A stretch of 64,000 bases of DNA from Sulfolobus islandicus Y.N.15.51 (lineage in GTDB: Archaea > Thermoproteota > Thermoprotei_A > Sulfolobales > Sulfolobaceae). The stretch is taken from contig NC_012623.1 of the NCBI RefSeq assembly GCF_000022485.1, positions 496,001 to 560,000 of the forward strand. Reading direction: 5' to 3'. The translations under genes were made by a program, and so were the position numbers. Below, in pieces: positions 1 through 64,000 of this stretch (position 1 is its first letter; every line of letters begins with the position of its first letter). The notes beneath the pieces were generated by a model that searched no databases, had not been told where the DNA came from, and worked only from the letters and a program-made list of their open reading frames with translations.

Positions 1-342
1 TTTAGCTTCCCATACGTTTTACTGCTATTTTCAAAATCATTTTCAATAATATTGTTAGCACAAACACTCATGGTAGTAGCAGTACTAGGATCTTACGCTA
101 TAATTCCGGCTTTCTTCGCTGAGAATTTCCCTACAAAATATAGGTATTCTGGTACCGGATTGTCTTACCACATGGCAGCGCCATTTGCTGGTGGACTTGC
201 TCCAATAATAGTTGCCGATCTAGTAGGAGAGAAATATTTAGTAAATTGGTGGGCCTTTGGTGCGGTGTTCGCGGCTTACTTCATTATATCACTAATTGCG
301 CTAGCTGTACTTAAAGAGACTAAAGGGAAGGAAATGGATTAA
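1..342 (+). CDS. MFS transporter, C-terminal end (cut by window edge)
   Basis: This is the last ~113 codons of a major facilitator superfamily permease. The frame is open to base 1, so the true start lies outside the window. The segment ENFPTKYRYSGTGLSYH followed by a glycine-rich helix is the conserved stretch before the final two membrane helices of metabolite:H+ symporters (KgtP/ShiA type). The protein ends in a short charged tail (KETKGKEMD). Its stop codon overlaps by 4 bases the stop of the convergent gene. The substrate cannot be told from this piece. The next genes downstream act on sugars and sugar acids, so a sugar-acid substrate is possible but is only inference. Confidence 0.85.
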   Translation, partial: FSFPYVLLLFSKSFSIILLAQTLMVVAVLGSYAIIPAFFAENFPTKYRYSGTGLSYHMAAPFAGGLAPIIVADLVGEKYLVNWWAFGAVFAAYFIISLIALAVLKETKGKEMD

Positions 343-1673
343 CACTGTAAAAATCCCTCTTTCAATTCATTATTTTTTGATAACCACTCCAATACAATTT
401 CCCTATTTTTCTTACTCAAGTAAATGAAGTTTCTGCATAATATTTTACCTAGTTCTGATGTTAACTTATTATTTAAAGAGAGAAGTTTGAACAAGTCAAA
501 GTCGTTTATCCTTCTCCCAATCTGTTCTATAAATAATTTTAAATATTGTTCACGCTTAATCATTAACTCTAATACCTTCTCTTTATTGTCGAAAAAGAAT
601 ATTGCATTGAAAGTAGTTAGAAGTCCATTGGCGAAGTTATCGTTAGATAAGGCTAAATCCAAAACCCTATCTTGATCTTCCTTCTTTAATTCATAAGCCT
701 TACCCCTAATGAAACCAATGAAGCTTCCCAAAGATTCGCTTATACCCTCTCCAAACCCACGTGCGAAATCGGGGTTTCCTTGAGCTATATTAAAGGCAAG
801 ACTCTTTAAATCCTCAGTCAAATACGCTAAGGAATTTCCGAAATTTCTACCCAAAACTTTAGACAATTCTAAATCACTCTCTCCTATTTTAATTATTATA
901 TCAAAGAACTCGTCCTCTAGTAATGAAAGATCAATCGATGACAGAAAGCCTTTAGCGAATTCCTTATCTTTTTTCACCTTTTCTATGACCTTCCTCTTCC
1001 AGTGATACGATAAGTTTTGAAAGCCTTTCCCTATACCTACACTAATACTTGAAAAATTGAGTAATTTTTCCTTCATTTTATCATTAACCTCGTAAAGTCT
1101 ATAACCAATTATCTCGTCAATTTCCTTAATTTTGTTCAAAAAATTTTCAATATTATCTACCTTGTTTAGGTTCACTGATTGTAAAAACTCATAGAGAAAC
1201 ATCGAGTTATCCTTAAATATATCTAATATTTGCCTCCTAATCTCAAAAGGTAATTTATCGAATTGCCTTGCAATATTACTCCCCACATTTGGGATATGCT
1301 TTATTTGGGCTACGTTAACAGCCAATATCTTCATGATATCTGGATATTTGTAAAGTTCCAGATTTGCTAATAATTCCATTGCCATTACTGGGCTTAAATT
1401 TCCCAAATAGAGTATCAAATCCCTATCTAATTCAATCCCATCCATTCCTTTTGCTATTCCTCTACATAAGCTTTGATAATAGTCACACGACTTAACGAGT
1501 GCTTTCAGCGTCTCCTTATCAATTCTACTTACAACCTTTCCTATACCTAAACCTAACTGATAGAAGTTAACGTCCCTATCCAGTCTATTCCAATTATCGG
1601 CAGTTAATATTTGAATTAGTGCCTTAGCGTAGTCGGTAGGAAGGTTAGAAAGTAAATCTCCTATTCTCTCCAT
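339..1673 (-). CDS. Helical-repeat protein of unknown function (444 aa)
   Basis: I do not recognise this family. The protein looks almost wholly alpha-helical, with no signal peptide or membrane segment. It contains a degenerate repeat of roughly 40-70 residues of the form (I/L)GxxFxxLxxxxxxxVLxxxxxNxxFAxGF. The clearest copies begin near residues 45, 120, 210, 275, 315 and 405 (for example GIGKGFQNLSYHWKRK, LGRNFGNSLAYLTEDL, LGKILCRNFIYLSKKN). Such alpha-solenoids usually bind proteins or act as scaffolds. The start is the only ATG near the head of the frame. The gene is convergent with the upstream permease and lies in tandem with the dehydratase, 35 bases away. The call as a real gene rests on its length and coherent repeats. 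Confidence 0.75.
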   Translation of the reverse strand: MERIGDLLSNLPTDYAKALIQILTADNWNRLDRDVNFYQLGLGIGKVVSRIDKETLKALVKSCDYYQSLCRGIAKGMDGIELDRDLILYLGNLSPVMAMELLANLELYKYPDIMKILAVNVAQIKHIPNVGSNIARQFDKLPFEIRRQILDIFKDNSMFLYEFLQSVNLNKVDNIENFLNKIKEIDEIIGYRLYEVNDKMKEKLLNFSSISVGIGKGFQNLSYHWKRKVIEKVKKDKEFAKGFLSSIDLSLLEDEFFDIIIKIGESDLELSKVLGRNFGNSLAYLTEDLKSLAFNIAQGNPDFARGFGEGISESLGSFIGFIRGKAYELKKEDQDRVLDLALSNDNFANGLLTTFNAIFFFDNKEKVLELMIKREQYLKLFIEQIGRRINDFDLFKLLSLNNKLTSELGKILCRNFIYLSKKNREIVLEWLSKNNELKEGFLQC

Positions 1674-1708
1674 AATAGGAAGTTTTAGTTATTGGGATAA
1701 AAAAGAAT

Positions 1709-2830
1709 TCACGACTTGCACTTGTACTCTTCAAACACTCCATCTCTAATTGTATAACCTAATCCCGGTCTATCCGGAACGACTAAGTGGCCATTGTCAA
1801 TTTCAATGCTTTCCTTGAATATTTTGTCTCTTAAGTCATTTTTCCTTAGATGCATCTCTATCCAAGGCGAATTTAACGCCGCAGCTACATGCAAATTGCC
1901 AATAAGCGATATACCCCCTGCAGAATAATGTGGGATTAACGGATATCCCATTACCTTGGCCATATTCCCTATTTTCATCATCTCAGATATTCCTCCTGTC
2001 CACATTACATCTGTTTGCACAATATCGACTGCCCTCTTCCTCATTATCTCGTAAAATTCCCACCTAGTATAAGCAGTCTCGTAGCCTGCTATTGGAACTT
2101 CCAACTCCTCTGCTAGTCTGGCACTTAGATCAAGATAATCAGTTTGAATTGGCTCTTCAAAGAACCATATCCCCAATTTCTCTAACCTTCTTCCCATTTC
2201 CAATGCTTCTTCAAACGTGTAAACGTTATTAGCATCCACAGCTATTTTAACATCCTCTCCAACCACTTCCCTTATGGCCTTGAGCCTCTCGATATCTTCC
2301 TCCATACTTTTAGCACCAATCTTTACCTTAATTCCCTTAAATCCCATTTTAACGTAGTACGCTTCCTCATCTCTAAGTTTTTCAAGATCCTTCTTTTCGG
2401 AATAGTAACCTCCAGTTATATACGCTCTTACTTTCCTTTTGCTACCTCCAAGTAATTTATAAATTGGTTTCTTCGCCTTTTTCCCCATTATATCCCATAG
2501 GGCAGTATCTACACCACTAATACCAGCTATGGCTATTCCTCTTCTACCAAACCTTAAGGTAGCTTTATACATTTTATCCCATAAGTACTCAATGAGTTCC
2601 TCGTCTTCCTTAAGGAGCAACGGTTTCAATATTTTCTCTATTGTAACTTGAACTGCATCTGAACATCCGTAAGCCAACGACTCACCATAACCTACATAAC
2701 CGTCAGAAGTCTCGATTTCAGTTACTACAATCTCCATTGGGTGCTCCGCTAACCCCTTAATTGCTAACGCATCCCTTTCATCGTTTATCCCTTCGTAACA
2801 TAACTTATACGTTCTAATATCCTTTATCAT
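1709..2830 (-). CDS. araD: D-arabinonate dehydratase-like enolase-superfamily enzyme
   Basis: Member of the mandelate racemase/muconate lactonizing branch of the enolase superfamily, which dehydrates sugar acids through an enolate bound to Mg2+. The expected residues are visible: Lys168 and Lys170 (IKVK), metal ligands Asp199 (AVDANN), Glu225 (FFEEP) and Glu251 (GYE), and the His301 base (PHYSAGG). The length, 373 aa, equals what I recall for S. solfataricus D-arabinonate dehydratase (SSO3124), which makes 2-keto-3-deoxy-arabinonate in oxidative pentose breakdown. The alpha-galactosidase two genes away supports that locus assignment. A TATA-like TTTATAAG lies about 25-30 nt before the ATG, so the mRNA is probably leaderless. 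The alternative is another sugar-acid dehydratase of the same subgroup. Confidence 0.8.
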   Translation of the reverse strand: MIKDIRTYKLCYEGINDERDALAIKGLAEHPMEIVVTEIETSDGYVGYGESLAYGCSDAVQVTIEKILKPLLLKEDEELIEYLWDKMYKATLRFGRRGIAIAGISGVDTALWDIMGKKAKKPIYKLLGGSKRKVRAYITGGYYSEKKDLEKLRDEEAYYVKMGFKGIKVKIGAKSMEEDIERLKAIREVVGEDVKIAVDANNVYTFEEALEMGRRLEKLGIWFFEEPIQTDYLDLSARLAEELEVPIAGYETAYTRWEFYEIMRKRAVDIVQTDVMWTGGISEMMKIGNMAKVMGYPLIPHYSAGGISLIGNLHVAAALNSPWIEMHLRKNDLRDKIFKESIEIDNGHLVVPDRPGLGYTIRDGVFEEYKCKS

Positions 2831-2923
2831 GATAGTAAATAGCCAATTATACTTATAAACATCAATCCTAACAAGGTAAAGTTTGAGAGAAATTAATAAG
2901 TACTTTTGCAGATTTTATTTTTC

Positions 2924-4147
2924 ATGAAGATTATAAGAGACCCAATCCACGGTTACATTGAGGTTGAGGATTTCATATTGCAAATTGTTTCTACTGAAAT
3001 ATTTCAGAGGTTAAGACATATTACACAAACTGGTTTAGCTTACCTAGTCTACCCTGGAATGAGACATACCAGATTTGAACACAGTTTAGGAGTTATGCAT
3101 TTAGCTAAGGAACTTACCAGATACATTAAGATAAATTCTGAGCAATATACCGAGTTAGATTTCATTAATGAGGAGTATTTGAAACTAGTAGGCTTGTCAG
3201 GATTACTTCACGATATAGGACATCTACCCTTTTCTCACACTTTTGAAAACGCATTATCCTTAGCTAAAGAGGTTTATGGGATTAACGTGGAATATTATGG
3301 TAAGAAAACTCATGTAATATTTGGGAATAGAGTTATAGACTATTACTTGGGTAATTTCCTGGACAAGCTGTCTAAGAATTATGATGTTGTGAACTTTGTG
3401 CAAAGAGTAATATCCTCTACTCCAAGGACTAAAGAGGAAAGTCTAGCCTCACTAATAATTTCAAGTCCCTTAGATGCGGATAGAGGAGATTACTTGCTAA
3501 GAGACTCTTATTTTGCTGGTGTTGGGTATGGAAACTTCGACATTGAGAGGATAAAGAGATCCTTAATTTACGTTAATGGAAAGTTAGCAGTATTGAAAAA
3601 GGCCATACCAGTGGTTGAGCAATTCCTCTTGGCTAGGATGTATATGTATGAGACCATTTATTTTCACAGTGTGGTAGGATTATATAATGCAGTACTATCT
3701 CACGCAGTTGCTAAATTGATGCAAAAAAAACTTATACCTGATATCACTCCCGAAAACTACTTAAAGCTGAATGACGTTCTAATCATGTCTAAATTAGATG
3801 AGGCTGGGAAGGAATTCTTCAACTCCATAATCTATAGAAAGGGCTTTAAGAGATATAAGAAAGATATAACCGGTAACTGTTATGAAACGCTAGAGAAGAA
3901 AAGAAAAGAAATAAACGAGATAATGAGGGAGAATAATGGATTAATATTATATCACGATTTCTACGATGTACCATATAGCGAGGATGAAATATTTGTTTAT
4001 GATGACGACGAAATAAGACCGTTAAGTAACGAGTCTAAAATTGTCTCATCCCTAAGTATTATTAAAAAGGGTATCATAGGCTACCACGAGAGCGTAGAGG
4101 ATAAAATTAAAAAAATCCATGAAATTTTACGAGAATGCTCTCTTTAA
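2924..4147 (+). CDS. HD-domain phosphohydrolase (dNTPase/SAMHD1-like)
   Basis: The protein begins MKIIRDPIHGYIEVEDF, the usual opening of archaeal and bacterial HD proteins related to dGTPase and SAMHD1. The metal-binding HD signature is present: RHTRFEHSLGVMHL (first His), LLHDIGHLPFSHTFE (His-Asp pair) and DADRGDYLLRDS (distal Asp). These enzymes hydrolyse nucleotides or phosphodiesters, but the substrate here is unknown. I place the start at this ATG rather than the in-frame TTG 18 bases upstream because homologues start at MKIIRDP and an AT-rich TATA-like box lies about 27 nt upstream. Divergent from the dehydratase; its 3' end faces galS. Confidence 0.85.
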   Translation: MKIIRDPIHGYIEVEDFILQIVSTEIFQRLRHITQTGLAYLVYPGMRHTRFEHSLGVMHLAKELTRYIKINSEQYTELDFINEEYLKLVGLSGLLHDIGHLPFSHTFENALSLAKEVYGINVEYYGKKTHVIFGNRVIDYYLGNFLDKLSKNYDVVNFVQRVISSTPRTKEESLASLIISSPLDADRGDYLLRDSYFAGVGYGNFDIERIKRSLIYVNGKLAVLKKAIPVVEQFLLARMYMYETIYFHSVVGLYNAVLSHAVAKLMQKKLIPDITPENYLKLNDVLIMSKLDEAGKEFFNSIIYRKGFKRYKKDITGNCYETLEKKRKEINEIMRENNGLILYHDFYDVPYSEDEIFVYDDDEIRPLSNESKIVSSLSIIKKGIIGYHESVEDKIKKIHEILRECSL

Positions 4148-4220
4148 GGTTATCTCCCATGAGCATTTGAGAAAACTCGTTCACGTAGAAATTATATTAT
4201 TGTCAAAAATAAATCTCACC

Positions 4221-6164
4221 CTATTCTATACTAGCTGGTATTCCCTCCCTCACCTTAACTTCGTTTAGTTTAGAGTCTTTAACATATAATAATGTACCAT
4301 CTGCCCTAGGAATCACTACGTTATTACTAGCTATTACAGTAAACGGTGGTAAAATGTATTCTCTTAAACCTATAACTTTGTTACTCTTCGGAAAAGTGAT
4401 AGCGATCTCTACGTCGAGCTCTTTTAGCTTAACATTAAAGTTACCTACTCCAAATTCCCCAGAAAATACCTTGTAATAGTAATAGTCCTCATTATTATAT
4501 TCTTCCTCTACATCTTCATCGTTTAGGTTAAAGAATGCAATAGCGTTATACCCTTTGACCTTACTCCTCATCTTCAACAAAACCTTTTCTCTTAATGGAT
4601 CTTTGAACAATAAATCCTCAGTTATTAACCCTGGCTCATCCACTCTAACAACCTCACCATTTGGAAGAACTACCATTTTTAACAATTCAACGTTCATCTT
4701 CTCTGGATGTCTATCCGTAATATAAAGTGGTCCTCCACTGAAAACCCTTGCAACTAAGTGAACCTTTGCATAAGGATCATAAGACATGAACATGTCATAA
4801 TCTGGATAAACTATATGAGAGATCACTAAGGAGTTGTACGCATTGAACATAACGTGAAGTTTCGCTCCGTCCTTCCAGAAGGGTACGTAGTCAATAGAAT
4901 TCCTCATCACATTACTATAGAAATAATTGCAATAATTCTCTGGGTTCATCGACATGCAATTTATAACATCTTTCCCTACTGCATATTGCAAAGCAAGTTG
5001 AACATTCCTACTAGCTAGACCTATTGGGAACCCATCATATAGCGCGTGAATTACCCATTGATTATCAACTTTAACAAGATCAAAATCCCTTAAGATATTT
5101 CCATCAAAGTCCTTATAGAAATCTATTGCATCCTCAAGATTTGGAGGAGGTACATAACTATTGAGGAAATTGGTAAAATGTCCCTTTACGTCGAGTGACT
5201 TCATAAACTCTTGAGTCATTCCTCCCCAATGGGTGTTTATTGTATGCCATAAACCAACGTACTTAACGCCAATTGACTTTAACGAGCTTACAGTATTTCT
5301 GAAGCCACTTGGGAACTTCTTATTATCTGGCTTCAAACTCCTTATTGCCCTGTCGTTATTTTGGTCTTGCCATCCATCATCAATTATTACCCAACTCAAT
5401 CTTACACTTTCCATTATCCCCTTTACTACTTTGATTAAATTTTCCTCATTAAGGTCCTTAGTTAAAAACGCGTTCCAACTACACCACCCTAGCCCACTCA
5501 TGACCTTATGTGGTAAGTCCTTTTCCTTTCTTAGCTTGAAGGTATGAGTTTCCTTAGATGCAATACTAATTGCATTCTCAATTGCCTTATATGGATTATC
5601 CGAAGTACCTATAGAGAGGAAATAGCTCTTCCTAATTTCCTCAGCATTAATACCAGAGTAGATTTTAACTGAATCGTTAAAGAGATACGCCGTAACGCAA
5701 TTGTTGGAAAGTGTAAATAAAGACTGATAAGAATTTCCACTCTTGACTAATGCGAAAACACTGTAATCTGGAATTGTGTTGAAGACGGGATAAAGCCAAC
5801 ATGGATAAGTCCTTATGTACTTCTCATGATCTAGACTTCTAATCTCGTATTTAACCTCCTTCGGAGGTTCAGTTACAGGTTCCATATCAATTGCCAATTG
5901 GTTATAGTATGCAAAAGCTTTCCCGTAGACTTCTGAATAGATTTGTTGGGTTGTAAATGAGAGAATTTGATCGGTCTTTAAATCGAGCTTTAACGTAATG
6001 GGAAATTTAGATAGTTTCACAAATGACTTTACCTCGATGCTGTATATCTTTCCCTCTTTATTATACTCCTTTGTATGAACCTTAACTATTGCTAAGTTTT
6101 CGCAATTTCCGTTACTATCACACCGATATTTATTCCCATTCTCGTCTTCTATCCAAATCATCAT
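4221..6164 (-). CDS. galS: Alpha-galactosidase GalS (GH36 / raffinose-synthase-like)
   Basis: Hydrolyses terminal alpha-1,6-galactosides. No signal peptide is seen, so it is probably cytoplasmic. Counted from this ATG (647 aa), the catalytic core has [10 protein letters not shown] (about 224-233), WVIIDDGWQ (258-266), YVGLWHT, the nucleophile motif KVDNQW with Asp367, and Asp425 in the IDYVPFW region. I recall Asp367 and Asp425 as the nucleophile and acid/base of S. solfataricus GalS, and this numbering matches only when the fifth Met of the longest frame is the start. A TATA box (CATATAAG on + at 6182-6189) lies 20-26 nt upstream, consistent with a leaderless mRNA starting about here. Divergent from the DHA2-type MFS gene. 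Confidence 0.92.
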
Positions 6165-6181
6165 AATAATAATCAATATTA

Positions 6182-6189
6182 CATATAAG
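6182..6189 (-). promoter_or_regulatory. TATA box of galS
   Basis: CTTATATG on the minus strand, centred about 22-26 nt before the galS ATG. The spacing is that of a leaderless Sulfolobus transcript and supports the internal Met start. Confidence 0.55.
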
Positions 6190-6249
6190 TACTTTAACTT
6201 AACCAGTTAAAACCAAATAAACCTAGTATGTTAAGAGTATATGAAATAA

Positions 6250-6259
6250 AACTTATAAA
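6250..6259 (+). promoter_or_regulatory. TATA box deciding the start of the DHA2-type MFS gene
   Basis: An ACTTATAAAG box lies here, about 26-27 nt before the ATG at 6282. It sits inside the longer frame that opens at 6228, so the 18 extra N-terminal codons of that frame would not be transcribed. Confidence 0.6.
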
Positions 6260-6281
6260 GCCTCCAAAAAGATATATCTTA

Positions 6282-7745
6282 ATGGCCGATAGTTACGATC
6301 TAAAATACGCTTATAAAGCACTGTTTGTCTTAGCTCCAATAGCCATTGCAGTAATGTACACTGAAGCAATGTTGATACCATCCTTACCTACAATTGCAAA
6401 TGACTTTAACGTCAATTCGGCAACTGTAAGTTGGATTTTAACTGCATACCTTGTTAGCGGAGTCATCTCAAATCCGATTGTAGGAAAACTAGGCGACATT
6501 TACGGAAAGAAACGTATTCTAGTTTACGTAATGATAATCTACACAATTGCAGTCACATTGAATGGGTTTGCACCAAACTTTACCTTGTTCATAATTTTTA
6601 GAACTATCCAGGGAATTGGGTTAGGAATGTTTCCATTAGCGTTTAGCCTAATAAGGGAAGAATTTCCGCCACACTTAGTACCTAGAGCCCAAGGTATTGT
6701 CAGCGCTATGTTCGGTATAGGTTCGGCAATAAGTTTACCAATAGCTGCTACAGTGGCTCAAGATTTAGGATGGCAATATAATTATCACTTCATAATACCA
6801 TTTGTGATACTACTGACTTATTTAACATCTAGGGAAATTAGGGAAAGTAAGTACACTAATCCAAACACTAAGATAGATTACGTAGGCGCTTTAGTTTTGG
6901 GACTCTCATTGGCCTTAATGACAATAGCCATTTCTGAAGCACCAACGTGGGGTTGGTTATCTCTCGACTTTTTAACCACAGTATTTTTAGGAATATTCCT
7001 CTTCTTTGGATTTATATTATATGAAATGAGAACTCCATTTCCGTTAATTTCAATAAACTTGTTAAGGGAGAAAAATGTGTTAGCTGCAAATATAGCTGCA
7101 TTTGTAGCAGGATTTGGAATCTTCATGGCATATCAAGCAATAACTTATCTCCTTGAACTTCCAAATCCAGTAGGATTTAACCTAGATATTCTGACTACTG
7201 GACTGCTAATGTGGCCTGTGTCATTAATGCAGATGATAGGAGCCTTACTATCCTCTAGACTTATACTGAGGACTGGTACTAAATTTATAGTGGTAATATC
7301 ATCAATAATTTTATCATTCTTCTATTTCATCCTAGGTTTAACAGCAATAGGAGGATCATCAAATAATCTTGCGACAATAATAACACTCTCCTCCTTAGCT
7401 ACATTGGGCGCTGCAATGCTTAACGTTGTGTTGATAAATATCTTAACCTTTTCAGTTGAAAGAAGAGTTTTAGGAATTGCAACTGGAATGAATACAGTAT
7501 TTAGACTCATTGGGGGAGCTTTTGGGCCTTCAATAGCCGGGTCTCTATTATCAACTTACTATCAGTATTTGGTATATCCAGTTACGTTGAATGGACAAGA
7601 AACGTTCTTGTCAGTTCAGCTTCCATCTGATTACGCGTTCCAACTCACATTCTATATAGCGTCAATTGCCGGCTTACTGATGGTCATAATAGGGAGCATG
7701 ACAAGAGATATAAAAATAAGAGGGACTATGGTATCACAAGAATAA
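6282..7745 (+). CDS. MFS transporter, DHA2-like (14-helix drug:H+ antiporter family)
   Basis: Inner-membrane permease of about 487 aa. The first helix is followed by LPSLPTIANDF and WILTAYLVSGVISNPIVGK, then the loop 2-3 motif GKLGDIYGKKRIL, all typical of the DHA2/EmrB group. The length fits 14 helices rather than 12. Family members export drugs or toxic metabolites, or take up small solutes, in exchange for protons; the real substrate is unknown. The start is set by a TATA box 26-27 nt upstream. The gene is divergent from galS across about 120 bases and convergent with the LUD-domain gene. Confidence 0.88.
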   Translation: MADSYDLKYAYKALFVLAPIAIAVMYTEAMLIPSLPTIANDFNVNSATVSWILTAYLVSGVISNPIVGKLGDIYGKKRILVYVMIIYTIAVTLNGFAPNFTLFIIFRTIQGIGLGMFPLAFSLIREEFPPHLVPRAQGIVSAMFGIGSAISLPIAATVAQDLGWQYNYHFIIPFVILLTYLTSREIRESKYTNPNTKIDYVGALVLGLSLALMTIAISEAPTWGWLSLDFLTTVFLGIFLFFGFILYEMRTPFPLISINLLREKNVLAANIAAFVAGFGIFMAYQAITYLLELPNPVGFNLDILTTGLLMWPVSLMQMIGALLSSRLILRTGTKFIVVISSIILSFFYFILGLTAIGGSSNNLATIITLSSLATLGAAMLNVVLINILTFSVERRVLGIATGMNTVFRLIGGAFGPSIAGSLLSTYYQYLVYPVTLNGQETFLSVQLPSDYAFQLTFYIASIAGLLMVIIGSMTRDIKIRGTMVSQE

Positions 7746-7770
7746 TCAGCAAGATAACCTATATTTCTCG

Positions 7771-8925
7771 TCATCCCTCCCTTGTCCCAGCCTTCATCAT
7801 AAAGAACTTGCTTTTCAAATATTCCAACACTTTAGGAATATTTATTTTCATAGGACATACCTCCCTACAATTACCAGCATGAGAGCAAAGCAAAGCAGGC
7901 TTATAATCATTATAAACTACACCACTCCACATTGCGCCCATTGGGCCAGAATAGGGAGGATCTCCCCATTTACCATCTAAAGCCCTATAAACTGGACAAT
8001 GGAAATGACATCTACCACATCTTATACAGAGTAACGCCTCTCTCAATACCGGATCCTCATTAGCCTTTCTCCTACCATTATCTACTAAAATTAGGTGAAA
8101 CTCCTTTGGACCGTGAGCTGGAGATACCCTCTTTTGCTCAACATCACCAGTTGATGAAGGACCAGAAGTAACGTTTATATAAGTTGGAGGATATAAACCA
8201 GCGTAGGCTGCTTGAACTAAAACCTCATACATTGCGTACTCCAGGTTCGGCAAAATCTTCTCCACACCAGTAATGGAAATGTGGACTGGGGGAACTACGC
8301 TACTCATCCTTATATTGCCCTCATTCTCGACTAAAACAATAGAACCTGCATCTGCAGCTACTGCATTAGCTCCAGTAATTCCTATGTCAGCTGTCAAGAA
8401 CTTCTGCCTTAAAAACTCCCTAGCAACTCTCACAATATCCTCATGTTTATCTCCCGGATCTATACCTAACTTCTCCTTTATCAACTCCCTTATTCTCTCC
8501 CTAGTCATGTGGACTGCGGGGGCAATTATATGTGATGGAGGCTCATCAGCGAATTGTATAAGTAGTTCACCTAAGTCAGTCTCCCAAACCTCATTTCCTA
8601 TGGACTGCAAATACTTCCTAATTCCCGTTTCATATGCAACCATTGACTTCCCCATAACAACCCTCTTACCACTACCTACAATTTTACCAACAATCTCCTT
8701 GGCTTGCTCAGCGTTTTCCACGAAATACGCCTTACCCCCAATCCTCTCTACAGATTTCATGGTCATATCTATGTAGTGGTCTAAATTACTAAGAACCTCT
8801 AATTTTCCCTCTCTGACCTTCCTTGCTAAATCTTCTAAATATGGATGTTCCCTTAATACCTTAAATACCCTAGGAACGTTATGCTCTACTCCCCTCTTTA
8901 TTGCAATATCCCAATCACTCACCAC
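7771..8925 (-). CDS. LutB/LldF-like LUD-domain iron-sulfur protein
   Basis: Fe-S subunit of a lactate- or 2-hydroxyacid-oxidising complex. Residues ~60-270 form the LUD domain ([25 protein letters not shown] is the diagnostic core). The C-terminus has two cluster-binding motifs: [16 protein letters not shown] and [18 protein letters not shown]. At 384 aa it is shorter than bacterial LutB (~475), having lost most of the region after the second cluster. Its start overlaps by 11 bases the end of the upstream CCG-domain gene, so the two are one operon (LutA-like plus LutB-like). No LutC is seen next door. Electrons may go to quinone. Confident about the family, less so about the substrate. Confidence 0.88.
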
Positions 8926-9814
8926 TTATCACCTCAGCGAAATCGTAAGCTTCTACATAAGGAGAAAGATTAGCGTAACAAAATGGACAAGCTAAGAGAA
9001 CTTTATTGTGAACACTCTTTAGTGCCTCAGCTCTATTTCTCGCTATTTTATCGCTAGCTTCCTTATTTATTGGAGCCAATGGACCTCCACAACACATCGA
9101 AGTTTCCTTACCAGTTATCATCTCATCCTCCTTCAACACTATTCCAGAACTCTTAATAACTTCCCTAATGGAATCCCTCATCCCCAGAAACCTTGAATAA
9201 AGACAAGAGTCGTGAAATACGAAAGTTCCTTCACCCTTAATCTTAATGTTTTTAATAACTTCAAAATAGTTTACAATCTCCACATTCCATGATGAAGAAA
9301 ACATCTCCTTTATTCTAAAGAGCGTATAATGAGTATGAGGATCTACCGTAACTATCCTCTTAACGCCATGAGAGTTGAAAAGCTCGATCAATTTCTTAGC
9401 GTATTCCCTAAATTCCTCAATCATTCCCATTTCCAGTAAGATTGTACCACTATATGGCTCATCCTCATATAAATAACCGAAATCTACACTAGATTTTAGA
9501 ACTGAAGTAATATTCCTCAGTATCTTATATGAGCGTGAATCCCTAGGCTTATAGAAGACCTTTAAGATCGATGAAAATCTTTCTATACCCTTAAATTTGG
9601 ATAATGTAGGCAAAATTTCGTCAAATCTCTTTCCTAATTCAGCCAATTGATAAGAACAACCGGTGTAGATTATTGTCTCCCCACCTTTCTTAAGATTTAA
9701 ACCATTAGCCCATTCGTAACAAACACTCTTATTTACCGGAAATGGAAGGTAATCCTCCATTAAATACTTCAATAGGTTCCTTCTAATGAAATTGATTTGA
9801 TCTTTATCTATCAT
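8915..9814 (-). CDS. LutA/GlpC-like CCG-domain (HdrB-type) protein
   Basis: About 299 aa. Two cysteine-rich CCG domains are seen: the first in [15 protein letters not shown], the second with [15 protein letters not shown] and [11 protein letters not shown]. These domains bind Fe-S centres in LutA, GlcF, GlpC and heterodisulfide reductase HdrB. Partner of the LUD-domain gene downstream, with which it overlaps. I choose the ATG at 9814 over the TTG at 9829 because a TATA-like box (CATATAATAAG on +, 9835-9845) is centred about 26 nt away, giving a leaderless message. Divergent from the MBL-fold gene, whose own promoter overlaps. Confidence 0.82.
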
Positions 9815-9834
9815 TAATGGAATTATCAACTCCT

Positions 9835-9851
9835 CATATAATAAGTTTTTA
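9835..9851. promoter_or_regulatory. Back-to-back TATA boxes of the LUD operon and the MBL gene
   Basis: CATATAATAAG (9835-9845) serves the minus-strand operon starting at 9814. The adjoining AGTTTTTAT (about 9843-9851) is centred about 30 nt before the plus-strand ATG at 9878. The boxes touch, so transcription one way may hinder the other. Confidence 0.45.
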
Positions 9852-9877
9852 TCCTAACGTGTGTAAGATTATATATA

Positions 9878-10507
9878 ATGATTGTTAAAAATTTCATTAC
9901 TGGGCCACTTGCAACAAACTCTTACCTAATAATTGCGGAAAAGGAAGGGGTAGTAATAGACGCTGGAGGAGATATGAGTGAACTAATACAAGCCGTAAGA
10001 AAAGAGAAGATTAACATAAGGTATATAATAGCAACACACGGTCATTTTGACCACATCATGGGAGTAAACCAATTAAAAAGAGAATTCCCTTCATCACTTT
10101 TCCTAGTTAACGAAAAGGATTTAGGCTTATTAAAGAGAGCTAGTGGGATGGCCCAATCATTTCTTAACCTATCAATTTCAGATGTGGTGAAACCTGACGG
10201 TTTTGTAAAGGAAGGTGATGAAATAGAATTGGGAAGGGAAAAGTTAAGAATTATTGAAACTCCAGGTCATACAATGGGTAGTATTTGCGTTCTAGCAAAT
10301 GGATACATATTCACTGGAGATACGTTATTTTACGGAACTGTTGGCAGAACTGACTTAGGTGGATCTGAAAAATTACTGAGAGAGAGTTTAGAAAAATTGA
10401 AGAAATTACCAGATGAGATAATAGTTTACCCTGGTCACGGTCCATTTACAGTATTGGGATATGAGAAAGTAAAGAATCCATTCCTTACAATGGACATATT
10501 ACCATAA
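9878..10507 (+). CDS. MBL-fold metallohydrolase (glyoxalase II-like)
   Basis: Metallo-beta-lactamase fold hydrolase, 209 aa, with the full zinc-binding set: [10 protein letters not shown] (HxHxDH, residues ~54-60), GHTMGS (third His site), [15 protein letters not shown] (bridging Asp) and YPGHGP (last His). This is the short glyoxalase II-like type that lacks the C-terminal substrate domain of true GloB. It probably hydrolyses thioesters or related substrates in the cytoplasm; the exact substrate is unknown. Its 3' end nearly touches the convergent 72-aa gene. Confidence 0.88.
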
Positions 10508-10508
10508 G

Positions 10509-10727
10509 TTAGCCCAACTTACTTTCCAACTTATTTTCTAAATCATCTAAAAATACCCCTAACCTCCTAGCAACCTTTTTATCTTGTATTGATTGAATCT
10601 TATCTCTTATTTCATTCAAAAGCTCTTCTGCATCTTCACACTCATCACAATCCTCAGATGAACAATTAACACATTCATCTACTAGTTTTTCCGCCTTATC
10701 TAGTAGTTTTCTAACCTCACTCTCCAT
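10509..10727 (-). CDS. Small acidic Cys-cluster protein (72 aa)
   Basis: Not recognised. A short, highly charged, probably coiled-coil protein with a central cysteine cluster VDECVNCSSEDCDECEDAEE (CxxCxxxxCxxC), which could bind zinc or an Fe-S cluster. It begins MESEVRKLLDKAEKLV. No membrane segment. It ends one base from the MBL gene on the other strand. The clean frame and the four spaced cysteines argue for a real gene. Confidence 0.65.
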   Translation of the reverse strand: MESEVRKLLDKAEKLVDECVNCSSEDCDECEDAEELLNEIRDKIQSIQDKKVARRLGVFLDDLENKLESKLG

Positions 10728-10749
10728 AATTCTATATATTATGAGGTGC

Positions 10750-11116
10750 TATATAATTATTTACTGATTTCCTTACCGCCCTGGAAGGGCAATGGTTTCT
10801 CTCATCGATTCGGAACTACATCTCTCACATGAGGGGCAGTCGAGAGAGTCAGAGACCCCCTTCAGCTTAAATTCATAATTGCAATAACATCACGGTCATT
10901 CTCATAACCGCATGAAGGACAGCGGAAGTATCTATAACTAACTTCCCTCATCTTTTTATTACACTTAGGACATGAAACAGAAGAATAACTGGGATTAACG
11001 AACTTGACAATAAACCCATGCTTCTTAGCTTGCCACACAATCCAGCACTGAACACGACGATACTGCATCAGATAGAGCTTATCACGAGACGTTATCCAGG
11101 TTGAAAGTATCCCCAT
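10750..11116 (-). pseudogene. TnpB C-terminal remnant with IS605-type right end
   Basis: What remains of an IS200/605- or IS607-type tnpB. The frame shows [16 protein letters not shown], the zinc ribbon CPKCNKK...CPSCGYE and the last RuvC motif [10 protein letters not shown]. Only the last ~84 codons survive, so the N-terminus and most of the nuclease are gone. The coding frame runs past an in-frame TGA near 10862 (NLS-stop-RGSLTLSTAPH...), where related elements have a sense codon, then reaches the conserved GC-rich right end. The fragment abuts the stop codon of vapC. It cannot make an active protein. Confidence 0.8.
10770..10870 (-). ncRNA. Omega-RNA-like 3' scaffold of the tnpB remnant
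   Basis: TnpB elements encode a guide RNA that overlaps the 3' end of tnpB and runs to the right end. The conserved GC-rich block here (reading on the minus strand from GTCTCTGACTCTCTCGACTG to CCTTCCAGGGCGG) sits exactly there. It is a relic, since the parent gene is truncated. Assignment is by position and by family knowledge only. Confidence 0.3.
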
Positions 11117-11550
11117 TAAAGCAATATGACTCCTTTGGCGTCTATTCCTTTTTCTTTCAAGAAATTATAAAATGATTTATCCATGGTAATTAGTGGAATT
11201 TTAGTACTTTTATACGCAGTGTATAATATCGCATCAAATATATCCTTCCAACCCTTATTTAGGATTTCATATATCGTCTCGATTTCAAGTTCTTCAATAG
11301 GAATTAGTTTAACGTTGCTCAGAACATAAATTAACCCTTTCATTGCTTCTTCCGGTACTTTGTCTAATTTTAACTTCTTAGCCTCCTTAAATATTACTGC
11401 TAGAAGTTCTGTTAGCATTAGGTTAGGATAGTATATTGCCCTCCCTTCCAGCAATTCATCTTTTATACCTTTAACCTTAATCCCCACTAAAGGTAATAGA
11501 AAACTAGTATCAACTATTAATTCCGAGAGACCCGCTAATCTCTTCTCCAA
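11116..11550 (-). CDS. vapC: VapC-type PIN-domain toxin
   Basis: RNase toxin of a type II toxin-antitoxin pair. PIN acidic residues are present in order: IVDTSFLLP (Asp14), TELLAV (Glu), [12 protein letters not shown] (Asp) and [12 protein letters not shown] (Asp), which would bind Mg2+ or Mn2+. 144 aa. The first ATG lies inside vapB and the two frames overlap by 41 bases, as is common for vapBC. The later codons before IVDTS offer no other ATG, GTG or TTG, so I keep this start. The gene is intact although a TnpB scar touches its stop. Confidence 0.85.
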
Positions 11551-11737
11551 CCTCCTCTACCTCCTCTGGACTTATTTCAGCCCAATACTTTGAAGGTTTC
11601 CTTACCGGTATTAACTCTATCTTACCATCCTCTACTACTATAACTAACCTATCCCCCTCTTTTAAGTTAAGACTATTTGCAATTTCTTTAGGAATGTAAA
11701 TCGCATTTCTTTTACCTATCCTTATGATCCTATCCAT
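11510..11737 (-). CDS. vapB: VapB-type antitoxin, AbrB/SpoVT fold
   Basis: 75-aa antitoxin. The N-terminal swapped-hairpin DNA-binding domain is clear (IGKRNAIYIPKEIANSLNLKEGDRL and VEDGKIELIPV). The C-terminus is acidic and would wrap the VapC active site. First gene of the operon with vapC. The ATG at 11737 lies just downstream of a perfect 16-base palindrome and an AT-rich box, pointing to autoregulation. Confidence 0.87.
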   Translation of the reverse strand: MDRIIRIGKRNAIYIPKEIANSLNLKEGDRLVIVVEDGKIELIPVRKPSKYWAEISPEEVEEVGEEISGSLGINS

Positions 11738-11744
11738 AAGATTT

Positions 11745-11760
11745 GTCTGATTAATCAGAC
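11745..11760. promoter_or_regulatory. Palindromic operator in the vapBC promoter
   Basis: GTCTGATTAATCAGAC is a perfect 16-base palindrome 8-23 bases before the vapB ATG. A TATA-like CTTATTAG follows at about 11763-11770 (minus-strand sense), so a bound VapB-VapC complex would cover the region between TATA box and start point. The repressor assignment is inference from the known autoregulation of AbrB-type antitoxins. Confidence 0.6.
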
Positions 11761-12034
11761 TAATAAGACTTCCTATTATGCTTACATCTACATCACAAGA
11801 GAATGGGACGATTCACGGTAGTATTTTTGAAAAGTCCTTAGACTAGAATTAAAATTAATGCAGAATCTAATAACTACTTTCTAACTAAGATGATAAGTGT
11901 TTACCTATGGCGTAACTTTTCCTTACTTTTAATTACTTCTAATTCCGCCATGGGGCACCCCTCCTAAGGGATCATAAACTGTCACCCTTAAATCATTGGG
12001 GCTAGTTGAGGGAAACGCCTATATAGGTTTATTA

Positions 12035-12061
12035 GTCGAGGAGAGTAATACTCTCCTCGAC
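12035..12061 (+). ncRNA. Hairpin in the IS110 left end (bridge-RNA candidate)
   Basis: A perfect 12-bp stem (GTCGAGGAGAGT paired with ACTCTCCTCGAC) closed by a 3-base AAT loop. It lies in the ~190-base non-coding left end before the transposase coding homology. IS110 recombinases use an RNA from this end that pairs with target and donor DNA, so the hairpin may be part of such an RNA. Whether it is transcribed cannot be seen. Confidence 0.4.
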
Positions 12062-12070
12062 TGGGGAAAC

Positions 12071-13496
12071 ATGGTCGAGAGGGAAACTGAAGCGAAGTCT
12101 TCGGGTAGTGGCGTGACAAACCCCTACCATCGGACTGAACATTGTGATAAAATTCACGCATATAGGTGTGATAAAGAGGTAGGGGTAATAGGGATAGATG
12201 TATCAAAGGACCATTTAATTACAAGTAGGGGGAGGGTGAGAAGATACGAGAACAAAAAGGAGGGTTATGAGGAAATCCTCAAGATGAAACCTTGCACAAT
12301 AGTCCTAGAGCCTACCGGAGTATATGCAATAAAGCCTTCACAATACTTCAAGGAGAGAGGGGTAAGAGTACTACAAGTCAGCCCAAACGTGTTATCAAGG
12401 GAAAAGGAGTTTAGGGGAAAGAAAACAGATTTTTACGACGCAGAAAAATTAGAAAACATGGTCGACAAGGCTAAGGAGTACGATTACAACCCCTTAAAGG
12501 AATTAGTAACACTCTACCTCTTCCTAAAGGACATAGAGACGAAATACAAGAACAGGCTAAAGAGAGCACTATTCCTAGTAAGCGATAACGATAAGGTAAG
12601 CAAGGACAGGTTGGAAAAAACTTGCGAAAGGAGATTTCACACAGGAAGAACTATACCAACTTGAATACACCCCCTTAGTACTTGAGGAAATCAAAATCCT
12701 GGCTAAAAACCTCCTAGAAACGCAAGAGAGGTTCGGTAGACCCAAAATCTAATTAGTAAAAATAATTTTTATTCATTATTAGTAGTTCGTAACGATTTAA
12801 TGTAATTAGTTAGATAATTATATGATAATTTTTATAAATTTCCAAGTACCATATTAGATTTTTTATATTTCCACACAATTAACTGAGGAATATTATTATA
12901 ATATTAGAAAATGATAAAGATGTATATGATAGAATCTGTTTTATTTACATTGATTATTTAATACATTATTCTTAATGCTCTTGATTATGAGTATAATAAA
13001 ATATATTCTTTTATTTATTAAGAAAAAATATGAGGTTTAATGTTGAATTTATATTTGTAATATGATTTTGGGTCTACCGAGGTTGAAGGAGGTTAGGAGG
13101 ATGATTGAGGGGCAAGTCCCTCAAGACCACGTCCTATTAACGATACCAGGTGTTGGGAGGCTTGCAGCTGGTATTATTATTGGTATTGTTGGTGATGTTA
13201 AGCGTTTTCCTAAGCCTGAGTCCTTTGTTGCTTATTGCGGTTTAGATCCCGTAGTGGAGAGGAGCGGGAAGGCTGTGGTAAGTAGGGGGATTTCCAAGAG
13301 GGGTCATAAGTACTTGCGTAGCTTGTTCTACTTTTTAGCAATGAGGAGTTATTCTAGGAACCCAACCTTATTGAAGTTTTATGAAACACACAAGGATAGG
13401 TTGAAGGGTAAGAAGTTGTATGTCGCTTTGGCTAGGAAGTTGGCAAGGGTTGTTTGGAGTGTTTGGTATAATAATAAGCCTTATGAGCCTAAATAA
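12071..13496 (+). pseudogene. IS110 transposase (DEDD), frameshifted and interrupted
   Basis: The N-terminal RuvC-like half shows GVIGIDVSKDHL (first Asp), VLEPTGVY (Glu) and KTDFYDAEKLE (Asp-Asp). The C-terminal Tnp20 half shows TIPGVGRLAAG and GLDPVVERSGKAVVSRGISKRGHKYLRS, which holds the candidate catalytic Ser. The frame shifts at an A6 run (12615-12620): with five A's it reads on as LEKLAKGDFTQEELYQLEYTP. It is also split by the insertion at 12734-13079. Joining 12733 to 13085 restores ...ETQERLKEVRRMIEG in frame. The start is uncertain: ATG 12071 is the nearest in-frame ATG before GIDVSKD. Confidence 0.82.
12734..13079. mobile_element. 346-bp MITE-like element with ISC1225-type ends
   Basis: The ends are perfect 16-base inverted repeats (CGGTAGACCCAAAATC and its complement), flanked by a 5-base target duplication AGGTT (12729-12733 and 13080-13084). 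The interior is very AT-rich and has no gene. The ends match those of the ISC1225-like element at 29380-30582. The right end also matches beyond the repeat (CATATTA then an A-rich stretch), so that transposase could mobilise it. Confidence 0.8.
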
Positions 13497-13515
13497 GTAA
13501 GCCCTCCCCCGAATC

Positions 13516-13544
13516 GCCACGTGGGTTGAAAGGACCCACGTGGC
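13516..13544. repeat. Hairpin after the IS110 transposase
   Basis: GCCACGTGGGT and ACCCACGTGGC form a perfect 11-bp stem with a 7-base loop, 20 bases after the transposase stop. It may be part of the right end or a transcription/RNA-stability element. Confidence 0.5.
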
Positions 13545-13849
13545 AATGTTAGCTAATACTATGCTTGAAGTTTGAGCGAAAGATTTATTACTGAACGCCA
13601 CTATCCTCCCATCCACACTTTTATCACTCCCCAAACCTCGTGAGCAGTGCCCGTCATCAGTTGGGAGATCACCAATAGAAAATACATTGTAATACTATAT
13701 AAACATTATTTAATCAAAACGATATTTAGAAGTAATTAAAAATAACCAGTGGTTACGTAAAAGAGTTACAGTCTTCAAATAGAGAAAATTACAATATTAT
13801 GAGTATGCTCAAGTATTGATTTTATTAACCGAAAATATTATGAATCTTT
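13545..13849. other. Gene-free stretch before the MaoC gene
   Basis: No coding frame of note. The first part is moderately GC-rich and is probably IS-derived. The last ~150 bases are AT-rich, ending in a TTTTATTAA box about 27 nt before the ATG at 13850. Confidence 0.4.
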
Positions 13850-14335
13850 ATGTCAGAAAACTCAGAAGGTCCTTATTTTGAAGATTTTAAAATAGGGCAA
13901 AAGTTTAAGAGTAAGGTAGGTAGGACTATAACTGATGTAGATAATATCTGGTTTACCCTTCTAACGAATAATAGTAATCAAATACATTTCAATAAGGATT
14001 ACACTGAGAAATATTTCCCTGGAGAGCCTTTTAAGGGTAGATTGGTAGTAAACGGATTTTTAACCCTAGCCATAGTAGCAGGATTATTAGTAGAGCAAAC
14101 TAGTCAGAATGGTTTCATGCTAGGTATAGAGAACGTAAAGTTTTTACACCCAGTATTTTCTGGCGATACTATTTACGCTGATGCTGAGGTCATTGAGGTT
14201 AGGGAATCTAAGAGTAGACCCAGTTTTGGAATAGTCAAGATAAGGTCATATGGATACAACCAAAAAGGAGAGAAACTCATAGAATTCGATAGAGTTTTTA
14301 TGGTAAGGAAAAGAGGTGCAAAGTGGTTTAGCTAG
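13850..14335 (+). CDS. MaoC-like (R)-specific enoyl-CoA hydratase
   Basis: 161-aa hotdog-fold hydratase. The N-terminal YFEDFKIGQKFKSKVGRTIT and the hydratase-2 stretch LLTNNSNQIHFNKDY are seen. The usual catalytic Asp of the D-x4-H motif is replaced by Asn while the His is kept, a pattern I associate with mesaconyl-CoA or beta-methylmalyl-CoA hydratase relatives rather than classic PhaJ. It acts on a short-chain acyl-CoA in the cytoplasm; the exact substrate is unknown. Probably leaderless. Convergent with the pilin-like operon (8-base overlap at the stops). Confidence 0.8.
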   Translation: MSENSEGPYFEDFKIGQKFKSKVGRTITDVDNIWFTLLTNNSNQIHFNKDYTEKYFPGEPFKGRLVVNGFLTLAIVAGLLVEQTSQNGFMLGIENVKFLHPVFSGDTIYADAEVIEVRESKSRPSFGIVKIRSYGYNQKGEKLIEFDRVFMVRKRGAKWFS

Positions 14336-14831
14336 TGAACGCTGTCTCATTAGGGTAAACTTGGGCAAACACTGTAACATTATAACCATTAATTTGGAGG
14401 ACAACAGAAGAGTTCCATACGTAAGCTGGTAATGAGAAATTATAGATAAGGGGTTGTGGAAGGTGCTTGCCGTTGAGAGGTTGTGCTTGCCCACTAGCGA
14501 TTATAAATGGTATTACCCTAGAGGTGACATTATAAATCACACTACCCTTCATATAATAGACACCCGTTAGAGTATAGTTACCATTCCCCTTTAGTACAAT
14601 GAGAGTAGAATTAGCCCAAACTGAACTTGAGGAACTTTTTGGATAAGTAGAATTGAAAAATATTAGAATTCCACCACCATTTATCTGATTCTTTAGAACT
14701 TGAACATAGTCTAATTGTTTGGCTGAAGGTACAGAATAGTTATTAAGTATATAAAACAAGGGAACAAGTATCAATACTATTATTATTATAGCTATTATGA
14801 AACCGATATATTCTGATTGAGCCTTCCTCAT
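14328..14831 (-). CDS. Type IV pilin-like secreted protein (167 aa)
   Basis: The N-terminus MRKAQSEYIGFIIAIIIIVL has a short basic leader, a possible PibD/class III cleavage site (RKA|QS) and a long hydrophobic helix, as in archaeal pilins. The rest is a Ser/Thr/Asn-rich beta protein with several N-glycosylation sequons and is probably outside the membrane. Last gene of a four-gene operon, 9 bases after the previous stop. Not assigned to a named pilus system, since no secretion ATPase or platform gene lies nearby. Confidence 0.7.
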   Translation of the reverse strand: MRKAQSEYIGFIIAIIIIVLILVPLFYILNNYSVPSAKQLDYVQVLKNQINGGGILIFFNSTYPKSSSSSVWANSTLIVLKGNGNYTLTGVYYMKGSVIYNVTSRVIPFIIASGQAQPLNGKHLPQPLIYNFSLPAYVWNSSVVLQINGYNVTVFAQVYPNETAFTS

Positions 14832-14840
14832 GGTTAATCA

Positions 14841-16250
14841 CTACAATTGTTGCCAATATTCTGTTACGGCATAGTTAACCGTTATGTTCATTGGTTGATT
14901 AATTATAACATAGGATGGAATATTCGGGAATGTGTAAGTAAATGATGTTCTGTTAGAATATTGGAATATAACTGTTTGTGCACCATAGGTACTTGATCCA
15001 GTAAATATTCCAGTGGGGTCAAAACTATAGTTCCCTCCAATTATCCAATAAGGATTAGGATTATTGTAATTATACACTGTACCATTGAGGATTAAGCAAA
15101 CTTGACCATACTGTTTCTCATTATAATTTCCAATAATCTTAACTAGGTAGTAGTTATAATCATTTAGATAGTTCAAATAAACTGTTGGGTTTGTAGCTCC
15201 TGGTGGTACAAATATTAGAAAAGACTTTGCAACGTACGTCTTCCCGTTATATCCAGCGTTAGAATATGAATAATGACTTATTACACCTTGGGACTGTTGT
15301 GTAGTATCATTAGCTTGTAATGTTATGACTGTAATATTAACATACCCTGCTGGTACAGTAATTGTTTGCTCGTTTTGAATAGTATAACTGTTACCATTAA
15401 CAAAAATCGACACATAGATATTACTATCACCTTTAACTTGTAAGGTCAAGCCCACAGTACTGGTTATTTGGGTGTAGTTGCCTATTAACACTACGGGTTG
15501 ACCTCTTAAGGTAACTTGTATTCCTTGGCTAGAGGTTGAATTAACAGTAGCTAACCCTAAGACTATCCAATTATGAAATACACCAGTTATAATCTGTCCC
15601 TTAGAGTTCTGATAAAACACATACTGAGGCAGTCTAGTCACAAAAGTCCCAGTCTGGTTCGAGAACGCAATTGGAGTAGTAAAATTCTTATAGGTACCAT
15701 ATATGTTCGTAGTAACGTTAGTAGACACTGATGATGGCCCACTTGAGGTATATATTTGAGTCAAAATCTCTACTCCTCCTCTACTTGCGGTCGCAAAGGG
15801 ACCTATTGATGATCCAGATTGCAAAAAGAATATATTGCCTAACGATGTGACTATGATGATTGGTCTACCTTGAATATAACTAGGTAAACTAATAACTTGA
15901 CCTTTTGATATCACAAGAGGATATTTGATTGAAGTTAAGTTTAACCATATCCCGTTTGTATTGAGATATAGAATGCTCACAATCGTTAAATTCGAAGGGG
16001 GTACAAAGGTTCCATTAGAATATACCGCGTAAATTGAACTACCGTTATAGTATAAGGATGGATGACCAGTAGTTACTTGTGAAATTTGAAGGTTTTTTAG
16101 ATAGACGTAATTATTAACTATAGAGGTTTTTACAGTATTATTCTGAGAAATATTGTTTAAATAGTATAAGAATGGTATGAAGACTAAGAGAATAACAAAT
16201 ATGAGAATAATAATTGATATCACGTTAGATAGAGCCCTATTCTTAACCAT
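14841..16250 (-). CDS. Large pilin-like surface protein (469 aa)
   Basis: Starting at MVKNRALSNVISIIILIFV, the protein has a class III-like signal (NRA|LS) and one N-terminal membrane helix, then ~430 residues of Thr/Asn/Tyr-rich beta sequence with many sequons. I choose the ATG at 16250 over 16274 because it puts the signal right at the N-terminus and overlaps the upstream stop closely, as expected for coupled genes. Residues around GVFHNWIVLGLATVNS resemble ATFQNWTIVGYGNLNS in the next gene upstream, so the two share a domain. Likely an extracellular filament or adhesin component. Confidence 0.68.
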   Translation of the reverse strand: MVKNRALSNVISIIILIFVILLVFIPFLYYLNNISQNNTVKTSIVNNYVYLKNLQISQVTTGHPSLYYNGSSIYAVYSNGTFVPPSNLTIVSILYLNTNGIWLNLTSIKYPLVISKGQVISLPSYIQGRPIIIVTSLGNIFFLQSGSSIGPFATASRGGVEILTQIYTSSGPSSVSTNVTTNIYGTYKNFTTPIAFSNQTGTFVTRLPQYVFYQNSKGQIITGVFHNWIVLGLATVNSTSSQGIQVTLRGQPVVLIGNYTQITSTVGLTLQVKGDSNIYVSIFVNGNSYTIQNEQTITVPAGYVNITVITLQANDTTQQSQGVISHYSYSNAGYNGKTYVAKSFLIFVPPGATNPTVYLNYLNDYNYYLVKIIGNYNEKQYGQVCLILNGTVYNYNNPNPYWIIGGNYSFDPTGIFTGSSTYGAQTVIFQYSNRTSFTYTFPNIPSYVIINQPMNITVNYAVTEYWQQL

Positions 16251-17910
16251 TGTTCCCACCATTTGGTATGGCACCGTATTTCCATTCCTCGTAATTAATT
16301 ATTATAAGGGGGGAATTTATGTACATTATACCGTAATCCCCACTTTGACCTTTAGGATAGTATGCATAACCATTAGTATACGTTACATTATAGATAGTCA
16401 CATTCTGTGGACAAGATAAGAGACCAGTATAATTTGTACCAGTATTATTTCCAACTTTAACAATCGTGAAGTTACCACTTAACTCTTGTAAATAATCTAA
16501 AGTAATTTCCAATTCCGTTCCACTCTTGAAATATATCTTTTCTGGAACGTAGTTGTTAATGTTTCCGAGTGTAATAACTTGATTTGTTCCTAAAACTTGA
16601 ACCTGAAGTTCTTGTCCCGAAATACTTATATTAACTGGAGTAGAATTATAAGAAGCCCAAATACCTTGAGGAAAGTAGAAGTAATTTTCAGCAATTACTA
16701 AGTAGTATGTTTGATCTAGTTGGTAATTACCAATAATTTTGCCACTACCATTAACGAAGACTGTGTAGCTGTTGATTATATTTATCTCACTAGTGTTTGT
16801 TGATAAACCTGTGAATTGATAACAATTTATTTGACCACCTTGTATCGTTACTTTTCCATTCTGCATGAATATACCATTCTTAATTGGCATTACATTATAA
16901 GCACCTTGATAGTTGGTTGAGGTATAATCAAAGGTTATATTATAATACGAGGGAAATTGTATTATATGGTAACCATAAGTCAATTGCAATTGTAATCCAG
17001 TAGAATTTATATAGTATTGTTTATTATCTATTAATACTGGTATTGTATTGTTAAGTGAAGTTAAGGTAACTTGATTATTATTACTGGGATTTATAGTACT
17101 TCCTAATGGTAAATTACTAGTATTTATCACAACTGTAAATTTCTGTAACTGTGCCTTATATATCGCAGTTAAAACTAGAGGTCCGGTTACAGTAAAAGTG
17201 GTGGAAAGTTTAGAAGGCGAATTTAAATTCCCATATCCTACTATGGTCCAGTTCTGGAATGTAGCGGTCAAACCATAACCTTGTAAGAATATAGTAGAAC
17301 CGTTCTTATCACTAATCGAATACGTCCCAGGATTTAGATAATAGACTTGCGGGGTTAAGAGTGATGGATTCGCCCCTAAAATAACTTGAATGCTTACTGG
17401 AATTACCTTGCTTCCATTTATAACAAATGCAGTAACATAAACTGGAACCTTACCCGCAGGTCCCGATATAGTAACTGTAGTAACTGAAGTGTTAGGATTT
17501 AGAAAATAGAAATTAGCTTGAGAAGATACTATTAGGATGGGTTGATTAAATGCAGCACGTGGTAAGTAAATGTTCTGGTTTCCAGCTAGTAGTATTGAAT
17601 TTTTAAGAGCTGGAACCCATGTACTACCATTAAAATAGTAAATTTGTGTTATATTAAGTGGATACGGTATTGAGTTATATAAAAATTCGATATAAGGCAT
17701 TAAGGAGGAATTGTAATATATATTGGGATTTCCTCTAAATACCTGATTTTCTTCATTTTTCTGAAGTTGTTGATAACCAGTACCGGCAATCTGCCCTTGG
17801 CTCGAATATATTGGAGTTGAGTTAAATATCAGTAATGCTGGTATCAATACGGAAAGGAGAACTATGAGCATTATTATTAAGAATATTGCGGAAGATAATG
17901 CTTTCCTCAT
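16243..17910 (-). CDS. Large pilin-like surface protein (555 aa)
   Basis: N-terminus MRKALSSAIFLIIMLIVLLS carries a class III-like signal peptide (RKA|LS) and a membrane helix. The remaining ~520 residues are beta-rich, glycosylation-prone sequence with repeated modules, including ATFQNWTIVGYGNLNSPSKL. The start overlaps the previous gene's stop by 4 bases (ATGA type) and the end overlaps the next gene, so the four genes are one transcript. No enzymatic motif is seen. The function is probably structural or adhesive at the cell surface. Confidence 0.7.
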   Translation of the reverse strand: MRKALSSAIFLIIMLIVLLSVLIPALLIFNSTPIYSSQGQIAGTGYQQLQKNEENQVFRGNPNIYYNSSLMPYIEFLYNSIPYPLNITQIYYFNGSTWVPALKNSILLAGNQNIYLPRAAFNQPILIVSSQANFYFLNPNTSVTTVTISGPAGKVPVYVTAFVINGSKVIPVSIQVILGANPSLLTPQVYYLNPGTYSISDKNGSTIFLQGYGLTATFQNWTIVGYGNLNSPSKLSTTFTVTGPLVLTAIYKAQLQKFTVVINTSNLPLGSTINPSNNNQVTLTSLNNTIPVLIDNKQYYINSTGLQLQLTYGYHIIQFPSYYNITFDYTSTNYQGAYNVMPIKNGIFMQNGKVTIQGGQINCYQFTGLSTNTSEINIINSYTVFVNGSGKIIGNYQLDQTYYLVIAENYFYFPQGIWASYNSTPVNISISGQELQVQVLGTNQVITLGNINNYVPEKIYFKSGTELEITLDYLQELSGNFTIVKVGNNTGTNYTGLLSCPQNVTIYNVTYTNGYAYYPKGQSGDYGIMYINSPLIIINYEEWKYGAIPNGGNNG

Positions 17911-18470
17911 GTTGAAGGTACCCCCGTAAAGGTATATGCTATTCTAAACCAATAACCGTTTGAGTTATATAATACCCAAACTACTAAAATATAATTACTC
18001 CCGCTTACTCCGTTTACCATTACCGTAACCGGAGTATTAAAGGGCACTGAATATGCTGTTATTTGAGAACCGTAAGTTATTTTACCGCTTATATCGTATA
18101 TTGGTACACTTATTATAGTATTTTTAGCTAATTTACCATTTGATAAATAAACTGAAAATTGTGGAGGTGACTGAGGTGTTACTAACCCTACGTCTTGCTG
18201 TAAATATGAAGGTTCTGGAAAGACTATTAAAGTAACGTTTCCAGCTATTGCTGGATTATATACCTCAATTACTGTGCTTGCACTTGATGAACCAATTATT
18301 AATGGTCCAACTGATATTGTTGTTGACGAGGATATGGAACTGGCTTGTTGTTGAGCTAGGCTAAATATCTCATGAGGTATGAAATAGGAAGTAGTAAAAC
18401 CAAATAATACTAATCCTATTAGAACTACTGCAATAACTATAATAAACTCCTCTGTAACTTCTGAAGGCAT
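17907..18470 (-). CDS. Pilin-like protein heading the surface operon (187 aa)
   Basis: MPSEVTEEFIIVIAVVLIGLV: a short leader, a putative cleavage site (SE|VT) and a hydrophobic helix, then ~140 residues of beta-rich domain. First gene of the operon. The ATG is 28 nt from a palindromic TATA box, giving a leaderless message. The N-terminal Glu shortly after the cleavage point is like the Glu5 of type IV pilins. Confidence 0.7.
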   Translation of the reverse strand: MPSEVTEEFIIVIAVVLIGLVLFGFTTSYFIPHEIFSLAQQQASSISSSTTISVGPLIIGSSSASTVIEVYNPAIAGNVTLIVFPEPSYLQQDVGLVTPQSPPQFSVYLSNGKLAKNTIISVPIYDISGKITYGSQITAYSVPFNTPVTVMVNGVSGSNYILVVWVLYNSNGYWFRIAYTFTGVPST

Positions 18471-18493
18471 CTCTATTCTGTATTAAGAAAAAG

Positions 18494-18503
18494 TTATATA
18501 TAA
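18494..18503. promoter_or_regulatory. Bidirectional palindromic TATA box
   Basis: TTATATATAA is its own reverse complement. Its centre lies about 28 nt from the ATG at 18526 (plus) and about 28 nt from the ATG at 18470 (minus), the canonical archaeal spacing both ways. One TBP site could thus serve both surface-protein units. Confidence 0.65.
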
Positions 18504-18525
18504 ATCCTCGCTTAATATTCTATAT

Positions 18526-19887
18526 ATGCCTAGTGCAATTACGAATTTGTTGATAATAATCGTTACTGTTATAATAGCTCTCTCTGCGTTTGCAATATAC
18601 TCAGCATTCTTTTCAGTTCAAGGTCTTGCATTCTTACAAGAGGAGAATGTGATAGGTATTTCTAAAATTGTTCAAGTAGCAGTTTCACAAGTTTCGTTTA
18701 AAGGATTACCACCTAGTTATAACTACTTTAATGTTAGTTACTTAATATGGATTAACTCCCCTACTAAGTATGTGACTGTTATACCTTTCGTTGCTTCACC
18801 CAGGTTGAACCCATTTTATATTCTCCCTAGCAATAGCCAAAACGCTAGTATATTCTTTTCTATGACTAATGGGTATATCCCATTAAATACTAAATTTGCC
18901 TTCAATGGTAATGTCTATTTGCCTCAACAAACCCAGTTGATTGGTAAAATTAACGGCGTTTATGCTTATAATCTGACTTCAAATCGGAGTTATATATTAT
19001 CGGCTAAAGTCTCGAATGGCCAGATAATTATGTTATGGATATTGTACTATTATCAAGGTAAGTGGTATAGGTTAGATTACACTTACTTGAACCCATCAAA
19101 TGCCGGAATAGGGGTTTATGTATTATCTGGGAGTGGAAACTATGTGGGAAATTCTAAAAATACTAATTTTAAACCTCCGCATCAAGTAACAAGCCAGACT
19201 GGATTAGGCTTTGGACTATGGTTCAAGCTTATCTCTAATGCAACTACTAAGACTTATCTTCTTAACGTAGCTATTACACCTACTAATAATAAAGATTTCT
19301 CAATTTTAGTTTGGGTTATTGGGAATAAGTTGTACGTTGGGACCTACGATCTGTCTAGTAATGAATATATAGCCCAAACCTATCTGATAACGCTTTATCA
19401 AAACAATTGGTATTTCATTAACTTTAGCTTAGGAAGTCAGCTACAATCATCGCAAGAGGTTAGTTTTACAATTTATAATTTGAGTAGTCAAAAATGGCTC
19501 AACACTACCACATTAGGAACTACTACGCAATCTAATGGATACATATCAACAGTTAAGTTTGGCTCATCATTAAAAACTGTTGCAATATCTCAAGCTTATT
19601 TTGTAACCTTGAAAAATAATCAAGGTTTACCTAACTTCTATAACGTTTCGAGTACAATGTTCAAGAATGGTCCGCTATACAACAATACTTATAATTACAA
19701 TTGGACTATAGCAAAGTCTAATAATTTATATGCGATAGGTTATTGGTATTTTGTGAATCCAAGCTACCCGCCTCCTCCTACGATCCTTGGAATATTATGG
19801 TATTGGCCTAACGGAAATGGTAAAACTAACTATCCCCAAATATATTATATACCGGAACAAGGTTACAATACATACGTTTTAATATAA
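18526..19887 (+). CDS. Pilin-like protein with a LamG-like domain (453 aa)
   Basis: MPSAITNLLIIIVTVIIALS is a pilin-like N-terminus (SA|IT, then a helix), matching the divergent operon's proteins. From about residue 225 to 375 the pattern GLGFGLWFKLISN...FSILVWVIGNKLYVGTYD...NNWYFINFSLG...VSFTIYNLS looks like a LamG/concanavalin A-like sandwich, which often binds sugars. The protein would be anchored by its N-terminal helix and face outward. It could be an adhesin tip. The LamG call is by pattern only. Confidence 0.65.
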   Translation: MPSAITNLLIIIVTVIIALSAFAIYSAFFSVQGLAFLQEENVIGISKIVQVAVSQVSFKGLPPSYNYFNVSYLIWINSPTKYVTVIPFVASPRLNPFYILPSNSQNASIFFSMTNGYIPLNTKFAFNGNVYLPQQTQLIGKINGVYAYNLTSNRSYILSAKVSNGQIIMLWILYYYQGKWYRLDYTYLNPSNAGIGVYVLSGSGNYVGNSKNTNFKPPHQVTSQTGLGFGLWFKLISNATTKTYLLNVAITPTNNKDFSILVWVIGNKLYVGTYDLSSNEYIAQTYLITLYQNNWYFINFSLGSQLQSSQEVSFTIYNLSSQKWLNTTTLGTTTQSNGYISTVKFGSSLKTVAISQAYFVTLKNNQGLPNFYNVSSTMFKNGPLYNNTYNYNWTIAKSNNLYAIGYWYFVNPSYPPPPTILGILWYWPNGNGKTNYPQIYYIPEQGYNTYVLI

Positions 19888-19913
19888 CAAAAATTATAAA
19901 CTTTTTTAATTAT

Positions 19914-20427
19914 TTATTTTGATAATTCTTCAAGTTCAATCTTTGAAGCCTTAGGTCCTAAAATTGCTACATCTAGAGTTACTATAAGAGCCATTATGAA
20001 TACCACTGTGTACATTGAAACTGGTCCGTTACTATATAACACTATTGGTAAGAGAGTTAACCAAATGTAGTTTCCTAATCTACTTAATGAGTACTGTACA
20101 CCATCTGCAAAAGCCCTTACTCTAGTTGGATATAGCTCAGCGCCGTATTGATGGAAAGCATTGGAAAATATATTTGATAAGAAACCAAATGTGAAGCCAG
20201 TTGCTACTGCCTCCAGAGGAGAGGAGGAGAATCCAAAAGCTAGTCCTACTAACCCCATTAATAACATTACAATACTTACCTGCCATTTTCTGTTAAACTT
20301 TTGACTATCTATGATAAATATTGATGCTAGAGAACTAATAAAGTATGAGGTATAGATTATCATCGTGTACTGTAGAGTATGTACTAATGTGAAACCTTTC
20401 GCAAATAGTACTGATGGGGCCAGTGAG
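19914..20427 (-). pseudogene. MFS transporter, C-terminal half (split by IS)
   Basis: The frame from LAPSVLFAKGFTLVHTLQYT through IIYTSYFISS to the end is the C-terminal third of a metabolite:H+ symporter-type MFS. It includes the conserved GAELYPTRVRAFADG stretch. The part before the ATG at 20363 is also open in frame up to about 20427, where IS sequence begins. The N-terminal half lies at 21944-22775. Confidence 0.85.
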
Positions 20428-20493
20428 GGGTCGGACTTTCATTGAGGTTTCATGAATTTGTATTCAATCTCTCGTCCTCATTCCTCCTGTCCA

Positions 20494-20553
20494 GCTCCCC
20501 ATGCCGTCTACGGGAGCGGTAGTTAAACCACTCCCTTCAAGGACATGGGGAGT
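20494..20553 (+). ncRNA. Nested hairpins in the TnpB element left end
   Basis: The outer stem is CTCCCCATG (20495-20503) with CATGGGGAG (20544-20552). Inside it GGGAGCGGT pairs with ACCACTCCC (one mismatch) around a 6-base loop. Such a structure fits a subterminal transposition hairpin or a structured RNA. No transcript is shown. Confidence 0.45.
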
Positions 20554-20662
20554 TTCATTGGGTGCCTTCCTCCCCCTCACATTGCTCATCGAGTTCATTG
20601 TGGCATCCTCCAATTAAATATTAGCACAAAAATTTATAAATTTTATTGCTTCTAACACTCTT

Positions 20663-20827
20663 ATGGAGCAAATAGTTTTCAGATCAACGGTCTCAAGTTA
20701 TGGCACAGATAAGTATGGGAATAAGAGATATGGTATAACTATACCTTCAAAACTAAGGGATAAGGGTGAGAAATTATACGGTAAGGAGGTGATCGTAATT
20801 GTTATCTTACCAGATGATGAGGAATAA
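20663..20827 (+). CDS. AbrB/MazE-like small protein upstream of tnpB (54 aa)
   Basis: The frame begins MEQIVFRSTVSSYGTDKYG and contains KRYGITIPSKLRDKGEKLYG followed by KEVIVIVIL. This is the beta-hairpin pattern of AbrB/SpoVT DNA-binding domains (compare KYQVTIPKEVREAL in VapB at 47896). It ends DDEE. It overlaps the start of tnpB by 29 bases in another frame, so the two are translationally coupled. It may repress the element or help TnpB. The function is inferred. Confidence 0.65.
   Translation: MEQIVFRSTVSSYGTDKYGNKRYGITIPSKLRDKGEKLYGKEVIVIVILPDDEE
20785..20794 (+). promoter_or_regulatory. Strong Shine-Dalgarno site for tnpB
   Basis: GGAGGTGATC closely matches the anti-SD at the 3' end of crenarchaeal 16S rRNA and ends about 5 nt before the TTG at 20799. 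It favours that TTG over the ATGs at 20814 and 20817. It lies inside the upstream AbrB-like gene. Confidence 0.7.
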
Positions 20828-21905
20828 ATTGATAGGGTCTAGGGAAGCACTAGATAACTTCCAATTCGTTACGATAAATGGTAGAGTCTTATTTAACGAG
20901 AAAGAGAGGGTTGTTAGAATTGCTAGGGCTTACTCACAAGTAGTTAAGAGTGCTATTAAACCATTGTTTGACGGGAAGAGTATTGATGAGTTAACCAAGG
21001 AGTTTTACAACGTTTTACCAAACTACATTTACCTCGAAACAGCTTTAAAGCAAGCTAAGACAATTGTTGATGGCTTGTTGGAGAGAGAAGAAGAGAAGGA
21101 TAAAATTTTGCACGCTAAGATAAGGAAATTCTGGTTTGCCAGTAGGGGGAATAAAAGTGATAAGGGCAATAGGAATGTGAAGTTCCACGTTTTTCAAGAC
21201 CACGTTGAAGTTAAAGTTAAAGACCCGTGGGGTAAGTGGGTTTATGGGAAAGCATATTTTGGAAAGGAGTACTTATCACTACTCCATGAGTTGGAAGAGT
21301 TGGCGAGTAATAAGGAGGAGGGTTACGGTGCTGTAATTTCTTTTGAAGAAAAGCCGATGATCCACCTCCAAATCCCACTCTGGTTGTACTTAAAGCACTT
21401 CTCTTCACCAAAACCTGTGGGTTACGGTTTGATTGCCGGTTTTGATTTAAATAGTGATAGGTTGAACGTTGTTGTGGTTAATGAGGAGGGTAAAGTTGTT
21501 ACTAAAAAGACGTGGTGGTATTCGGATGTTACTAGACCAGGCTTTCCTAAAGGGAAAGCTATGGCTTTGCGTTTGAATGCTCTATCACAAGCCCTTAATT
21601 TCCTATCAAGGATTGGTGTTGATTATGTAGTATTTGAGGACTTATTCCTTGTTAAGAAGAGGAAGTTTACGAGGAGCAAAAGCGGTAATAGGAAGATAAC
21701 GCGTTTTGCTAAGAAGCAATTATTAATCCACGGTGTTATTAAGGCGTTAAGGTTGGGTTTTAACGTTATTCTAGTTAATCCTAAGGGTACTACTAATTCA
21801 GAAGACCACGAGAAGGTGATGAGGGAGAAGGGTTTTGATAGGCATACAGCCTCAGCTTACTTAATAGCCTTAAAAGGATTAGGAATGTTAAATGATATCA
21901 AATGA
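20799..21905 (+). CDS. tnpB: TnpB-family RNA-guided nuclease-like protein without zinc ribbon
   Basis: 368 aa. RuvC-like motifs are in order: GLIAGFDLNSDRLNVVVV (first Asp, ~225-242), VDYVVFEDLFLVKKRK (Glu) and GFDRHTASAYLIA (last Asp). Between the second and third motifs the usual CxxC...CxxC zinc ribbon is absent; the region reads LVNPKGTTNSEDHEKV. This marks a distinct OrfB branch. TnpB proteins are RNA-guided DNA nucleases that help their IS persist; activity without the ribbon is unknown. Start chosen from the SD site. The frame is intact. Confidence 0.82.
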   Translation: MLSYQMMRNKLIGSREALDNFQFVTINGRVLFNEKERVVRIARAYSQVVKSAIKPLFDGKSIDELTKEFYNVLPNYIYLETALKQAKTIVDGLLEREEEKDKILHAKIRKFWFASRGNKSDKGNRNVKFHVFQDHVEVKVKDPWGKWVYGKAYFGKEYLSLLHELEELASNKEEGYGAVISFEEKPMIHLQIPLWLYLKHFSSPKPVGYGLIAGFDLNSDRLNVVVVNEEGKVVTKKTWWYSDVTRPGFPKGKAMALRLNALSQALNFLSRIGVDYVVFEDLFLVKKRKFTRSKSGNRKITRFAKKQLLIHGVIKALRLGFNVILVNPKGTTNSEDHEKVMREKGFDRHTASAYLIALKGLGMLNDIK

Positions 21906-21943
21906 CATAAAATTCACGGTTTATCGAAAACTGTTGTCAACGG

Positions 21944-22775
21944 CAAAACCGTAATATACGCCAGCTTGTAAGAATTCAAAAACCCATAGCATTATTGTCC
22001 TCTTTCTATACAGTGGCGAGAATAGTTCAGATATTGTAACCCTTTGTGAAGTTATAACTTGGACTTGTAATGGTTCTCCCAATTGCCCCTTTTCCTTAAT
22101 AGCTATTTCCTCCATCCTTCTAACTATTTTTTCAGCCTCATCCAATCTTCCCTTACTTTCTAACCATCTAGGAGATTCTGGAATTAGGAATCTAAATGGT
22201 ATTATTGTAAGTATACCTAAGCCTCCTATTATGAATAGCCATTGCCAACCGTATAGAATGTATTTATGAGGCAGAAGAAGATAAGCTAGAATTGCGACGA
22301 CTATAGGTGCAGTCCACGCTGCAGTATAACCTATTGCTAACGTTCTGCCTCTTACAGTCGACGGAAAGAACTCCGTTATTAAAACGTCTAAAACTAATAT
22401 TGCCTCTGGTCCAACTCCTACACCAGCTATAAATCTTAATATTCCAAAAGTTAGAATATTTGGAGAAAATGGTATCAACAGTAAGGTGATAGAGGTTATT
22501 GCCATGTTGATTATCAGTGCAGTCCTCCTACCTACTGAATCTCCTATATAGTTGAAAATTATCGCACCTACGAATGCTCCTAGAAAGAAGATTGCAACAG
22601 TATAGTAGATTCCAGTTGCCGATGATACTTTAAAAAACGATGCCACTTGTGATGCTACGAAGCCTCCAGTAAATAGATCGTAGAGCTCGAAGAACTCTCC
22701 CAGAGTTAAGAGGGCTAAGAGTCTCGTATGAAAAGAAGTCCAAGGTAGTCTTTCTATTCTCCCAGCGATACTCAT
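21944..22775 (-). pseudogene. MFS transporter, N-terminal half (split by IS)
   Basis: Codes for the first ~275 residues of a sugar/metabolite MFS: LLTLGEFFELYDLFTGGFVA, GDSVGRRTALIINMA (loop 2-3 motif), GVGVGPEAILVLDVLITEFF and the central charged loop. It ends VYYGFA and runs into IS sequence (VDNSFR-stop). Together with 19914-20427 it makes one ~450-aa transporter. A truncated membrane protein from this half is unlikely to work. Confidence 0.87.
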
Positions 22776-22876
22776 ATGTGTTTATAAATTAAATAAACTA
22801 ATAAATTTTGCAAAGGGGAGATGTTCGAAATTTTATGCAAATAATCTTATTTATCTTCTACTTTTTAACGTAAGAT

Positions 22877-24001
22877 ATGGAGAAAATTAGGGTTATCGAA
22901 CTAGGGAGTAATATATCCGCACCGCTAGTTGGAGAAATCTTAGCTGATTTAGGTATGGAAGTAATTAAGGTTGAGCCACCTCCTCACGGTGACGATAGGA
23001 GAAGGGTTAAGCCTGAAATTAATGGGATTAGTATTTACTTTGCTAGTACGAATAGGGGTAAGAAGAGCGTGGTAATTAATCTGAAAAGTGATGAGGGCTA
23101 TGAGATCTTCCAAAGGCTAGTTAAAACTGCTAACGTTATAGTTACTAACTATAGACCCTCTGCATTAAAGAGGCTCAAGGTTGATTACGAGAGTGTTAAA
23201 AAGATTAATCCTAAAATAATTTACTGTTCAATAACCGGTTTCGGTAATTTCACTGAAGAAGCTGATAGATCAGCTTATGACACTATAATTCTCGCCTTAA
23301 GTGGATTAATGGACATGACTGGTGAGGAAAATCCGGTAAAGTTTGCTACGTCAATTTCAGATATCACTACTGGGCTACTCGCTAGTATAATGATATTATG
23401 GGCCTTAAATAGGGGAAGTCCATCTTTTATTGATGTTCCAATGATCTATACTCAATTTTATTTGACCCTAGAAGACGCTTACATGTATTTAAATACTGGG
23501 AAAGTTCCCAAGAGGATGGGCTCTGCGCATAGATATTTAGTACCTTATCAGGCATTTAAGACTGTGGATGGTTACATATACGTTGCGGTATTTAATGATG
23601 AGCAATATTTGAGGCTCTGTAAGGCAATAAATAGGGAGGATTTAGCTAAGTTCGATACTCTCCAAAAGAGGGTTGAGAATAGAAATTATATAATAAACGA
23701 GTTAAGCAGAATTTTTGAGAAAAACACTAGGGACTACTGGGTAAATTTATTAAGTAAAGCTGATGTGCCAATTGCTCCAATATTGAACCTTGAAGAGGCA
23801 TTTAAAAAATATGGTAATAGGTTAGTTTACGAGAATGAGGGTGTTAAGTACATCAATTTCCCCATAAACGTAACGTCAAATAAGAGTAAAGCACCTAAAC
23901 TCGGTGAGAACACTAAAGAAGTTTTACTTGAGTTAGGATATTCGGAAGAGGATATAAAAAAGCTTGCTGAAAAAGGAATATTAAATACTAATATGATTTA
24001 G
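22877..24001 (+). CDS. Class III CoA-transferase (CaiB/BaiF family)
   Basis: 374 aa, close to the family size. N-terminal RVIELGSNISAPLVGEILADLGMEVIKVEPP is the CoA-binding opening. STNRGKKSVVINLKSDEGYEIF and SAYDTIILALSGLM follow, the latter with the Asp that forms the acyl-aspartyl intermediate. It moves CoA between carboxylic acids in the cytoplasm; the donor and acceptor are not known. Leaderless-type promoter with TTATTTA about 25 nt upstream. Its 3' end overlaps by 14 bases the convergent acyl-CoA dehydrogenase, which may act on the same acyl-CoA. Confidence 0.88.
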   Translation: MEKIRVIELGSNISAPLVGEILADLGMEVIKVEPPPHGDDRRRVKPEINGISIYFASTNRGKKSVVINLKSDEGYEIFQRLVKTANVIVTNYRPSALKRLKVDYESVKKINPKIIYCSITGFGNFTEEADRSAYDTIILALSGLMDMTGEENPVKFATSISDITTGLLASIMILWALNRGSPSFIDVPMIYTQFYLTLEDAYMYLNTGKVPKRMGSAHRYLVPYQAFKTVDGYIYVAVFNDEQYLRLCKAINREDLAKFDTLQKRVENRNYIINELSRIFEKNTRDYWVNLLSKADVPIAPILNLEEAFKKYGNRLVYENEGVKYINFPINVTSNKSKAPKLGENTKEVLLELGYSEEDIKKLAEKGILNTNMI

Positions 24002-25157
24002 GAAGACCTAATATATGATGAGAAATGTATGCTAATACTAAGTTTTGTGATATTGGGGCTACCTTATATAATCTAGTCTCTCTAAGTTTCCTTTCTATTC
24101 CAGTTTCTACAGCATATCCGTAACCTCCATAAACGTCCATTGCCACATTTCCAGCCTCCCAAGCTATTTCAGCTGCCAGATATTTTGATACGTTTGCGTA
24201 ATTTCCGATAGTTTTTGTATCCTTCCCTTCTTCTAGTGCTCTCAAACCTTCACTAAAGTAAGAGGAGAGGGATACTAATTGAGCATACACTTTAGCTATT
24301 GGAAATTGTACGCCTTGGAAGCTACCTATTTGCTTATCAAAAACTACTCTATTATTAGCGTATTCCACAGCCTTATTTATGAACCATTCTGCGTTACCTA
24401 TCATTTCTGCAGCTATCATAAATCTCTCAGCATTTAATAGGTCAAGCAAGTAATAGAATCCCCTTCCAACTTCTCCTATAACGTTATTCTCTGGCACTTT
24501 AAGACCGTCTATAAACATTTCGTAAGCATTAGTATTTGACATGGTCTTTATTTCCCTCATCTCAATTCCTTCCCTTGCCTCTCTTAGATCAACTAAAAAC
24601 AAGGTTATGCCATCGGTCTTCTTTTCAACCTTGTCATAAGGTGTTGTCCTAGCTACCAATATCATAAAGTCAGTGTGTTTTACCCTAGAAATGAATATCT
24701 TGTGACCCTTTATAACGAAATTATTTCCAACTTTATCTGCAACTGTCTTAATCTTTGTTGTATCTGACCCCACTTCTGGTTCAGTTAGGGCTAATGATAA
24801 TACTTTAGCGCCATTTGTAATATCCTTGAAGTATTTATCTCTTACTCTTTTACCAGCGTGTTTTGATAGTAGCGCAGTGTTGTAGTAGTGTCCATGTACA
24901 AAATACGAATTACCACCCCTTAGATTGAGAGTATAGAGGATTAGACAAGCTAGTTTAACCCCTTTCCCTATCCCGCCATATTCTTCTGGCATTAAAATTG
25001 ACCCTAATCCTAATTTTATGAAGTCATTGAGGAAATCTATTGGAAATTCCCTCTTTTGATCTTTATCCAACCAATATTTCTCATCGTATTTTTTCATCAA
25101 TTGGTCAACTGTTGAGAGGATCAATTTCTCTTCTTCATCTTTTGTTTGCAATAACAT
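23988..25157 (-). CDS. Acyl-CoA dehydrogenase (LCAD/IVD-like base position)
   Basis: 389-aa flavoprotein that oxidises acyl-CoA to enoyl-CoA. FAD-site motif LSLALTEPEVGSDTTKIKT, middle beta domain, and C-terminal MDVYGGYGYAVETGIERKLRETR are clear. The EGT motif that carries the base in medium- and short-chain enzymes is missing (the text reads YKVAPIS). Instead the LLNAERFMIAAEMIG helix has Glu where long-chain and isovaleryl enzymes hold theirs. This suggests a branched- or longer-chain substrate. Electron acceptor unknown (ETF-like). Confidence 0.88.
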   Translation of the reverse strand: MLLQTKDEEEKLILSTVDQLMKKYDEKYWLDKDQKREFPIDFLNDFIKLGLGSILMPEEYGGIGKGVKLACLILYTLNLRGGNSYFVHGHYYNTALLSKHAGKRVRDKYFKDITNGAKVLSLALTEPEVGSDTTKIKTVADKVGNNFVIKGHKIFISRVKHTDFMILVARTTPYDKVEKKTDGITLFLVDLREAREGIEMREIKTMSNTNAYEMFIDGLKVPENNVIGEVGRGFYYLLDLLNAERFMIAAEMIGNAEWFINKAVEYANNRVVFDKQIGSFQGVQFPIAKVYAQLVSLSSYFSEGLRALEEGKDTKTIGNYANVSKYLAAEIAWEAGNVAMDVYGGYGYAVETGIERKLRETRLYKVAPISQNLVLAYISHHILGLPKSY

Positions 25158-25197
25158 ACAAATAAAAGGTAATTAACTTGTTTATATAGATTTTCCA

Positions 25198-25986
25198 TTA
25201 AATTTCAACCGGAATTGGTAATTTCCCAATATAACCTCCTATAAAACTCTGCAAAATGAAGGAAAATCCCACCAATACTCCCATATACGTTAATGGAATT
25301 AGGATGAAGGAGTAAAATAGAGCTGGAATTTGGGCATAGAACTCCTCAGTTTGTAATGCAATGTCTTGTAAGACAAAGTTTTGGTTTTGGAGAGGGGAAC
25401 TATTGGATATCAGTATTGGTAAAAGGGGGAGCCCCACGTAAAACACTATCGTAAAAGCTATTAACATGGCTCCAATTCCTTTACCCATCTGAAATGGGAG
25501 AGCCATCAATAGTATTCCAATTGCGATTAGTACCATATATGATGAGTGAATGAAAAGACCCAAGTCCATGTAGAAGTTTAATAGAATGAGTATGTCTGTT
25601 AGGAATGAAATATATTGTAAAAGTGGCGTTACTAAGGAGTAGAACTGGCTAGGTACCTTAAAGTAATAGAATATTAGTACTATAATACCGTATAAGAATT
25701 TCCCCATATTGATGGCTACACTTGTTTGGATTTGAAGAAGACCTATGTCTAAGTAAAAGATACTCCAATTTACTCCTAATATTTTTTGCAATTGGGATAG
25801 TATGGAAAGGAGGAGGCCAAAGATGTTAGCTAATACTGCTACGTAAATCGAGTTAACGATCATTTTATGACCCATCTCTTTTAATCCTCTCACTGGAATT
25901 GGTGAGCCGTAAAGTAGTGTACCTATGGTGTAAGAGAGGGAGTCTATTACAATTGCTAAATACAGTATTTCAAATGATGAGTACAC
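25198..25986 (-). CDS. Polytopic membrane protein, possibly VirB6/CedA-like (262 aa)
   Basis: GTG start, with an AT-rich TATA-like stretch about 20-27 nt upstream. Six or seven hydrophobic helices are visible, with a short loop rich in Gln/Asn (SSPLQNQNFVLQDIALQTEEF). The stretch FQMGKGIGAMLIAFTIVFYVGLP recalls the conserved helix of VirB6/TrbL and of CedA, the crenarchaeal DNA-import channel. I cannot confirm this by eye and no CedB ATPase or CedA1/A2 partner lies next to it. Otherwise an unknown integral membrane protein. Confidence 0.6.
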   Translation of the reverse strand: MYSSFEILYLAIVIDSLSYTIGTLLYGSPIPVRGLKEMGHKMIVNSIYVAVLANIFGLLLSILSQLQKILGVNWSIFYLDIGLLQIQTSVAINMGKFLYGIIVLIFYYFKVPSQFYSLVTPLLQYISFLTDILILLNFYMDLGLFIHSSYMVLIAIGILLMALPFQMGKGIGAMLIAFTIVFYVGLPLLPILISNSSPLQNQNFVLQDIALQTEEFYAQIPALFYSFILIPLTYMGVLVGFSFILQSFIGGYIGKLPIPVEI

Positions 25987-26050
25987 GAGAGTTTTTAAGA
26001 GATTATATTATCTGAGGGAAGACCGATATTATTTTTTAGTTAAACGTTAA

Positions 26051-27304
26051 ATGTTAAACGAGATGAGCTCACTCTCAAGCAGGGAAATTAAGTTAATATT
26101 CCTAAATTTCATGAGTTATACATTTCTGGTATATAATTATTCAATATTGTTAGTATTTAACTCACCATATATCTCTCAAACGTTATTTAAAGGTTCATAC
26201 GTACCCTCACTATTAGGTGTTTATGGCTTACTATTGGTTGACGTAATAATGAGAGTCCCTGGAGCTTACGTATTGGGACCAATAAGCGATAGGTATGGTA
26301 GGAAAGTGGTTACCAGAATGTCCAGTTTAGGTTCAGCTTTGCCTTTAGTTGTAGTAGCGCTAATTCCGGATCCCTCACCCTCTTTGTTAGTGCTATTATA
26401 TATGATACAAGGTTTCTTTACGGGAGGATTATCCACTGGAATTACTGTAGTAGGTGTTGAGGATTTGCCAGAAAGACATAGAGGTTGGTTTGGAGGATCT
26501 GGATTCGCTGTTGGCGGTTCAGCGTACCTACTAGCATCAATAGTGTTTTTCATGATAATTACCGTAATAGGTAGTTCTAACTATACTGAAATAGGATGGA
26601 GAATAATGTTCTTGACCTCTCTTCTTATATTACCCTTTGGACTCTTAATGCCTGAGTCCTTAAGGTTTAGGAGAAATAAGGAGAGAGTTAAATCACCTGC
26701 TAAGGTGTTAATCTCGTCATACAAGAGGCAATTTATATTGGCATCAACATTAACGGCCTTTTGGGCTTCAATGAATGCATTAGTTAACGTCATGTTACCT
26801 AACTTTCTTTATGCCGTCGATCACTTGTCAAAGGTTGAAATAGGATATATGTCCTTGATATATAGTGTAATAGCTATCATTTCAGCATTTATAGGAGGTG
26901 AATTGAGCGAAAGAATTGGCAGAAAGAAGATATCAATGATAGGTGGGATTTTGGGAATTTTGCTTTCACCAGTTTTCATATTAATGTCCATATCTTCAAG
27001 ATCGTTAATTCCCATTTTTGTTTCAATCTTGGCTTTCGTATCTGTATTTGGAGGTGGTGGAATAATGAGCTACGTAAATGAGAACTTCCCAACTAAAATC
27101 AGAAGCACTGGGGTATCTTTAAGCTGGAATATAGGATTCCTAGTTGGAAATTTCATCCCGTTACTTCTCACAGCCATCCTTTATTTTACCTCAATAACGT
27201 TATTCCCACTTGTGGAAATGATAACTGTGCTTATTCTTGGTGCATTAATAAGCTCGGTAAGTACTATCTCGCATGAGACAAAGGGCAATATAGAGAAGGA
27301 GTAG
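26051..27304 (+). CDS. MFS transporter (12-helix)
   Basis: 417 aa. Signature GPISDRYGRKVVTRMSSLG after helix 2, FFTGGLSTGITVVGVEDLPERHRGWFGG after helix 4, GELSERIGRKKISMIGG after helix 8, and SYVNENFPTKIRSTGVSLSWN near the end place it in the sugar/metabolite symporter group. The frame is intact, unlike two MFS neighbours. The substrate is unknown. The fifth residue is also Met and could be the start. Divergent from the polytopic membrane protein across about 65 bases. Confidence 0.87.
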   Translation: MLNEMSSLSSREIKLIFLNFMSYTFLVYNYSILLVFNSPYISQTLFKGSYVPSLLGVYGLLLVDVIMRVPGAYVLGPISDRYGRKVVTRMSSLGSALPLVVVALIPDPSPSLLVLLYMIQGFFTGGLSTGITVVGVEDLPERHRGWFGGSGFAVGGSAYLLASIVFFMIITVIGSSNYTEIGWRIMFLTSLLILPFGLLMPESLRFRRNKERVKSPAKVLISSYKRQFILASTLTAFWASMNALVNVMLPNFLYAVDHLSKVEIGYMSLIYSVIAIISAFIGGELSERIGRKKISMIGGILGILLSPVFILMSISSRSLIPIFVSILAFVSVFGGGGIMSYVNENFPTKIRSTGVSLSWNIGFLVGNFIPLLLTAILYFTSITLFPLVEMITVLILGALISSVSTISHETKGNIEKE

Positions 27305-27448
27305 TTTCATCAATTCTCCTTCAATTATACCTCAATTCTTAAATGATATTTAACTGTATACAATTCCCAATTTTTTTTATTTAGAAAACTTAATGCTCCA
27401 AGATCACGTTAAAATAGAAAACTAGGATAGGTTAAAGGATAAGTCAGT

Positions 27449-28471
27449 TCACATAGCTAGAATAAATCTATTCAGTTTCTTAACCTTACCTTCTAAAGAA
27501 CTGATAGCAAAGGATTTAATGAGTGACGCTATGGGACCGCTTATTACGGTGTGCTTTAGCAAACCAATATAGTCTTCACCAATCTTAAATACTATAGCCT
27601 TCTGTACTGGTTTAAACTCGACTTTCTCATCTTTTATTGCATTATTCATAGCAACCTCACCAGCCTGTAAGGAAACTTGTGCTGATTGTGGTATGAACCC
27701 ATCCTTAAAGTTAGCGCAATCACCAGCGCCATAAACGAAATCATAATCTACTGATCTGAGGAATCTGTAAACTAACATCCTATTGTTCCTATTTGATAAT
27801 CCGATTTCATTTATTATTTTGGGGCCGGAAAAACCCGCAGAGAATATTATATAATCACTCCTTATTCTTCCTTGCGTGGTAATTACCTCATTTTCCTTTA
27901 CTTCCTCTACCTTAGCCCTTAAAATTACGTTAACGCCTTGCTTTTCCAAAACCTTTTGAACCTCATTAGAGAAATCTGGTATCAGATAGGGTACTAATCT
28001 ATTTTCTGCCTCAACCAAATTTACAGTATAGCCCCTCTTCCTTAACGCTCCAGCTAACTCAACGCCAAGTGCTCCTCCTCCAAGAATCGTAACTATCGAA
28101 CCTTCTCTAAATGACTTGATCTTTTCTACATTTTCCAAGGTAAATCCTATACCGTACTTTTCAGCTCCCTTTATCTTACTTAAATCTTGCTCATAACCCA
28201 ACGCAATTATTAGCTTATCGAACCTAATTTCACCATCACTCGTTATTACTTTCTTCTCCTTAAAGTCAATCTTTAAAACCTTAGCCTTAACGTCAACTTT
28301 CCTAGGAATTAAAGCGTGAGATAAAGGGAGGCTTTTCTCTATAACCTCTACTAACCTTGGAGTAACCACCATGAAATCCTTTTCGTCAACAAGTATTGCA
28401 TTAGGATATACCAACTTAGCTGCAATTCCAGCAAATCCTCCTCCTAATATTACTACTCTTTCAGTTTGCAT
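27449..28471 (-). CDS. NDH-2/sulfide-quinone-reductase-like FAD oxidoreductase
   Basis: 340-aa two-dinucleotide-binding flavoprotein. FAD site VVILGGGFAGIAAKL at residues 6-20, pyridine-nucleotide site VTILGGGALGVELAGAL at ~145-161, and second FAD motif VYGAGDCANFKDG. The C-terminus has an amphipathic tail (GPIASLIKSFAISSLEGKVKKL), typical of monotopic quinone reductases such as NDH-2. It lacks the redox CxxC of SQR, so NADH:quinone or NADPH oxidation is more likely. Membrane-attached on the inner face. Confidence 0.82.
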   Translation of the reverse strand: MQTERVVILGGGFAGIAAKLVYPNAILVDEKDFMVVTPRLVEVIEKSLPLSHALIPRKVDVKAKVLKIDFKEKKVITSDGEIRFDKLIIALGYEQDLSKIKGAEKYGIGFTLENVEKIKSFREGSIVTILGGGALGVELAGALRKRGYTVNLVEAENRLVPYLIPDFSNEVQKVLEKQGVNVILRAKVEEVKENEVITTQGRIRSDYIIFSAGFSGPKIINEIGLSNRNNRMLVYRFLRSVDYDFVYGAGDCANFKDGFIPQSAQVSLQAGEVAMNNAIKDEKVEFKPVQKAIVFKIGEDYIGLLKHTVISGPIASLIKSFAISSLEGKVKKLNRFILAM

Positions 28472-28615
28472 ATGTTTATACTTTACACATCGCTATTTAA
28501 ATATTACAGCTAATCTCTTAACTAATGAGCCGTTCTTTAGTATGTTTTGTTTCAATACATGATGGTACCTATATTTCTAACAACTTTTTAAGAACATAAG
28601 TGTTTATCATATAGT

Positions 28616-29380
28616 GTGAAAAGAGAGGATTTTTTATTAGTATTAGCTTCTTCCGTAGAGGGAATAACTTGGGGAGCAGATACTGTAATAATGGCGTTAT
28701 ATCTGAAATCACTAGGTCTAAATCCTTTAACAATAGGAGCAATATTGGGTAGCGATATAATAGTTAATACATTATTATCTTTACTCTGGTCAGTATTGGG
28801 AGACGCTTATGGGAGAAAGAAGTTCGTATACATATCTAGAGGTATTGGAGGACTCTCCTTTCTCCTACTCCTAATAGCCCCCTATGCATATCTTTTTGCA
28901 AACCAAGGCTTTGGTCTAATAGCTTCAATACTAGCTGAGAAAAGTGGAGATTTAGATAAGGCAATGGCTTATAGGTCATCCTTGAACATTTTATTTTCAG
29001 TTATTGGTTCCTTACTGCCAACAGCACTAAACTTTAAAGGTATTATAATAGTTGACGGTATCGTAACATTCCTATCCTTATTACTAGTAATTCCAGTTAG
29101 GGAAAATTATAAGGGAACAAGTAGAGTGACACTTAAGATCTCTTCCTTTAAGATTTTAGGAAAGCTTTCAACTGAGGCGATTATAGGATTAGGTGCTGGT
29201 GTTCTATTACCAATGTTATCTCTATGGTTCAACTTAAGGTTTCACGCTACAGCTTCCTCACTTTCTCCAATATACGCCATATCCGAGATAACTTTAGCGC
29301 TAAGTACCTTATTCTCACCAATTTTAGCCTCAACGCTAGGGCGAATTAGGGCAATACTGACTTTCTCACCGCCCTGGAAC
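28616..29380 (+). pseudogene. MFS transporter truncated by IS insertion
   Basis: Starts at GTG (KREDFLLVLASSVEGITWGAD) and shows the loop motif GDAYGRKKFVYISRG. Only ~255 residues remain. The frame then runs ...TLGRIRAILTFSPPWN into the ISC1225-like end at 29380. The last ~14 bases before the IS (ACCGCCCTGGAA) match the right end of the TnpB scar at 10779, so an earlier TnpB-type element probably cut the gene first. The C-terminal helices are absent from the window. Confidence 0.82.
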
Positions 29381-30582
29381 GGTAGACCCAAAATCACCTC
29401 CTTAAAAATAAATCTATAGTGTAAATAAGTGTTTCAATTACATTAAATGTAAAATTCTCTGGATTGAATAAATCAGGAAATAAAAGAATTAATAATAATC
29501 TAAACTCCTCTCTCCCCACCTCCCCCTTGAATATGATATATAAGGAGTAGAGTACAAGGGCCAGCACGAAGATCAACGTGCGAAAAACAAACTTAGTAGA
29601 ACCAGTAAATGGAAGAAAAGCCTTAATGTTCCTATAAGAGGTCTCTATGGGACCTCTTACCTTATTGTACAAATCCAACACTTCCCTCTTGGATAGGTCT
29701 AGGTTAGTAGCCCTAGCAAAATAAACAACACTCTTTCTCCTCACTTTTTCCTTGCTGTACACGAGAAGCCTGAACTCGACCTGCTCATCCCTCCTATGCC
29801 TCTTACTATTAGTCTTGTAATCCCCGTCAAACTCCTCAAACACCTTAACATCTTCAACAGGCACAGCAACTATATACTTAAACTGTGAAATGAAATTGAG
29901 CACATCAACAGTATAGAAACCAGCGTCAAGAGTTATCAACCTTATCTTGAATCCCATTGCCATTACTTGCTCCACAAGAACCTTCACTATCTCGTCCTTA
30001 GTCATACCGTTCACTTGCGGAATAAAGGCAAGTAAAAGTACTTTCCCCTTATACTTGGTTGTTGCGTAGTTCCACGAGTTTCCTTTTTCAGAGCTCCCTT
30101 TCACTGGTTTCCCATACCACGTCTTGGTTGTCCAGTCTATTGAAAGATCTATCTCCTTTACCCCCTTTAATATCTCCAAGGATATTTTCCTAGCTCTTTC
30201 CAATAGCTTTTCAATCACTTCCATCCCTTGCTTCTCTACGTAATTCCTCACGGTCTGTGGGGATACGTCATACGCTCTGGACTTGTTCTCTACAGAGTCG
30301 TTCCACAAACACGCGGAGATGAGAGTTTTCGCTACCTTCTCTACCTTTTCCCCTTGGAAGTCTAACATGGAAAGTAATTTATATCCTATTTGTTGAATGT
30401 TATTTTGGTGAGGGAGACCGGGTGTTACCATCTTCCTATCTCACGTGGTAATACTCCATCTCCCTCACCTTAAACCCTTTCTTCAATTGAATTCTTTATA
30501 CTCTTATAAATTTCTTTATCGTTTATAAATTCGATATTATCCTATCAGAAATATTTTTTCTAATATGATTTTGGGTCTACCG
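29380..30582 (-). mobile_element. ISC1225-like element (ISH3 group of IS4)
   Basis: About 1.2 kb with 16-base ends CGGTAGACCCAAAATC and complement (right arm 30567-30582), holding one complete transposase. No 5-base target repeat is visible (TGGAA on the left, CAGAG on the right), so the flanks have been rearranged. The name is from memory of Sulfolobus ISs; 1225 bp is close but not identical to the length here. Confidence 0.75.
29394..30431 (-). CDS. ISH3-type DDE transposase
   Basis: 345 aa with no break. N-terminal helical DNA-binding part (SRAYDVSPQTVRNYVEKQG), then DDE core: LSIDWTTKTWYGKPV (first Asp), IRLITLDAGFYTVDVLNF (second Asp) and VRGPIETSYRNIKAF (Glu; the YREK-like box). This is the active source that could move the MITE at 12734 and the fragment at 54937. 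It stops 14 bases inside the left end. Confidence 0.85.
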   Translation of the reverse strand: MVTPGLPHQNNIQQIGYKLLSMLDFQGEKVEKVAKTLISACLWNDSVENKSRAYDVSPQTVRNYVEKQGMEVIEKLLERARKISLEILKGVKEIDLSIDWTTKTWYGKPVKGSSEKGNSWNYATTKYKGKVLLLAFIPQVNGMTKDEIVKVLVEQVMAMGFKIRLITLDAGFYTVDVLNFISQFKYIVAVPVEDVKVFEEFDGDYKTNSKRHRRDEQVEFRLLVYSKEKVRRKSVVYFARATNLDLSKREVLDLYNKVRGPIETSYRNIKAFLPFTGSTKFVFRTLIFVLALVLYSLYIIFKGEVGREEFRLLLILLFPDLFNPENFTFNVIETLIYTIDLFLRR

Positions 30583-30693
30583 CAGAGAGGCGAGGCTTTT
30601 CGCCCCCTTAACCCCCCAACTTTGTAATCCGTAAATTCCCGTAATTGCCATAAAGCCTCCTAAGGCGAGAAGTGGTACGTAAGTACTCTTCAT
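30582..30693 (-). pseudogene. Small membrane protein cut by the IS
   Basis: Begins at an ATG that overlaps the preceding stop (ATGA). It reads MKSTYVPLLALGGFMAITGI then YGLQSWGVKGAK and runs into the IS end, where a TAG is formed. One hydrophobic helix remains. Too short to identify. It would have been coupled to the 42-aa gene. Confidence 0.5.
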
Positions 30694-30818
30694 AGCATTC
30701 TATAGTCGACTACTGTACTGTGAACTCTAAAGGTCTTAATTAAGGAATAGGCTAATACGAAGAAGCTAACTGCCATGGCTATAAGTTGACTTGTTAACGG
30801 ATCTATGAATAAAGCCAT
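30690..30818 (-). CDS. Very small membrane protein (42 aa)
   Basis: MALFIDPLTSQLIAMAVSFF then VLAYSLIKTFRVHSTVVDYRML: one transmembrane helix with a basic C-terminal side. A GGTGAT Shine-Dalgarno lies 4 bases before the ATG, and a TATA-like box further upstream, so this message has a 5' leader. The stop overlaps the ATG of the next gene (ATGA). It might be a small subunit of a respiratory complex, but that is a guess. Confidence 0.5.
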   Translation of the reverse strand: MALFIDPLTSQLIAMAVSFFVLAYSLIKTFRVHSTVVDYRML

Positions 30819-31428
30819 TTTATCACCAACTATAATTATGGATAAAGTTAGCTATAAGTAAAGTATGTTAAAGTATATACTTTTGTAGAACAATAAGATA
30901 TAACAGGGATAGAATTTACATAATTTTAAATGGTTATTCTTTTTTAACTCTTTTAGATTTATTTGTATAATCCAATAAATTAAAAGGAAATAAGTGAGCA
31001 TATATAAATGTTATGTAGATAAATGTTAGGGTCATTCACGCATCCTTTGCGAATTCAGTTTATTTAAAGAATCGTAATGAATTTAATCAAATACCACCCC
31101 ACTGACTAGGTGGAGATCCACGCTCAGTAGTTTACTTTGTTTTATCCATCTTATTCACAAATTACAATTCGCAAAAGAGACCTGAATCGCCCAAATGTTA
31201 ATGTTATATGGTTTTATGATCCTAATGTTAAATTATCTGGAATTTGATTAGACAGTAAATAAGCCTGACAATTTAGTTTCCTCATTCTTTGGAGCAAACT
31301 TTATATTTTAAAAATCAATAATAGTATTTTTAATATTCAGTACTCTATGAACAAGATCTGTTATTACGTAGGAAAGCGGAGAAAAATTTTAAGCTATTAA
31401 CGGTGTTATAGAAATATAGGTGATAAAA
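30819..31428. other. ~600-bp AT-rich intergenic region
   Basis: No coding frame of note. It contains a pair of inverted repeats TTTGCGAATT (31046-31055) and AATTCGCAAA (31166-31175), and between them CCACC...GGTGG (about 31087-31107) that could fold. The end holds the promoter of the small membrane protein. Confidence 0.5.
31419..31424 (+). promoter_or_regulatory. Shine-Dalgarno deciding the start at 31429
   Basis: GGTGAT lies 4 bases before ATG 31429. The GTG at 31420 that could start a longer frame is itself part of this SD, so it is not the start. Confidence 0.6.
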
Positions 31429-31737
31429 ATGATTGGAAGAACACTAAGTGGTATAGGTGGTATTATTGTTCTAATAGCTAGTTTGGTGAGTATAACTACA
31501 AGAGAACCACTAATTGATCATCTTATAAAAATATTACTCATCACTGGAGATGCAGTAATAGGTTTAGGAATAATAGGGCTAATCGGTTCTTTAACAACAT
31601 TATATGGTGTATATAAGAACAACTGGAAGTATATGGTTAGTGGAGGTATACTGGGCCTCTTTGCACCGTGTATACTTTCAATTCTGAGCATAATAGGAGG
31701 AGTTTTGGAGATTAAAGGGCAAAAGGTTTCTAAATAA
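31429..31737 (+). CDS. Small hydrophobic membrane protein (102 aa)
   Basis: Three hydrophobic helices: SGIGGIIVLIASLVSI, LLITGDAVIGLGIIGLIGSL, and ILGLFAPCILSILSIIGGVLEI, with a Tyr/Lys-rich loop (YGVYKNNWKYMVSG) between the second and third. Family not certain; it resembles DUF4064-type membrane proteins in pattern. No partner gene is obvious; the next gene is a WrbA-like flavoprotein 84 bases away. Confidence 0.65.
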   Translation: MIGRTLSGIGGIIVLIASLVSITTREPLIDHLIKILLITGDAVIGLGIIGLIGSLTTLYGVYKNNWKYMVSGGILGLFAPCILSILSIIGGVLEIKGQKVSK

Positions 31738-31820
31738 CTTTTTTGACTAATTTTACTTAAATCGATATTTTTTATCTCTAGCTTAGTTGACTTTTTTAGT
31801 TGTCATGAAACTCTTACCTT

Positions 31821-32414
31821 ATGGAATGCCCTAAAATCCTTGTCCTATTCTATGGATATGGTTCGATAGTGGATTTAGCTAAAAATGTAGCAGAAGGAGC
31901 TAAGGAAATAGCAAAAGAAGTCAAATTGGCTAGAGTAAAAGAATATCTTCCAGAGGAAATGGTTAAGAAGTTTAGAATCCCTATTGATACTGTTAAGGAT
32001 ATACCGGAGGCTACGCTATCAGATCTTGAATGGTCTGATGGAATTGTAATGGGATCTCCAACTAGATATGGAAATATGACTGGTCAACTAAAATTATTTT
32101 TAGACCAAACTGCTGAATTGTGGACGAAAGGGGCATTGTACGGAAAACCAGTGGGATTCTTCACAGAGGCATCAACAATACATGGAGGACATGAGAGTAC
32201 AATATTAGCAATGGCGAACTACGCTTATCATCATGGAATGATAATAGTTCCATTAGGATATGGAATAAAGGAAGTCTCAAGTACTACGACTGGAGGAAGC
32301 CCATATGGGGCATCGCACTTGGGAAATAAGAAGGAGTTAGATGAAAATGAGATTAAGATTGCGAAGTTCCTAGGTAAAAGAGTTGCAGAAGTTGCAAAGA
32401 AGTTGAGATGTTAA
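31821..32414 (+). CDS. wrbA: WrbA-like NAD(P)H:quinone oxidoreductase
   Basis: Flavodoxin-fold protein, 197 aa, as usual for WrbA. KILVLFYGYGS binds the FMN phosphate, GSPTRYGNMTGQLKLFLDQT is the WrbA signature, and IHGGHEST and GGSPYGASHL complete the FMN site. Reduces quinones by two electrons and so limits oxidative stress. Cytoplasmic. The 3' end overlaps the lipoate ligase gene on the other strand by 4 bases. Confidence 0.9.
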   Translation: MECPKILVLFYGYGSIVDLAKNVAEGAKEIAKEVKLARVKEYLPEEMVKKFRIPIDTVKDIPEATLSDLEWSDGIVMGSPTRYGNMTGQLKLFLDQTAELWTKGALYGKPVGFFTEASTIHGGHESTILAMANYAYHHGMIIVPLGYGIKEVSSTTTGGSPYGASHLGNKKELDENEIKIAKFLGKRVAEVAKKLRC

Positions 32415-33175
32415 CGTTTATAAATGAACTCTTTTTTGGAGTACTTTTCATTAGCCAGCCTCATTGCATGCTTCAATTCCCTATCACTTATATCGTCTAA
32501 AAAATAATCATCACAATGTAAGAGTGACGAGAAACCTCTTATGAAAACTTCAACTACTTCATCATAGCTTATATTGCCGTTTATCAGGTTTAGGAGATTG
32601 CTGACTTTATACTTTATCATGTTAATATTGTCTTTTTTTATGTAATTTTTAGGAGGTATGATTAATACCTTATGCAATATATCCAAATTAGATGAAACGA
32701 GAAGAGTGCCATGTAAAAGATACCTATCTTCATTTATATATCCAGCATTACCAGAAATCTTGTAACCCTTAAACGCAATATCAGTTTCGTTATAAACCTC
32801 AACTCTATCATTTATTAAACTCTCTATAGCACTAATCGTGCCTTTTAGTAAATAGCCGTAAAGGTAATCTATGCCACCTTGACCGTTTGTTATGAAAGTA
32901 TAGTTTATGTTCCCCATATCATGAAAGACTGACCCTCCCCCACTAATCCTCCTAACCAATTTTACACCATATTTCTTAATCATTTCTAAATTAACCTCAT
33001 CATTAACAGTTGACAATATTCCTAAAATTACGCTCTTATCATTTCTCCATATTCTTAAAGTAGGAACATCTTTACTATTTAATAAAAGTGCTTCGTCCAT
33101 TGCAACATTCAAATAGGGATCATTAGGATATTCCTTTAATAATACCCTAAGCTTCACTATGTTTTTATTTTCCAT
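32411..33175 (-). CDS. lplA: Lipoate-protein ligase (LplA-like)
   Basis: About 254 aa. The lipoyl-AMP-binding motif RRISGGGSVFHDMGNINYTF and the lysine motif GYKISGNAGYINEDRYLLHGTLL are those of LplA. The equivalent place of the LipM cysteine has no Cys, so this is a ligase rather than an octanoyltransferase. A longer frame opens at 33364, but its first 63 codons are just the complement of the lipoyl-domain gene, so I start at the ATG at 33175. It is divergent from that gene, only 16 bases apart. C-terminal domain (LKHAMRLANEKYSKKEF) is included. Confidence 0.85.
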   Translation of the reverse strand: MENKNIVKLRVLLKEYPNDPYLNVAMDEALLLNSKDVPTLRIWRNDKSVILGILSTVNDEVNLEMIKKYGVKLVRRISGGGSVFHDMGNINYTFITNGQGGIDYLYGYLLKGTISAIESLINDRVEVYNETDIAFKGYKISGNAGYINEDRYLLHGTLLVSSNLDILHKVLIIPPKNYIKKDNINMIKYKVSNLLNLINGNISYDEVVEVFIRGFSSLLHCDDYFLDDISDRELKHAMRLANEKYSKKEFIYKR

Positions 33176-33191
33176 TATCAATTTATAGTTT

Positions 33192-33437
33192 GTGCAAGCT
33201 GAGTTAAAGATCCCTGAAGATATATGGCCTAGAAGAAGAGATTGGGGAGGCGAAATAGTCTCATTATACATAAAAGAAGGAAGTGAGATTAAAATAGGAG
33301 ATGTTATAGCTGAGGTTGAAATTGAGAAAGCAATATTGAAGATTTTATCCCAGTACAATGGCAAGGTAATTAAAGTTTTGGTAAAAGAAGGAGATAAGAT
33401 ATTGCCGGGATCAGTTATAGCATTAATAGAGGTTTAG
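33192..33437 (+). CDS. Stand-alone lipoyl-domain protein (81 aa)
   Basis: One complete lipoyl/biotinyl hammerhead domain and nothing else. VSLYIKEGSEIKIGDVIAEVEIEKAIL carries the Lys (in EIEKA, about residue 47) that would be lipoylated. YNGKVIKVLVKEGDKILPGSVIALIEV is the second half. GTG start. It begins with an odd basic stretch IPEDIWPRRRDWGGE. It lies 3 bases before the lipoyl synthase gene and back to back with a lipoate ligase, so it is almost surely their substrate. It is too short for GcvH or E2; its partner enzyme is unknown. Confidence 0.82.
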   Translation: MQAELKIPEDIWPRRRDWGGEIVSLYIKEGSEIKIGDVIAEVEIEKAILKILSQYNGKVIKVLVKEGDKILPGSVIALIEV

Positions 33438-33440
33438 ACG

Positions 33441-34307
33441 ATGGAGAAAAAAGTTCAAATTACAGTTTACGAGAATGAAAACTTCAAAAGAGTGGCAGAG
33501 ATCGTAAAGACAAAAAGTATTGCTACTGTATGTGAAGAGGCACTATGTCCAAACATTATGGAATGCTGGGGATCTGGGACTGCAACATTTATGATCATGG
33601 GAAGCATTTGTACTAGAGGTTGCAGATTTTGTTATGTATTAAAGGGGAAGCCATCGCCATTGGACGATGAAGAGCCTAAGCGAGTTGCAGAAGCGGTAAA
33701 GGAGATGAAACTGGATTATGTTGTAATAACTAGTGTTGATAGAGACGATCTACCTGATAGGGGAGCACAACACTTCGTTAACGTAGTAAAAACAGTAAAG
33801 GAACTTAACCCATCTGTAATAGTCGAAGTTTTAGCTCCAGACTTTAGGGGAGATATTAATTCAGTCAAAAAGGTAATTAATGCGGGAGTTGACGTATTTG
33901 CACATAACGTTGAGACTGTAAGAAGATTAACGCCAATAGTAAGAGACCCTAGAGCATCATATGAACAAAGCCTTAACGTTTTAAAATACGCAAAAAACGT
34001 AATAAAAAAATCCTCGATCCTCTTAGGTTTTGGTGAGACCTGGGATGAGATAATTGAGACCATGAGAGATTTGAGAAGTGTAGGAGTTAATATATTGGTA
34101 CTTTCACAATACATGAGGCCTAGTCGTAAACAATTGGAGGTTAAGAAGCGTTATACTTTTGAGGAATTTAGGAAGCTTGAGGAAATAGCCTACTCTATGG
34201 GTTTTTCAGCAGTGCTCTCCTTACCATTAGCTAGAACCTCTTATAAGGCGAAAGAGGCATATTTTAAGGCGATTGAAAATGCTAAGAGTAATAGTCGATG
34301 GTCCTAG
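33441..34307 (+). CDS. lipA: Lipoyl synthase LipA
   Basis: Radical SAM enzyme that puts two sulfurs into octanoyl chains. The auxiliary cluster ligands are in [14 protein letters not shown] (CX4CX5C), the radical SAM cluster in [10 protein letters not shown] (CX3CX2C), and the C-terminal ligand motif is ARTSYKA (RTSY for the usual RSSY). 288 aa, the family length. A GAGGT SD precedes the ATG. Coupled to the lipoyl-domain gene upstream; its end overlaps the LipM-like gene. Confidence 0.93.
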
Positions 34308-35067
34308 AGATCCATGTTATAATATGGCAATTGATGAGGCAATAATGCTGAATAGAAATACTGTTAATTACGATACGTTAAGACTATATATGTGGTCTCC
34401 CTCTGGAGTAAGCCTAGGGAGGGGACAGAACGCCAACGCATCGTATTTGGATAAGATTAAGGAGTTAGGCTTTAGGTTAGTGAGAAGACCCACTGGTGGT
34501 GGGGCATTGTTACACCCAGAGGATAACGAGATTACATATAGTGTAGTATTGTCAACAAATAGTACAATAGCTAAGTCTAGTGTTGATGAATCTGCCATAG
34601 AGATCGCTAAGGGCATATTATATACTCTTCAAATCTTAGGGGAGAACGTTGATATTAGAGGCTTAGGGGATATGAAAAAACATGACTTATGCTATTTGAG
34701 GAGTGGATCAAGCGATGTGGTAGTAGCCGGGAGAAAAATATCTGGATCAGCTCAAGTAAGGGATGATAAAGCGTTATTACAACATGGTACATTGCTGCTT
34801 AAGTTTGAACCAGAAATTTGGCTAAAGGTTATTAGAGCACCAGAAGTTACTGAAGAGTTCTTAAAAAGTAGGATAGTGGGCTTATTTGAGTTTATGGAAG
34901 TGGGATTAGATCAAATATTCGACGCAATGATAAAAGGCTTCGCTAAGGCGTTAAATGAAAAAGACGTATTTATGGGGAGTCTAACTCCGAACGAAATAAA
35001 ATTAGCTAATAGACTTTACAAGGAAAAATATTCTAACGAGAGATGGAATTTATTAGGTATCCAATAA
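34279..35067 (+). CDS. LipM-like octanoyltransferase / lipoate ligase homologue
   Basis: Biotin/lipoate protein-ligase fold, about 262 aa. [20 protein letters not shown] is the acyl-binding motif and [27 protein letters not shown] the second motif. A Cys in [11 protein letters not shown] sits where LipM-type octanoyltransferases have their acyl-thioester Cys, and the second motif looks like LipM rather than LplA. With lipA this gives a route for making lipoate on the protein, beside the salvage ligase. Start at ATG 34279 (TTG 34273 is also in frame). Overlaps lipA by 29 bases. Confidence 0.8.
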
Positions 35068-36087
35068 GTCAGCAATATGATATACATCATAACCCATTGA
35101 CCTTATGGCTAATGCACAAACGCTATTTGTTACAATAACCTTTTTAGCTTTACTTTTAGCTATCTTTTCCTTCTTAACGTTTATTACCATATCAGACAGC
35201 TTAGGATGAGATATCCAATAGTCTCCACCAGCACCACATTCAAAATGTGGATCTTCCATTTCACTTATTTTAACCCCCATTTTCTCGACTGCATTACGAA
35301 TATGCGTAGTTAGCTTTTGCCTATATGCATGACAAGGATAGTGAATAGTAAATGTATCACTAACCTTAGGTAATTCTATGCCTTCTTTGATTAAAAATTC
35401 TGCAAAATCATTTGAATTGATTTCTATACCAAACCATTCCTTATACTCCTTCATAAATGCAGCACAATTAGACTGTAATGTTATGACCTTTTTACCCTTA
35501 ACCTTTTCAGCAAGTTTCATTGCTAACTTTCTAGCCCCTTCATGATTTCCATTACTTATATGAGCTAAACCACAACATCCATTAATAATTTTTATCTTAT
35601 AATTTTTACTTAAGAATTTGTAAGCCTTTTCAACAGTTCTTCTAAATATAACGGATTCTATACAACCAGGAAATAATATTATGTCCCCCTCATCATTAGT
35701 TTCTAATGGTTCTGAGATCTCATTAGGTTTAATGAATTTCATAAACCTTTCCACCTCTGGATAGCTACTTACCTTATCTAACAGTTTTAATGACTTGCTT
35801 AGTAATTTTGGGTTCTCTAACATCTTTTCCATTAGGGTTTTCTTTGTGGAGCTTTTCCTAACTGGCGTGATAATTTGACCGTATTTAACGCCTGCTGGAC
35901 AAGCAGTTTCGCATAATCTACAATACATACACGTCTCAAATCCAACACTGTTTATTCCAAGCCTTACGGCCTCAATTCTACCCCTTGGTGAGTGAACTTC
36001 GTTTCTAGTTACAACATAAGTTGGGCAAGTTTCTAGACAAAATCCACAATGGGTACACATTTCAGTTAATTTCAAAGATGAGATCAT
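35053..36087 (-). CDS. GlcF-like Fe-S oxidoreductase subunit
   Basis: 344 aa. Two 4Fe-4S motifs at the N-terminus (MCTHCGFCLETCPTY and TCMYCRLCETACPAG), then two CCG-type domains: INGCCGLAHISNGN and FECGAGGDYWI. The second CCG has changed to CGAGG. It pairs with the FAD subunit upstream, whose end it overlaps by 4 bases (ATGA), as in glycolate oxidase GlcDEF or D-lactate dehydrogenases. Passes electrons from flavin to the quinone pool or to another carrier. Convergent with the LipM-like gene (15-base overlap). Confidence 0.87.
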   Translation of the reverse strand: MISSLKLTEMCTHCGFCLETCPTYVVTRNEVHSPRGRIEAVRLGINSVGFETCMYCRLCETACPAGVKYGQIITPVRKSSTKKTLMEKMLENPKLLSKSLKLLDKVSSYPEVERFMKFIKPNEISEPLETNDEGDIILFPGCIESVIFRRTVEKAYKFLSKNYKIKIINGCCGLAHISNGNHEGARKLAMKLAEKVKGKKVITLQSNCAAFMKEYKEWFGIEINSNDFAEFLIKEGIELPKVSDTFTIHYPCHAYRQKLTTHIRNAVEKMGVKISEMEDPHFECGAGGDYWISHPKLSDMVINVKKEKIAKSKAKKVIVTNSVCALAIRSMGYDVYHIADLLDT

Positions 36088-37487
36088 ATATCTCCCTCCA
36101 ACAAGTAAGTATGCACCCTATTAACGGTATTACATATTTCATTCTTAGCTGGGGGGACTAACTTACATGGATTTAGAAGTCTCTTGGAATCAAATACTGT
36201 CTTCAGTCTTCGCATTAAGGTTAAGTCGTCTTCTGAGTAATAAAGCTTCATAAACTTTATCTTTTCTATTCCGATACCGTGTTCCCCGCTAGGTACCCCA
36301 CCTAATTTTATAGCAAGTTTCGTTATCTCCTCAGCTGCCTTAATTGCATTAATTGTCTCATCAACGTTTTTAGGATCGAATCCTATTAGCGGATGTAAAG
36401 TGCCATCCCCTGCGTGAAAACTATTTGCAACTGGCAATCCATATTTCTTACTGATTTCATATGTGAATCTCAACATAGTTGGCAAAGTTGATCTAGGAAC
36501 ATTGGCGTCTAATGTTAAATAAGCTGGAGAATAGTAGGCAAAAGACGGAAAAGCTCCTTTTCTGCCCCACCACCATCTGTTTTTCTCTTCATCATCTTTG
36601 GGAATGAAAACTTCACCATTATTTTCCCTTACCACCTTTACTACTCTAGCCTCTTCCTCTTCTACATTTGCACTGTATCCGTCTAGTTCTATTAAAAGGA
36701 TAGCTTCAGCCATAGGGTAATTTGCCTTATATTGAGTACTCTCTATTGCAATTATGGAATTCTTATCCAGAAACTCCATTGCAGCTGGTGTTACCCCAGA
36801 TTTATAAACACTTACAACGGCTTTTCCGGCATTGTCAATTGAATTGAACGCTGCTAGAAGGGTCTTACTAACTTCGGGTTTTGGAAATAACCTTAACGTT
36901 GCTCTTAAAATAACCCCTAAAGTACCCTCTGCACCTACAAATATTGATGTAGGATCAAAGAAATTATTACCACCAATTTCCTCAACCTTTCCATCACTTA
37001 AAAGAACCCTTAATTTTATTACACTATCGAAAGTGGTGCCGTATTTTGGAGTGTGCATCCCCCCAGAGTCGTGACTTATATTACCACCTATTGATGATAC
37101 TACATAACTTGAAGGATCTGGGGCATAGAAAAGGTTAGGATTACTTAACGTTTTATTAATTAGAAAGTTTGCTAATCCTGGTCCTACGGTGATTTCAAAA
37201 TTATCCAGTGAATAAATTCTGTTTAGTCTTGTTAACGAAATTATGACCTCTCCTTGTGTCGGAGTAGTTGCCCCGCTTAAACTTGTCCCAGAACCCCTTA
37301 CTAGATACTTTATATTATTCTCGTTAAGAAAATTCACTAAGGAAATTACTTCCTCCTCGCTTCCAGGTAAAACAACTAGTGGTGGCTCTATTTTCAAAGG
37401 TATAAATGCAGGATAAGAATACAGCTTGGCTTCATCACTTGATATTACCCACTCCTCGCCTACTATCTCAGCTAATTTTTCAATCAC
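36084..37487 (-). CDS. GlcD-like FAD-linked oxidase (glycolate/D-lactate type)
   Basis: 467-aa FAD-binding PCMH-type flavoprotein. YLVRGSGTSLSGATTPTQGEV is the diphosphate loop. GPGLANFLINKTLS and ISHDSGGMHTPKYGTTFDSV are FAD contacts, and FHAGDGTLHPLIGFD plus GGVPSGEHGIGIEKIKFM are the C-terminal catalytic stretch. Oxidises a 2-hydroxy acid. GTG start (MIEKLAEIVGEEW). Operon with the Fe-S subunit; the third subunit gene lies 73 bases upstream. Confidence 0.9.
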   Translation of the reverse strand: MIEKLAEIVGEEWVISSDEAKLYSYPAFIPLKIEPPLVVLPGSEEEVISLVNFLNENNIKYLVRGSGTSLSGATTPTQGEVIISLTRLNRIYSLDNFEITVGPGLANFLINKTLSNPNLFYAPDPSSYVVSSIGGNISHDSGGMHTPKYGTTFDSVIKLRVLLSDGKVEEIGGNNFFDPTSIFVGAEGTLGVILRATLRLFPKPEVSKTLLAAFNSIDNAGKAVVSVYKSGVTPAAMEFLDKNSIIAIESTQYKANYPMAEAILLIELDGYSANVEEEEARVVKVVRENNGEVFIPKDDEEKNRWWWGRKGAFPSFAYYSPAYLTLDANVPRSTLPTMLRFTYEISKKYGLPVANSFHAGDGTLHPLIGFDPKNVDETINAIKAAEEITKLAIKLGGVPSGEHGIGIEKIKFMKLYYSEDDLTLMRRLKTVFDSKRLLNPCKLVPPAKNEICNTVNRVHTYLLEGDI

Positions 37488-37559
37488 ATGGTTAATGTCT
37501 TCAAGATAGTTTATAAAATACCCTTTCTATTTTCTCTTTGCCTTATATAAACTTAGTTA

Positions 37560-38663
37560 CTAAAGTAATAATCCGGGTAGAAGAGTATTATTGGGATCAA
37601 AAGCTTCCTTTAGCTTGCGCAATATTCCTTTATCATTAATTCCCCAGTAATCTCCCTTATAATCCCCTTTTTCAACAACCACATGTCCGCTTATTTCTCG
37701 TCTTAATACCTCAAGATTGTCAAATGAAGCTATTTCCAATCTACAATACCCAGTCCCAATTATTCCTATTGCCCTTTTAACCTTCATAATACTTTTAGCC
37801 CTCTTAATCTCTTCAACTTCTCTCCCTCTTACGGTATGGATTGAAACAATCCTTTCATTCTCAACATAGTTTATATCATAGAAACCATCTTGTCCTTTTA
37901 CTCCAATCTCCTCCTCTATTTTGTTCATTGCTTTTCTAAATCCGATAAATGTAACGTGAGTCCTCTCACCTTTCTCATCAACTTCATATATTATGGAAAT
38001 TGGTCTATATTTACTAATTAAGGCAACTTTATCGGTCTGAAATGTAGCAATCACTTCTGGAAATGGGTATACCTTTAGTGTCGCCTCCAGATAAATACCT
38101 AACCAACCTAGCATACCAGATAGAATTTTGTGTATTTTATATCCGGAAGAGAACTTAAGGGTCCTACCACCACCCTTAGCTATAATACCGTCTCCAGTGA
38201 TTATCTTAGCCATTAATATTAAGTTTTTAGGATAGCCGTAAAATGAAGAGAAAGGTGTAGGTAAGTTGGTTGCCAATAATCCTCCTAAGGATCCATCATA
38301 ATATGCTGGAAGAAATAAGCCATTAGCTTTTATCATTTCAAATAAATCGGAAACTTTTACTCCAACTTGCGATGTGACATAAAGATCCTCGTCTGAAATT
38401 TCAATAACGTTATTAAATTGGCTTAATTTAACTCCTATATCGGTATTAATAGGAGGACCTATATGATGCATATTGAATGAAAAAGGGTAAATAGATAACT
38501 TCCTCTCATTAGCAAACTTAATTACGTCCCTAAGTTCTTCGTAAGTTTGTGGTATGACTGTAATTTTCCATCGAGTAGAATCATCATTTTTTCCGTCAGA
38601 TATCTTTACGATTCTGGCTAATTCATCAATCCACTCCATTAATAGATAAAGTGGATAAATCAT
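37560..38663 (-). CDS. GlcE-like FAD-binding oxidase subunit
   Basis: 367 aa, FAD_binding_4 (PCMH) fold. The loop is degraded relative to GlcD: FNMHHIGPPINTDIGVKLSQFNNV, then DGSLGGLLATNLPTPFSS and KFSSGYKIHKILSGMLG. The family is GlcE-like. With the next two genes it completes a GlcE-GlcD-GlcF set. Start at 38663 is supported by a TATA box (ATAAATATA on the minus strand, centred near 38688) 25 nt upstream; MEWIDEL at 38639 is another possible start. Confidence 0.8.
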   Translation of the reverse strand: MIYPLYLLMEWIDELARIVKISDGKNDDSTRWKITVIPQTYEELRDVIKFANERKLSIYPFSFNMHHIGPPINTDIGVKLSQFNNVIEISDEDLYVTSQVGVKVSDLFEMIKANGLFLPAYYDGSLGGLLATNLPTPFSSFYGYPKNLILMAKIITGDGIIAKGGGRTLKFSSGYKIHKILSGMLGWLGIYLEATLKVYPFPEVIATFQTDKVALISKYRPISIIYEVDEKGERTHVTFIGFRKAMNKIEEEIGVKGQDGFYDINYVENERIVSIHTVRGREVEEIKRAKSIMKVKRAIGIIGTGYCRLEIASFDNLEVLRREISGHVVVEKGDYKGDYWGINDKGILRKLKEAFDPNNTLLPGLLL

Positions 38664-38695
38664 AAAAATAGTTTTTTATCGAGAGTATATTTATG
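38661..38695. promoter_or_regulatory. Interleaved divergent promoters
   Basis: The plus-strand TATA box (ATAAAAATAG, 38662-38671, ~27 nt from ATG 38693) overlaps the minus-strand ATG (38661-38663). The minus-strand TATA box (38686-38694) overlaps the plus-strand ATG. Each gene's promoter thus contains the other's start codon. Confidence 0.5.
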
Positions 38696-39061
38696 TCAAG
38701 ATACGTTTACTGCGTAAATAAAGATAAACTGATACATTGTAAGGGTAGGGAATTTTATTATGTGTTTGAATATACGAGGAATAATGGGTTGTTGTTATCT
38801 AGATGTCAAAACGGTCACTGTGAACAGGTTGACGATATCATTTCGGAATTAGCGAAATATAGGTTTGCTTACGAGATAGATATCTTTGATGAGATAATGG
38901 ATAAAATAGATGAAATAATTCCGTTTCTTATAAAATATAATATAGAAATCTATTTTATTGGTGACAACTCCGTATTAGAGGCAGTATATACACCATCACT
39001 ATTTTATTATAAATATTTTGGACTAAAGGAAGCTAAGGACAAGGTAAATTTCGTAAAATAG
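38693..39061 (+). CDS. Hypothetical protein (122 aa)
   Basis: Not recognised. Soluble, acidic, with no membrane helix. It begins MSRYVYCVNKDKLIHCKGRE and contains SRCQNGHCEQVDD (CxxxxC). The second half is helical (IFDEIMDKIDEIIPFLIKY). Leaderless-type promoter. Followed at once by another short gene in the same direction. Confidence 0.6.
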   Translation: MSRYVYCVNKDKLIHCKGREFYYVFEYTRNNGLLLSRCQNGHCEQVDDIISELAKYRFAYEIDIFDEIMDKIDEIIPFLIKYNIEIYFIGDNSVLEAVYTPSLFYYKYFGLKEAKDKVNFVK

Positions 39062-39112
39062 TGGCTTAATAAAATCGTTTTAGCTAAAAGAGTTCTAGAT
39101 GAAATAGGAATT

Positions 39113-39295
39113 ATGGAATTCAAATCTCATATGGACACTATAGATGGAAGGTATGCAATGTGGTTGAACACTGAAGATGAGTATGCTTCTTTCATCTCAC
39201 GCGAAGGAGATCTAGTTAAATTTTGGATTTCACATAATGGCTGCGATGTATTTATCAAGAGAAAAGGAAAGAGAATTTGTAGTAGGAGTGAATAG
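39113..39295 (+). CDS. Hypothetical protein (60 aa)
   Basis: Short protein MEFKSHMDTIDGRYAMWLNT..., probably beta-rich and cytoplasmic. It overlaps by 41 bases the 3' end of the convergent 339-aa gene, so one of the two may be mis-assigned. I keep it because codon use looks coding and it follows the 122-aa gene closely. Confidence 0.4.
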   Translation: MEFKSHMDTIDGRYAMWLNTEDEYASFISREGDLVKFWISHNGCDVFIKRKGKRICSRSE

Positions 39296-40274
39296 CTTCT
39301 TTCCTCATTTTCTCAATCCCAATTTCTATTAATCTTCTAATTGCACTATATGCATCATTTATTATTTCATAACCATTTATTGTAAGAATTTTATTATCTT
39401 TAACCTTACCAACGCTAATAATATTTGCACCTTTCATTAGTTTTAGATCAAAATCCCCTCCTTCAAAGTAATCAAAATTTATCCTTAGATTAACGTCAGA
39501 AGCGATATCACTAATAGCGTCTATAATGTTCCTTATAAAAATAAACCTTTCGAATAGAGTCCCTATGCTGTTTATCGTTAGCAACAAATAATTATCAGTT
39601 TCTTCCTCCTTACTCTCGTCATAATTAATTATATAATCAATTATCTTATTTATCCCAGTCTCGATGTTATTAATAGTCTCAAATTTTAACCTATCAACAT
39701 AGTATATCTTATCGTAGAATAGGATAGCTATTTGCCTACTATCGTCTCCATCTTCGATATTAGCAAAAGCGTAAATTTTCTTGCTTTCTATTGAAGAGAC
39801 TATTAGGCTTAACATTATTATCTTATCATTAGCCTTTATCAAATATTGAAATTGATCTTCAATTTTATTCCTACCAATTATTGGATAATTCTTTTCAATA
39901 ATATTGATTATACTAACAAAAATTTCAGAATTAACGTAAAGAAATTTCTTGGAAGAAACCCCAATAGATTTCTCCTTAACAAATTTTGAAATTGAAAACA
40001 AACAATACTTTACAGATTCCTTATATTCATTAAACTTGTAGAGACCTTGATTAACGTAGTCATGGACTTCATTTAAATCAAAAATCTCACATAGTTTTTC
40101 CTGTCCATAGTAGAAAGTGGTATTACTAAGTCCAAAGCCAATGTAACTTCTTATTTCAATTAAAGAATCGTCTAACGATATTAGGACAACATCTTCCATA
40201 TCACTGACTACTATATCTTTTATTGCCTCTTGAAAAGTTTTATATAACGATATTGGAATCTCAGCTCTTATCAT
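39255..40274 (-). CDS. Hypothetical protein (339 aa)
   Basis: No family recognised. Mixed alpha/beta, Ile- and Asp-rich, with no signal peptide. The text shows two blocks of similar style: EDVVLISLDDSLIEIRSYIGFGLS and DDSRQIAILFYDKIYYVDRL, each followed by a helix, which suggests an internal repeat of a roadblock-like or profilin-like alpha/beta module. That is only a guess. Probably transcribed after the Nudix gene, which ends 28 bases upstream. Confidence 0.6.
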   Translation of the reverse strand: MIRAEIPISLYKTFQEAIKDIVVSDMEDVVLISLDDSLIEIRSYIGFGLSNTTFYYGQEKLCEIFDLNEVHDYVNQGLYKFNEYKESVKYCLFSISKFVKEKSIGVSSKKFLYVNSEIFVSIINIIEKNYPIIGRNKIEDQFQYLIKANDKIIMLSLIVSSIESKKIYAFANIEDGDDSRQIAILFYDKIYYVDRLKFETINNIETGINKIIDYIINYDESKEEETDNYLLLTINSIGTLFERFIFIRNIIDAISDIASDVNLRINFDYFEGGDFDLKLMKGANIISVGKVKDNKILTINGYEIINDAYSAIRRLIEIGIEKMRKEAIHSYYKFSFLFS

Positions 40275-40301
40275 TCAATTGCCGTTAACTATATATAAAA
40301 T

Positions 40302-40781
40302 TTAAATTTTAAGTTCAGCTATTTCAAACAATTTAGAAAGTATCCTATACGTCATCCCCCAAATTCTATATTGCTTATAATAAAACGCGTTATCGCCCCT
40401 TGCAAATTCACTCTCGTGAACCCAAAATACCTTATCCACCTCCGCTGGATTTGGCCTTGGTTCTATTAGCTCATCAAGTAATGCAATATATGCCCTAACT
40501 TTTATTCTAGCATTATTAGGTGAGAATACTCCTAGACTGGACCTTATATTTGGCCTGATTCCAATTTCCTCCTCACATTCTCTAATAGCTGCTTTAAGAG
40601 TAGTCTCATTATCTTCTCTATGACCACCTGGCAACGCCATTTGACCTGACCATGGGTCCTTTGGGTTAATAACTCTTTTTATCAACAAGATATACTGGCC
40701 TTTAGCTATTAATACTACAACTGCAGCATCGCTCTCACTATCATCAGTTAGTGGTAGCTGAAGAAGTTTGCTTATGTTCAT
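40302..40781 (-). CDS. Nudix hydrolase (CoA-pyrophosphatase-like)
   Basis: 159 aa. The Nudix box GGHREDNETTLKAAIRECEEEIGI fits GX5EX7REUXEEXGU fully, so it should bind Mg2+ and be active. MALPGG just before the box and RPNPAEVDKVFWVHES after it resemble NudL-type CoA pyrophosphatases, which split CoA or acyl-CoA into 4'-phosphopantetheine and ADP. The precise substrate is inferred. Confidence 0.87.
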   Translation of the reverse strand: MNISKLLQLPLTDDSESDAAVVVLIAKGQYILLIKRVINPKDPWSGQMALPGGHREDNETTLKAAIRECEEEIGIRPNIRSSLGVFSPNNARIKVRAYIALLDELIEPRPNPAEVDKVFWVHESEFARGDNAFYYKQYRIWGMTYRILSKLFEIAELKI

Positions 40782-40886
40782 AATTAGAAACTCAAAACAG
40801 TTCCAATTAATTTTTATGCGCTGCTACCTCTACATCTTATCAAATGGAAAAATGCTTAAAAAGATGATAGAAAAAAGAGGTATTCT

Positions 40887-41090
40887 ATGGCTAGAAGAAC
40901 TTGTCCTAAATGCGGTAAGGTTGTTGAAATCTTAGTGGAACACGTTAATAATAAGGTTGTGAAAAAGTGCCCTAATTGTGGTTATGTATTTATAGAGTAT
41001 GAAGTTAAGTCTAATTCCTCTTTGTTATCATCTTTCTCTCCATCTGCTAAATCTAACAGAGAGGAAAAAGAACAATATAGATTCGAGTAA
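40887..41090 (+). CDS. Small zinc-ribbon protein (67 aa)
   Basis: RTCPKCGKVVEILVEHVNNK followed by VVKKCPNCGYVFIEYE: two CxxCG knuckles forming one zinc ribbon, then a Ser-rich tail that ends in a charged stretch ([11 protein letters not shown]). The last ~20 codons overlap the 3' end of the ABC permease on the other strand (63 bases). Small Zn ribbons of this sort may bind RNA or the transcription machinery; the role is unknown. Confidence 0.65.
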   Translation: MARRTCPKCGKVVEILVEHVNNKVVKKCPNCGYVFIEYEVKSNSSLLSSFSPSAKSNREEKEQYRFE

Positions 41091-41771
41091 CAGAACTAGA
41101 AACGATACAACTAACATTTCTACGCTTGTATTTACCAAATTTGTGATTCCTTGTGAGAATATTGCAGAAGCTGTAGTTGGCAATATAAGCAAGGGAATGT
41201 AAAGAGACTTAGGGAGGAATGTATAAGGATAAAATACTGGTGGTATTATAGTTAAAATGCTAGATAAAAGACCAGCAAGACCCCAACCATATCTCGTATG
41301 AGGAACTAGACTAGCTAAGAAGAACCCTATGGAGGATGTTGAGAACAGGAGAAGAGTGACATCAATTAATAATGGTATGAAGTTGGTTAAAGTCAAAACG
41401 TGGTAAATTACTGCAAGCATAATGTATAGTATAACACCTGGGGAGGAATATAGTAAATTTGCAAGCATTAATCCCATGATATAGTCACTAGGCCCTATGC
41501 TAGTTGCAACCAATAAATCTTGAAGTCTACTTTCAAGTCTTAAGAACACTAGATCGCCAATTAGTGAAAATCCGTTATTGGCCATAACGCTAATTAATCC
41601 TCCAACGATGGCGAACTTTACGAAATCCCCCCTCGTGATAATATATATTAAAAATAATTCAGCTAGAGGTATACTGAGATAAGTTAATACGTACACAAAT
41701 CCTCTCCTTATTGAGGACCATCCATAAAATATTGTAAAAGCTAACAGAAAACTACTCCTCAAGACTCTCAC
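41028..41771 (-). CDS. ABC-2 type permease
   Basis: 247 aa with six membrane helices, in the pattern of ABC-2 exporters (DrrB/NodJ-like): [41 protein letters not shown], and [21 protein letters not shown] near the end. Its start overlaps the ATPase end by 20 bases. Together they form an exporter; cargo (drug, lipid or polysaccharide) unknown. Confidence 0.82.
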
Positions 41772-42579
41772 CTCCGTAAATTATGAACAGATCCTCCAAC
41801 GTAATTGGCTTAATAACATATTTTCCTACATAATCAGATGCTTCATTCCTATCCACATAACTAATCCTTAATCTTCCTATCTTATACTCACCAATTCCCT
41901 CCACTCTAACCTTATTATCAAATTTAGCCAAAAGTTCCTTTATGCTTCCTTTAGCTATGAGTTTACCCTTATGCAAAAGGATTACCTCATCCGAAAGCTC
42001 TTCAGCCTCTTCCATATAATGTGTAGTTAACAAAATCTTACTCTTTATACTCTTTAACACAGACCAGACTTCTAACCTAGAATATGGATCTAACCCTGTA
42101 GTAGGTTCATCCAGTAGTACTAACTCAGCATTTGATGCTAAAGCCATAGCGACAAAAATCTTCCTCTTCATTCCACCTGAAAGTTCATCACTTGGTTTAT
42201 CTTTAACTTCCCATAGCCCGACTTCTTTGAGAGCACTCCTAGAAATTTCGGTAGCCTCTTTAAACGATAATCCTCTAGCTGTTAAGTACATGACTAAGTG
42301 TTCCATAGGACTAGCTATGCCTATTGATTTAGCCTCTTGGGGTATTGAAGCTATTATTTTTCTAACTTTCTTAGCGTCTTTCACTACATCAAAACCTTCG
42401 ATCCTCGCAATTCCGCTAGTGGGTAATAATTGAGTAGAAAGAATTCTAGTTAGCGTTGTCTTACCGGCCCCATTCCTACCTAAAAGCGTAACTATTCTAC
42501 TATTCGCAATAAACGTTAAATTATCCAATGCTATAGTCCCGTCTCTATAAATCTTAGTAAGGTTAATAGTTTCAAGCAC
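41752..42579 (-). CDS. ABC transporter ATP-binding protein
   Basis: 275 aa. Walker [11 protein letters not shown]-loop IPQEAKS, signature [16 protein letters not shown], Walker [16 protein letters not shown], and H-loop [16 protein letters not shown]. DrrA/CcmA-like class. Operon with the permease. Its start is only 12 bases from that of trmO on the other strand, so their promoters must overlap the coding regions. Confidence 0.92.
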
Positions 42580-42591
42580 AGAACTATATTA

Positions 42592-42999
42592 ATGGAAGCT
42601 TGCTTTAAGTATATAGGTTTTATAAAGAGAAATGACAATTCCGCATCTAGAAATGCAACCGTGGAAATCCATATAAATGAGGAATATGAGGAGAGGTTAA
42701 AAGGATTAGAGGAGTTCTCGCACATTATAGTCCTTTATCATTTACATTTAGCTAACTTTGATGGAAGATTATTGAAAGAAAGGGAAGGAGTTATGGTAGG
42801 AGTTTTTGCAACCAGATCCCAATTTAGGCCGAATCCTATAGGTATATCTGTAGCCGAATTGATTGAAATTAAAGATAATATAATAATAGCCAAGGGCATA
42901 AATGCATTTAACAATACTCCAGTTCTCGATATAAAACCATACGACAAATGGGATAGGGCAGAGGAAGTTAGAGTTCAAACATGGCATGATGTTGTGTGA
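42592..42999 (+). CDS. trmO: TrmO-like tRNA m6t6A37 methyltransferase
   Basis: 135 aa. GVFATRSQFRPNPIGIS is the signature of the UPF0066/TrmO family, and NNTPVLDIKPYDKWD the second conserved block. TrmO adds a methyl group from SAM to t6A at position 37 of a tRNA in bacteria. The archaeal homologues are shorter and the exact tRNA target is not known. Cytoplasmic. Confidence 0.85.
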   Translation: MEACFKYIGFIKRNDNSASRNATVEIHINEEYEERLKGLEEFSHIIVLYHLHLANFDGRLLKEREGVMVGVFATRSQFRPNPIGISVAELIEIKDNIIIAKGINAFNNTPVLDIKPYDKWDRAEEVRVQTWHDVV

Positions 43000-43053
43000 T
43001 ATTTCCATATATTAGAGAAAAAATAAATAGTCTAATCGAGTTTATATAATATT

Positions 43054-43449
43054 ATGTATGTTGCAGATTTGATTGTTAGAAACCCAGTTACAGCCAAAGC
43101 TGAAATAAGTATACGAGATGCTGCGAAGATTATGAAAAAGGAAAATCTAGGCTCACTTATAATAGTAGACGAGACAAATAGGCCGATTGGGATAGTTACT
43201 GAAAGGGATATTTTGAGAGCGGTAGCCGATGAGATATTATTAGACTCTCCCGTTTCTACAATCATGACTAAAGGTTTGATAACTATTGCCCCAAATAAGG
43301 ATATTACAGAGGCATTGATAATCATGTATCAAAATAACGTTAGACATCTAGCAGTAGTTGGACAAAATGGGGAGCTAGTCGGAGTAATATCTATAAGAGA
43401 TGCCGCTAAGGCAGTTAATCTGTTGGCACTTGATCTGGCAATATGGTAG
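43054..43449 (+). CDS. CBS-domain pair protein
   Basis: 131 aa with two CBS domains in tandem: IVRNPVTAKAEISIRDAAKIMKKENLGSLIIVD...GIVTERDILRAV, then TIMTKGLITIAPNKDITEALIIMYQNNVRHLAVVG...GVISIRDAAKAV. Bateman modules sense adenosine nucleotides or SAM. No effector domain is attached, so it may act on a partner protein. Confidence 0.88.
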   Translation: MYVADLIVRNPVTAKAEISIRDAAKIMKKENLGSLIIVDETNRPIGIVTERDILRAVADEILLDSPVSTIMTKGLITIAPNKDITEALIIMYQNNVRHLAVVGQNGELVGVISIRDAAKAVNLLALDLAIW

Positions 43450-43582
43450 GTTATCTTACTGAAGTAAATTGTTAAAATCACAACGAATTAAATATTGACA
43501 ACAATCTAATTCCATATTATAAATATTTTTTAGTACTAATTTAGTAGATGAATTTAAATGGGATAATCCGGAAAAGGAGAAG

Positions 43583-44986
43583 ATGAAAAATAGATTTATA
43601 ATGTATTTTATTTTATTCTTATTTCTGATATCATTGGGTATTATACCTCTAGAACATGCTAATATACAAAAAGAACAAGTAATTATCCAACAATATTCGA
43701 CATACTTAATGCAAAATGGTAACTATCTAAATTACACCGTGGTAAGTGGAGTTGAGGACAAGATACTCTACAGCAATGTATCACAGATAGTAATCAACTA
43801 TAATAAAACCACATATTTGCTTAAACCGTTGGGTTTAGTATATTATAACAACTCAATCATAAATGTTACAATAATTGGAGAAAAACTAAAAATATATAGC
43901 GGCATTCCACAATTAATTAAGGCCATACTTTATACCCCAGGTTTACAAGAAGTAATATGGGCCGGGTATCTATCAAAACCAGCCTTTATTTCGGCTTACG
44001 CTTATGTAAATGGGACTGGAACTCTAGAATTACAATACCTAAACGGTTCTTCAACATATAGCTTAAACGTTTCAATTGGGACCAACCTAAAACTCTCAGT
44101 TCCCCTTATAGGCCTAAACTATACAATGCTTACATTCAACTCTTATCGCCAAATAACGATTTCAACTGAATTACCTATACCGTATAGATCATTTGAAAAT
44201 ATAAGTGACTTTTACATCTCAATGTCATCTTTTTTCAATAATACGTTATTACCCTCGATGGTATGGAAATCAGGTAATATCACAGCAGTAGAGTTCTTTG
44301 GAATTGATGGTACTATTGCAGGATTCCTAGAGGTAAATGGACCAAGACTATTGATCTTGAAGAATCTTAACGCAGAATACTATACACCTAAGTACGTCAT
44401 TACTACAACAATTAACAATATGACAATAATATTGGGAATTGGGAATAACAGTGTGGAAAGTACTGATAATATTGCGTTTTCTTACTTCGTAGATGTTAGT
44501 AAACAAATAGGGTTATTATTTAGTACTGAAAATACATCAAGTGTGTTCTTAGCTTTTAATAATGGTAGTGTCTATGATATTCAAATCTCATATCCAAAAA
44601 ATATATCTGTTTCCAATATTACAATTCAAAACACAGTATTCTTAGCAGAAAAAATAATTGTCTCCCTTAACTCATCAATCTCACTAATACCGATAACTCC
44701 TAAATATAATTATACATTTTTCATATTAAAAGAGTTGCCTAATGGTTCAATATTATTTGTAAATGAAACAGACTTTTTCATGCGTAATAATACCTTATAC
44801 ATAGTAGCTTCTAGGCCTAGTGAAACGTATTATATTGTCTACTCTAACCATCCATTACTAACTACAACACAAACTAATCAAGCTTTAATACCATATGGAG
44901 CTAGTAATCTTGTTTTAATCGCTGGAATAGTTGTAATTTTGTTGGCTATTGCATCAATAGTAGCAATAAGAAAAAGAAGATTATAG
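43583..44986 (+). CDS. Membrane-tethered extracellular protein (467 aa)
   Basis: N-terminal signal sequence (KNRFIMYFILFLFLISLGII), ~410 residues of beta-rich, Asn/Thr/Ser-rich ectodomain with many NxS/T sequons, and a C-terminal helix (NLVLIAGIVVILLAIASIVAI) followed by RKRRL that stops transfer. So it is anchored and faces outward. The layout is like the 385-aa protein at 59899. Function unknown. It is 42 bases before an HxlR-type regulator gene. Confidence 0.65.
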   Translation: MKNRFIMYFILFLFLISLGIIPLEHANIQKEQVIIQQYSTYLMQNGNYLNYTVVSGVEDKILYSNVSQIVINYNKTTYLLKPLGLVYYNNSIINVTIIGEKLKIYSGIPQLIKAILYTPGLQEVIWAGYLSKPAFISAYAYVNGTGTLELQYLNGSSTYSLNVSIGTNLKLSVPLIGLNYTMLTFNSYRQITISTELPIPYRSFENISDFYISMSSFFNNTLLPSMVWKSGNITAVEFFGIDGTIAGFLEVNGPRLLILKNLNAEYYTPKYVITTTINNMTIILGIGNNSVESTDNIAFSYFVDVSKQIGLLFSTENTSSVFLAFNNGSVYDIQISYPKNISVSNITIQNTVFLAEKIIVSLNSSISLIPITPKYNYTFFILKELPNGSILFVNETDFFMRNNTLYIVASRPSETYYIVYSNHPLLTTTQTNQALIPYGASNLVLIAGIVVILLAIASIVAIRKRRL

Positions 44987-45027
44987 CACATAAAGTATAT
45001 AAGACGTAACTTCGTTAAGTGTAAATA

Positions 45028-45396
45028 ATGAGAGTTTCTAAATCTAATAAACCAAAGGAAATATGCCCAATAGTTTCCGCAATAGCTGTAATAGGAAGTG
45101 AACCAAAGCTGTTAACAATAAGGTATCTACTCGAAGGACCGAAACGATTTAATGAGCTTCAAAAGCTTACCTTGTTAAGCTCCAAAACCCTCTCAAAGAC
45201 ACTAAAAGAATTGGAAAATTACGGAATAATTGAGAGGAAAATTATAAACTCTCACCCGGTTATAATAGTTTATGAATTAACAGATAAAGGTAAGGAACTG
45301 AAGAGAGTATTCGATGAACTTAGAAAATGGGGAGAGAAATTTACTCTATCACAAATTACTATAACAAATAGCATTCGCGTAAACGAGAATTTTTAG
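45028..45396 (+). CDS. HxlR-type winged-helix transcription regulator
   Basis: 122 aa. ICPIVSAIAVIGSEPKLLTIRYLLEGPKRFNEL then LLSSKTLSKTLKELENYGII (recognition helix) and VIIVYELTDKGKELKRVFDELRKWGE (wing and dimer helix) match the HxlR family. N-terminal Cys (EICPI) is the usual family Cys. It lies after the tethered extracellular protein and may control it. Confidence 0.82.
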   Translation: MRVSKSNKPKEICPIVSAIAVIGSEPKLLTIRYLLEGPKRFNELQKLTLLSSKTLSKTLKELENYGIIERKIINSHPVIIVYELTDKGKELKRVFDELRKWGEKFTLSQITITNSIRVNENF

Positions 45397-45464
45397 AACT
45401 AAAAGGAAAACTGACTTCCTTATATAAAACATATTAGTCAGATCTGTGTAATACAGATCTGACT

Positions 45465-45577
45465 GGGGTGTAGACCGTTGACTTCCTTGAGCGTAAAGCT
45501 CAACGGTGAGCTTTACCTCCAATTCGGACCGGAAGTTGGGCTTAAAGCCCGAATAAGGGTGAATATACACGGAGGCC
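45465..45577 (+). ncRNA. Structured left end of the second IS110 remnant
   Basis: Non-coding leader before a DEDD remnant. It holds two hairpins: GTAAAGCTC (45493-45501) with GAGCTTTAC (45508-45516), and GGGCTTAAAGCCC (45538-45550). Position and style match the IS110 left end at 11990-12185, although the sequence differs. Bridge-RNA role is inference. Confidence 0.35.
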
Positions 45578-45950
45578 CCAATTGCAGGAATAGATGTATC
45601 AAAAGACAAACTAGTCATATATTTCCAAGATAAATTCTACGAGTTACCAAATGATAGGCAAGCGTTTGAGGAGATAAGGAAGATCTTGCCTAAGGGCTGT
45701 AAGAGAGGTATAGAAAGTACCGGAGTTTACCACATTAACCTCACCAAGTACTTGGGTAAAGAGTACGACGTGAGGATTATTAATTCCTTCATACTCAAGA
45801 AGTTCAAGGATTTTGGGGGAAGAAGAGCGACAAGAATGATGCTAAACTTGTTGAACTAGTTGTAATGTAGTGAGTTTGCAATGAGTGATGTTAGGGAGTT
45901 AACAAGCCAATGGGATTTTGTTACTAGGAGCATTGCTAGAGTTAAGAACA
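45578..45950 (+). pseudogene. IS110 transposase remnant
   Basis: DEDD half only. It reads IAGIDVSKDKLVIYF (Asp), RGIESTGVYHINLTKY (Glu), then after a frameshift near 45820-45825 KKSDKNDAKLVELVV (Asp-Asp). A stop follows and the frame goes on SEFAMSDVRELTSQWDF...ARVKNK until it ends at the tRNA-like sequence at 45955. The Tnp20 half is gone. A different IS110 type from the copy at 12 kb. Confidence 0.78.
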
Positions 45951-45954
45951 AGTT

Positions 45955-45985
45955 TTCTGGGGTTCAAATCCCCTGCGGCGGCACC
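45955..45985 (+). repeat. tRNA 3'-end fragment, copy 1 (probable att scar)
   Basis: TCTGGGGTTCAAATCCCCTG followed by CGGCGGCACC is a T-arm (GGGG-TTCAAAT-CCCC), the 3' acceptor strand CGGCGGC, discriminator A and part of CCA. Nothing upstream can form the rest of a tRNA. One extra T breaks the T-arm/acceptor join. This is what an integrative element leaves at its attachment site. Confidence 0.7.
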
Positions 45986-46090
45986 TTAACTAAATTTGCT
46001 GATAATTTCGGACAGTTTTCTCGATGAGGAACTGCTAAAAAGTAAGGATTAAATAATAATATCTTAATAACATCGTATAAGTTTAAGCTT

Positions 46091-46522
46091 TTATCTTTCT
46101 CCGAATCTATACTTGTAAGTCTTAATTTTACTCTTCAAATTCTCAACAAGTGCTTTAGTCTCGAAGCTTACACTCTTCCCCTCCATGGCCTCCTCAGCCC
46201 TTGATAAGTATTCCTTAGCCCTCAAGTAGAGATCCTTGTTATCATAAGCTACAGCGTTTTGCAAATACACCATACCAATCATAGCTAACTGCTTGATATA
46301 TTCCTCACCCTTAGCAAACTTGAGATTAGCCTCAAAGCCCTTAATGTATCTTTCATCAATCGGTTGCCCGCTATCCGGTAAGATTGTAATTGTCACTTTT
46401 TTCATAAAGGGGGATATAAGACCATGGCTTCTAAGGTATCTATCAAAGTAACTTGATGAAGTCGCAAACACTGCCAAGGGAATTATAATAATAAGAATAT
46501 TGGCTAACGTCAAGTTATGCAA
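46091..46522 (-). CDS. Unknown membrane-anchored helical protein, copy 1
   Basis: 143 aa from a TTG. One or more N-terminal membrane helices (NLTLANILIIIIPLAVFA), then helical repeats like TPR (YIKQLAMIGMVYLQNAVAYDNKDLYLRAKEYLSRAEEAMEG). The frame extends upstream with SFSKWLGLALLFIGLPIAI, a further helix, to a run of eight A's at about 46621-46628. With nine A's this would join ATG 46635 in frame. So the gene has probably lost its proper start by a one-base deletion. Its last ~50 codons recur, decayed, at 51870-52030. Confidence 0.55.
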   Translation of the reverse strand: MHNLTLANILIIIIPLAVFATSSSYFDRYLRSHGLISPFMKKVTITILPDSGQPIDERYIKGFEANLKFAKGEEYIKQLAMIGMVYLQNAVAYDNKDLYLRAKEYLSRAEEAMEGKSVSFETKALVENLKSKIKTYKYRFGER

Positions 46523-46832
46523 TAAGTAGTAAGTGATGGAAAACGATAATATAAAGGCTATTGCTATAGGTAAGCCTATAAACAGTAATGCTAAACCTAG
46601 CCATTTAGAGAAGGACAGTCTTTTTTTTCATTCATTGCTTTCCCCTAAACAATTTCTGCTTTTTAGGATAAAATATCTAATGTATCTGGTTTACTGGGTA
46701 GCTTAACACTTTAAAAATCTAAAATCGACTATAAATTTGATTATCTAGCTTATGATTAGAAAATGCTCTAATAAGCTTCAAGGACTAGAAAATGTTAAAG
46801 GTTAAGTTTATTACAAATAGTATGTATGCTCA

Positions 46833-47246
46833 TTAAATTCTGAAATCTCTAATGTGGTGAACGAAAGGTAGATCGCTTACCTTTCTGAGCAATTTTTCAT
46901 CAGCAGTGTAAACTTTCTCTCCTAGAACTTTTCCAAGAGATATGTATGCTGAATCGTAAATAGTTATTCCGTATTTAAGGGATAGGGAGACAGTATCGTT
47001 TAATATCTCGTCAAGAGGATAGAGGGTTATTTGAAAATCGGATAAGATCTTACCCACCTCTTGTAATTCCTTTTCTCCCAAACCGTATGTGTATTTTAGC
47101 CCATCTAATACCTCAAAGGGGAGAATTCAAGGGGCTGATAAGTCTTCCAAACCCTTAACGTAAGCTTCTCTTACTAAAAGTGCTTCTTTACTGTAATTCT
47201 CGTTAGCGAACCACTTTATTACTACTGAGGCATCTACAACTGCCAA
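46833..47246 (-). pseudogene. vapC with an internal stop codon
   Basis: PIN-domain toxin reading LAVVDASVVIKWFANENYSK (first Asp) from TTG 47246. At 47127-47129 an in-frame TGA follows EDLSAP. The frame then goes on ILPFEVLDGLKYTYGLGE, YDSAYISLGKVLGEKVYTAD (late Asp residues). A single C-to-T change (CGA to TGA) would explain it. The toxin is therefore dead. Confidence 0.75.
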
Positions 47247-47500
47247 TTCTTATCACGCCATTCCCTTATAACCTCCTCAGACTTCTTTCCTCCATAATTC
47301 AGAAAGAATTCGTATGACTTGATTGAGGCTTCAGCAATTCTCTTATAATCCTTCCCCCTCTTTTTCTTCCTCTCCTCCTCTTCAATAACCTCTTCAATTT
47401 TCCTCCTTATTACATCACTCCAGTTAATTTAACTGAGCTCATCCATATTTTTCTTCAACTCATCATCAATCCTTTACTAATTATTGGCATATTTTATTGT
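47234..47500 (-). pseudogene. vapB (ribbon-helix-helix type), decayed
   Basis: Upstream partner of the dead vapC. The frame DDELKKNMDELS-stop-INWSDVIRRKIEEVIEEEERKK is an RHH antitoxin with a TAA at 47429-47431 (GAA expected in SEINWSDV). The N-terminal strand lies in another frame. It ends EVIREWRDKNWQL, overlapping the vapC start. Confidence 0.65.
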
Positions 47501-47895
47501 TCTCGCCGTATATTATAAACCTTACGTCCGTGTAATAAATGTATTACATCCTGAAAGAACTTTACTAAAAGTGATTCATTGTGCACGGTTGAGCGTAAGT
47601 GTTAATGCGTTTTTAGAGTCCAATACTAATTTGCGCAAGAATATAATAACGTTTTAACCCTTACTATCTTGCAACTTCAGCATACCTTGACTATAAACAT
47701 TCCTTGAGAGGATGCTAGTAAATATGCTAAAATAAATTAGAACTATTACGTTCCATAAAACCATCAAATTGATAAAAAGCCATATTGAAATAAAGATTAT
47801 TTTTTTAATAATATAAAAACTTCTTAATGACAGCCTTCCTTCCCCTGATCATGATAGAACAGTTTAAATATTTAAGAGTACTATTATACTACTGT
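47501..47895. other. Intergenic stretch before the second vapB
   Basis: About 395 AT-rich bases with no frame I can support. A TTTAAATATTTAAG stretch at about 47863-47876 is the probable promoter of the AbrB-type vapB (ATG 47896). The rest looks like degenerate island DNA. Confidence 0.4.
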
Positions 47896-48129
47896 ATGCC
47901 AGAAACTGTGGTCACGAGAAAATACCAAGTTACAATCCCTAAGGAGGTTAGGGAAGCCTTAGGAATAAAGATGGGGGACAAGCTAATTGTGAAAGTTGAG
48001 GACGGTAAGATAATAATGGAACCTGTAAGAGCACAAGATGCGTTAAAAAGGTTATCCACGCTTGCTGACAGATATCTTGGAGGACCGAGAGCCATTGATG
48101 CGGTGAAACTTGTTGAAGAATCTATTGAA
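47896..48129 (+). pseudogene. vapB (AbrB type), C-terminus displaced by an IS
   Basis: MPETVVTRKYQVTIPKEVRE is the start (a longer frame opens at 47827, but lacks homology). The AbrB domain is complete (GIKMGDKLIVKVEDGKIIMEPV) and is followed by the linker ADRYLGGPRAIDAVKLVEESIE. At 48130 IS sequence begins and the frame runs on into it (RCFVGYFR...). The original tail EINKAIERETGIY lies beyond the IS at 49168-49218, in frame. The DNA-binding part may still fold, but the toxin-binding part is replaced. Confidence 0.72.
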
Positions 48130-49167
48130 AGGTGCTTTGTGGGCTACTTCAGAATTATACAAAAATTTATAAATAATTATACCGAGTATTACCCATGGGA
48201 AAGAGTAAGTACAAGAGGGATTGGCCAAGTACGACGAGAACGTTATAACGAGATATACCCTAATGTTCCCCTTCTACGTCTTCGAACACTGGTGGGATTT
48301 ACTAGCAGAGGAGAATAGGAATGCCAAGAAAACCTACAAGGCACCAAAGGAGTTCAACGAATTCCTAGCATTCCTCCACACCTTCCTACCTTATAGGGCC
48401 ATAGAAGGAGTATTGAGAGCACTAGAGAGACTGAAAATCATCCCAACAAGCCTAGACTACTCAACAATATGGGAAAGAGTAAGAAACATGAACATAAAAT
48501 TCCCAGAGGCAAATGACCAACTTGAAGTAATAGCAGACGCAACGGGAATAAGCACAAACAAGGGAGGACAATACATTATAGCAAAATGGGGTAAAACCAA
48601 GGACTCAAAATTCCTCAAAATCGAAATAGTAATTGATAAGGACCAATTCAACGTAATAAACGCTGAAGTAACCAGCAACGAGGTTGAGACTGCAGTTAAG
48701 ACAGTTAAGGATTTACAAGATAAGGGAAAGAAGGTCAAGAAGTTTTATGGAGATAAAGCTTATGATGCTAATGAGGTTTACAAGACTGGGGTTGAGATTG
48801 TTGTCCCACCTAGGAAGAACGCTTCTACTAGGCGTGGCCATCCTGCCAGGAGAAAGGCTGTAAGGGAGTTCAAGAGGTTGGGTTATAATCGTTGGAGGGA
48901 GGAGAAGGGTTATGGTGTTAGGTGGAGGATTGAGTCCTTATTCTCTGCTGTGAAGCGTACTTTTGGGGAATCTGTTAGGGCTACAAGTTTTTTAGGACAA
49001 GTGGTTGAGGCTAAGCTCAAGTTCTGGGCTTATGCATGGATGGTCCACTTGGCTAATTCTTTAGTTGGTAGAGCTCCGGGTATTAGGGTGTGAGCTTGCG
49101 AATAACGTTGAAATAAATATTAATTACTGAAAAATTCTCAGTGTATCATATCATGCTTATGAAATAA
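48130..49167 (+). mobile_element. ISC1058-like element (IS5 group)
   Basis: About 1.04 kb between two copies of ATTGAA (48124-48129 and 49168-49173), whose removal joins the vapB frame. Imperfect inverted sequence AGAATTxTxCAxxAATT is found near both ends (48151 onward, and 49138 backward). Ends are thus approximate. The family is set by the transposase. The name is from memory. Confidence 0.65.
48194..49093 (+). pseudogene. ISC1058-like transposase with an N-terminal frameshift
   Basis: DDE transposase of the IS5 family: VIADATGISTNKGGQY (Asp), KKFYGDKAYDANEVYK (Asp), RWRIESLFSAVKRTFGESV (Glu). The ATG at 48194 reads MGKSKYKRDW, then one base is missing in GATTGGCC (about 48221-48224); the frame starting at TTG 48221 goes on AKYDENVITRYTLMFPF. 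From that TTG a 290-aa protein lacking only ~9 residues could still be made. Confidence 0.75.
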
Positions 49168-49189
49168 ATTGAAGAGATCAACAAAGCAA

Positions 49190-49654
49190 TTGAAAGGGAA
49201 ACGGGTATATATTGATACTAATATCTTTATTTATGTAGCATTAAAAAACCCAGAGTTTTACGATGAGTGTTATAAAGTTTTGGAAATGCTTATATCTAAC
49301 GAATTTGAGGGTTACGGCTCTGATCTTGTTTTATTTGAGCTATTCGGTAGCTTAGCTAAGATCAATGTTAATGTAGCGTATGAAGCGGTTAATTCGTATC
49401 TAGATCTTCCAATAATAATTCTTAAATTAAATAGGGATACGTTTGGTTATGCCAAGGAAATATCCGAGTTGGCTGAAGTCAATTACGATTCCCTACATGC
49501 TGCTCTAGTTGCACAAAATGAGGTTGAAGTAGTTGTTACAGAGGATGTAAATGATTGGAGTAAAATATTGAAAGTGTGGCCTAAAATTAAGGACAAATTT
49601 AGTGCTAAAGAACTGACTGTCATTTCACCTACAAAAGGTAAATTACCAATATGA
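49190..49654 (+). CDS. vapC: VapC-type PIN toxin, separated from its antitoxin
   Basis: RVYIDTNIFIYVALKN (Asp), DLVLFELFGSLAKI (Glu), NYDSLHAALVAQ (Asp) and VVTEDVNDWSKI (Asp) are the PIN acidic residues in order. The frame is intact. TTG 49190 gives KGKRVYIDTN; another TTG lies at 49169. Before the IS hit, it overlapped vapB. Now its promoter and antitoxin end are cut off by ~1 kb of IS, so expression must come from the IS or be absent. Confidence 0.78.
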   Translation: MKGKRVYIDTNIFIYVALKNPEFYDECYKVLEMLISNEFEGYGSDLVLFELFGSLAKINVNVAYEAVNSYLDLPIIILKLNRDTFGYAKEISELAEVNYDSLHAALVAQNEVEVVVTEDVNDWSKILKVWPKIKDKFSAKELTVISPTKGKLPI

Positions 49655-49889
49655 AAATTACCGATTTTAGGTGAGTTATTAAAGTTTCTAATACTTTTTT
49701 GTAAAAGTTATTGAAATAGTTACTTATTCTATCTGTTACTTGCTTCAGTTACGCTACTGGTGGTTAGAGAAAAATATCCACGGTATATCAGTCCGTTAGT
49801 ATTTCTGGAAAATTCTTAGACCTCAATTTTATCTAATCCTAAGTACGTTATTATATTAAGATTAAACCTATACTTATTTTCCTCAAAGA

Positions 49890-50740
49890 ACTACTTAATA
49901 CAGTTTTTTAACGTCCTTTATCGTATAAAATATTTTATTACTCATGTAGTCCTTGAGGGACTTGAAGACCACCTCAACCATGTTAACCTCAGACGAGTAG
50001 TTAGGAGTAAAAATGGGATGAATACCCTTTCCTACCACAAACCTCAAGCCTAGTCTTGTGAGGAGAATAATTATCCATATAAACCCCTCCATTACCAAAA
50101 CTTAAAATACCTCAAAAAGTACTTCAAAGACTCGGAATTAGGCCTACTGAAGATACCAGTAATTACATCACCAAGCGTTTATAGCAAGAAAAACGCGAAC
50201 CGAAGAAAAACCCATATTGACGCACATAACAAGCTTACTACCAATCTTAACCATCTTGATCAACGTACTAATTACTGCCCTACTCTAGAAAGAACAGCGC
50301 CTCTCCTTCCAATTTTAAAGTCTTCCCGCATGTTCTTTTCCGCTTGAACGTTTGTTGGTCTAGGTTTCACTAGGTTATATCCTAGTTCGTGAACTAGCTC
50401 GTATAATCTTGATTTCTTGTACTCTATTCCTTGTTGTTTTATTTTTAGTGTTCTCATTGTCCAATATTCTTGTTGCATTCCGTACTTTTGTGGTTGGTCT
50501 TCCAGTATTTGTTTTTCTTTCTCAGCTTTTCTCGGTCTTCCCGATCTGGGCTTGTCTCTTAGTCCATTAAGACCTTCTTTCTTGTACTCGCCAACCCACA
50601 ATTTTATTGTGGAATAACCCTTGTTCAGCATTTTCGAAACTTCCTTCTCCGATTTACCGTCAACTAAGTGCAACTTTACTGCGAGAATTCTCTCCTTAAT
50701 CCTAGCGTCCTTCTCTTCCTCATAAGCTTGAACCAAATCT
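49890..50740 (-). pseudogene. IS630-family transposase remnant
   Basis: N-terminal helix-turn-helix half (KEVSKMLNKGYSTIKLWVGEYKKEGLNGLRDKPRSGRPRK) from 50736 to 50272, and the C-terminal DDE tail (HPIFTPNYSSEVNMVEVVFKSLKDYM, carrying the last Glu) from 50098 to 49895. The middle is shifted and shortened. Typical IS630 (ISC1048/1078-like) architecture; no function left. Confidence 0.75.
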
Positions 50741-50778
50741 TGTATAATTCAATTTGGAAATACTAGTCTATAAACTTT

Positions 50779-50938
50779 TTGGAAATACTAACAGACTTCG
50801 AGACCTTAACATGGGACGCAAAGAGGTTCTTGCGCTCCATATCTAAGAAAGTAAATGACCTCATATACAGTGTGAATAGATGCGGTGAACCTTGGACGTT
50901 AATACTGAATGAAGTTACCTTGCCCTTTAAAGTCTGAC
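50779..50938 (+). pseudogene. C-terminal gene scrap of unknown origin
   Basis: A frame without start reads FLEILTDFETLTWDAKRFLR, then SISKKVNDLIYSVNRCGEPW and TLILNEVTLPFKV-stop. It lies against the IS630 end. It could be the tail of a gene that the IS cut off. Identity unknown. Confidence 0.3.
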
Positions 50939-51207
50939 TAAGTAAGAATAATCTGTAAAACCTCATTGCATATTATATCGCAAGATACTGAACATATAGC
51001 ATATATAATCGGATCCTCAATGAGTATTATACAGACATCCACTTCACATACTTCATCACATGCAATTGCACTAGCTACTTTAGTTGCAATTAAATTACAT
51101 AATACTTGGCATATTTCAAATTCTATCGGATTCGGATCTTTCCCTTCTTCACTCTTTTGTTGCAAAGGGTAAGGGTGGTATAGCTTATCTGGTATCAATA
51201 CCTCCAT
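50938..51207 (-). CDS. Eight-cysteine small protein, archaeocin-like (89 aa)
   Basis: After a ~30-residue polar leader, the rest has eight Cys in an ordered array: Cys33-x3-Cys37-x12-Cys50-x3-Cys54-x4-Cys59-x12-Cys72-x3-Cys76-x3-Cys80, set in a hydrophobic helix-like background (EICQVLCNLIATKVASAIAC). This spacing and style recall the halocin C8-type archaeal peptide antibiotics. It starts inside the end of the 111-aa gene, in another frame. It may be the toxin part of a precursor or be translated by coupling. Alternatively a secreted disulfide-rich protein of other use. Confidence 0.5.
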   Translation of the reverse strand: MEVLIPDKLYHPYPLQQKSEEGKDPNPIEFEICQVLCNLIATKVASAIACDEVCEVDVCIILIEDPIIYAICSVSCDIICNEVLQIILT

Positions 51208-51520
51208 TCTCTATCTTTCTAGTCTTGGTTCCACATCCCGTTACCCCTTCCTTAATCAAAATTCTATGCTTGTCCCCTTCTCTTCCTAAATACTTCACTT
51301 TAAAACTTCTAAGTACACTTTCAGAACCGTAGTTTATCCTATAAGTTATCTCGTGCTCACCGAAAGGATCACCCTCTATTAACTGACTCCACTGAATTAT
51401 CTTTGACGGTTGTCCTTCATACTCCATTAATGTCACTCCTTGCCTAAAAACTTGCTTATTATCTTTCTTCTCCCCATAACGCAACAATTTAACACTTTTA
51501 GGCTTTAAACTCTGAAGCAT
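51185..51520 (-). CDS. Partner of the Cys-rich protein (111 aa)
   Basis: No family recognised. Soluble, probably beta-rich (KIIQWSQLIEGDPFGEHEIT, VKYLGREGDKHRILIKEGVTG). Upstream of, and overlapping by 23 bases, the 8-Cys gene. In halocin C8 the N-terminal half of the precursor is the immunity protein, so a leader/immunity role is possible but is only inference. AT-rich promoter box about 21-27 nt before the ATG. Confidence 0.5.
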   Translation of the reverse strand: MLQSLKPKSVKLLRYGEKKDNKQVFRQGVTLMEYEGQPSKIIQWSQLIEGDPFGEHEITYRINYGSESVLRSFKVKYLGREGDKHRILIKEGVTGCGTKTRKIENGGIDTR

Positions 51521-51826
51521 AAAAGAATTGAAATCTTTTAAAAAAGTTAACTATAATGGAATACCTTAACATTACTCATCACTTATTTTGCTTCTAACCT
51601 AACTAGGTTATAGTTTGAAAGAATAGGCCTCTTTTTGAAACTGGAGGCAACAGAAAAATTCCTTAACTCAGCATAGAGATGCTAACAGCCTTAACAAATA
51701 CTCAAGGTATAAGCGATAGTAAGAGAACAAAGTTAAGTTAAAACTCCATAGTAGTTGTTTCAATAAATCATTTAACACAAAGGCGTTAAATCAAACCTAT
51801 TAATTTAACGTTTTATACATCCGATT
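51521..51826. other. Gene-free stretch between the Cys-rich pair and the tRNA-like repeat
   Basis: AT-rich, no coding frame to support. Contains the promoter of the 111-aa gene near its left end. Confidence 0.4.
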
Positions 51827-51856
51827 TTCCGGGGTTCAAATCCCCGCGGCGGCACT
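51827..51856 (+). repeat. tRNA 3'-end fragment, copy 2 (probable att scar)
   Basis: TTTTCCGGGGTTCAAATCCC then CGCGGCGGCACT: a proper T-arm (CGGGG-TTCAAAT-CCCCG), acceptor strand CGGCGGC and discriminator A. No upstream tRNA half. About 5.87 kb from copy 1, in the same orientation. Confidence 0.72.
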
Positions 51857-51867
51857 CTCATATCTAC

Positions 51868-52030
51868 GAATTTATCTTTCTCCGAATCTGTACTTATACA
51901 TCTCAATCTTACTCTTCAACTTACAACTAATATTTTAACCTCAAAACTCACATCCTTTCCTCGTATCACCTCCTCAGCCCTTGCCAGATACTCCTTAGCC
52001 CTCAAGTAGAGATCCTTATTATAGCCTTTT
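51868..52030 (-). pseudogene. Decayed copy 2 of the 46091 gene
   Basis: The plus-strand text TTTATCTTTCTCCGAATCTG and TCCTTAGCCCTCAAGTAGAG repeats the 3' part of the gene at 46091-46230 with scattered changes and small deletions. It ends near 52030. It begins 12 bases after tRNA-like copy 2, while copy 1 lies ~100 bases after its tRNA-like piece. Confidence 0.7.
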
Positions 52031-52339
52031 TCATAATAGTTTTAAAGGCTTATAAGGATCAGTTTTAACTTAAGATGTTGAAAACGAGCAAATTGATCAA
52101 ATCAACCAGTATACCTTGTATTGATAAATATTGATTTCCCTTAGTATTTAATGATAAAAACATTATATTTATATTTCTATGAGTTTTTAGCGCATAGTAA
52201 TGTGTTAATTCAATATTCCTACTCATTATAAAGAAAGAACATTTAATAAATTTATATACAAATGATGGCAGCATATCTACACTGGATATTCTGATAGTTA
52301 AGTTTAATTATTGGTGATTAGACTATTCTTTGGTAAAAG
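52031..52339. other. Gene-free stretch before the third vapBC
   Basis: AT-rich with no supported frame. A 69-codon minus-strand frame here looks random. The end contains the vapB promoter. Confidence 0.4.
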
Positions 52340-52564
52340 ATGGAGAAAGTGGTAATAAAGAGAGTTGACATCCAAGGAAGGATAGTTATACCAAAAGAAT
52401 GGAGGAACAAGTTTAACACTGACGAGTTCATCCTAGTTCTAAAAGACGATAGGATTGAGCTTTACCCCCGTGTTTCAAACTTAACAAAACTTATTGATAG
52501 CATTAATGTTGAAGAATTGCCAAGTGATTGGCATGAGCTTAAACGTAAAGTTTATAGACTCTAA
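52340..52564 (+). CDS. vapB: VapB-type antitoxin, AbrB fold
   Basis: 74 aa. KRVDIQGRIVIPKEWRNKF and LKDDRIELYPRV form the AbrB domain; the tail NLTKLIDSINVEELPSDWHELKRKV binds the toxin. Overlaps vapC by 32 bases. The intact pair in this island. Confidence 0.85.
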   Translation: MEKVVIKRVDIQGRIVIPKEWRNKFNTDEFILVLKDDRIELYPRVSNLTKLIDSINVEELPSDWHELKRKVYRL

Positions 52565-52961
52565 CGTGTTCATATATGCATTACTGAAACCAAAACGTTC
52601 AGTTGATGAAAAAATTGTGAAAATGAAAGAGAAAGCAAAGGAAATATTGACGCGAATTGATAACGGGGAGGAAAAAGTTCTAACTACTGTAGTTCACATC
52701 TCTGAAATTGCTAACGTAATTGAGAGCTTATCTAACCTCACGACCTCAATTAAGGTTATCGAAAACGTGATTAACAACGAGAATATTATCGTTAAAGAAG
52801 TCACAGTGCAAGATTACACTGAAGCTGTTAAAATAGCCAATGAGGAAAACCTAAGCATTAATGATGCTCTGGCTTATGTTATAATGATGAAAAATGGTAT
52901 CAACGAGATTTACACTTTTGATGAAAAACATTTTAGGAAATTGAATGTGAAGATTTTGTGA
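52533..52961 (+). CDS. vapC: VapC-type PIN toxin
   Basis: MSLNVKFIDSNVFIYALLKP gives the first Asp; VVHISEIANVIE (Glu), LSINDALAYVIMMK (Asp) and EIYTFDEKHFRKL (Asp) follow. ~142 aa. I use the ATG at 52533, not the upstream ATG at 52494, because the PIN strand starts right after it. Intact frame. Confidence 0.83.
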   Translation: MSLNVKFIDSNVFIYALLKPKRSVDEKIVKMKEKAKEILTRIDNGEEKVLTTVVHISEIANVIESLSNLTTSIKVIENVINNENIIVKEVTVQDYTEAVKIANEENLSINDALAYVIMMKNGINEIYTFDEKHFRKLNVKIL

Positions 52962-53745
52962 ATGTCTACCTCAAAGTGTAACTATTAAGCTAAATATTAC
53001 TAGCTAGCTTAGAGTTTTTCTTACTGAATTAACTTAAAGTTCAATGAGTGTACCAGGTCTAACTTTCAACAATCCTCTTCCTCAATAATAAAAGCTTTTT
53101 CAGCCTCCTATTTCACCTTAATGAGTCCTTAAACCCATCGTTCATGGATAGGCTCGTTAAAAGGAGTATAAAAGCTGTAAATAGGAGTTTAGAGGTTATC
53201 AAATATTCACAAGATGCAGTCTTATGGTGAAGAAAATTAATACTAGAATTTATACCTTAATTACGATACCATCTCTACACTTTAATCCGTTATTAGCAAG
53301 AAAATTAAAGGATATTAACATATATATACGATCTATTTAGGTGAACAAGCTCTTCCTCATCTTTACAAGACGACTAGTGTTTCTTAATACCTTAGACATA
53401 ATTTATGTAAATTGTCTTTTTATGGTTCTTAAGTATTCTAAACTATGTATGTTCAATATGCATACCTTATCAAGTTCTCACTTCTTATGTTAGAGAAAAC
53501 TTTTGTAATTACGAGCCTAGCTCTGGTATTGTAACCGTTTGTCCCTAAACTTTTATTTCACTCGTTTTATAGAAATAAAGTGAATTCGTAATGTACACTT
53601 GAATCTCCCCAACATAAGATTTAGAATTTATTTTGCTTCTTCTAGCTTAAGACCTAAGAAATCTCAACTAATCCACAAAGCAAATAACGCGAGAAAACCT
53701 AACTTTCATAAAAATTTTTATATGAGAATCATCACACTGTACGTA
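52962..53745. other. ~780-bp stretch of degenerate DNA
   Basis: No intact gene. One plus-strand frame at about 53094-53228 reads LNESLNPSFMDRLVKRSIKA and VNRSLEVIKYSQDAVLW-stop, which looks like the end of a former gene. The right end holds a TATA-like TTTTTATA box (about 53713-53720) for the next gene. Confidence 0.4.
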
Positions 53746-54525
53746 ATGCCAATTAAGGGAAAAAGGAAGTATAAGGTGGAATTCGATGATTACACATTGA
53801 CTTCAGTAAATGGAGAAATATCACTAATTGATCAATTAGGTTCAAAGGTAGATTTCTCAAGGCTGGAGATAGGAGACGATATAGCCAGTAAAATAAATTC
53901 TGATCGATATTTCTATTACAAAATAATCCCACTATCCAAATATTCTGATATAATAACGTATAGTCTCATCGATAGTATAGTAAAAGTGGGTGGATTCTAT
54001 GGAGATCTATTGGAAGCGTGTTATTTGAAAGATAGGAAAAGTGGAAATAATGATTATAATTATTTAAAATATGCCTTTGGCAAGATTTCAATAAACAACG
54101 TGAAAATATACGACACGATAGCAGATGAAGCAGTACAGAAGCTTATAGAAGAATATGGATGGGACTTCATAAATATATATGAGAATTTACGAAGTTTATT
54201 TAGAGTGTCAGTTGAAAAAGCTTACAATAAAGTAATCGAAAGCTTAGACAGCAAAAGAGAATTGGACGCCTTTATGGTCTATATTACATACTCCTACGAT
54301 AAAAATAAGGCTAAGGAAATTCTAGAGAAAACTGTGATTACACCAAATTTAGACTACAATTATGAGTATGTAATCCCAAGATGGGGGCTAGTAGGAATTG
54401 ATGATAATATTATAAAAATGTTTAGCGAGATGGGGGTAAAGGTTCATATAGACTCGCTTAAATTCAATGAGGTTAAATTCCTTCTGGCAAAAATAAATAA
54501 TGAAAAAGTTGAATTAATTAGTTAG
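53746..54525 (+). CDS. Hypothetical protein (259 aa)
   Basis: Not recognised. Mixed alpha/beta, no membrane helix. Starts MPIKGKRKYKVEFDDYTLTS from the ATG at 53746, which lies ~29 nt after a TATA-like box. Longer versions starting at 53599 or 53722 have N-termini that look non-coding. It has helix-rich middle (DTIADEAVQKLIEEYGWDF) and a C-terminal alpha/beta part (RWGLVGIDDNIIKMFSEMGV). Confidence 0.55.
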   Translation: MPIKGKRKYKVEFDDYTLTSVNGEISLIDQLGSKVDFSRLEIGDDIASKINSDRYFYYKIIPLSKYSDIITYSLIDSIVKVGGFYGDLLEACYLKDRKSGNNDYNYLKYAFGKISINNVKIYDTIADEAVQKLIEEYGWDFINIYENLRSLFRVSVEKAYNKVIESLDSKRELDAFMVYITYSYDKNKAKEILEKTVITPNLDYNYEYVIPRWGLVGIDDNIIKMFSEMGVKVHIDSLKFNEVKFLLAKINNEKVELIS

Positions 54526-54530
54526 ATAAT

Positions 54531-54763
54531 TCACGTTCCTACGTAGACCTTTCTTCCATCTTTAAGAACTAATAATAGGCATCTCTCCCCTTTCCTCACA
54601 TTATAATACATTACCTTACCATCTATCGTGCTTCCGGCAAATATAACTCCCTTATATCTCGCAAAGCTACATATCTCATCTGGAGGTATCGCTTCTTCAA
54701 TTTTTTCAATTTGATCTCTAGGGAATGAAATGAAAGTAGATAATGTACAGCAGTTATGGGACT
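54531..54763 (-). pseudogene. C-terminal gene fragment, unknown
   Basis: A frame without a start codon reads SFPRDQIEKIEEAIPPDEIC, SFARYKGVIFAGSTIDGKVM and ends DGRKVYVGT-stop. The N-terminal part is cut by the IS fragments that begin at 54764. Probably a small soluble protein. No family assigned. Confidence 0.5.
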
Positions 54764-54936
54764 TTAACGTATCTTAAAGATTTTCATCAGCCCCAGCGGT
54801 CCGCCTAAATGACGTTCAACGAACCTGAGGAACGCCTCCACGCTCCTCAGGTTAAGAGCCCCCACCAGCTCCCTGACGACGTTGGTCATGATGGTGAAGA
54901 TCGCGAGGTAGCCCTGGAGCCTCTCCCTCCTCCACG
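54764..54936 (-). pseudogene. Transposase C-terminal fragment, family unsure
   Basis: GC-rich against the rest of the window. It reads RRERLQGYLAIFTIMTNVVR, ELVGALNLRSVEAFLRFVER, HLGGPLGLMKIFKIR-stop. It is cut at 54937 by ISC1225 sequence. Looks like an IS transposase tail; the family cannot be set from this. Confidence 0.5.
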
Positions 54937-55268
54937 GTAGACCCAAAATCACCTCCTTAAAAATAAATCTATAGTGTAAATAAGTGTTTCAATTATATTA
55001 AATGTAAAATTCTCTGGATTGAATAAATCAGGAAATAAAAGAATTAATAATAATCTAAACTCCTCTCTCCCCACCTCCCCCTTGAATATGGTATATAAGG
55101 AGTAGAGTACAAGGGCCAGCACGAAGATCAACGTGCGAAAAACAAACTTAGTAGAACTAGTAAATGGAAGAAAAGCCTTAATGTTCCTATAAGAGGTCTC
55201 TATGGGACCCCTTACCTTATTGTACAAATCCAACACTTCCCTCTTGGATAGGTCTAGATTAGTAGCCC
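54937..55268 (-). mobile_element. ISC1225-like fragment
   Basis: Begins with the end CGGTAGACCCAAAATCACCT and follows the copy at 29380 nearly base for base through the last ~96 codons of the transposase (VRGPIETSYRNIKAFLPFTSS...). It stops at TTAGTAGCCC where ISC1332 sequence begins. The other end is gone. Confidence 0.85.
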
Positions 55269-55589
55269 GGGGCTACTGGGTATAGTTGTGTAAGAAAATA
55301 TGTAAGCAGAAGGTTAAAAGTCTTCATCAAGACTCACCTGGAACCTTGAAGCGTGGAGTTGTTTGAGATGATATGAGTAATGCCTTATCACCGACATGGG
55401 CCTGAACTTCCAACGCGAATTACTTTCATGGATCGAAACGTAGAGATAGACCTCCAAGGAGCGAAGAGAGGGAAAGTAACCTCCGAGCTCCTCCTCGAAC
55501 CTAGCCAGGATCGAGTTGAAACTCTCCGACGTGTTATTAGTGTAGAGGTAGTGTCTAATCTCCCTGGGGAAGTTGAGAAAGGAACAATA
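55269..55589 (-). repeat. Inverted partial copy of the ISC1332 right end
   Basis: These 321 bases are the reverse complement of 56591-56911 with almost no change (one mismatch seen near 55291). They form long inverted arms around the transposase. No gene of its own: frames read here are antisense to the transposase C-terminus. Confidence 0.88.
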
Positions 55590-56911
55590 GGGGCTACCAG
55601 TTATAGTTGTGGTAGCAAAAGGTGAAAAATAATGACAAAAAGTAAAAATAACCCCGGAAGGGGTAATACCATAAGGGAGAGTAATACCATGAAGGTAATG
55701 GAAGAAATAAGAGAAAAGATAAGAAAGGCAATCAAAGAAGGAGTTAGCCTAAGGGAAATAGAGGAGATAATCTTGCAAGAGGCCATGATGGAAGAGAGGG
55801 AAGCCTACCTAGAAGTTGAGGACGACCACAAGAACGGGACCTACTTCAGATATCTGGGAACCGGAGACGGAGTATTAAGACTCAGAGTACCGAGAACCAG
55901 AAAGGGTGGCTTCAGACCCAAGATCCTTCCGGAGAAGTACGAGAGGACCAGCCCAGATTACGAGGACTTCCTCCAGCAGCCTATCAGGCATGACTCCAAG
56001 TCAAGGCCGTGTTAGCAGCCAAGGGAATACCGTATAGTGAGATCGTAATGAATCGGGTTGCCGAGAGAATATCCAACAAACTCAAGGAATACAAGAGCCG
56101 CGAACTACCTCACGATCTCCTAGCCCTTTACATCGATGTGAAGATCGTAAAGGTCAGAATCAGCGAGTCGATCATGGAGAGAGCCATTTACATTGCCATA
56201 GGAGTTGACTTAGAAGGGAATAAGTTCGTCTTGGACTACGAAGTTAGGGATAGGGAGGACTTGGACGGTTGGAAGTCCTTCTTGAGCGGACTCGTAAGCA
56301 GGGGAGTCAGCAGGGTTGACGTAATCGTGAGCGATGACTTCTCTGGACTCGATCGCGTCGTGTCCACGCTCTTTCCCTCCTCTCAACACCAGCTCTGTAT
56401 AACACACATGGTTAGGAACCTCATGAGGGTCCTCCCAGACAAGGAGAAGGAGGAACTAATGATTAGAGTTAGGGATCTAAAGTCCTCCAGGAAGGTGGAG
56501 GAGGGAAGGAAGGCTATATTGTCCCTCAGCCAACTTGTCCAACCCTTTTCTCCAGCTCGAGCCAAGAGGCTTCTTGACGCTGCTGACAAGTATTGTTCCT
56601 TTCTCAACTTCCCCAGGGAGATTAGACACTACCTCTACACTAATAACACGTCGGAGAGTTTCAACTCGATCCTGGCTAGGTTCGAGGAGGAGCTCGGAGG
56701 TTACTTTCCCTCTCTTCGCTCCTTGGAGGTCTATCTCTACGTTTCGATCCATGAAAGTAATTCGCGTTGGAAGTTCAGGCCCATGTCGGTGATAAGGCAT
56801 TACTCATATCATCTCAAACAACTCCACGCTTCAAGGTTCCAGGTGAGTCTTGATGAAGACTTTTAACCTTCTGCTTACATATTTTCTCACACAACTATAC
56901 CCAGTAGCCCC
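55590..56911 (+). mobile_element. ISC1332-like element (IS256 group)
   Basis: 1322 bp. Ends GGGGCTACCAGTTATAGTTG and, reading inward from the right, GGGGCTACTGGGTATAGTTG are imperfect inverted repeats. One transposase inside, frameshifted. No 8-9-bp target repeat is visible because the left flank is the inverted partial copy. Name from memory of the length and family. Confidence 0.8.
55632..56866 (+). pseudogene. IS256-type transposase, one-base frameshift
   Basis: Part 1 (55632-56015) ends ...DYEDFLQQPIRHD then goes off frame. Part 2 (through 56866) has the DDE residues: LYIDVKIVKVR (Asp), VIVSDDFSGLDRV (Asp) and TNNTSESFNSILARFEEE (Glu). Adding one C near 55993 (GACCTCCAAGTC for GACTCCAAGTC) joins them as IRHDLQVKAVLAAKGIPYSE. 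C-terminal Cys/His (CITHMVRNLM) is typical of the group. Confidence 0.82.
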
Positions 56912-57150
56912 GGGAAAAGATTGTAGTCAGCGTATTAAAAACAGGTGCACCAGTTAACGTAGCTAGGAAGATAGCTTACATGACTGTCGGAAAAATATAC
57001 ATGGATGGAAAAGATAAGGTGACAGCAAGGGAATTAACAGGTATAATTCTAGGATTTCTAAAGAAGGAAAATGAGGAATGGTATAAGAACTGGATTATCT
57101 ACGATAGGGCAGTCAAGAAGAGGGAGACTGAAAAAGAATTACAAAAATAA
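56912..57150 (+). pseudogene. ATP-cone domain protein, N-terminus lost
   Basis: A frame without start reads KIVVSVLKTGAPVNVARKIA, YMTVGKIYMDGKDKVTAREL and TGIILGFLKKENEEWYKNW, then YDRAVKKRETEKELQK-stop. This is the second half of an ATP-cone (NrdR / ribonucleotide reductase regulatory) domain: the 'kIv.Silk.Ga....A.kIa' helix and the 'vta.el..iil.fL' helix. The first strand with the basic nucleotide-binding motif lies where the IS now sits. Confidence 0.6.
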
Positions 57151-57170
57151 AAATAAAAAATATTTGTCTT

Positions 57171-57656
57171 TTAACTATTATCATCGCCTTGTGGATGGAT
57201 AATGAGTAGTGGCTCATTACTAACGTTTAAATCTCCTCTAGGATCTTGGGATACTTGGAATAGTATTAATATTGAAACCTTATAGGACCCACTCGCTAAA
57301 CTGACATGCTCACTATCATTTTCTGGTGTAAGAATTATAGTATGGTTGTTTATCTTCAATTCTACCGTGAAATTGCTGAAAACCTTTTGAAGTTTATCAG
57401 CATGGAGCAAATCTATTGTATATGTTCCATTAGATGAAATGTTGATCACTGCAGTAGCAGTTGTATTTCCCTTTTCCCCAGCAGATAGATTACCTAAGTT
57501 AATATATGCTGGTATTACTTGCGCTTGACCTTGTTGTTGACTTACCATGATATGGTATGATATATACGCTAGTGGTCCATAGCCCGCTACACCTGCAGTT
57601 GTTAGTCCCGCTACAAATGCACCCGCTATCACTAAGGCTAGTAGAGCCGTTTTCAT
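57171..57656 (-). CDS. Secreted beta-rich protein (161 aa)
   Basis: N-terminal signal peptide MKTALLALVIAGAFVAGLTT, probably cleaved after the alanine/glycine-rich stretch. Then a mature part with several NxS/T sequons (NISSNGTY, SNFTVELKINNH) and an acidic Asp/Asn-rich end. No C-terminal anchor. Pattern is that of a small immunoglobulin-like or surface-associated beta domain. No family recognised. The gene lies 21 bases from the stop of the convergent ATP-cone fragment. Confidence 0.65.
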   Translation of the reverse strand: MKTALLALVIAGAFVAGLTTAGVAGYGPLAYISYHIMVSQQQGQAQVIPAYINLGNLSAGEKGNTTATAVINISSNGTYTIDLLHADKLQKVFSNFTVELKINNHTIILTPENDSEHVSLASGSYKVSILILFQVSQDPRGDLNVSNEPLLIIHPQGDDNS

Positions 57657-58350
57657 TAAGATAATTTAAGTGTTTAGTTCTTTTAAGGATCACGTTTCAA
57701 AACGCGTTCCAATTAAAGTGAGACGGAAAAGAAACACCAAAACTTAATGAATCTCCGAATATAATAGCTTTATTTAGTAATTATTTCAAATATTAAGTTT
57801 GACTAAGATTTATCAAAATATTGTCAGTCATATTTATAATACTGACTTACCCTTAGTAGGAAGTCTTATTATTAATTAGCAAATTGAGAAACTGATAGAG
57901 CTCTAGTAGTCTATTTCCGTTGGACTAAAAATTTATAACTCCACATTTTATGTTTAATTTCAATACTTAAGAGGCAAGAGAAGTATGCGAAAGCGTTACC
58001 TCTTTCCATAAACTACAGAACTACGTAAAGAAAACATAAAACTAATAATCCTAGAACGCGAATGGAGGTTCAAAGTAGAGGAAATGGAAAAGTTAACGAC
58101 CCTTAACTAAGTTAGGATAAATTGCAGTATCTTTATCCTTATATACCACCTTTCTCAACACCATTTAACTTCCCAATAATTGATTCAAATGTTACACAAC
58201 TGAAATTTATAATGACTAAAGGTTCCTCACCATAATGTTATCATATGATTCAAAAAAAAATAAAACGTAAAATTTCCGTATTAAAAGAGAAAAGAAATAC
58301 CACTAACTAAAATGATGTCATTTAAAAAAGACTTTTTACATATAGTTAAT
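57657..58350. other. ~690-bp gene-free stretch
   Basis: AT-rich. A plus-strand remnant at about 58012-58110 reads TTELRKENIKLIILEREWRF and KVEEMEKLTTLN-stop, which may be the tail of a lost transposase or other gene. Nothing else can be supported. Confidence 0.4.
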
Positions 58351-59766
58351 TTATGCAGAGGCTTTTTCTTCTTGAACAATTACCTCTTCTTCACTTACTT
58401 CCTCTAAACTCTTACCTTTAGTCTCCTTAACAGCTATTATAGTTACTATCGCGCCTAGTATTGATAGCACTGAAAGCATTAATAAAATATTCTTTATTCC
58501 TATCGAGGCCAAAAGCGTAGGGAATAGGTAAGTAGCTATTGCAGCCCCCAATTTACCTGATGCTGCACTAATCCCATGGCCAGTAGTCCTAGCCCTAGTT
58601 GGGTAAGTTTCAGCAGGGAGTACAAAGGTTGTAGTATTAGGACCAAAGTCTATGAAAAAGAATGATAGTGCATATATCAAGAATCCAAGTTCAGCTGGAA
58701 TCGTTAAACCAATTACCTTAGTTCCACTAACTATTAAGAATGAGGAAACAACTGCATAAATTATACCCAGTAATATAAAGCCTTGTAACTGTATAATTTT
58801 TCTTCCTAACTTATCCATCAAGGCAACTGCCGTAAAGTAACCGAAGAATCCTGCCATGTATGGCAAACCTTGTTCTAATATTAAATTTGCTATACTACTG
58901 GGTTTCCCTAATATTAATTGAGTTATTGCACCAGAGTATATTCCAGTTCCATATAACGCTATATCAATGATAAACCATGAAACTGCAGTACCTATGAGTG
59001 TTAGCCAGTACTTAGATAGGAACTGTGACAAAGAAATCGGCTTTGAGTTAAATTTCTTTTCCTCAATTCTAGCACCTAGGAACTCGACAGCTTTCTTAGC
59101 CTCTTGTACGCTACCCTTCACTAACATTGAATATCTAGGAGTTTCTGGAGTTTTTCTTCTAAGATATATTACAGTAGCAGCTGGTATTGCACCTATGGCT
59201 GCCATTATTCTCCAAGAAATATTTAAGGGAAACGCTAAAACACTACCAATCCCTATTGCAACTGCAGCTAAACTACCTAATCCTTGATTTGCAAACACTA
59301 AAGCTATCAGCTTACCCCTATCTTTAACATTAGCATACTCACTCATTATAGTAGCGGAAATTGGGTAATCTCCACCTATTCCCAAACCCATAATTGACCT
59401 AAAAATTATTAGCCAGTATATATTTGGAGAGATCGCAGAAAGTAAAGCACCAACCGCCATCAACATTGCTTCAAACCCATATATTGCCTTCCTTCCTATC
59501 TTATCACCTAAGAAACCAAAGACTAATTCCCCAATTACTGCCGTCCATATCGCAGATGACGCTAAAAGACCCTCTGTAAAACTATTTAGTGGAAAATTAG
59601 GATCATGCAACTGTATTAAAACGTCCAGAATTGCACTTATTATGAACAAATCATAAGCATCAGTAAAAAATCCCATACCAGAAGTGTACCAAACTTTAAT
59701 ATGGTTGAAAGTTAGCTTCAGTGAATCAATAGAAGCAAAAGGCGTTTTTGAAATTCCTTTATCCAT
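58351..59766 (-). CDS. MFS transporter, phosphate/sugar symporter type
   Basis: 471 aa with 12 helices. SGMGFFTDAYDLFIISAILD at helix 1, GDKIGRKAIYGFEAML after helix 2 and MGLGIGGDYPISATIMSEYA at helix 4 are the marks of the PHO84-like phosphate:H+ symporter family. VLPAETYPTRARTTGHGISA comes near the end. Acidic C-terminal tail (EEVSEEEVIVQEEKASA). Phosphate uptake is the likeliest role, though other organic substrates are known in the family. Confidence 0.85.
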   Translation of the reverse strand: MDKGISKTPFASIDSLKLTFNHIKVWYTSGMGFFTDAYDLFIISAILDVLIQLHDPNFPLNSFTEGLLASSAIWTAVIGELVFGFLGDKIGRKAIYGFEAMLMAVGALLSAISPNIYWLIIFRSIMGLGIGGDYPISATIMSEYANVKDRGKLIALVFANQGLGSLAAVAIGIGSVLAFPLNISWRIMAAIGAIPAATVIYLRRKTPETPRYSMLVKGSVQEAKKAVEFLGARIEEKKFNSKPISLSQFLSKYWLTLIGTAVSWFIIDIALYGTGIYSGAITQLILGKPSSIANLILEQGLPYMAGFFGYFTAVALMDKLGRKIIQLQGFILLGIIYAVVSSFLIVSGTKVIGLTIPAELGFLIYALSFFFIDFGPNTTTFVLPAETYPTRARTTGHGISAASGKLGAAIATYLFPTLLASIGIKNILLMLSVLSILGAIVTIIAVKETKGKSLEEVSEEEVIVQEEKASA

Positions 59767-59898
59767 TTTTTCTCATGCCTATCTCAGCTTCGACTATTAT
59801 ATATTTTACCTATAAAGTAAATATAATCTATTGTCAACTATATAATTTATATAGTCCTCTTTTTTGCTTAAACATTTGTAGATTAGATTTAAAAAACT

Positions 59899-61056
59899 CT
59901 AGCGGAATATCTTATTTATAAGCAAAATTAGAATAGTTAATAGAGAAGATATAATAGCTGCAAAAAGAAGCTGAATAGTGTCTATATTTAACAATAAGGA
60001 CTGGGGTAAAGCAAAATAATATCCCTTGTTAAAGCTTATGAAGTAGGTTGATCCTTTAGTGGTTACGTATGGAGCATTAACCAGACTATAGTGCCCACTT
60101 ACGTGGTAAATTCCTGGAGAGCTAACAAAAATTGAATAGCCTAAGAGTATTTTGCCGTACATGAAAATGAAACTAGGCTCTTCTGAGGTTATATTGTAGA
60201 TTGGTAAATAAATTTCACTTTTGTTCACTATTATCAATGCAGTAGCTGAGTTAACAATTACAAATGATAAATTTTCACTAGCTAACGAGGATTTGACTGG
60301 AAATGGAGTTTCTACTCCATTGGTTGTTATTACAAGGTTTTTGTCAATTTCAACTGCGGGAAATACTCGTTTATTTGATATGTTATAGAAGTAAAATGTG
60401 AGATTATTGGAGTGCACTAATCCAACCTCTAAGACGGATATCCCATTAACACCCCTAACAATGTTAATTAGATCTTCAGATGAGTTAAATACTGTAACTG
60501 GAGCATAGGTGTAGTTGTAAGTTAGTATATAATATGAGGGAGGAGAGGGAAGAGGAGGCAACGTGTCGTTTATCTTTAATGTATTCAAGATTTCTGTTCT
60601 AAAAGTGTATAGATTAGTAATTTCGCCCGGAAGTGCAATTTCTTCTCCCATTTGTATTATTCTGTTCAAATAAATTGGATTAGGATAATTCATTATCCAT
60701 ATCGTTAAGTTTAGGGGGTTCATATAAGGGATAAGAAATGTTGCGTTAAATCCACTAGTCTCAAAACCACTCCATAGTAAAAACTTTCCTACAAATATTG
60801 AGAATATATTAGGCAGATTTGTTGAAATACTCAAGGTCCAGTTAGGGAAATACGATATTCTAACTACATAGCTAACTGAAGTTATGTTTATTGGAATGAG
60901 CTTTTCGTCTATAATACATGATGAGTTAGAATAAGAGTAAAGAATCTCTGAACCGCGAAGTTGATATGAAGAGTAATTTACTAAGACATTACCATACGAT
61001 ATTAAAGATGAAAGTAAGAAAATTAGAGTTAGCATGATAAGTGGGAATACTCTCAT
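59899..61056 (-). CDS. Membrane-tethered extracellular protein (385 aa)
   Basis: Signal sequence RVFPLIMLTLIFLLSSLISY, a ~330-residue beta-rich ectodomain with many sequons, and C-terminal helix TIQLLFAAIISSLLTILILL ending in NKIFR. It sits outside, anchored at the C-terminus. Divergent, 55 bases apart, from the membrane kinase; a sensor role is possible but unproven. Layout is like that of the 467-aa protein at 43583. Confidence 0.65.
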   Translation of the reverse strand: MRVFPLIMLTLIFLLSSLISYGNVLVNYSSYQLRGSEILYSYSNSSCIIDEKLIPINITSVSYVVRISYFPNWTLSISTNLPNIFSIFVGKFLLWSGFETSGFNATFLIPYMNPLNLTIWIMNYPNPIYLNRIIQMGEEIALPGEITNLYTFRTEILNTLKINDTLPPLPSPPSYYILTYNYTYAPVTVFNSSEDLINIVRGVNGISVLEVGLVHSNNLTFYFYNISNKRVFPAVEIDKNLVITTNGVETPFPVKSSLASENLSFVIVNSATALIIVNKSEIYLPIYNITSEEPSFIFMYGKILLGYSIFVSSPGIYHVSGHYSLVNAPYVTTKGSTYFISFNKGYYFALPQSLLLNIDTIQLLFAAIISSLLTILILLINKIFR

Positions 61057-61111
61057 ATAACATACACATTGGGCTAAATATTTTAAGTGTTACCAGTAAA
61101 ATAGTAATACC

Positions 61112-63019
61112 ATGAGGAATAATCTGTTACAATACATTGCTGGATTTCTAGGATTTATAGCATTATTTTACGGAATATTCTCTCTACTTAGTGAATACAA
61201 ATTTCTTGAAATTAAATCTTTGGAAGTGTTTATATTAATCTTTTTTGGTTTTTTTGCCATAACTTATGCATTTACTGGTAGAATCATGATAGAAAAACCG
61301 TTTGCACTTACGTTTTCTGTAATATTGTTTTATCTTGCACTCTTTAGTCCATTGCCCCTTACAAGTAAAATACTACTTATTACAGGTGGGATAGTTGAGA
61401 CACAATTGACATCGAGAAGGGGTATCGGAGGAACATTATACATAATACTTGGTATCTTAACACTCCTTTACTTCATATATGTACATTTCGTTGAATTATC
61501 ATCAACACTTTCCTTGATAGGAATTGGATTATCCTCCCTTATTATAGTGTTAGGTAATAGGGATAGAAAAGTGAAAGCTATCTCATATTTCGCCTTCCCA
61601 ATTGGTATCCCGTTAATAGTTTATGGTATTAATGGGTTCTTTCCTCTGTCACTAAATCCAATATTCATTATAGTGGGATTAGCTACAGTGTTGCTAAACT
61701 TAATTCCGAGCAAGGGAGCAACCAGTAATGATAATGACCTAAAACTTGACGAGAAATTGTGTAATGATATCCAAAGAAATGAGTGCAAGGATGTTATTGA
61801 GGTTTACAATAAATATATGGTTTACATTCCTCAACGTTGTCTCGACAAAGTAATATTATGTATTATAGATCAAAATGATATGCAGAATTTTAATTTAGTT
61901 GTAAGTAATAACCTAGCTCGAAGTGTCGCTGAAAAATATATAGATAAAATGTCACCAGAGATGATATATTCCTTAGCATTCTTATCAAATAGAAAGAAAG
62001 AACTACTAGAATTAGCATGTAATAAGGGATATAAGAAAGCATGCGAGCAAACAAAACCGGTCCTAGATCTGAAGAATTGGGATCCTAAGGTATGGGTAGG
62101 AAAGGAGATATACAATTACAACATTGTCGATATAATCGGAGTTGGCGGCACAAGCTATATACTAAAGGGTGAAAAGGATGGGAATTTCTATGCCCTCAAG
62201 GTACCTTTAATAAATTACTTAAATAACGTAATGGATTTAGTTGGAGAATCGTCCAAATTGATAGAACTTTCCACTAAATCCCCCTATATAGTTAGATTAT
62301 ACGCAATTTATGCTGATCAGCTTGATGTAAAGGAAATCTTAGGAGGAAATTCAGAAATTTACTACAATAAACCACCGATGTTAGTAATTGAATTGATGAA
62401 AGGCGGATCCATAAATGATGTAATAAATGTCAAAGAGTTAGTGAGGAGCGAATATTGGAGAAAAATAGTATTTATTGCTACAGCGAGGATTGCTGAAGCA
62501 CTAGAGACCATACATTCCGAAGGCTACGTTCACTGTGATATTAAACCTCAAAACATATTGTTCAACGAGAAATTACCTCCTAACGCCAGACTAGCCTATG
62601 ATAACTTGCAGAATGGTAAGATTATAGCTAAGTTAGCGGATTTAGGTTCTGCAGTCAGAGCTGGTGCAAAACCATTTAGTTATACTCCAGCATATGTACC
62701 ATTTGACCTAGTTAAGTCAACTGCCTTTGGAGGAGTTTCCCCAATGGCTGATATATACGCATTAGGAGCTACTGTGTACAAATTATTAACTGGAGTCCCA
62801 TTAAATACTAACGCAATGATAGAAGCTATAGATAAATTTGATGTTAGTAAGGATATGAGGTATTTGGATAATTCTTTATACAATACCAGGAATTTGGACT
62901 TGCTAAGAAAGTACGTAGATAAAAATACTTATACCTTTATAGCGAAAATGGTGGATCAAGATCCTAATAAAAGGCCAACTAGTAAGGAAGTAAAGGAGTT
63001 TTTCTATTCCAAGATATAA
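61112..63019 (+). CDS. Membrane-anchored Hanks-type Ser/Thr protein kinase
   Basis: 635 aa. About the first 200 residues have seven or so hydrophobic helices (LLQYIAGFLGFIALFYGIFS and following). A helical linker rich in Cys follows, then the kinase domain from about residue 333. Gly loop GVGGTSYILKG, ATP Lys in FYALKVP (~362), catalytic loop YVHCDIKPQNILF (Cys in place of the Arg of HRD, ~474-476), and KLADLGSAV (DLG for DFG, ~510). The activation-segment and APE region are PAYVPFD. All catalytic Asp and Lys are kept, so activity is likely. The cytoplasmic kinase would be steered by the membrane part. Confidence 0.88.
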   Translation: MRNNLLQYIAGFLGFIALFYGIFSLLSEYKFLEIKSLEVFILIFFGFFAITYAFTGRIMIEKPFALTFSVILFYLALFSPLPLTSKILLITGGIVETQLTSRRGIGGTLYIILGILTLLYFIYVHFVELSSTLSLIGIGLSSLIIVLGNRDRKVKAISYFAFPIGIPLIVYGINGFFPLSLNPIFIIVGLATVLLNLIPSKGATSNDNDLKLDEKLCNDIQRNECKDVIEVYNKYMVYIPQRCLDKVILCIIDQNDMQNFNLVVSNNLARSVAEKYIDKMSPEMIYSLAFLSNRKKELLELACNKGYKKACEQTKPVLDLKNWDPKVWVGKEIYNYNIVDIIGVGGTSYILKGEKDGNFYALKVPLINYLNNVMDLVGESSKLIELSTKSPYIVRLYAIYADQLDVKEILGGNSEIYYNKPPMLVIELMKGGSINDVINVKELVRSEYWRKIVFIATARIAEALETIHSEGYVHCDIKPQNILFNEKLPPNARLAYDNLQNGKIIAKLADLGSAVRAGAKPFSYTPAYVPFDLVKSTAFGGVSPMADIYALGATVYKLLTGVPLNTNAMIEAIDKFDVSKDMRYLDNSLYNTRNLDLLRKYVDKNTYTFIAKMVDQDPNKRPTSKEVKEFFYSKI

Positions 63020-63035
63020 ATACTATTTAAGGAAC

Positions 63036-63428
63036 TTATTTAACGACTAAAACTGGAACATTGGACTTTGAAACTAAAGCATTCGACACACTTCCCAATA
63101 TGGCCTTCTTAATCCCTGTAAGCCCTCTACTACCAGTTACAATTAGACCGCATCCTATATTATTACAGTACTGTAATATTGAGTCAGCTACGTCATTACT
63201 TTCCAAAATTTTTTGCACTATCTTATAATCGCTAAGTTCACTTACTACCTCATCTTGCATTTGCTTTGCCCTTTGCTCACTCTGTATTATGACTTGTTCT
63301 GGACTTCTGGGTGCTTCTTTTACTATTGTAACTAGGTGTATTTCGTCTTCCTTTTTAATTAGATTTAATGCAAAAAATAAGGCATTTTTAGCATGATCTG
63401 AACCATCATATGCTACAACCACTTTCAT
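63036..63428 (-). CDS. Universal stress protein (UspA family)
   Basis: 130 aa. Begins MKVVVAYDGSDHAKNALFFA and carries the ATP-binding motif VTGSRGLTGIKKAILGSVSNALV (G-x2-G-x9-G-S/T). Cytoplasmic nucleotide-binding stress protein. Convergent with the kinase gene, with 16 bases between the stops. Confidence 0.9.
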   Translation of the reverse strand: MKVVVAYDGSDHAKNALFFALNLIKKEDEIHLVTIVKEAPRSPEQVIIQSEQRAKQMQDEVVSELSDYKIVQKILESNDVADSILQYCNNIGCGLIVTGSRGLTGIKKAILGSVSNALVSKSNVPVLVVK

Positions 63429-63526
63429 ATAGATAATTCTCTATCTACACTATTTTAAAAATTCCTATCATAGATATTAAAAAGTTTGTAGAAATAAGAT
63501 GGGTAAGTTAACCGTTAAGAAATATA

Positions 63527-64000
63527 TTAACGAACATTTAAAGCTTTTATCTTTTTAAGATATTCATCTATGGTTATTACATTATTATTTTCATCAACAA
63601 CTAGTGTTCCCGGAAATCCTTTTCTAGCTTTTAATATATACCAAGAAACCACAATACCAGCAAATACGGTGATCATTAAAAGCTGAACAATATCCATTTG
63701 TAGTACAGATTGAATATCTCCCCAAGAGTTTACTGCAGTTGCTGTAATGGGTATTACTATATTCGCTATTCCTAAACTATTTATCCTCCAGTAAAATACT
63801 GGAGCTCCGAAACCATCTAATATTCTACCTAGGAGCCACAATACTCCCTCAACTGCAGCTACCTCAGTGAAAGCCCCAGTAATACCTAATACAGAAACAG
63901 ATAACACTACAATCATGGCTGTTGAAATACCGATCATTGCAGTAGCTACCAATGGTTCTCCACTCCTATTAACTTTAGTAAAAATCTTAGGTGCTGCGTT
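63527..64000 (-). CDS. APC-superfamily amino-acid permease, C-terminal part (window edge)
   Basis: The frame is open at base 64000. AAPKIFTKVNRSGEPLVATA is the cytoplasmic loop before helix 8-9 of APC permeases, followed by four or so hydrophobic helices (IGISTAMIVVLSVSVLGITG; QLLMITVFAGIVVSWYILKA) and a charged tail (DENNNVITIDEYLKKIKALNVR). It imports amino acids or polyamines; substrate unknown. Confidence 0.82.
   Translation of the reverse strand, partial: NAAPKIFTKVNRSGEPLVATAMIGISTAMIVVLSVSVLGITGAFTEVAAVEGVLWLLGRILDGFGAPVFYWRINSLGIANIVIPITATAVNSWGDIQSVLQMDIVQLLMITVFAGIVVSWYILKARKGFPGTLVVDENNNVITIDEYLKKIKALNVR

What the first reader, a model, noticed from the sequence alone, without database searches (positions are those of the whole stretch)
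14328..19887. Pilin-like surface cluster without a secretion ATPase
Five adjacent genes start with a short leader and a pilin-like helix. Three are very large for pilins (453-555 aa) and one has a LamG-like domain. Two share a module (FxNWxIxGxxxxNS). This fits no named Sulfolobus system (ups, aap, archaellum, bindosome) as I know them.
Basis: partly seen in the sequence, partly recalled or inferred. Interest (0 to 1): 0.7.

Follow-up and report, generated by a model that had tools for sequence, protein, structure and literature searches.

The report
Likely tip proteins of archaeal pili
Five neighbouring genes, kept together in almost all Sulfolobaceae and found nowhere else, encode unusual pilins (two very long, one carrying a sugar-binding-type domain) that probably form the sticky tip of the cells' adhesion pili; they appear to be the unexplained gene cluster that a rod-shaped virus (SIRV2) needs to enter the cell.

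Summary
The cluster is real and conserved. D-C-B-A form an operon (14328-18470, minus strand), with E divergent (18526-19887). All five genes are recognisable in 22 of 31 Sulfolobaceae genomes and four of them in four more; the rest carry variants or related pairs. Outside the family there were only two marginal hits in 198 genomes. A, B and C have canonical class III leaders. E is a D-like pilin fused to a LamG/concanavalin-like lectin fold; C is predicted to be a pilin helix plus CnaB-like stalk domains. No ATPase is nearby, but in Sulfolobales Aap pilins are exported in trans. Two literature links, made here by mapping, tie the cluster to Aap pili. (1) Primers of the hyper-archaellated S. 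acidocaldarius strain MW2106 show that its deletion removes the whole cluster; hyper-archaellation is the published effect of losing Aap. (2) By position the operon is sso3138-3141 of S. solfataricus, a locus needed, with aapE/aapF, for SIRV2 entry; SIRV2 binds pilus tips. Best reading: the modular minor-pilin (tip/adhesin) complex of the Aap pilus. Tip location is inferred, not shown. A membrane-bound receptor complex remains the main rival.

The parts
14328..14831 (-). Gene A (167 aa): small class III pilin-like protein, leader MRKA|QSEYIG, 9 N-glycosylation sequons
   Evidence: leader motif in 25/26 orthologues and sequon excess (9 vs 2.1 in shuffles); profile similar to the N-terminus of C, hhalign prob 97.6
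14841..16250 (-). Gene B (469 aa): large class III pilin-like protein (leader MVKNRA|LSNV), paralogue of C; probably SSO3139 in S. solfataricus
16243..17910 (-). Gene C (555 aa): large class III pilin-like protein (leader MRKA|LSSA), predicted pilin helix plus CnaB/Ig-like stalk domains; probably SSO3140
   Evidence: (3phs Z 8.7, rmsd 1.8 over 79 residues, model 154-254)
17907..18470 (-). Gene D (187 aa): pilin-like protein without class III leader (MPSEVTEEF...), one whole-length pilin unit
   Evidence: profile hits Saccharolobus pilin structures 6w8x and 8fjs, E=0.002-0.0026 over 114 columns; 0/28 orthologues with K/R before the helix
18526..19887 (+). Gene E (453 aa): modular pilin; residues 1-187 are a D-like pilin unit without class III leader, residues about 224-448 a LamG/concanavalin-type jelly roll
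   Evidence: D vs E hhalign prob 99.2, E=5.6e-20; structure; Pfam PF13385 in one orthologue
18494..18503 (.). Palindromic TATA-box-like element TTATATATAA, 22-23 bp from both start codons: probably one bidirectional, near-leaderless core promoter for D-C-B-A and E
   Evidence: sequence; TATATATAA conserved in L044, L046, L047, L049; function inferred

Best explanation
The five genes encode the modular minor-pilin set of the Aap (archaeal adhesive, twitching) pilus, most likely its distal tip/adhesin complex. A, B and C are made as prepilins, cut by PibD and inserted in trans by the AapE ATPase and AapF platform encoded elsewhere. D and E keep an uncut N-terminal helix and pair with them. C and B contribute long stalk-like beta domains and E a lectin-like domain that binds glycans on surfaces, other cells or the S-layer. 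SIRV2-type rod viruses use this complex, with the pilus, to dock. Shown here by computation: gene anatomy, conservation, leader types, the domain relations D=E(1-187), A~C~B, the lectin-type fold, and the mapping of the published deletion onto the cluster. Established by others: hyper-archaellation of that deletion strain, SIRV2 resistance of sso3139/3140 and aapE/F mutants, SIRV2 binding to pilus tips. Inferred: identity of A-D with sso3138-3141, export by AapE/F, tip location, glycan binding.
For: Conserved gene set in a family where AapF is present in 30/31 genomes. G002 carries the cluster although Aap is its only strong T4P ATPase, and G006, G018 and G001 have it with only Aap and Ups at the loci read. 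MW2106 primers (PMC11607397) map so that the deletion 1433740-1446702 in S. acidocaldarius DSM 639 removes all five genes; the strain is hyper-archaellated and its sheared filaments were archaella and threads; hyper-archaellation is the published result of losing the Aap core (PMC6396743). The operon sits where S. solfataricus sso3138-3141 must lie and is the only four-gene surface operon there; that locus and sso2386-2387 (AapF/E) are needed for SIRV2 entry (PMC4456609, PMC7217056), and SIRV2 binds tips of isolated filaments (PMC7911016). The D profile matches Aap-type pilin structures. E resembles modular lectin pilin PilC of S. sanguinis (7oa7, Z 7.9), a modelled tip subunit (PMC9934059). 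Pilins are exported in trans in this lineage. PibD-family peptidase present.
Against: MW2106 lost six further genes (an S9 peptidase, three unknowns and a related pilin pair), so its phenotype cannot be pinned on the five genes, and no Aap count is given in the text. S. islandicus REY15A is reported to have premature stops in the sso3139 and sso3140 homologues (PMC5454432) yet makes abundant Aap pili (PMC11178852), and C is frameshifted in the DSM 639 genome, so B and C are not needed for assembly. The sso number assignment is positional; the original paper was not held. No profile link of A-C to AapA/B was obtained, and hhalign of D against a shallow AapA/B alignment was weak. Tip location has not been seen by anyone. 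Structure models are of medium confidence (pLDDT 61-65).
Confidence: 0.55

Rival explanations
1. A separate, non-filamentous, membrane-anchored surface complex (bindosome-like in style) that serves as secondary receptor for rod viruses and as an adhesin or nutrient binder; its link to Aap is only that both are needed, one after the other, for virus entry.
For: Reviews of the SIRV2 work call the locus a presumed membrane-associated cell surface complex and possible secondary receptor (PMC4456609). Large beta-rich ectodomains, sequon excess in A, B and C and uncleaved D/E fit a membrane-held complex. B/C-defective strains still make pili.
Against: Three members carry class III leaders and D aligns with Aap-type pilins over 114 columns; the deletion that includes the cluster is hyper-archaellated like Aap loss. 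Sugar binding by the Bas type is not needed: S. acidocaldarius shows only Arl, Ups and Aap machines among strong hits and has the cluster.
Confidence: 0.25
2. A cell-proximal complex like ArlF/ArlG of the archaellum: uncleaved pilin-like D and E, with A-C, stay at the pilus base, bind or open the S-layer and so let Aap pili cross and anchor.
For: D and E N-termini lack basic residues and resemble ArlG/ArlF (MASEVISETIM...); how Aap crosses the S-layer is an open question (PMC11607397); a lectin-type module could bind S-layer glycans.
Against: Profile comparison of D with ArlG aligned only 24 N-terminal columns at 23.5% probability. B, C and E carry adhesin-like domains typical of distal subunits. 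Virus binding at isolated filament tips points outward.
Confidence: 0.12
3. An independent, so far unseen thin filament or fibril built from these five pilins with a borrowed ATPase/platform.
For: Complete multi-pilin set with conserved order and its own divergent promoter; related two-gene modules repeat in other loci.
Against: No small, abundant major pilin in the set; cryo-EM surveys of S. acidocaldarius report only archaella, Aap, threads and UV pili (PMC11607397).
Confidence: 0.05

Closest known systems
PilA/PilB/PilC minor pilin complex of Streptococcus sanguinis T4P (PMC9934059, PDB 7oa7/7oa8)
   Same: Small pilin plus large modular pilins; one (PilC; here E) has a C-terminal concanavalin/LamG-type lectin module grafted on a pilin unit; a set of minor pilins beside a separate major pilin; E model matches 7oa7 with Z 7.9, rmsd 3.3 over 121 residues
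   Different: No sequence homology detected; archaeal; two of five members lack the class III leader; C carries CnaB-like stalk domains; genes unlinked to the assembly machine
Aap (archaeal adhesive) pilus of Sulfolobales
   Same: Same organisms; D profile matches Aap-type pilin structures 6w8x/8fjs (E=0.002); related mutant phenotypes
   Different: Cluster not in the aap locus; proteins much larger than AapB; not seen in the helical reconstructions of the shaft
sso3138-sso3141, SIRV2 entry locus of S. solfataricus (Deng et al. 2014, read through PMC4456609, PMC5454432, PMC7217056)
   Same: By position and description the same four genes as A-D
   Different: Described so far only as membrane-associated surface proteins, not as pilins, without E and without structure
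saci_1676-saci_1686 deletion (strain MW2106, PMC11607397)
   Same: Deletion contains the S. acidocaldarius orthologues of all five genes
   Different: Used only to raise archaellum yield; genes not described in the main text
ArlF/ArlG of the archaellum
   Same: Uncleaved, pilin-like membrane proteins with beta domains; similar N-terminal look to D and E
   Different: Only the N-terminal 24 columns align (prob 23.5%); cluster occurs in genomes without a detected ArlI
Bindosome (Bas) of Sulfolobales
   Same: Multiple class III-signal surface proteins
   Different: Bas has its own ATPase/platform beside its pilins (L073); cluster present where no Bas machine was found

Membership tests
Type IV pilin superfamily (class III signal proteins) | Class III leader ([KR][AG] before a hydrophobic helix), proteins A, B and C | tested here: met
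   A 25/26, B 25/25, C 23/25 orthologues
Type IV pilin superfamily (class III signal proteins) | Class III leader ([KR][AG] before a hydrophobic helix), proteins D and E | tested here: not met
   D 0/28 and E 1/25 orthologues; they are pilin-like by profile and fold, not by leader
Type IV pilin superfamily (class III signal proteins) | N-terminal helix followed by beta-rich globular domain | tested here: met
   Models of E (helix 3-48, beta from 50) and C (helices 6-30, 32-55, beta from 63), medium confidence; D profile matches solved Saccharolobus pilins. A, B and D were not modelled
Type IV pilin superfamily (class III signal proteins) | Processing by prepilin peptidase | not testable with these tools
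   A peptidase A24 gene is present in the genome; cleavage itself needs an assay
Aap pilus system | Genes in the aapX-E-F locus | tested here: not met
   aapF/E lie at 2.46 Mb, the cluster at 0.51 Mb; but in S. islandicus the major Aap pilins are also unlinked to their machine (PMC11178852)
Aap pilus system | Co-occurrence with AapF/AapE | tested here: met
   AapF in 30/31 genomes; G002 has the cluster with Aap as its only strong T4P ATPase. Weak as a test because Aap is near universal
Aap pilus system | Subunits physically on the Aap filament | not testable with these tools
   Needs imaging or proteomics
Modular tip minor pilins (S. sanguinis PilC type) | Pilin unit plus lectin module | tested here: met
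   E: D-like pilin unit plus LamG/ConA-like jelly roll (Pfam PF13385 in one orthologue)
Modular tip minor pilins (S. sanguinis PilC type) | Located at the pilus tip | not testable with these tools
   Only indirect: SIRV2 binds tips (PMC7911016) and needs this locus (PMC4456609)
Bindosome (Bas) | Encoded with or confined to genomes with the Bas ATPase/platform | tested here: not met
   Cluster in S. acidocaldarius and G002, where no Bas machine was found among strong PF00437 hits and the loci read
Archaellum ArlF/ArlG | Homology over the soluble domain | tested here: inconclusive
   hhalign D vs ArlG: 24 columns, prob 23.5
Archaellum ArlF/ArlG | Location in the arl operon / dependence on ArlI-J | tested here: not met
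   arl locus at 2.59 Mb; cluster also in G006, G018, G001 and G002, where no ArlI-type ATPase was found

The most novel reading that the evidence does not exclude
The distal tip of the archaeal Aap pilus is a heteromeric complex of two classes of pilins, PibD-cleaved (A-C) and never-cleaved (D, E), carrying a lectin and adhesin stalks. It would be the first archaeal pilus tip to be defined, and the direct docking site of SIRV2-type viruses; the two published SIRV2-entry loci would then be one machine.
Probability: 0.35. Interest if true: 0.82.

Novelty: new variant of a known kind. Interest (0 to 1): 0.68.

Why it matters
The tip of any archaeal pilus is undescribed: the Aap cryo-EM papers resolved only the AapB shaft and speculate about AapA at the tip. 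How Sulfolobus pili grip surfaces and how rod-shaped viruses find them are open. This cluster gives five concrete, conserved candidates, unites a virus-entry locus (sso3138-3141) with a deletion strain (MW2106) that had not been connected in the papers read here, and predicts that minor pilins can be supplied in trans and partly uncleaved. Existing laboratory strains make it testable at once.

Tried and rejected
Pfam and NCBIfam scans of the five proteins gave nothing above cut-off; apparent hits (SoxE_N, Wzz, PsbN) are transmembrane-helix noise. PDB sequence search found nothing for C or E beyond one chance-level hit. D vs A profile: unrelated. D vs AapA/B and D vs ArlG by hhalign were weak, with only three sequences in each target. 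Co-occurrence with a single T4P machine as proof: Aap is near universal, so the only informative genome was G002. The idea that the shared B/C motif is a known Pfam repeat (InlB-B like) was not supported by Pfam. The original SIRV2 paper (PMC4136359) is not held, so sso3138-3141 was identified by position with anchors SSO3117/3118/3124. The search for related loci gave only six loci, which limited the structure alignments to seven sequences. In the C search, pilin-fold hits to Gram-positive sortase pilins reflect shared CnaB/Ig domains, not a sortase system.
Full report
WHAT IS THERE. The window holds five adjacent pilin-like genes. Four lie on the minus strand in the order D (17907-18470), C (16243-17910), B (14841-16250), A (14328-14831). 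D and C share an ATGA, C and B overlap by 8 bp and B and A are 9 bp apart, so they are almost certainly one operon. E (18526-19887) runs the other way from a 55-bp gap that holds a palindromic TATA-like element, TTATATATAA at 18494-18503, 22-23 bp from both starts; it is conserved in near relatives and is probably a shared core promoter (inference).

LEADERS. Class III leaders ([KR][AG] before the hydrophobic helix) occur in 25/26 A, 25/25 B and 23/25 C orthologues, but in 0/28 D and 1/25 E. D and E begin MPSEVTEEF... and MPSAITNLL..., with no basic residue, like the ArlG/ArlF proteins in the same genome (MASEVISETIM..., MGVSQVIAYVL...). A, B and C carry more N-glycosylation sequons than shuffled sequences (9 vs 2.1, 17 vs 9.4, 21 vs 9.9), as expected for outward-facing domains; D and E do not.

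RELATIONS AND FOLDS. B and C are paralogues (E=5e-15), and A resembles the N-terminal part of C (hhalign 97.6%). E residues 1-187 are a D-like unit (hhalign 99.2%, E=5.6e-20). The D profile matches solved Saccharolobus Aap-type pilins 6w8x and 8fjs (E=0.002 and 0.0026 over 114 columns). A medium-confidence model of E (pLDDT 61) shows a helix, a first beta domain, and a second domain (224-448) that aligns with LamG/concanavalin-type jelly rolls: acylase Z 10.4, neurexin LNS Z 8.7, and PilC, the lectin-bearing minor pilin of S. sanguinis (7oa7, Z 7.9, rmsd 3.3 over 121 residues). One E orthologue also hits Pfam Laminin_G_3 (E=4.5e-4). The model of C (pLDDT 65) has helices at 6-30 and 32-55 and a set of beta domains; residues 154-254, which contain the shared FxNW motif, match a CnaB-type domain of pilin GBS52 (Z 8.7, rmsd 1.8 over 79 residues). 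So B, C and E are modular pilins in the sense used for S. sanguinis PilB/PilC.

CONSERVATION. In 31 Sulfolobaceae genomes all five genes are recognisable in 22 and four of them in four more. The neighbours differ between genera, so the five genes are the unit. Two genomes (G015, G024) have a variant with a longer C and E and a secreted ~500-aa neighbour, and three (G003, G020, G021) have only related modules. A recurring two-gene relative pairs a D-type uncleaved protein (~175 aa) with a large class III protein (500-750 aa). In 198 other genomes of the class there were two marginal hits. This is a family-specific system.

WHICH MACHINE. No T4P ATPase lies in the window. The genome has archaellum, Aap, Ups and Bas machines elsewhere and one A24 prepilin peptidase. 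G002 has the cluster although its only strong PF00437 hit is the Aap ATPase, and G006, G018 and G001 have it with Aap and Ups only. AapF is found in 30 of 31 genomes. Supply in trans is normal here: in S. islandicus REY15A the Aap pilins lie 192 kb from their ATPase and platform (PMC11178852). Co-occurrence is therefore compatible with Aap and excludes Bas and the archaellum as required partners, but does not prove Aap.

TWO LITERATURE LINKS MADE BY MAPPING. (1) Gaines et al. 2024 (PMC11607397) built the hyper-archaellated S. acidocaldarius strain MW2106 by deleting saci_1676-saci_1686. Their primers map on G022 (2,225,959 bp, taken as DSM 639) at 1432665-1433738 and 1446703-1447706, so the deletion removes exactly eleven genes: the five cluster genes, the related 176/598-aa pair, an S9 peptidase and three unknowns. 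The sheared preparation contained archaella and threads; Aap structures came from other strains. Loss of the Aap core is known to give hyper-archaellation (PMC6396743). (2) SIRV2-resistant S. solfataricus mutants fall in sso2386-2387 (AapF/AapE) and sso3138-3141, a supposed membrane-associated surface complex (PMC4456609, PMC5454432, PMC7217056). In G014 (3,034,024 bp, taken as S. solfataricus), ORFs that look like the aldehyde dehydrogenase SSO3117, the dehydratase SSO3118 and the arabinonate dehydratase SSO3124 (numbers from PMC6182646; functions from memory) lie at 2909808, 2911330 and 2916940, and about ten genes later A, B, C and D (2929612-2933731) are the only four-gene surface operon. 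I therefore read A-D as SSO3138-3141 (inferred; the original paper is not held). SIRV2 binds the tips of isolated filaments (PMC7911016).

MECHANISM. [quoted passage not shown] B and C do not seem necessary for assembly: REY15A is reported to have premature stops in both homologues (PMC5454432) and yet makes Aap pili, DSM 639 has a one-base deletion in C, and Metallosphaera javensis retains only remnants of B and C. This favours adhesin or receptor roles for B and C over an essential priming role, and would fit repeated loss under virus pressure (inference; some cases may be assembly errors). The main rival is a membrane-held receptor complex; a base-located S-layer-binding complex is a lesser one.

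LIMITS. MW2106 lacks six other genes. The sso identity is positional. Models rest on seven sequences. No experiment places these proteins on a pilus.

Noticed in passing
L060:9156-10840 (S. acidocaldarius, G022:C1:1443155-1444839): Gene C is broken by a one-base deletion in a C-rich tract, against an intact copy in G023; true frameshift, phase variation or sequencing error not decided.
   Followed up: partly
window 19914-22775: An MFS transporter gene (448 aa in relatives) appears split into 149- and 284-aa pieces by a TnpB-type insertion (20799-21905); on the other side IS110-like transposase pieces lie at 11996-13496.
   Followed up: partly
L108, L109, L110, L111, L116, L118, L119, L120; L060:4540-6872: A recurring two-gene relative: an uncleaved D-type protein (~175 aa) next to a large class III pilin (about 600-750 aa). 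Same cleaved/uncleaved pairing as in the cluster.
   Followed up: partly
L045:6452-16231; L062:4638-12637; L063:7148-15123: Variant clusters with longer C/E-like pilins and a conserved secreted ~500-aa protein as neighbour; L062 and L045 replace A/B with different small class III proteins.
   Followed up: partly
L121:14420-15298; L109:7993-8925; L118:11093-12025: An unknown ~300-aa protein family (no Pfam hit in S. acidocaldarius) lies near the two-gene pilin module in different genera; possible regulator.
   Followed up: no
L053:10339-12430 (Metallosphaera javensis): B and C survive only as truncated remnants, while A, D and E are intact.
   Followed up: partly
L048 (Sulfolobales archaeon Acd1): D cannot be found between C and E; the gap is too short for it.
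   Followed up: no
G014:C1:2243428-2245276: AapF is split into two overlapping matches with stops in the S. solfataricus-like genome, in line with reports of an insertion in its aap operon.
   Followed up: no
L056 (Metallosphaera yellowstonensis), L057: Up to three partial or complete copies of the cluster in one genome, some broken.
   Followed up: no
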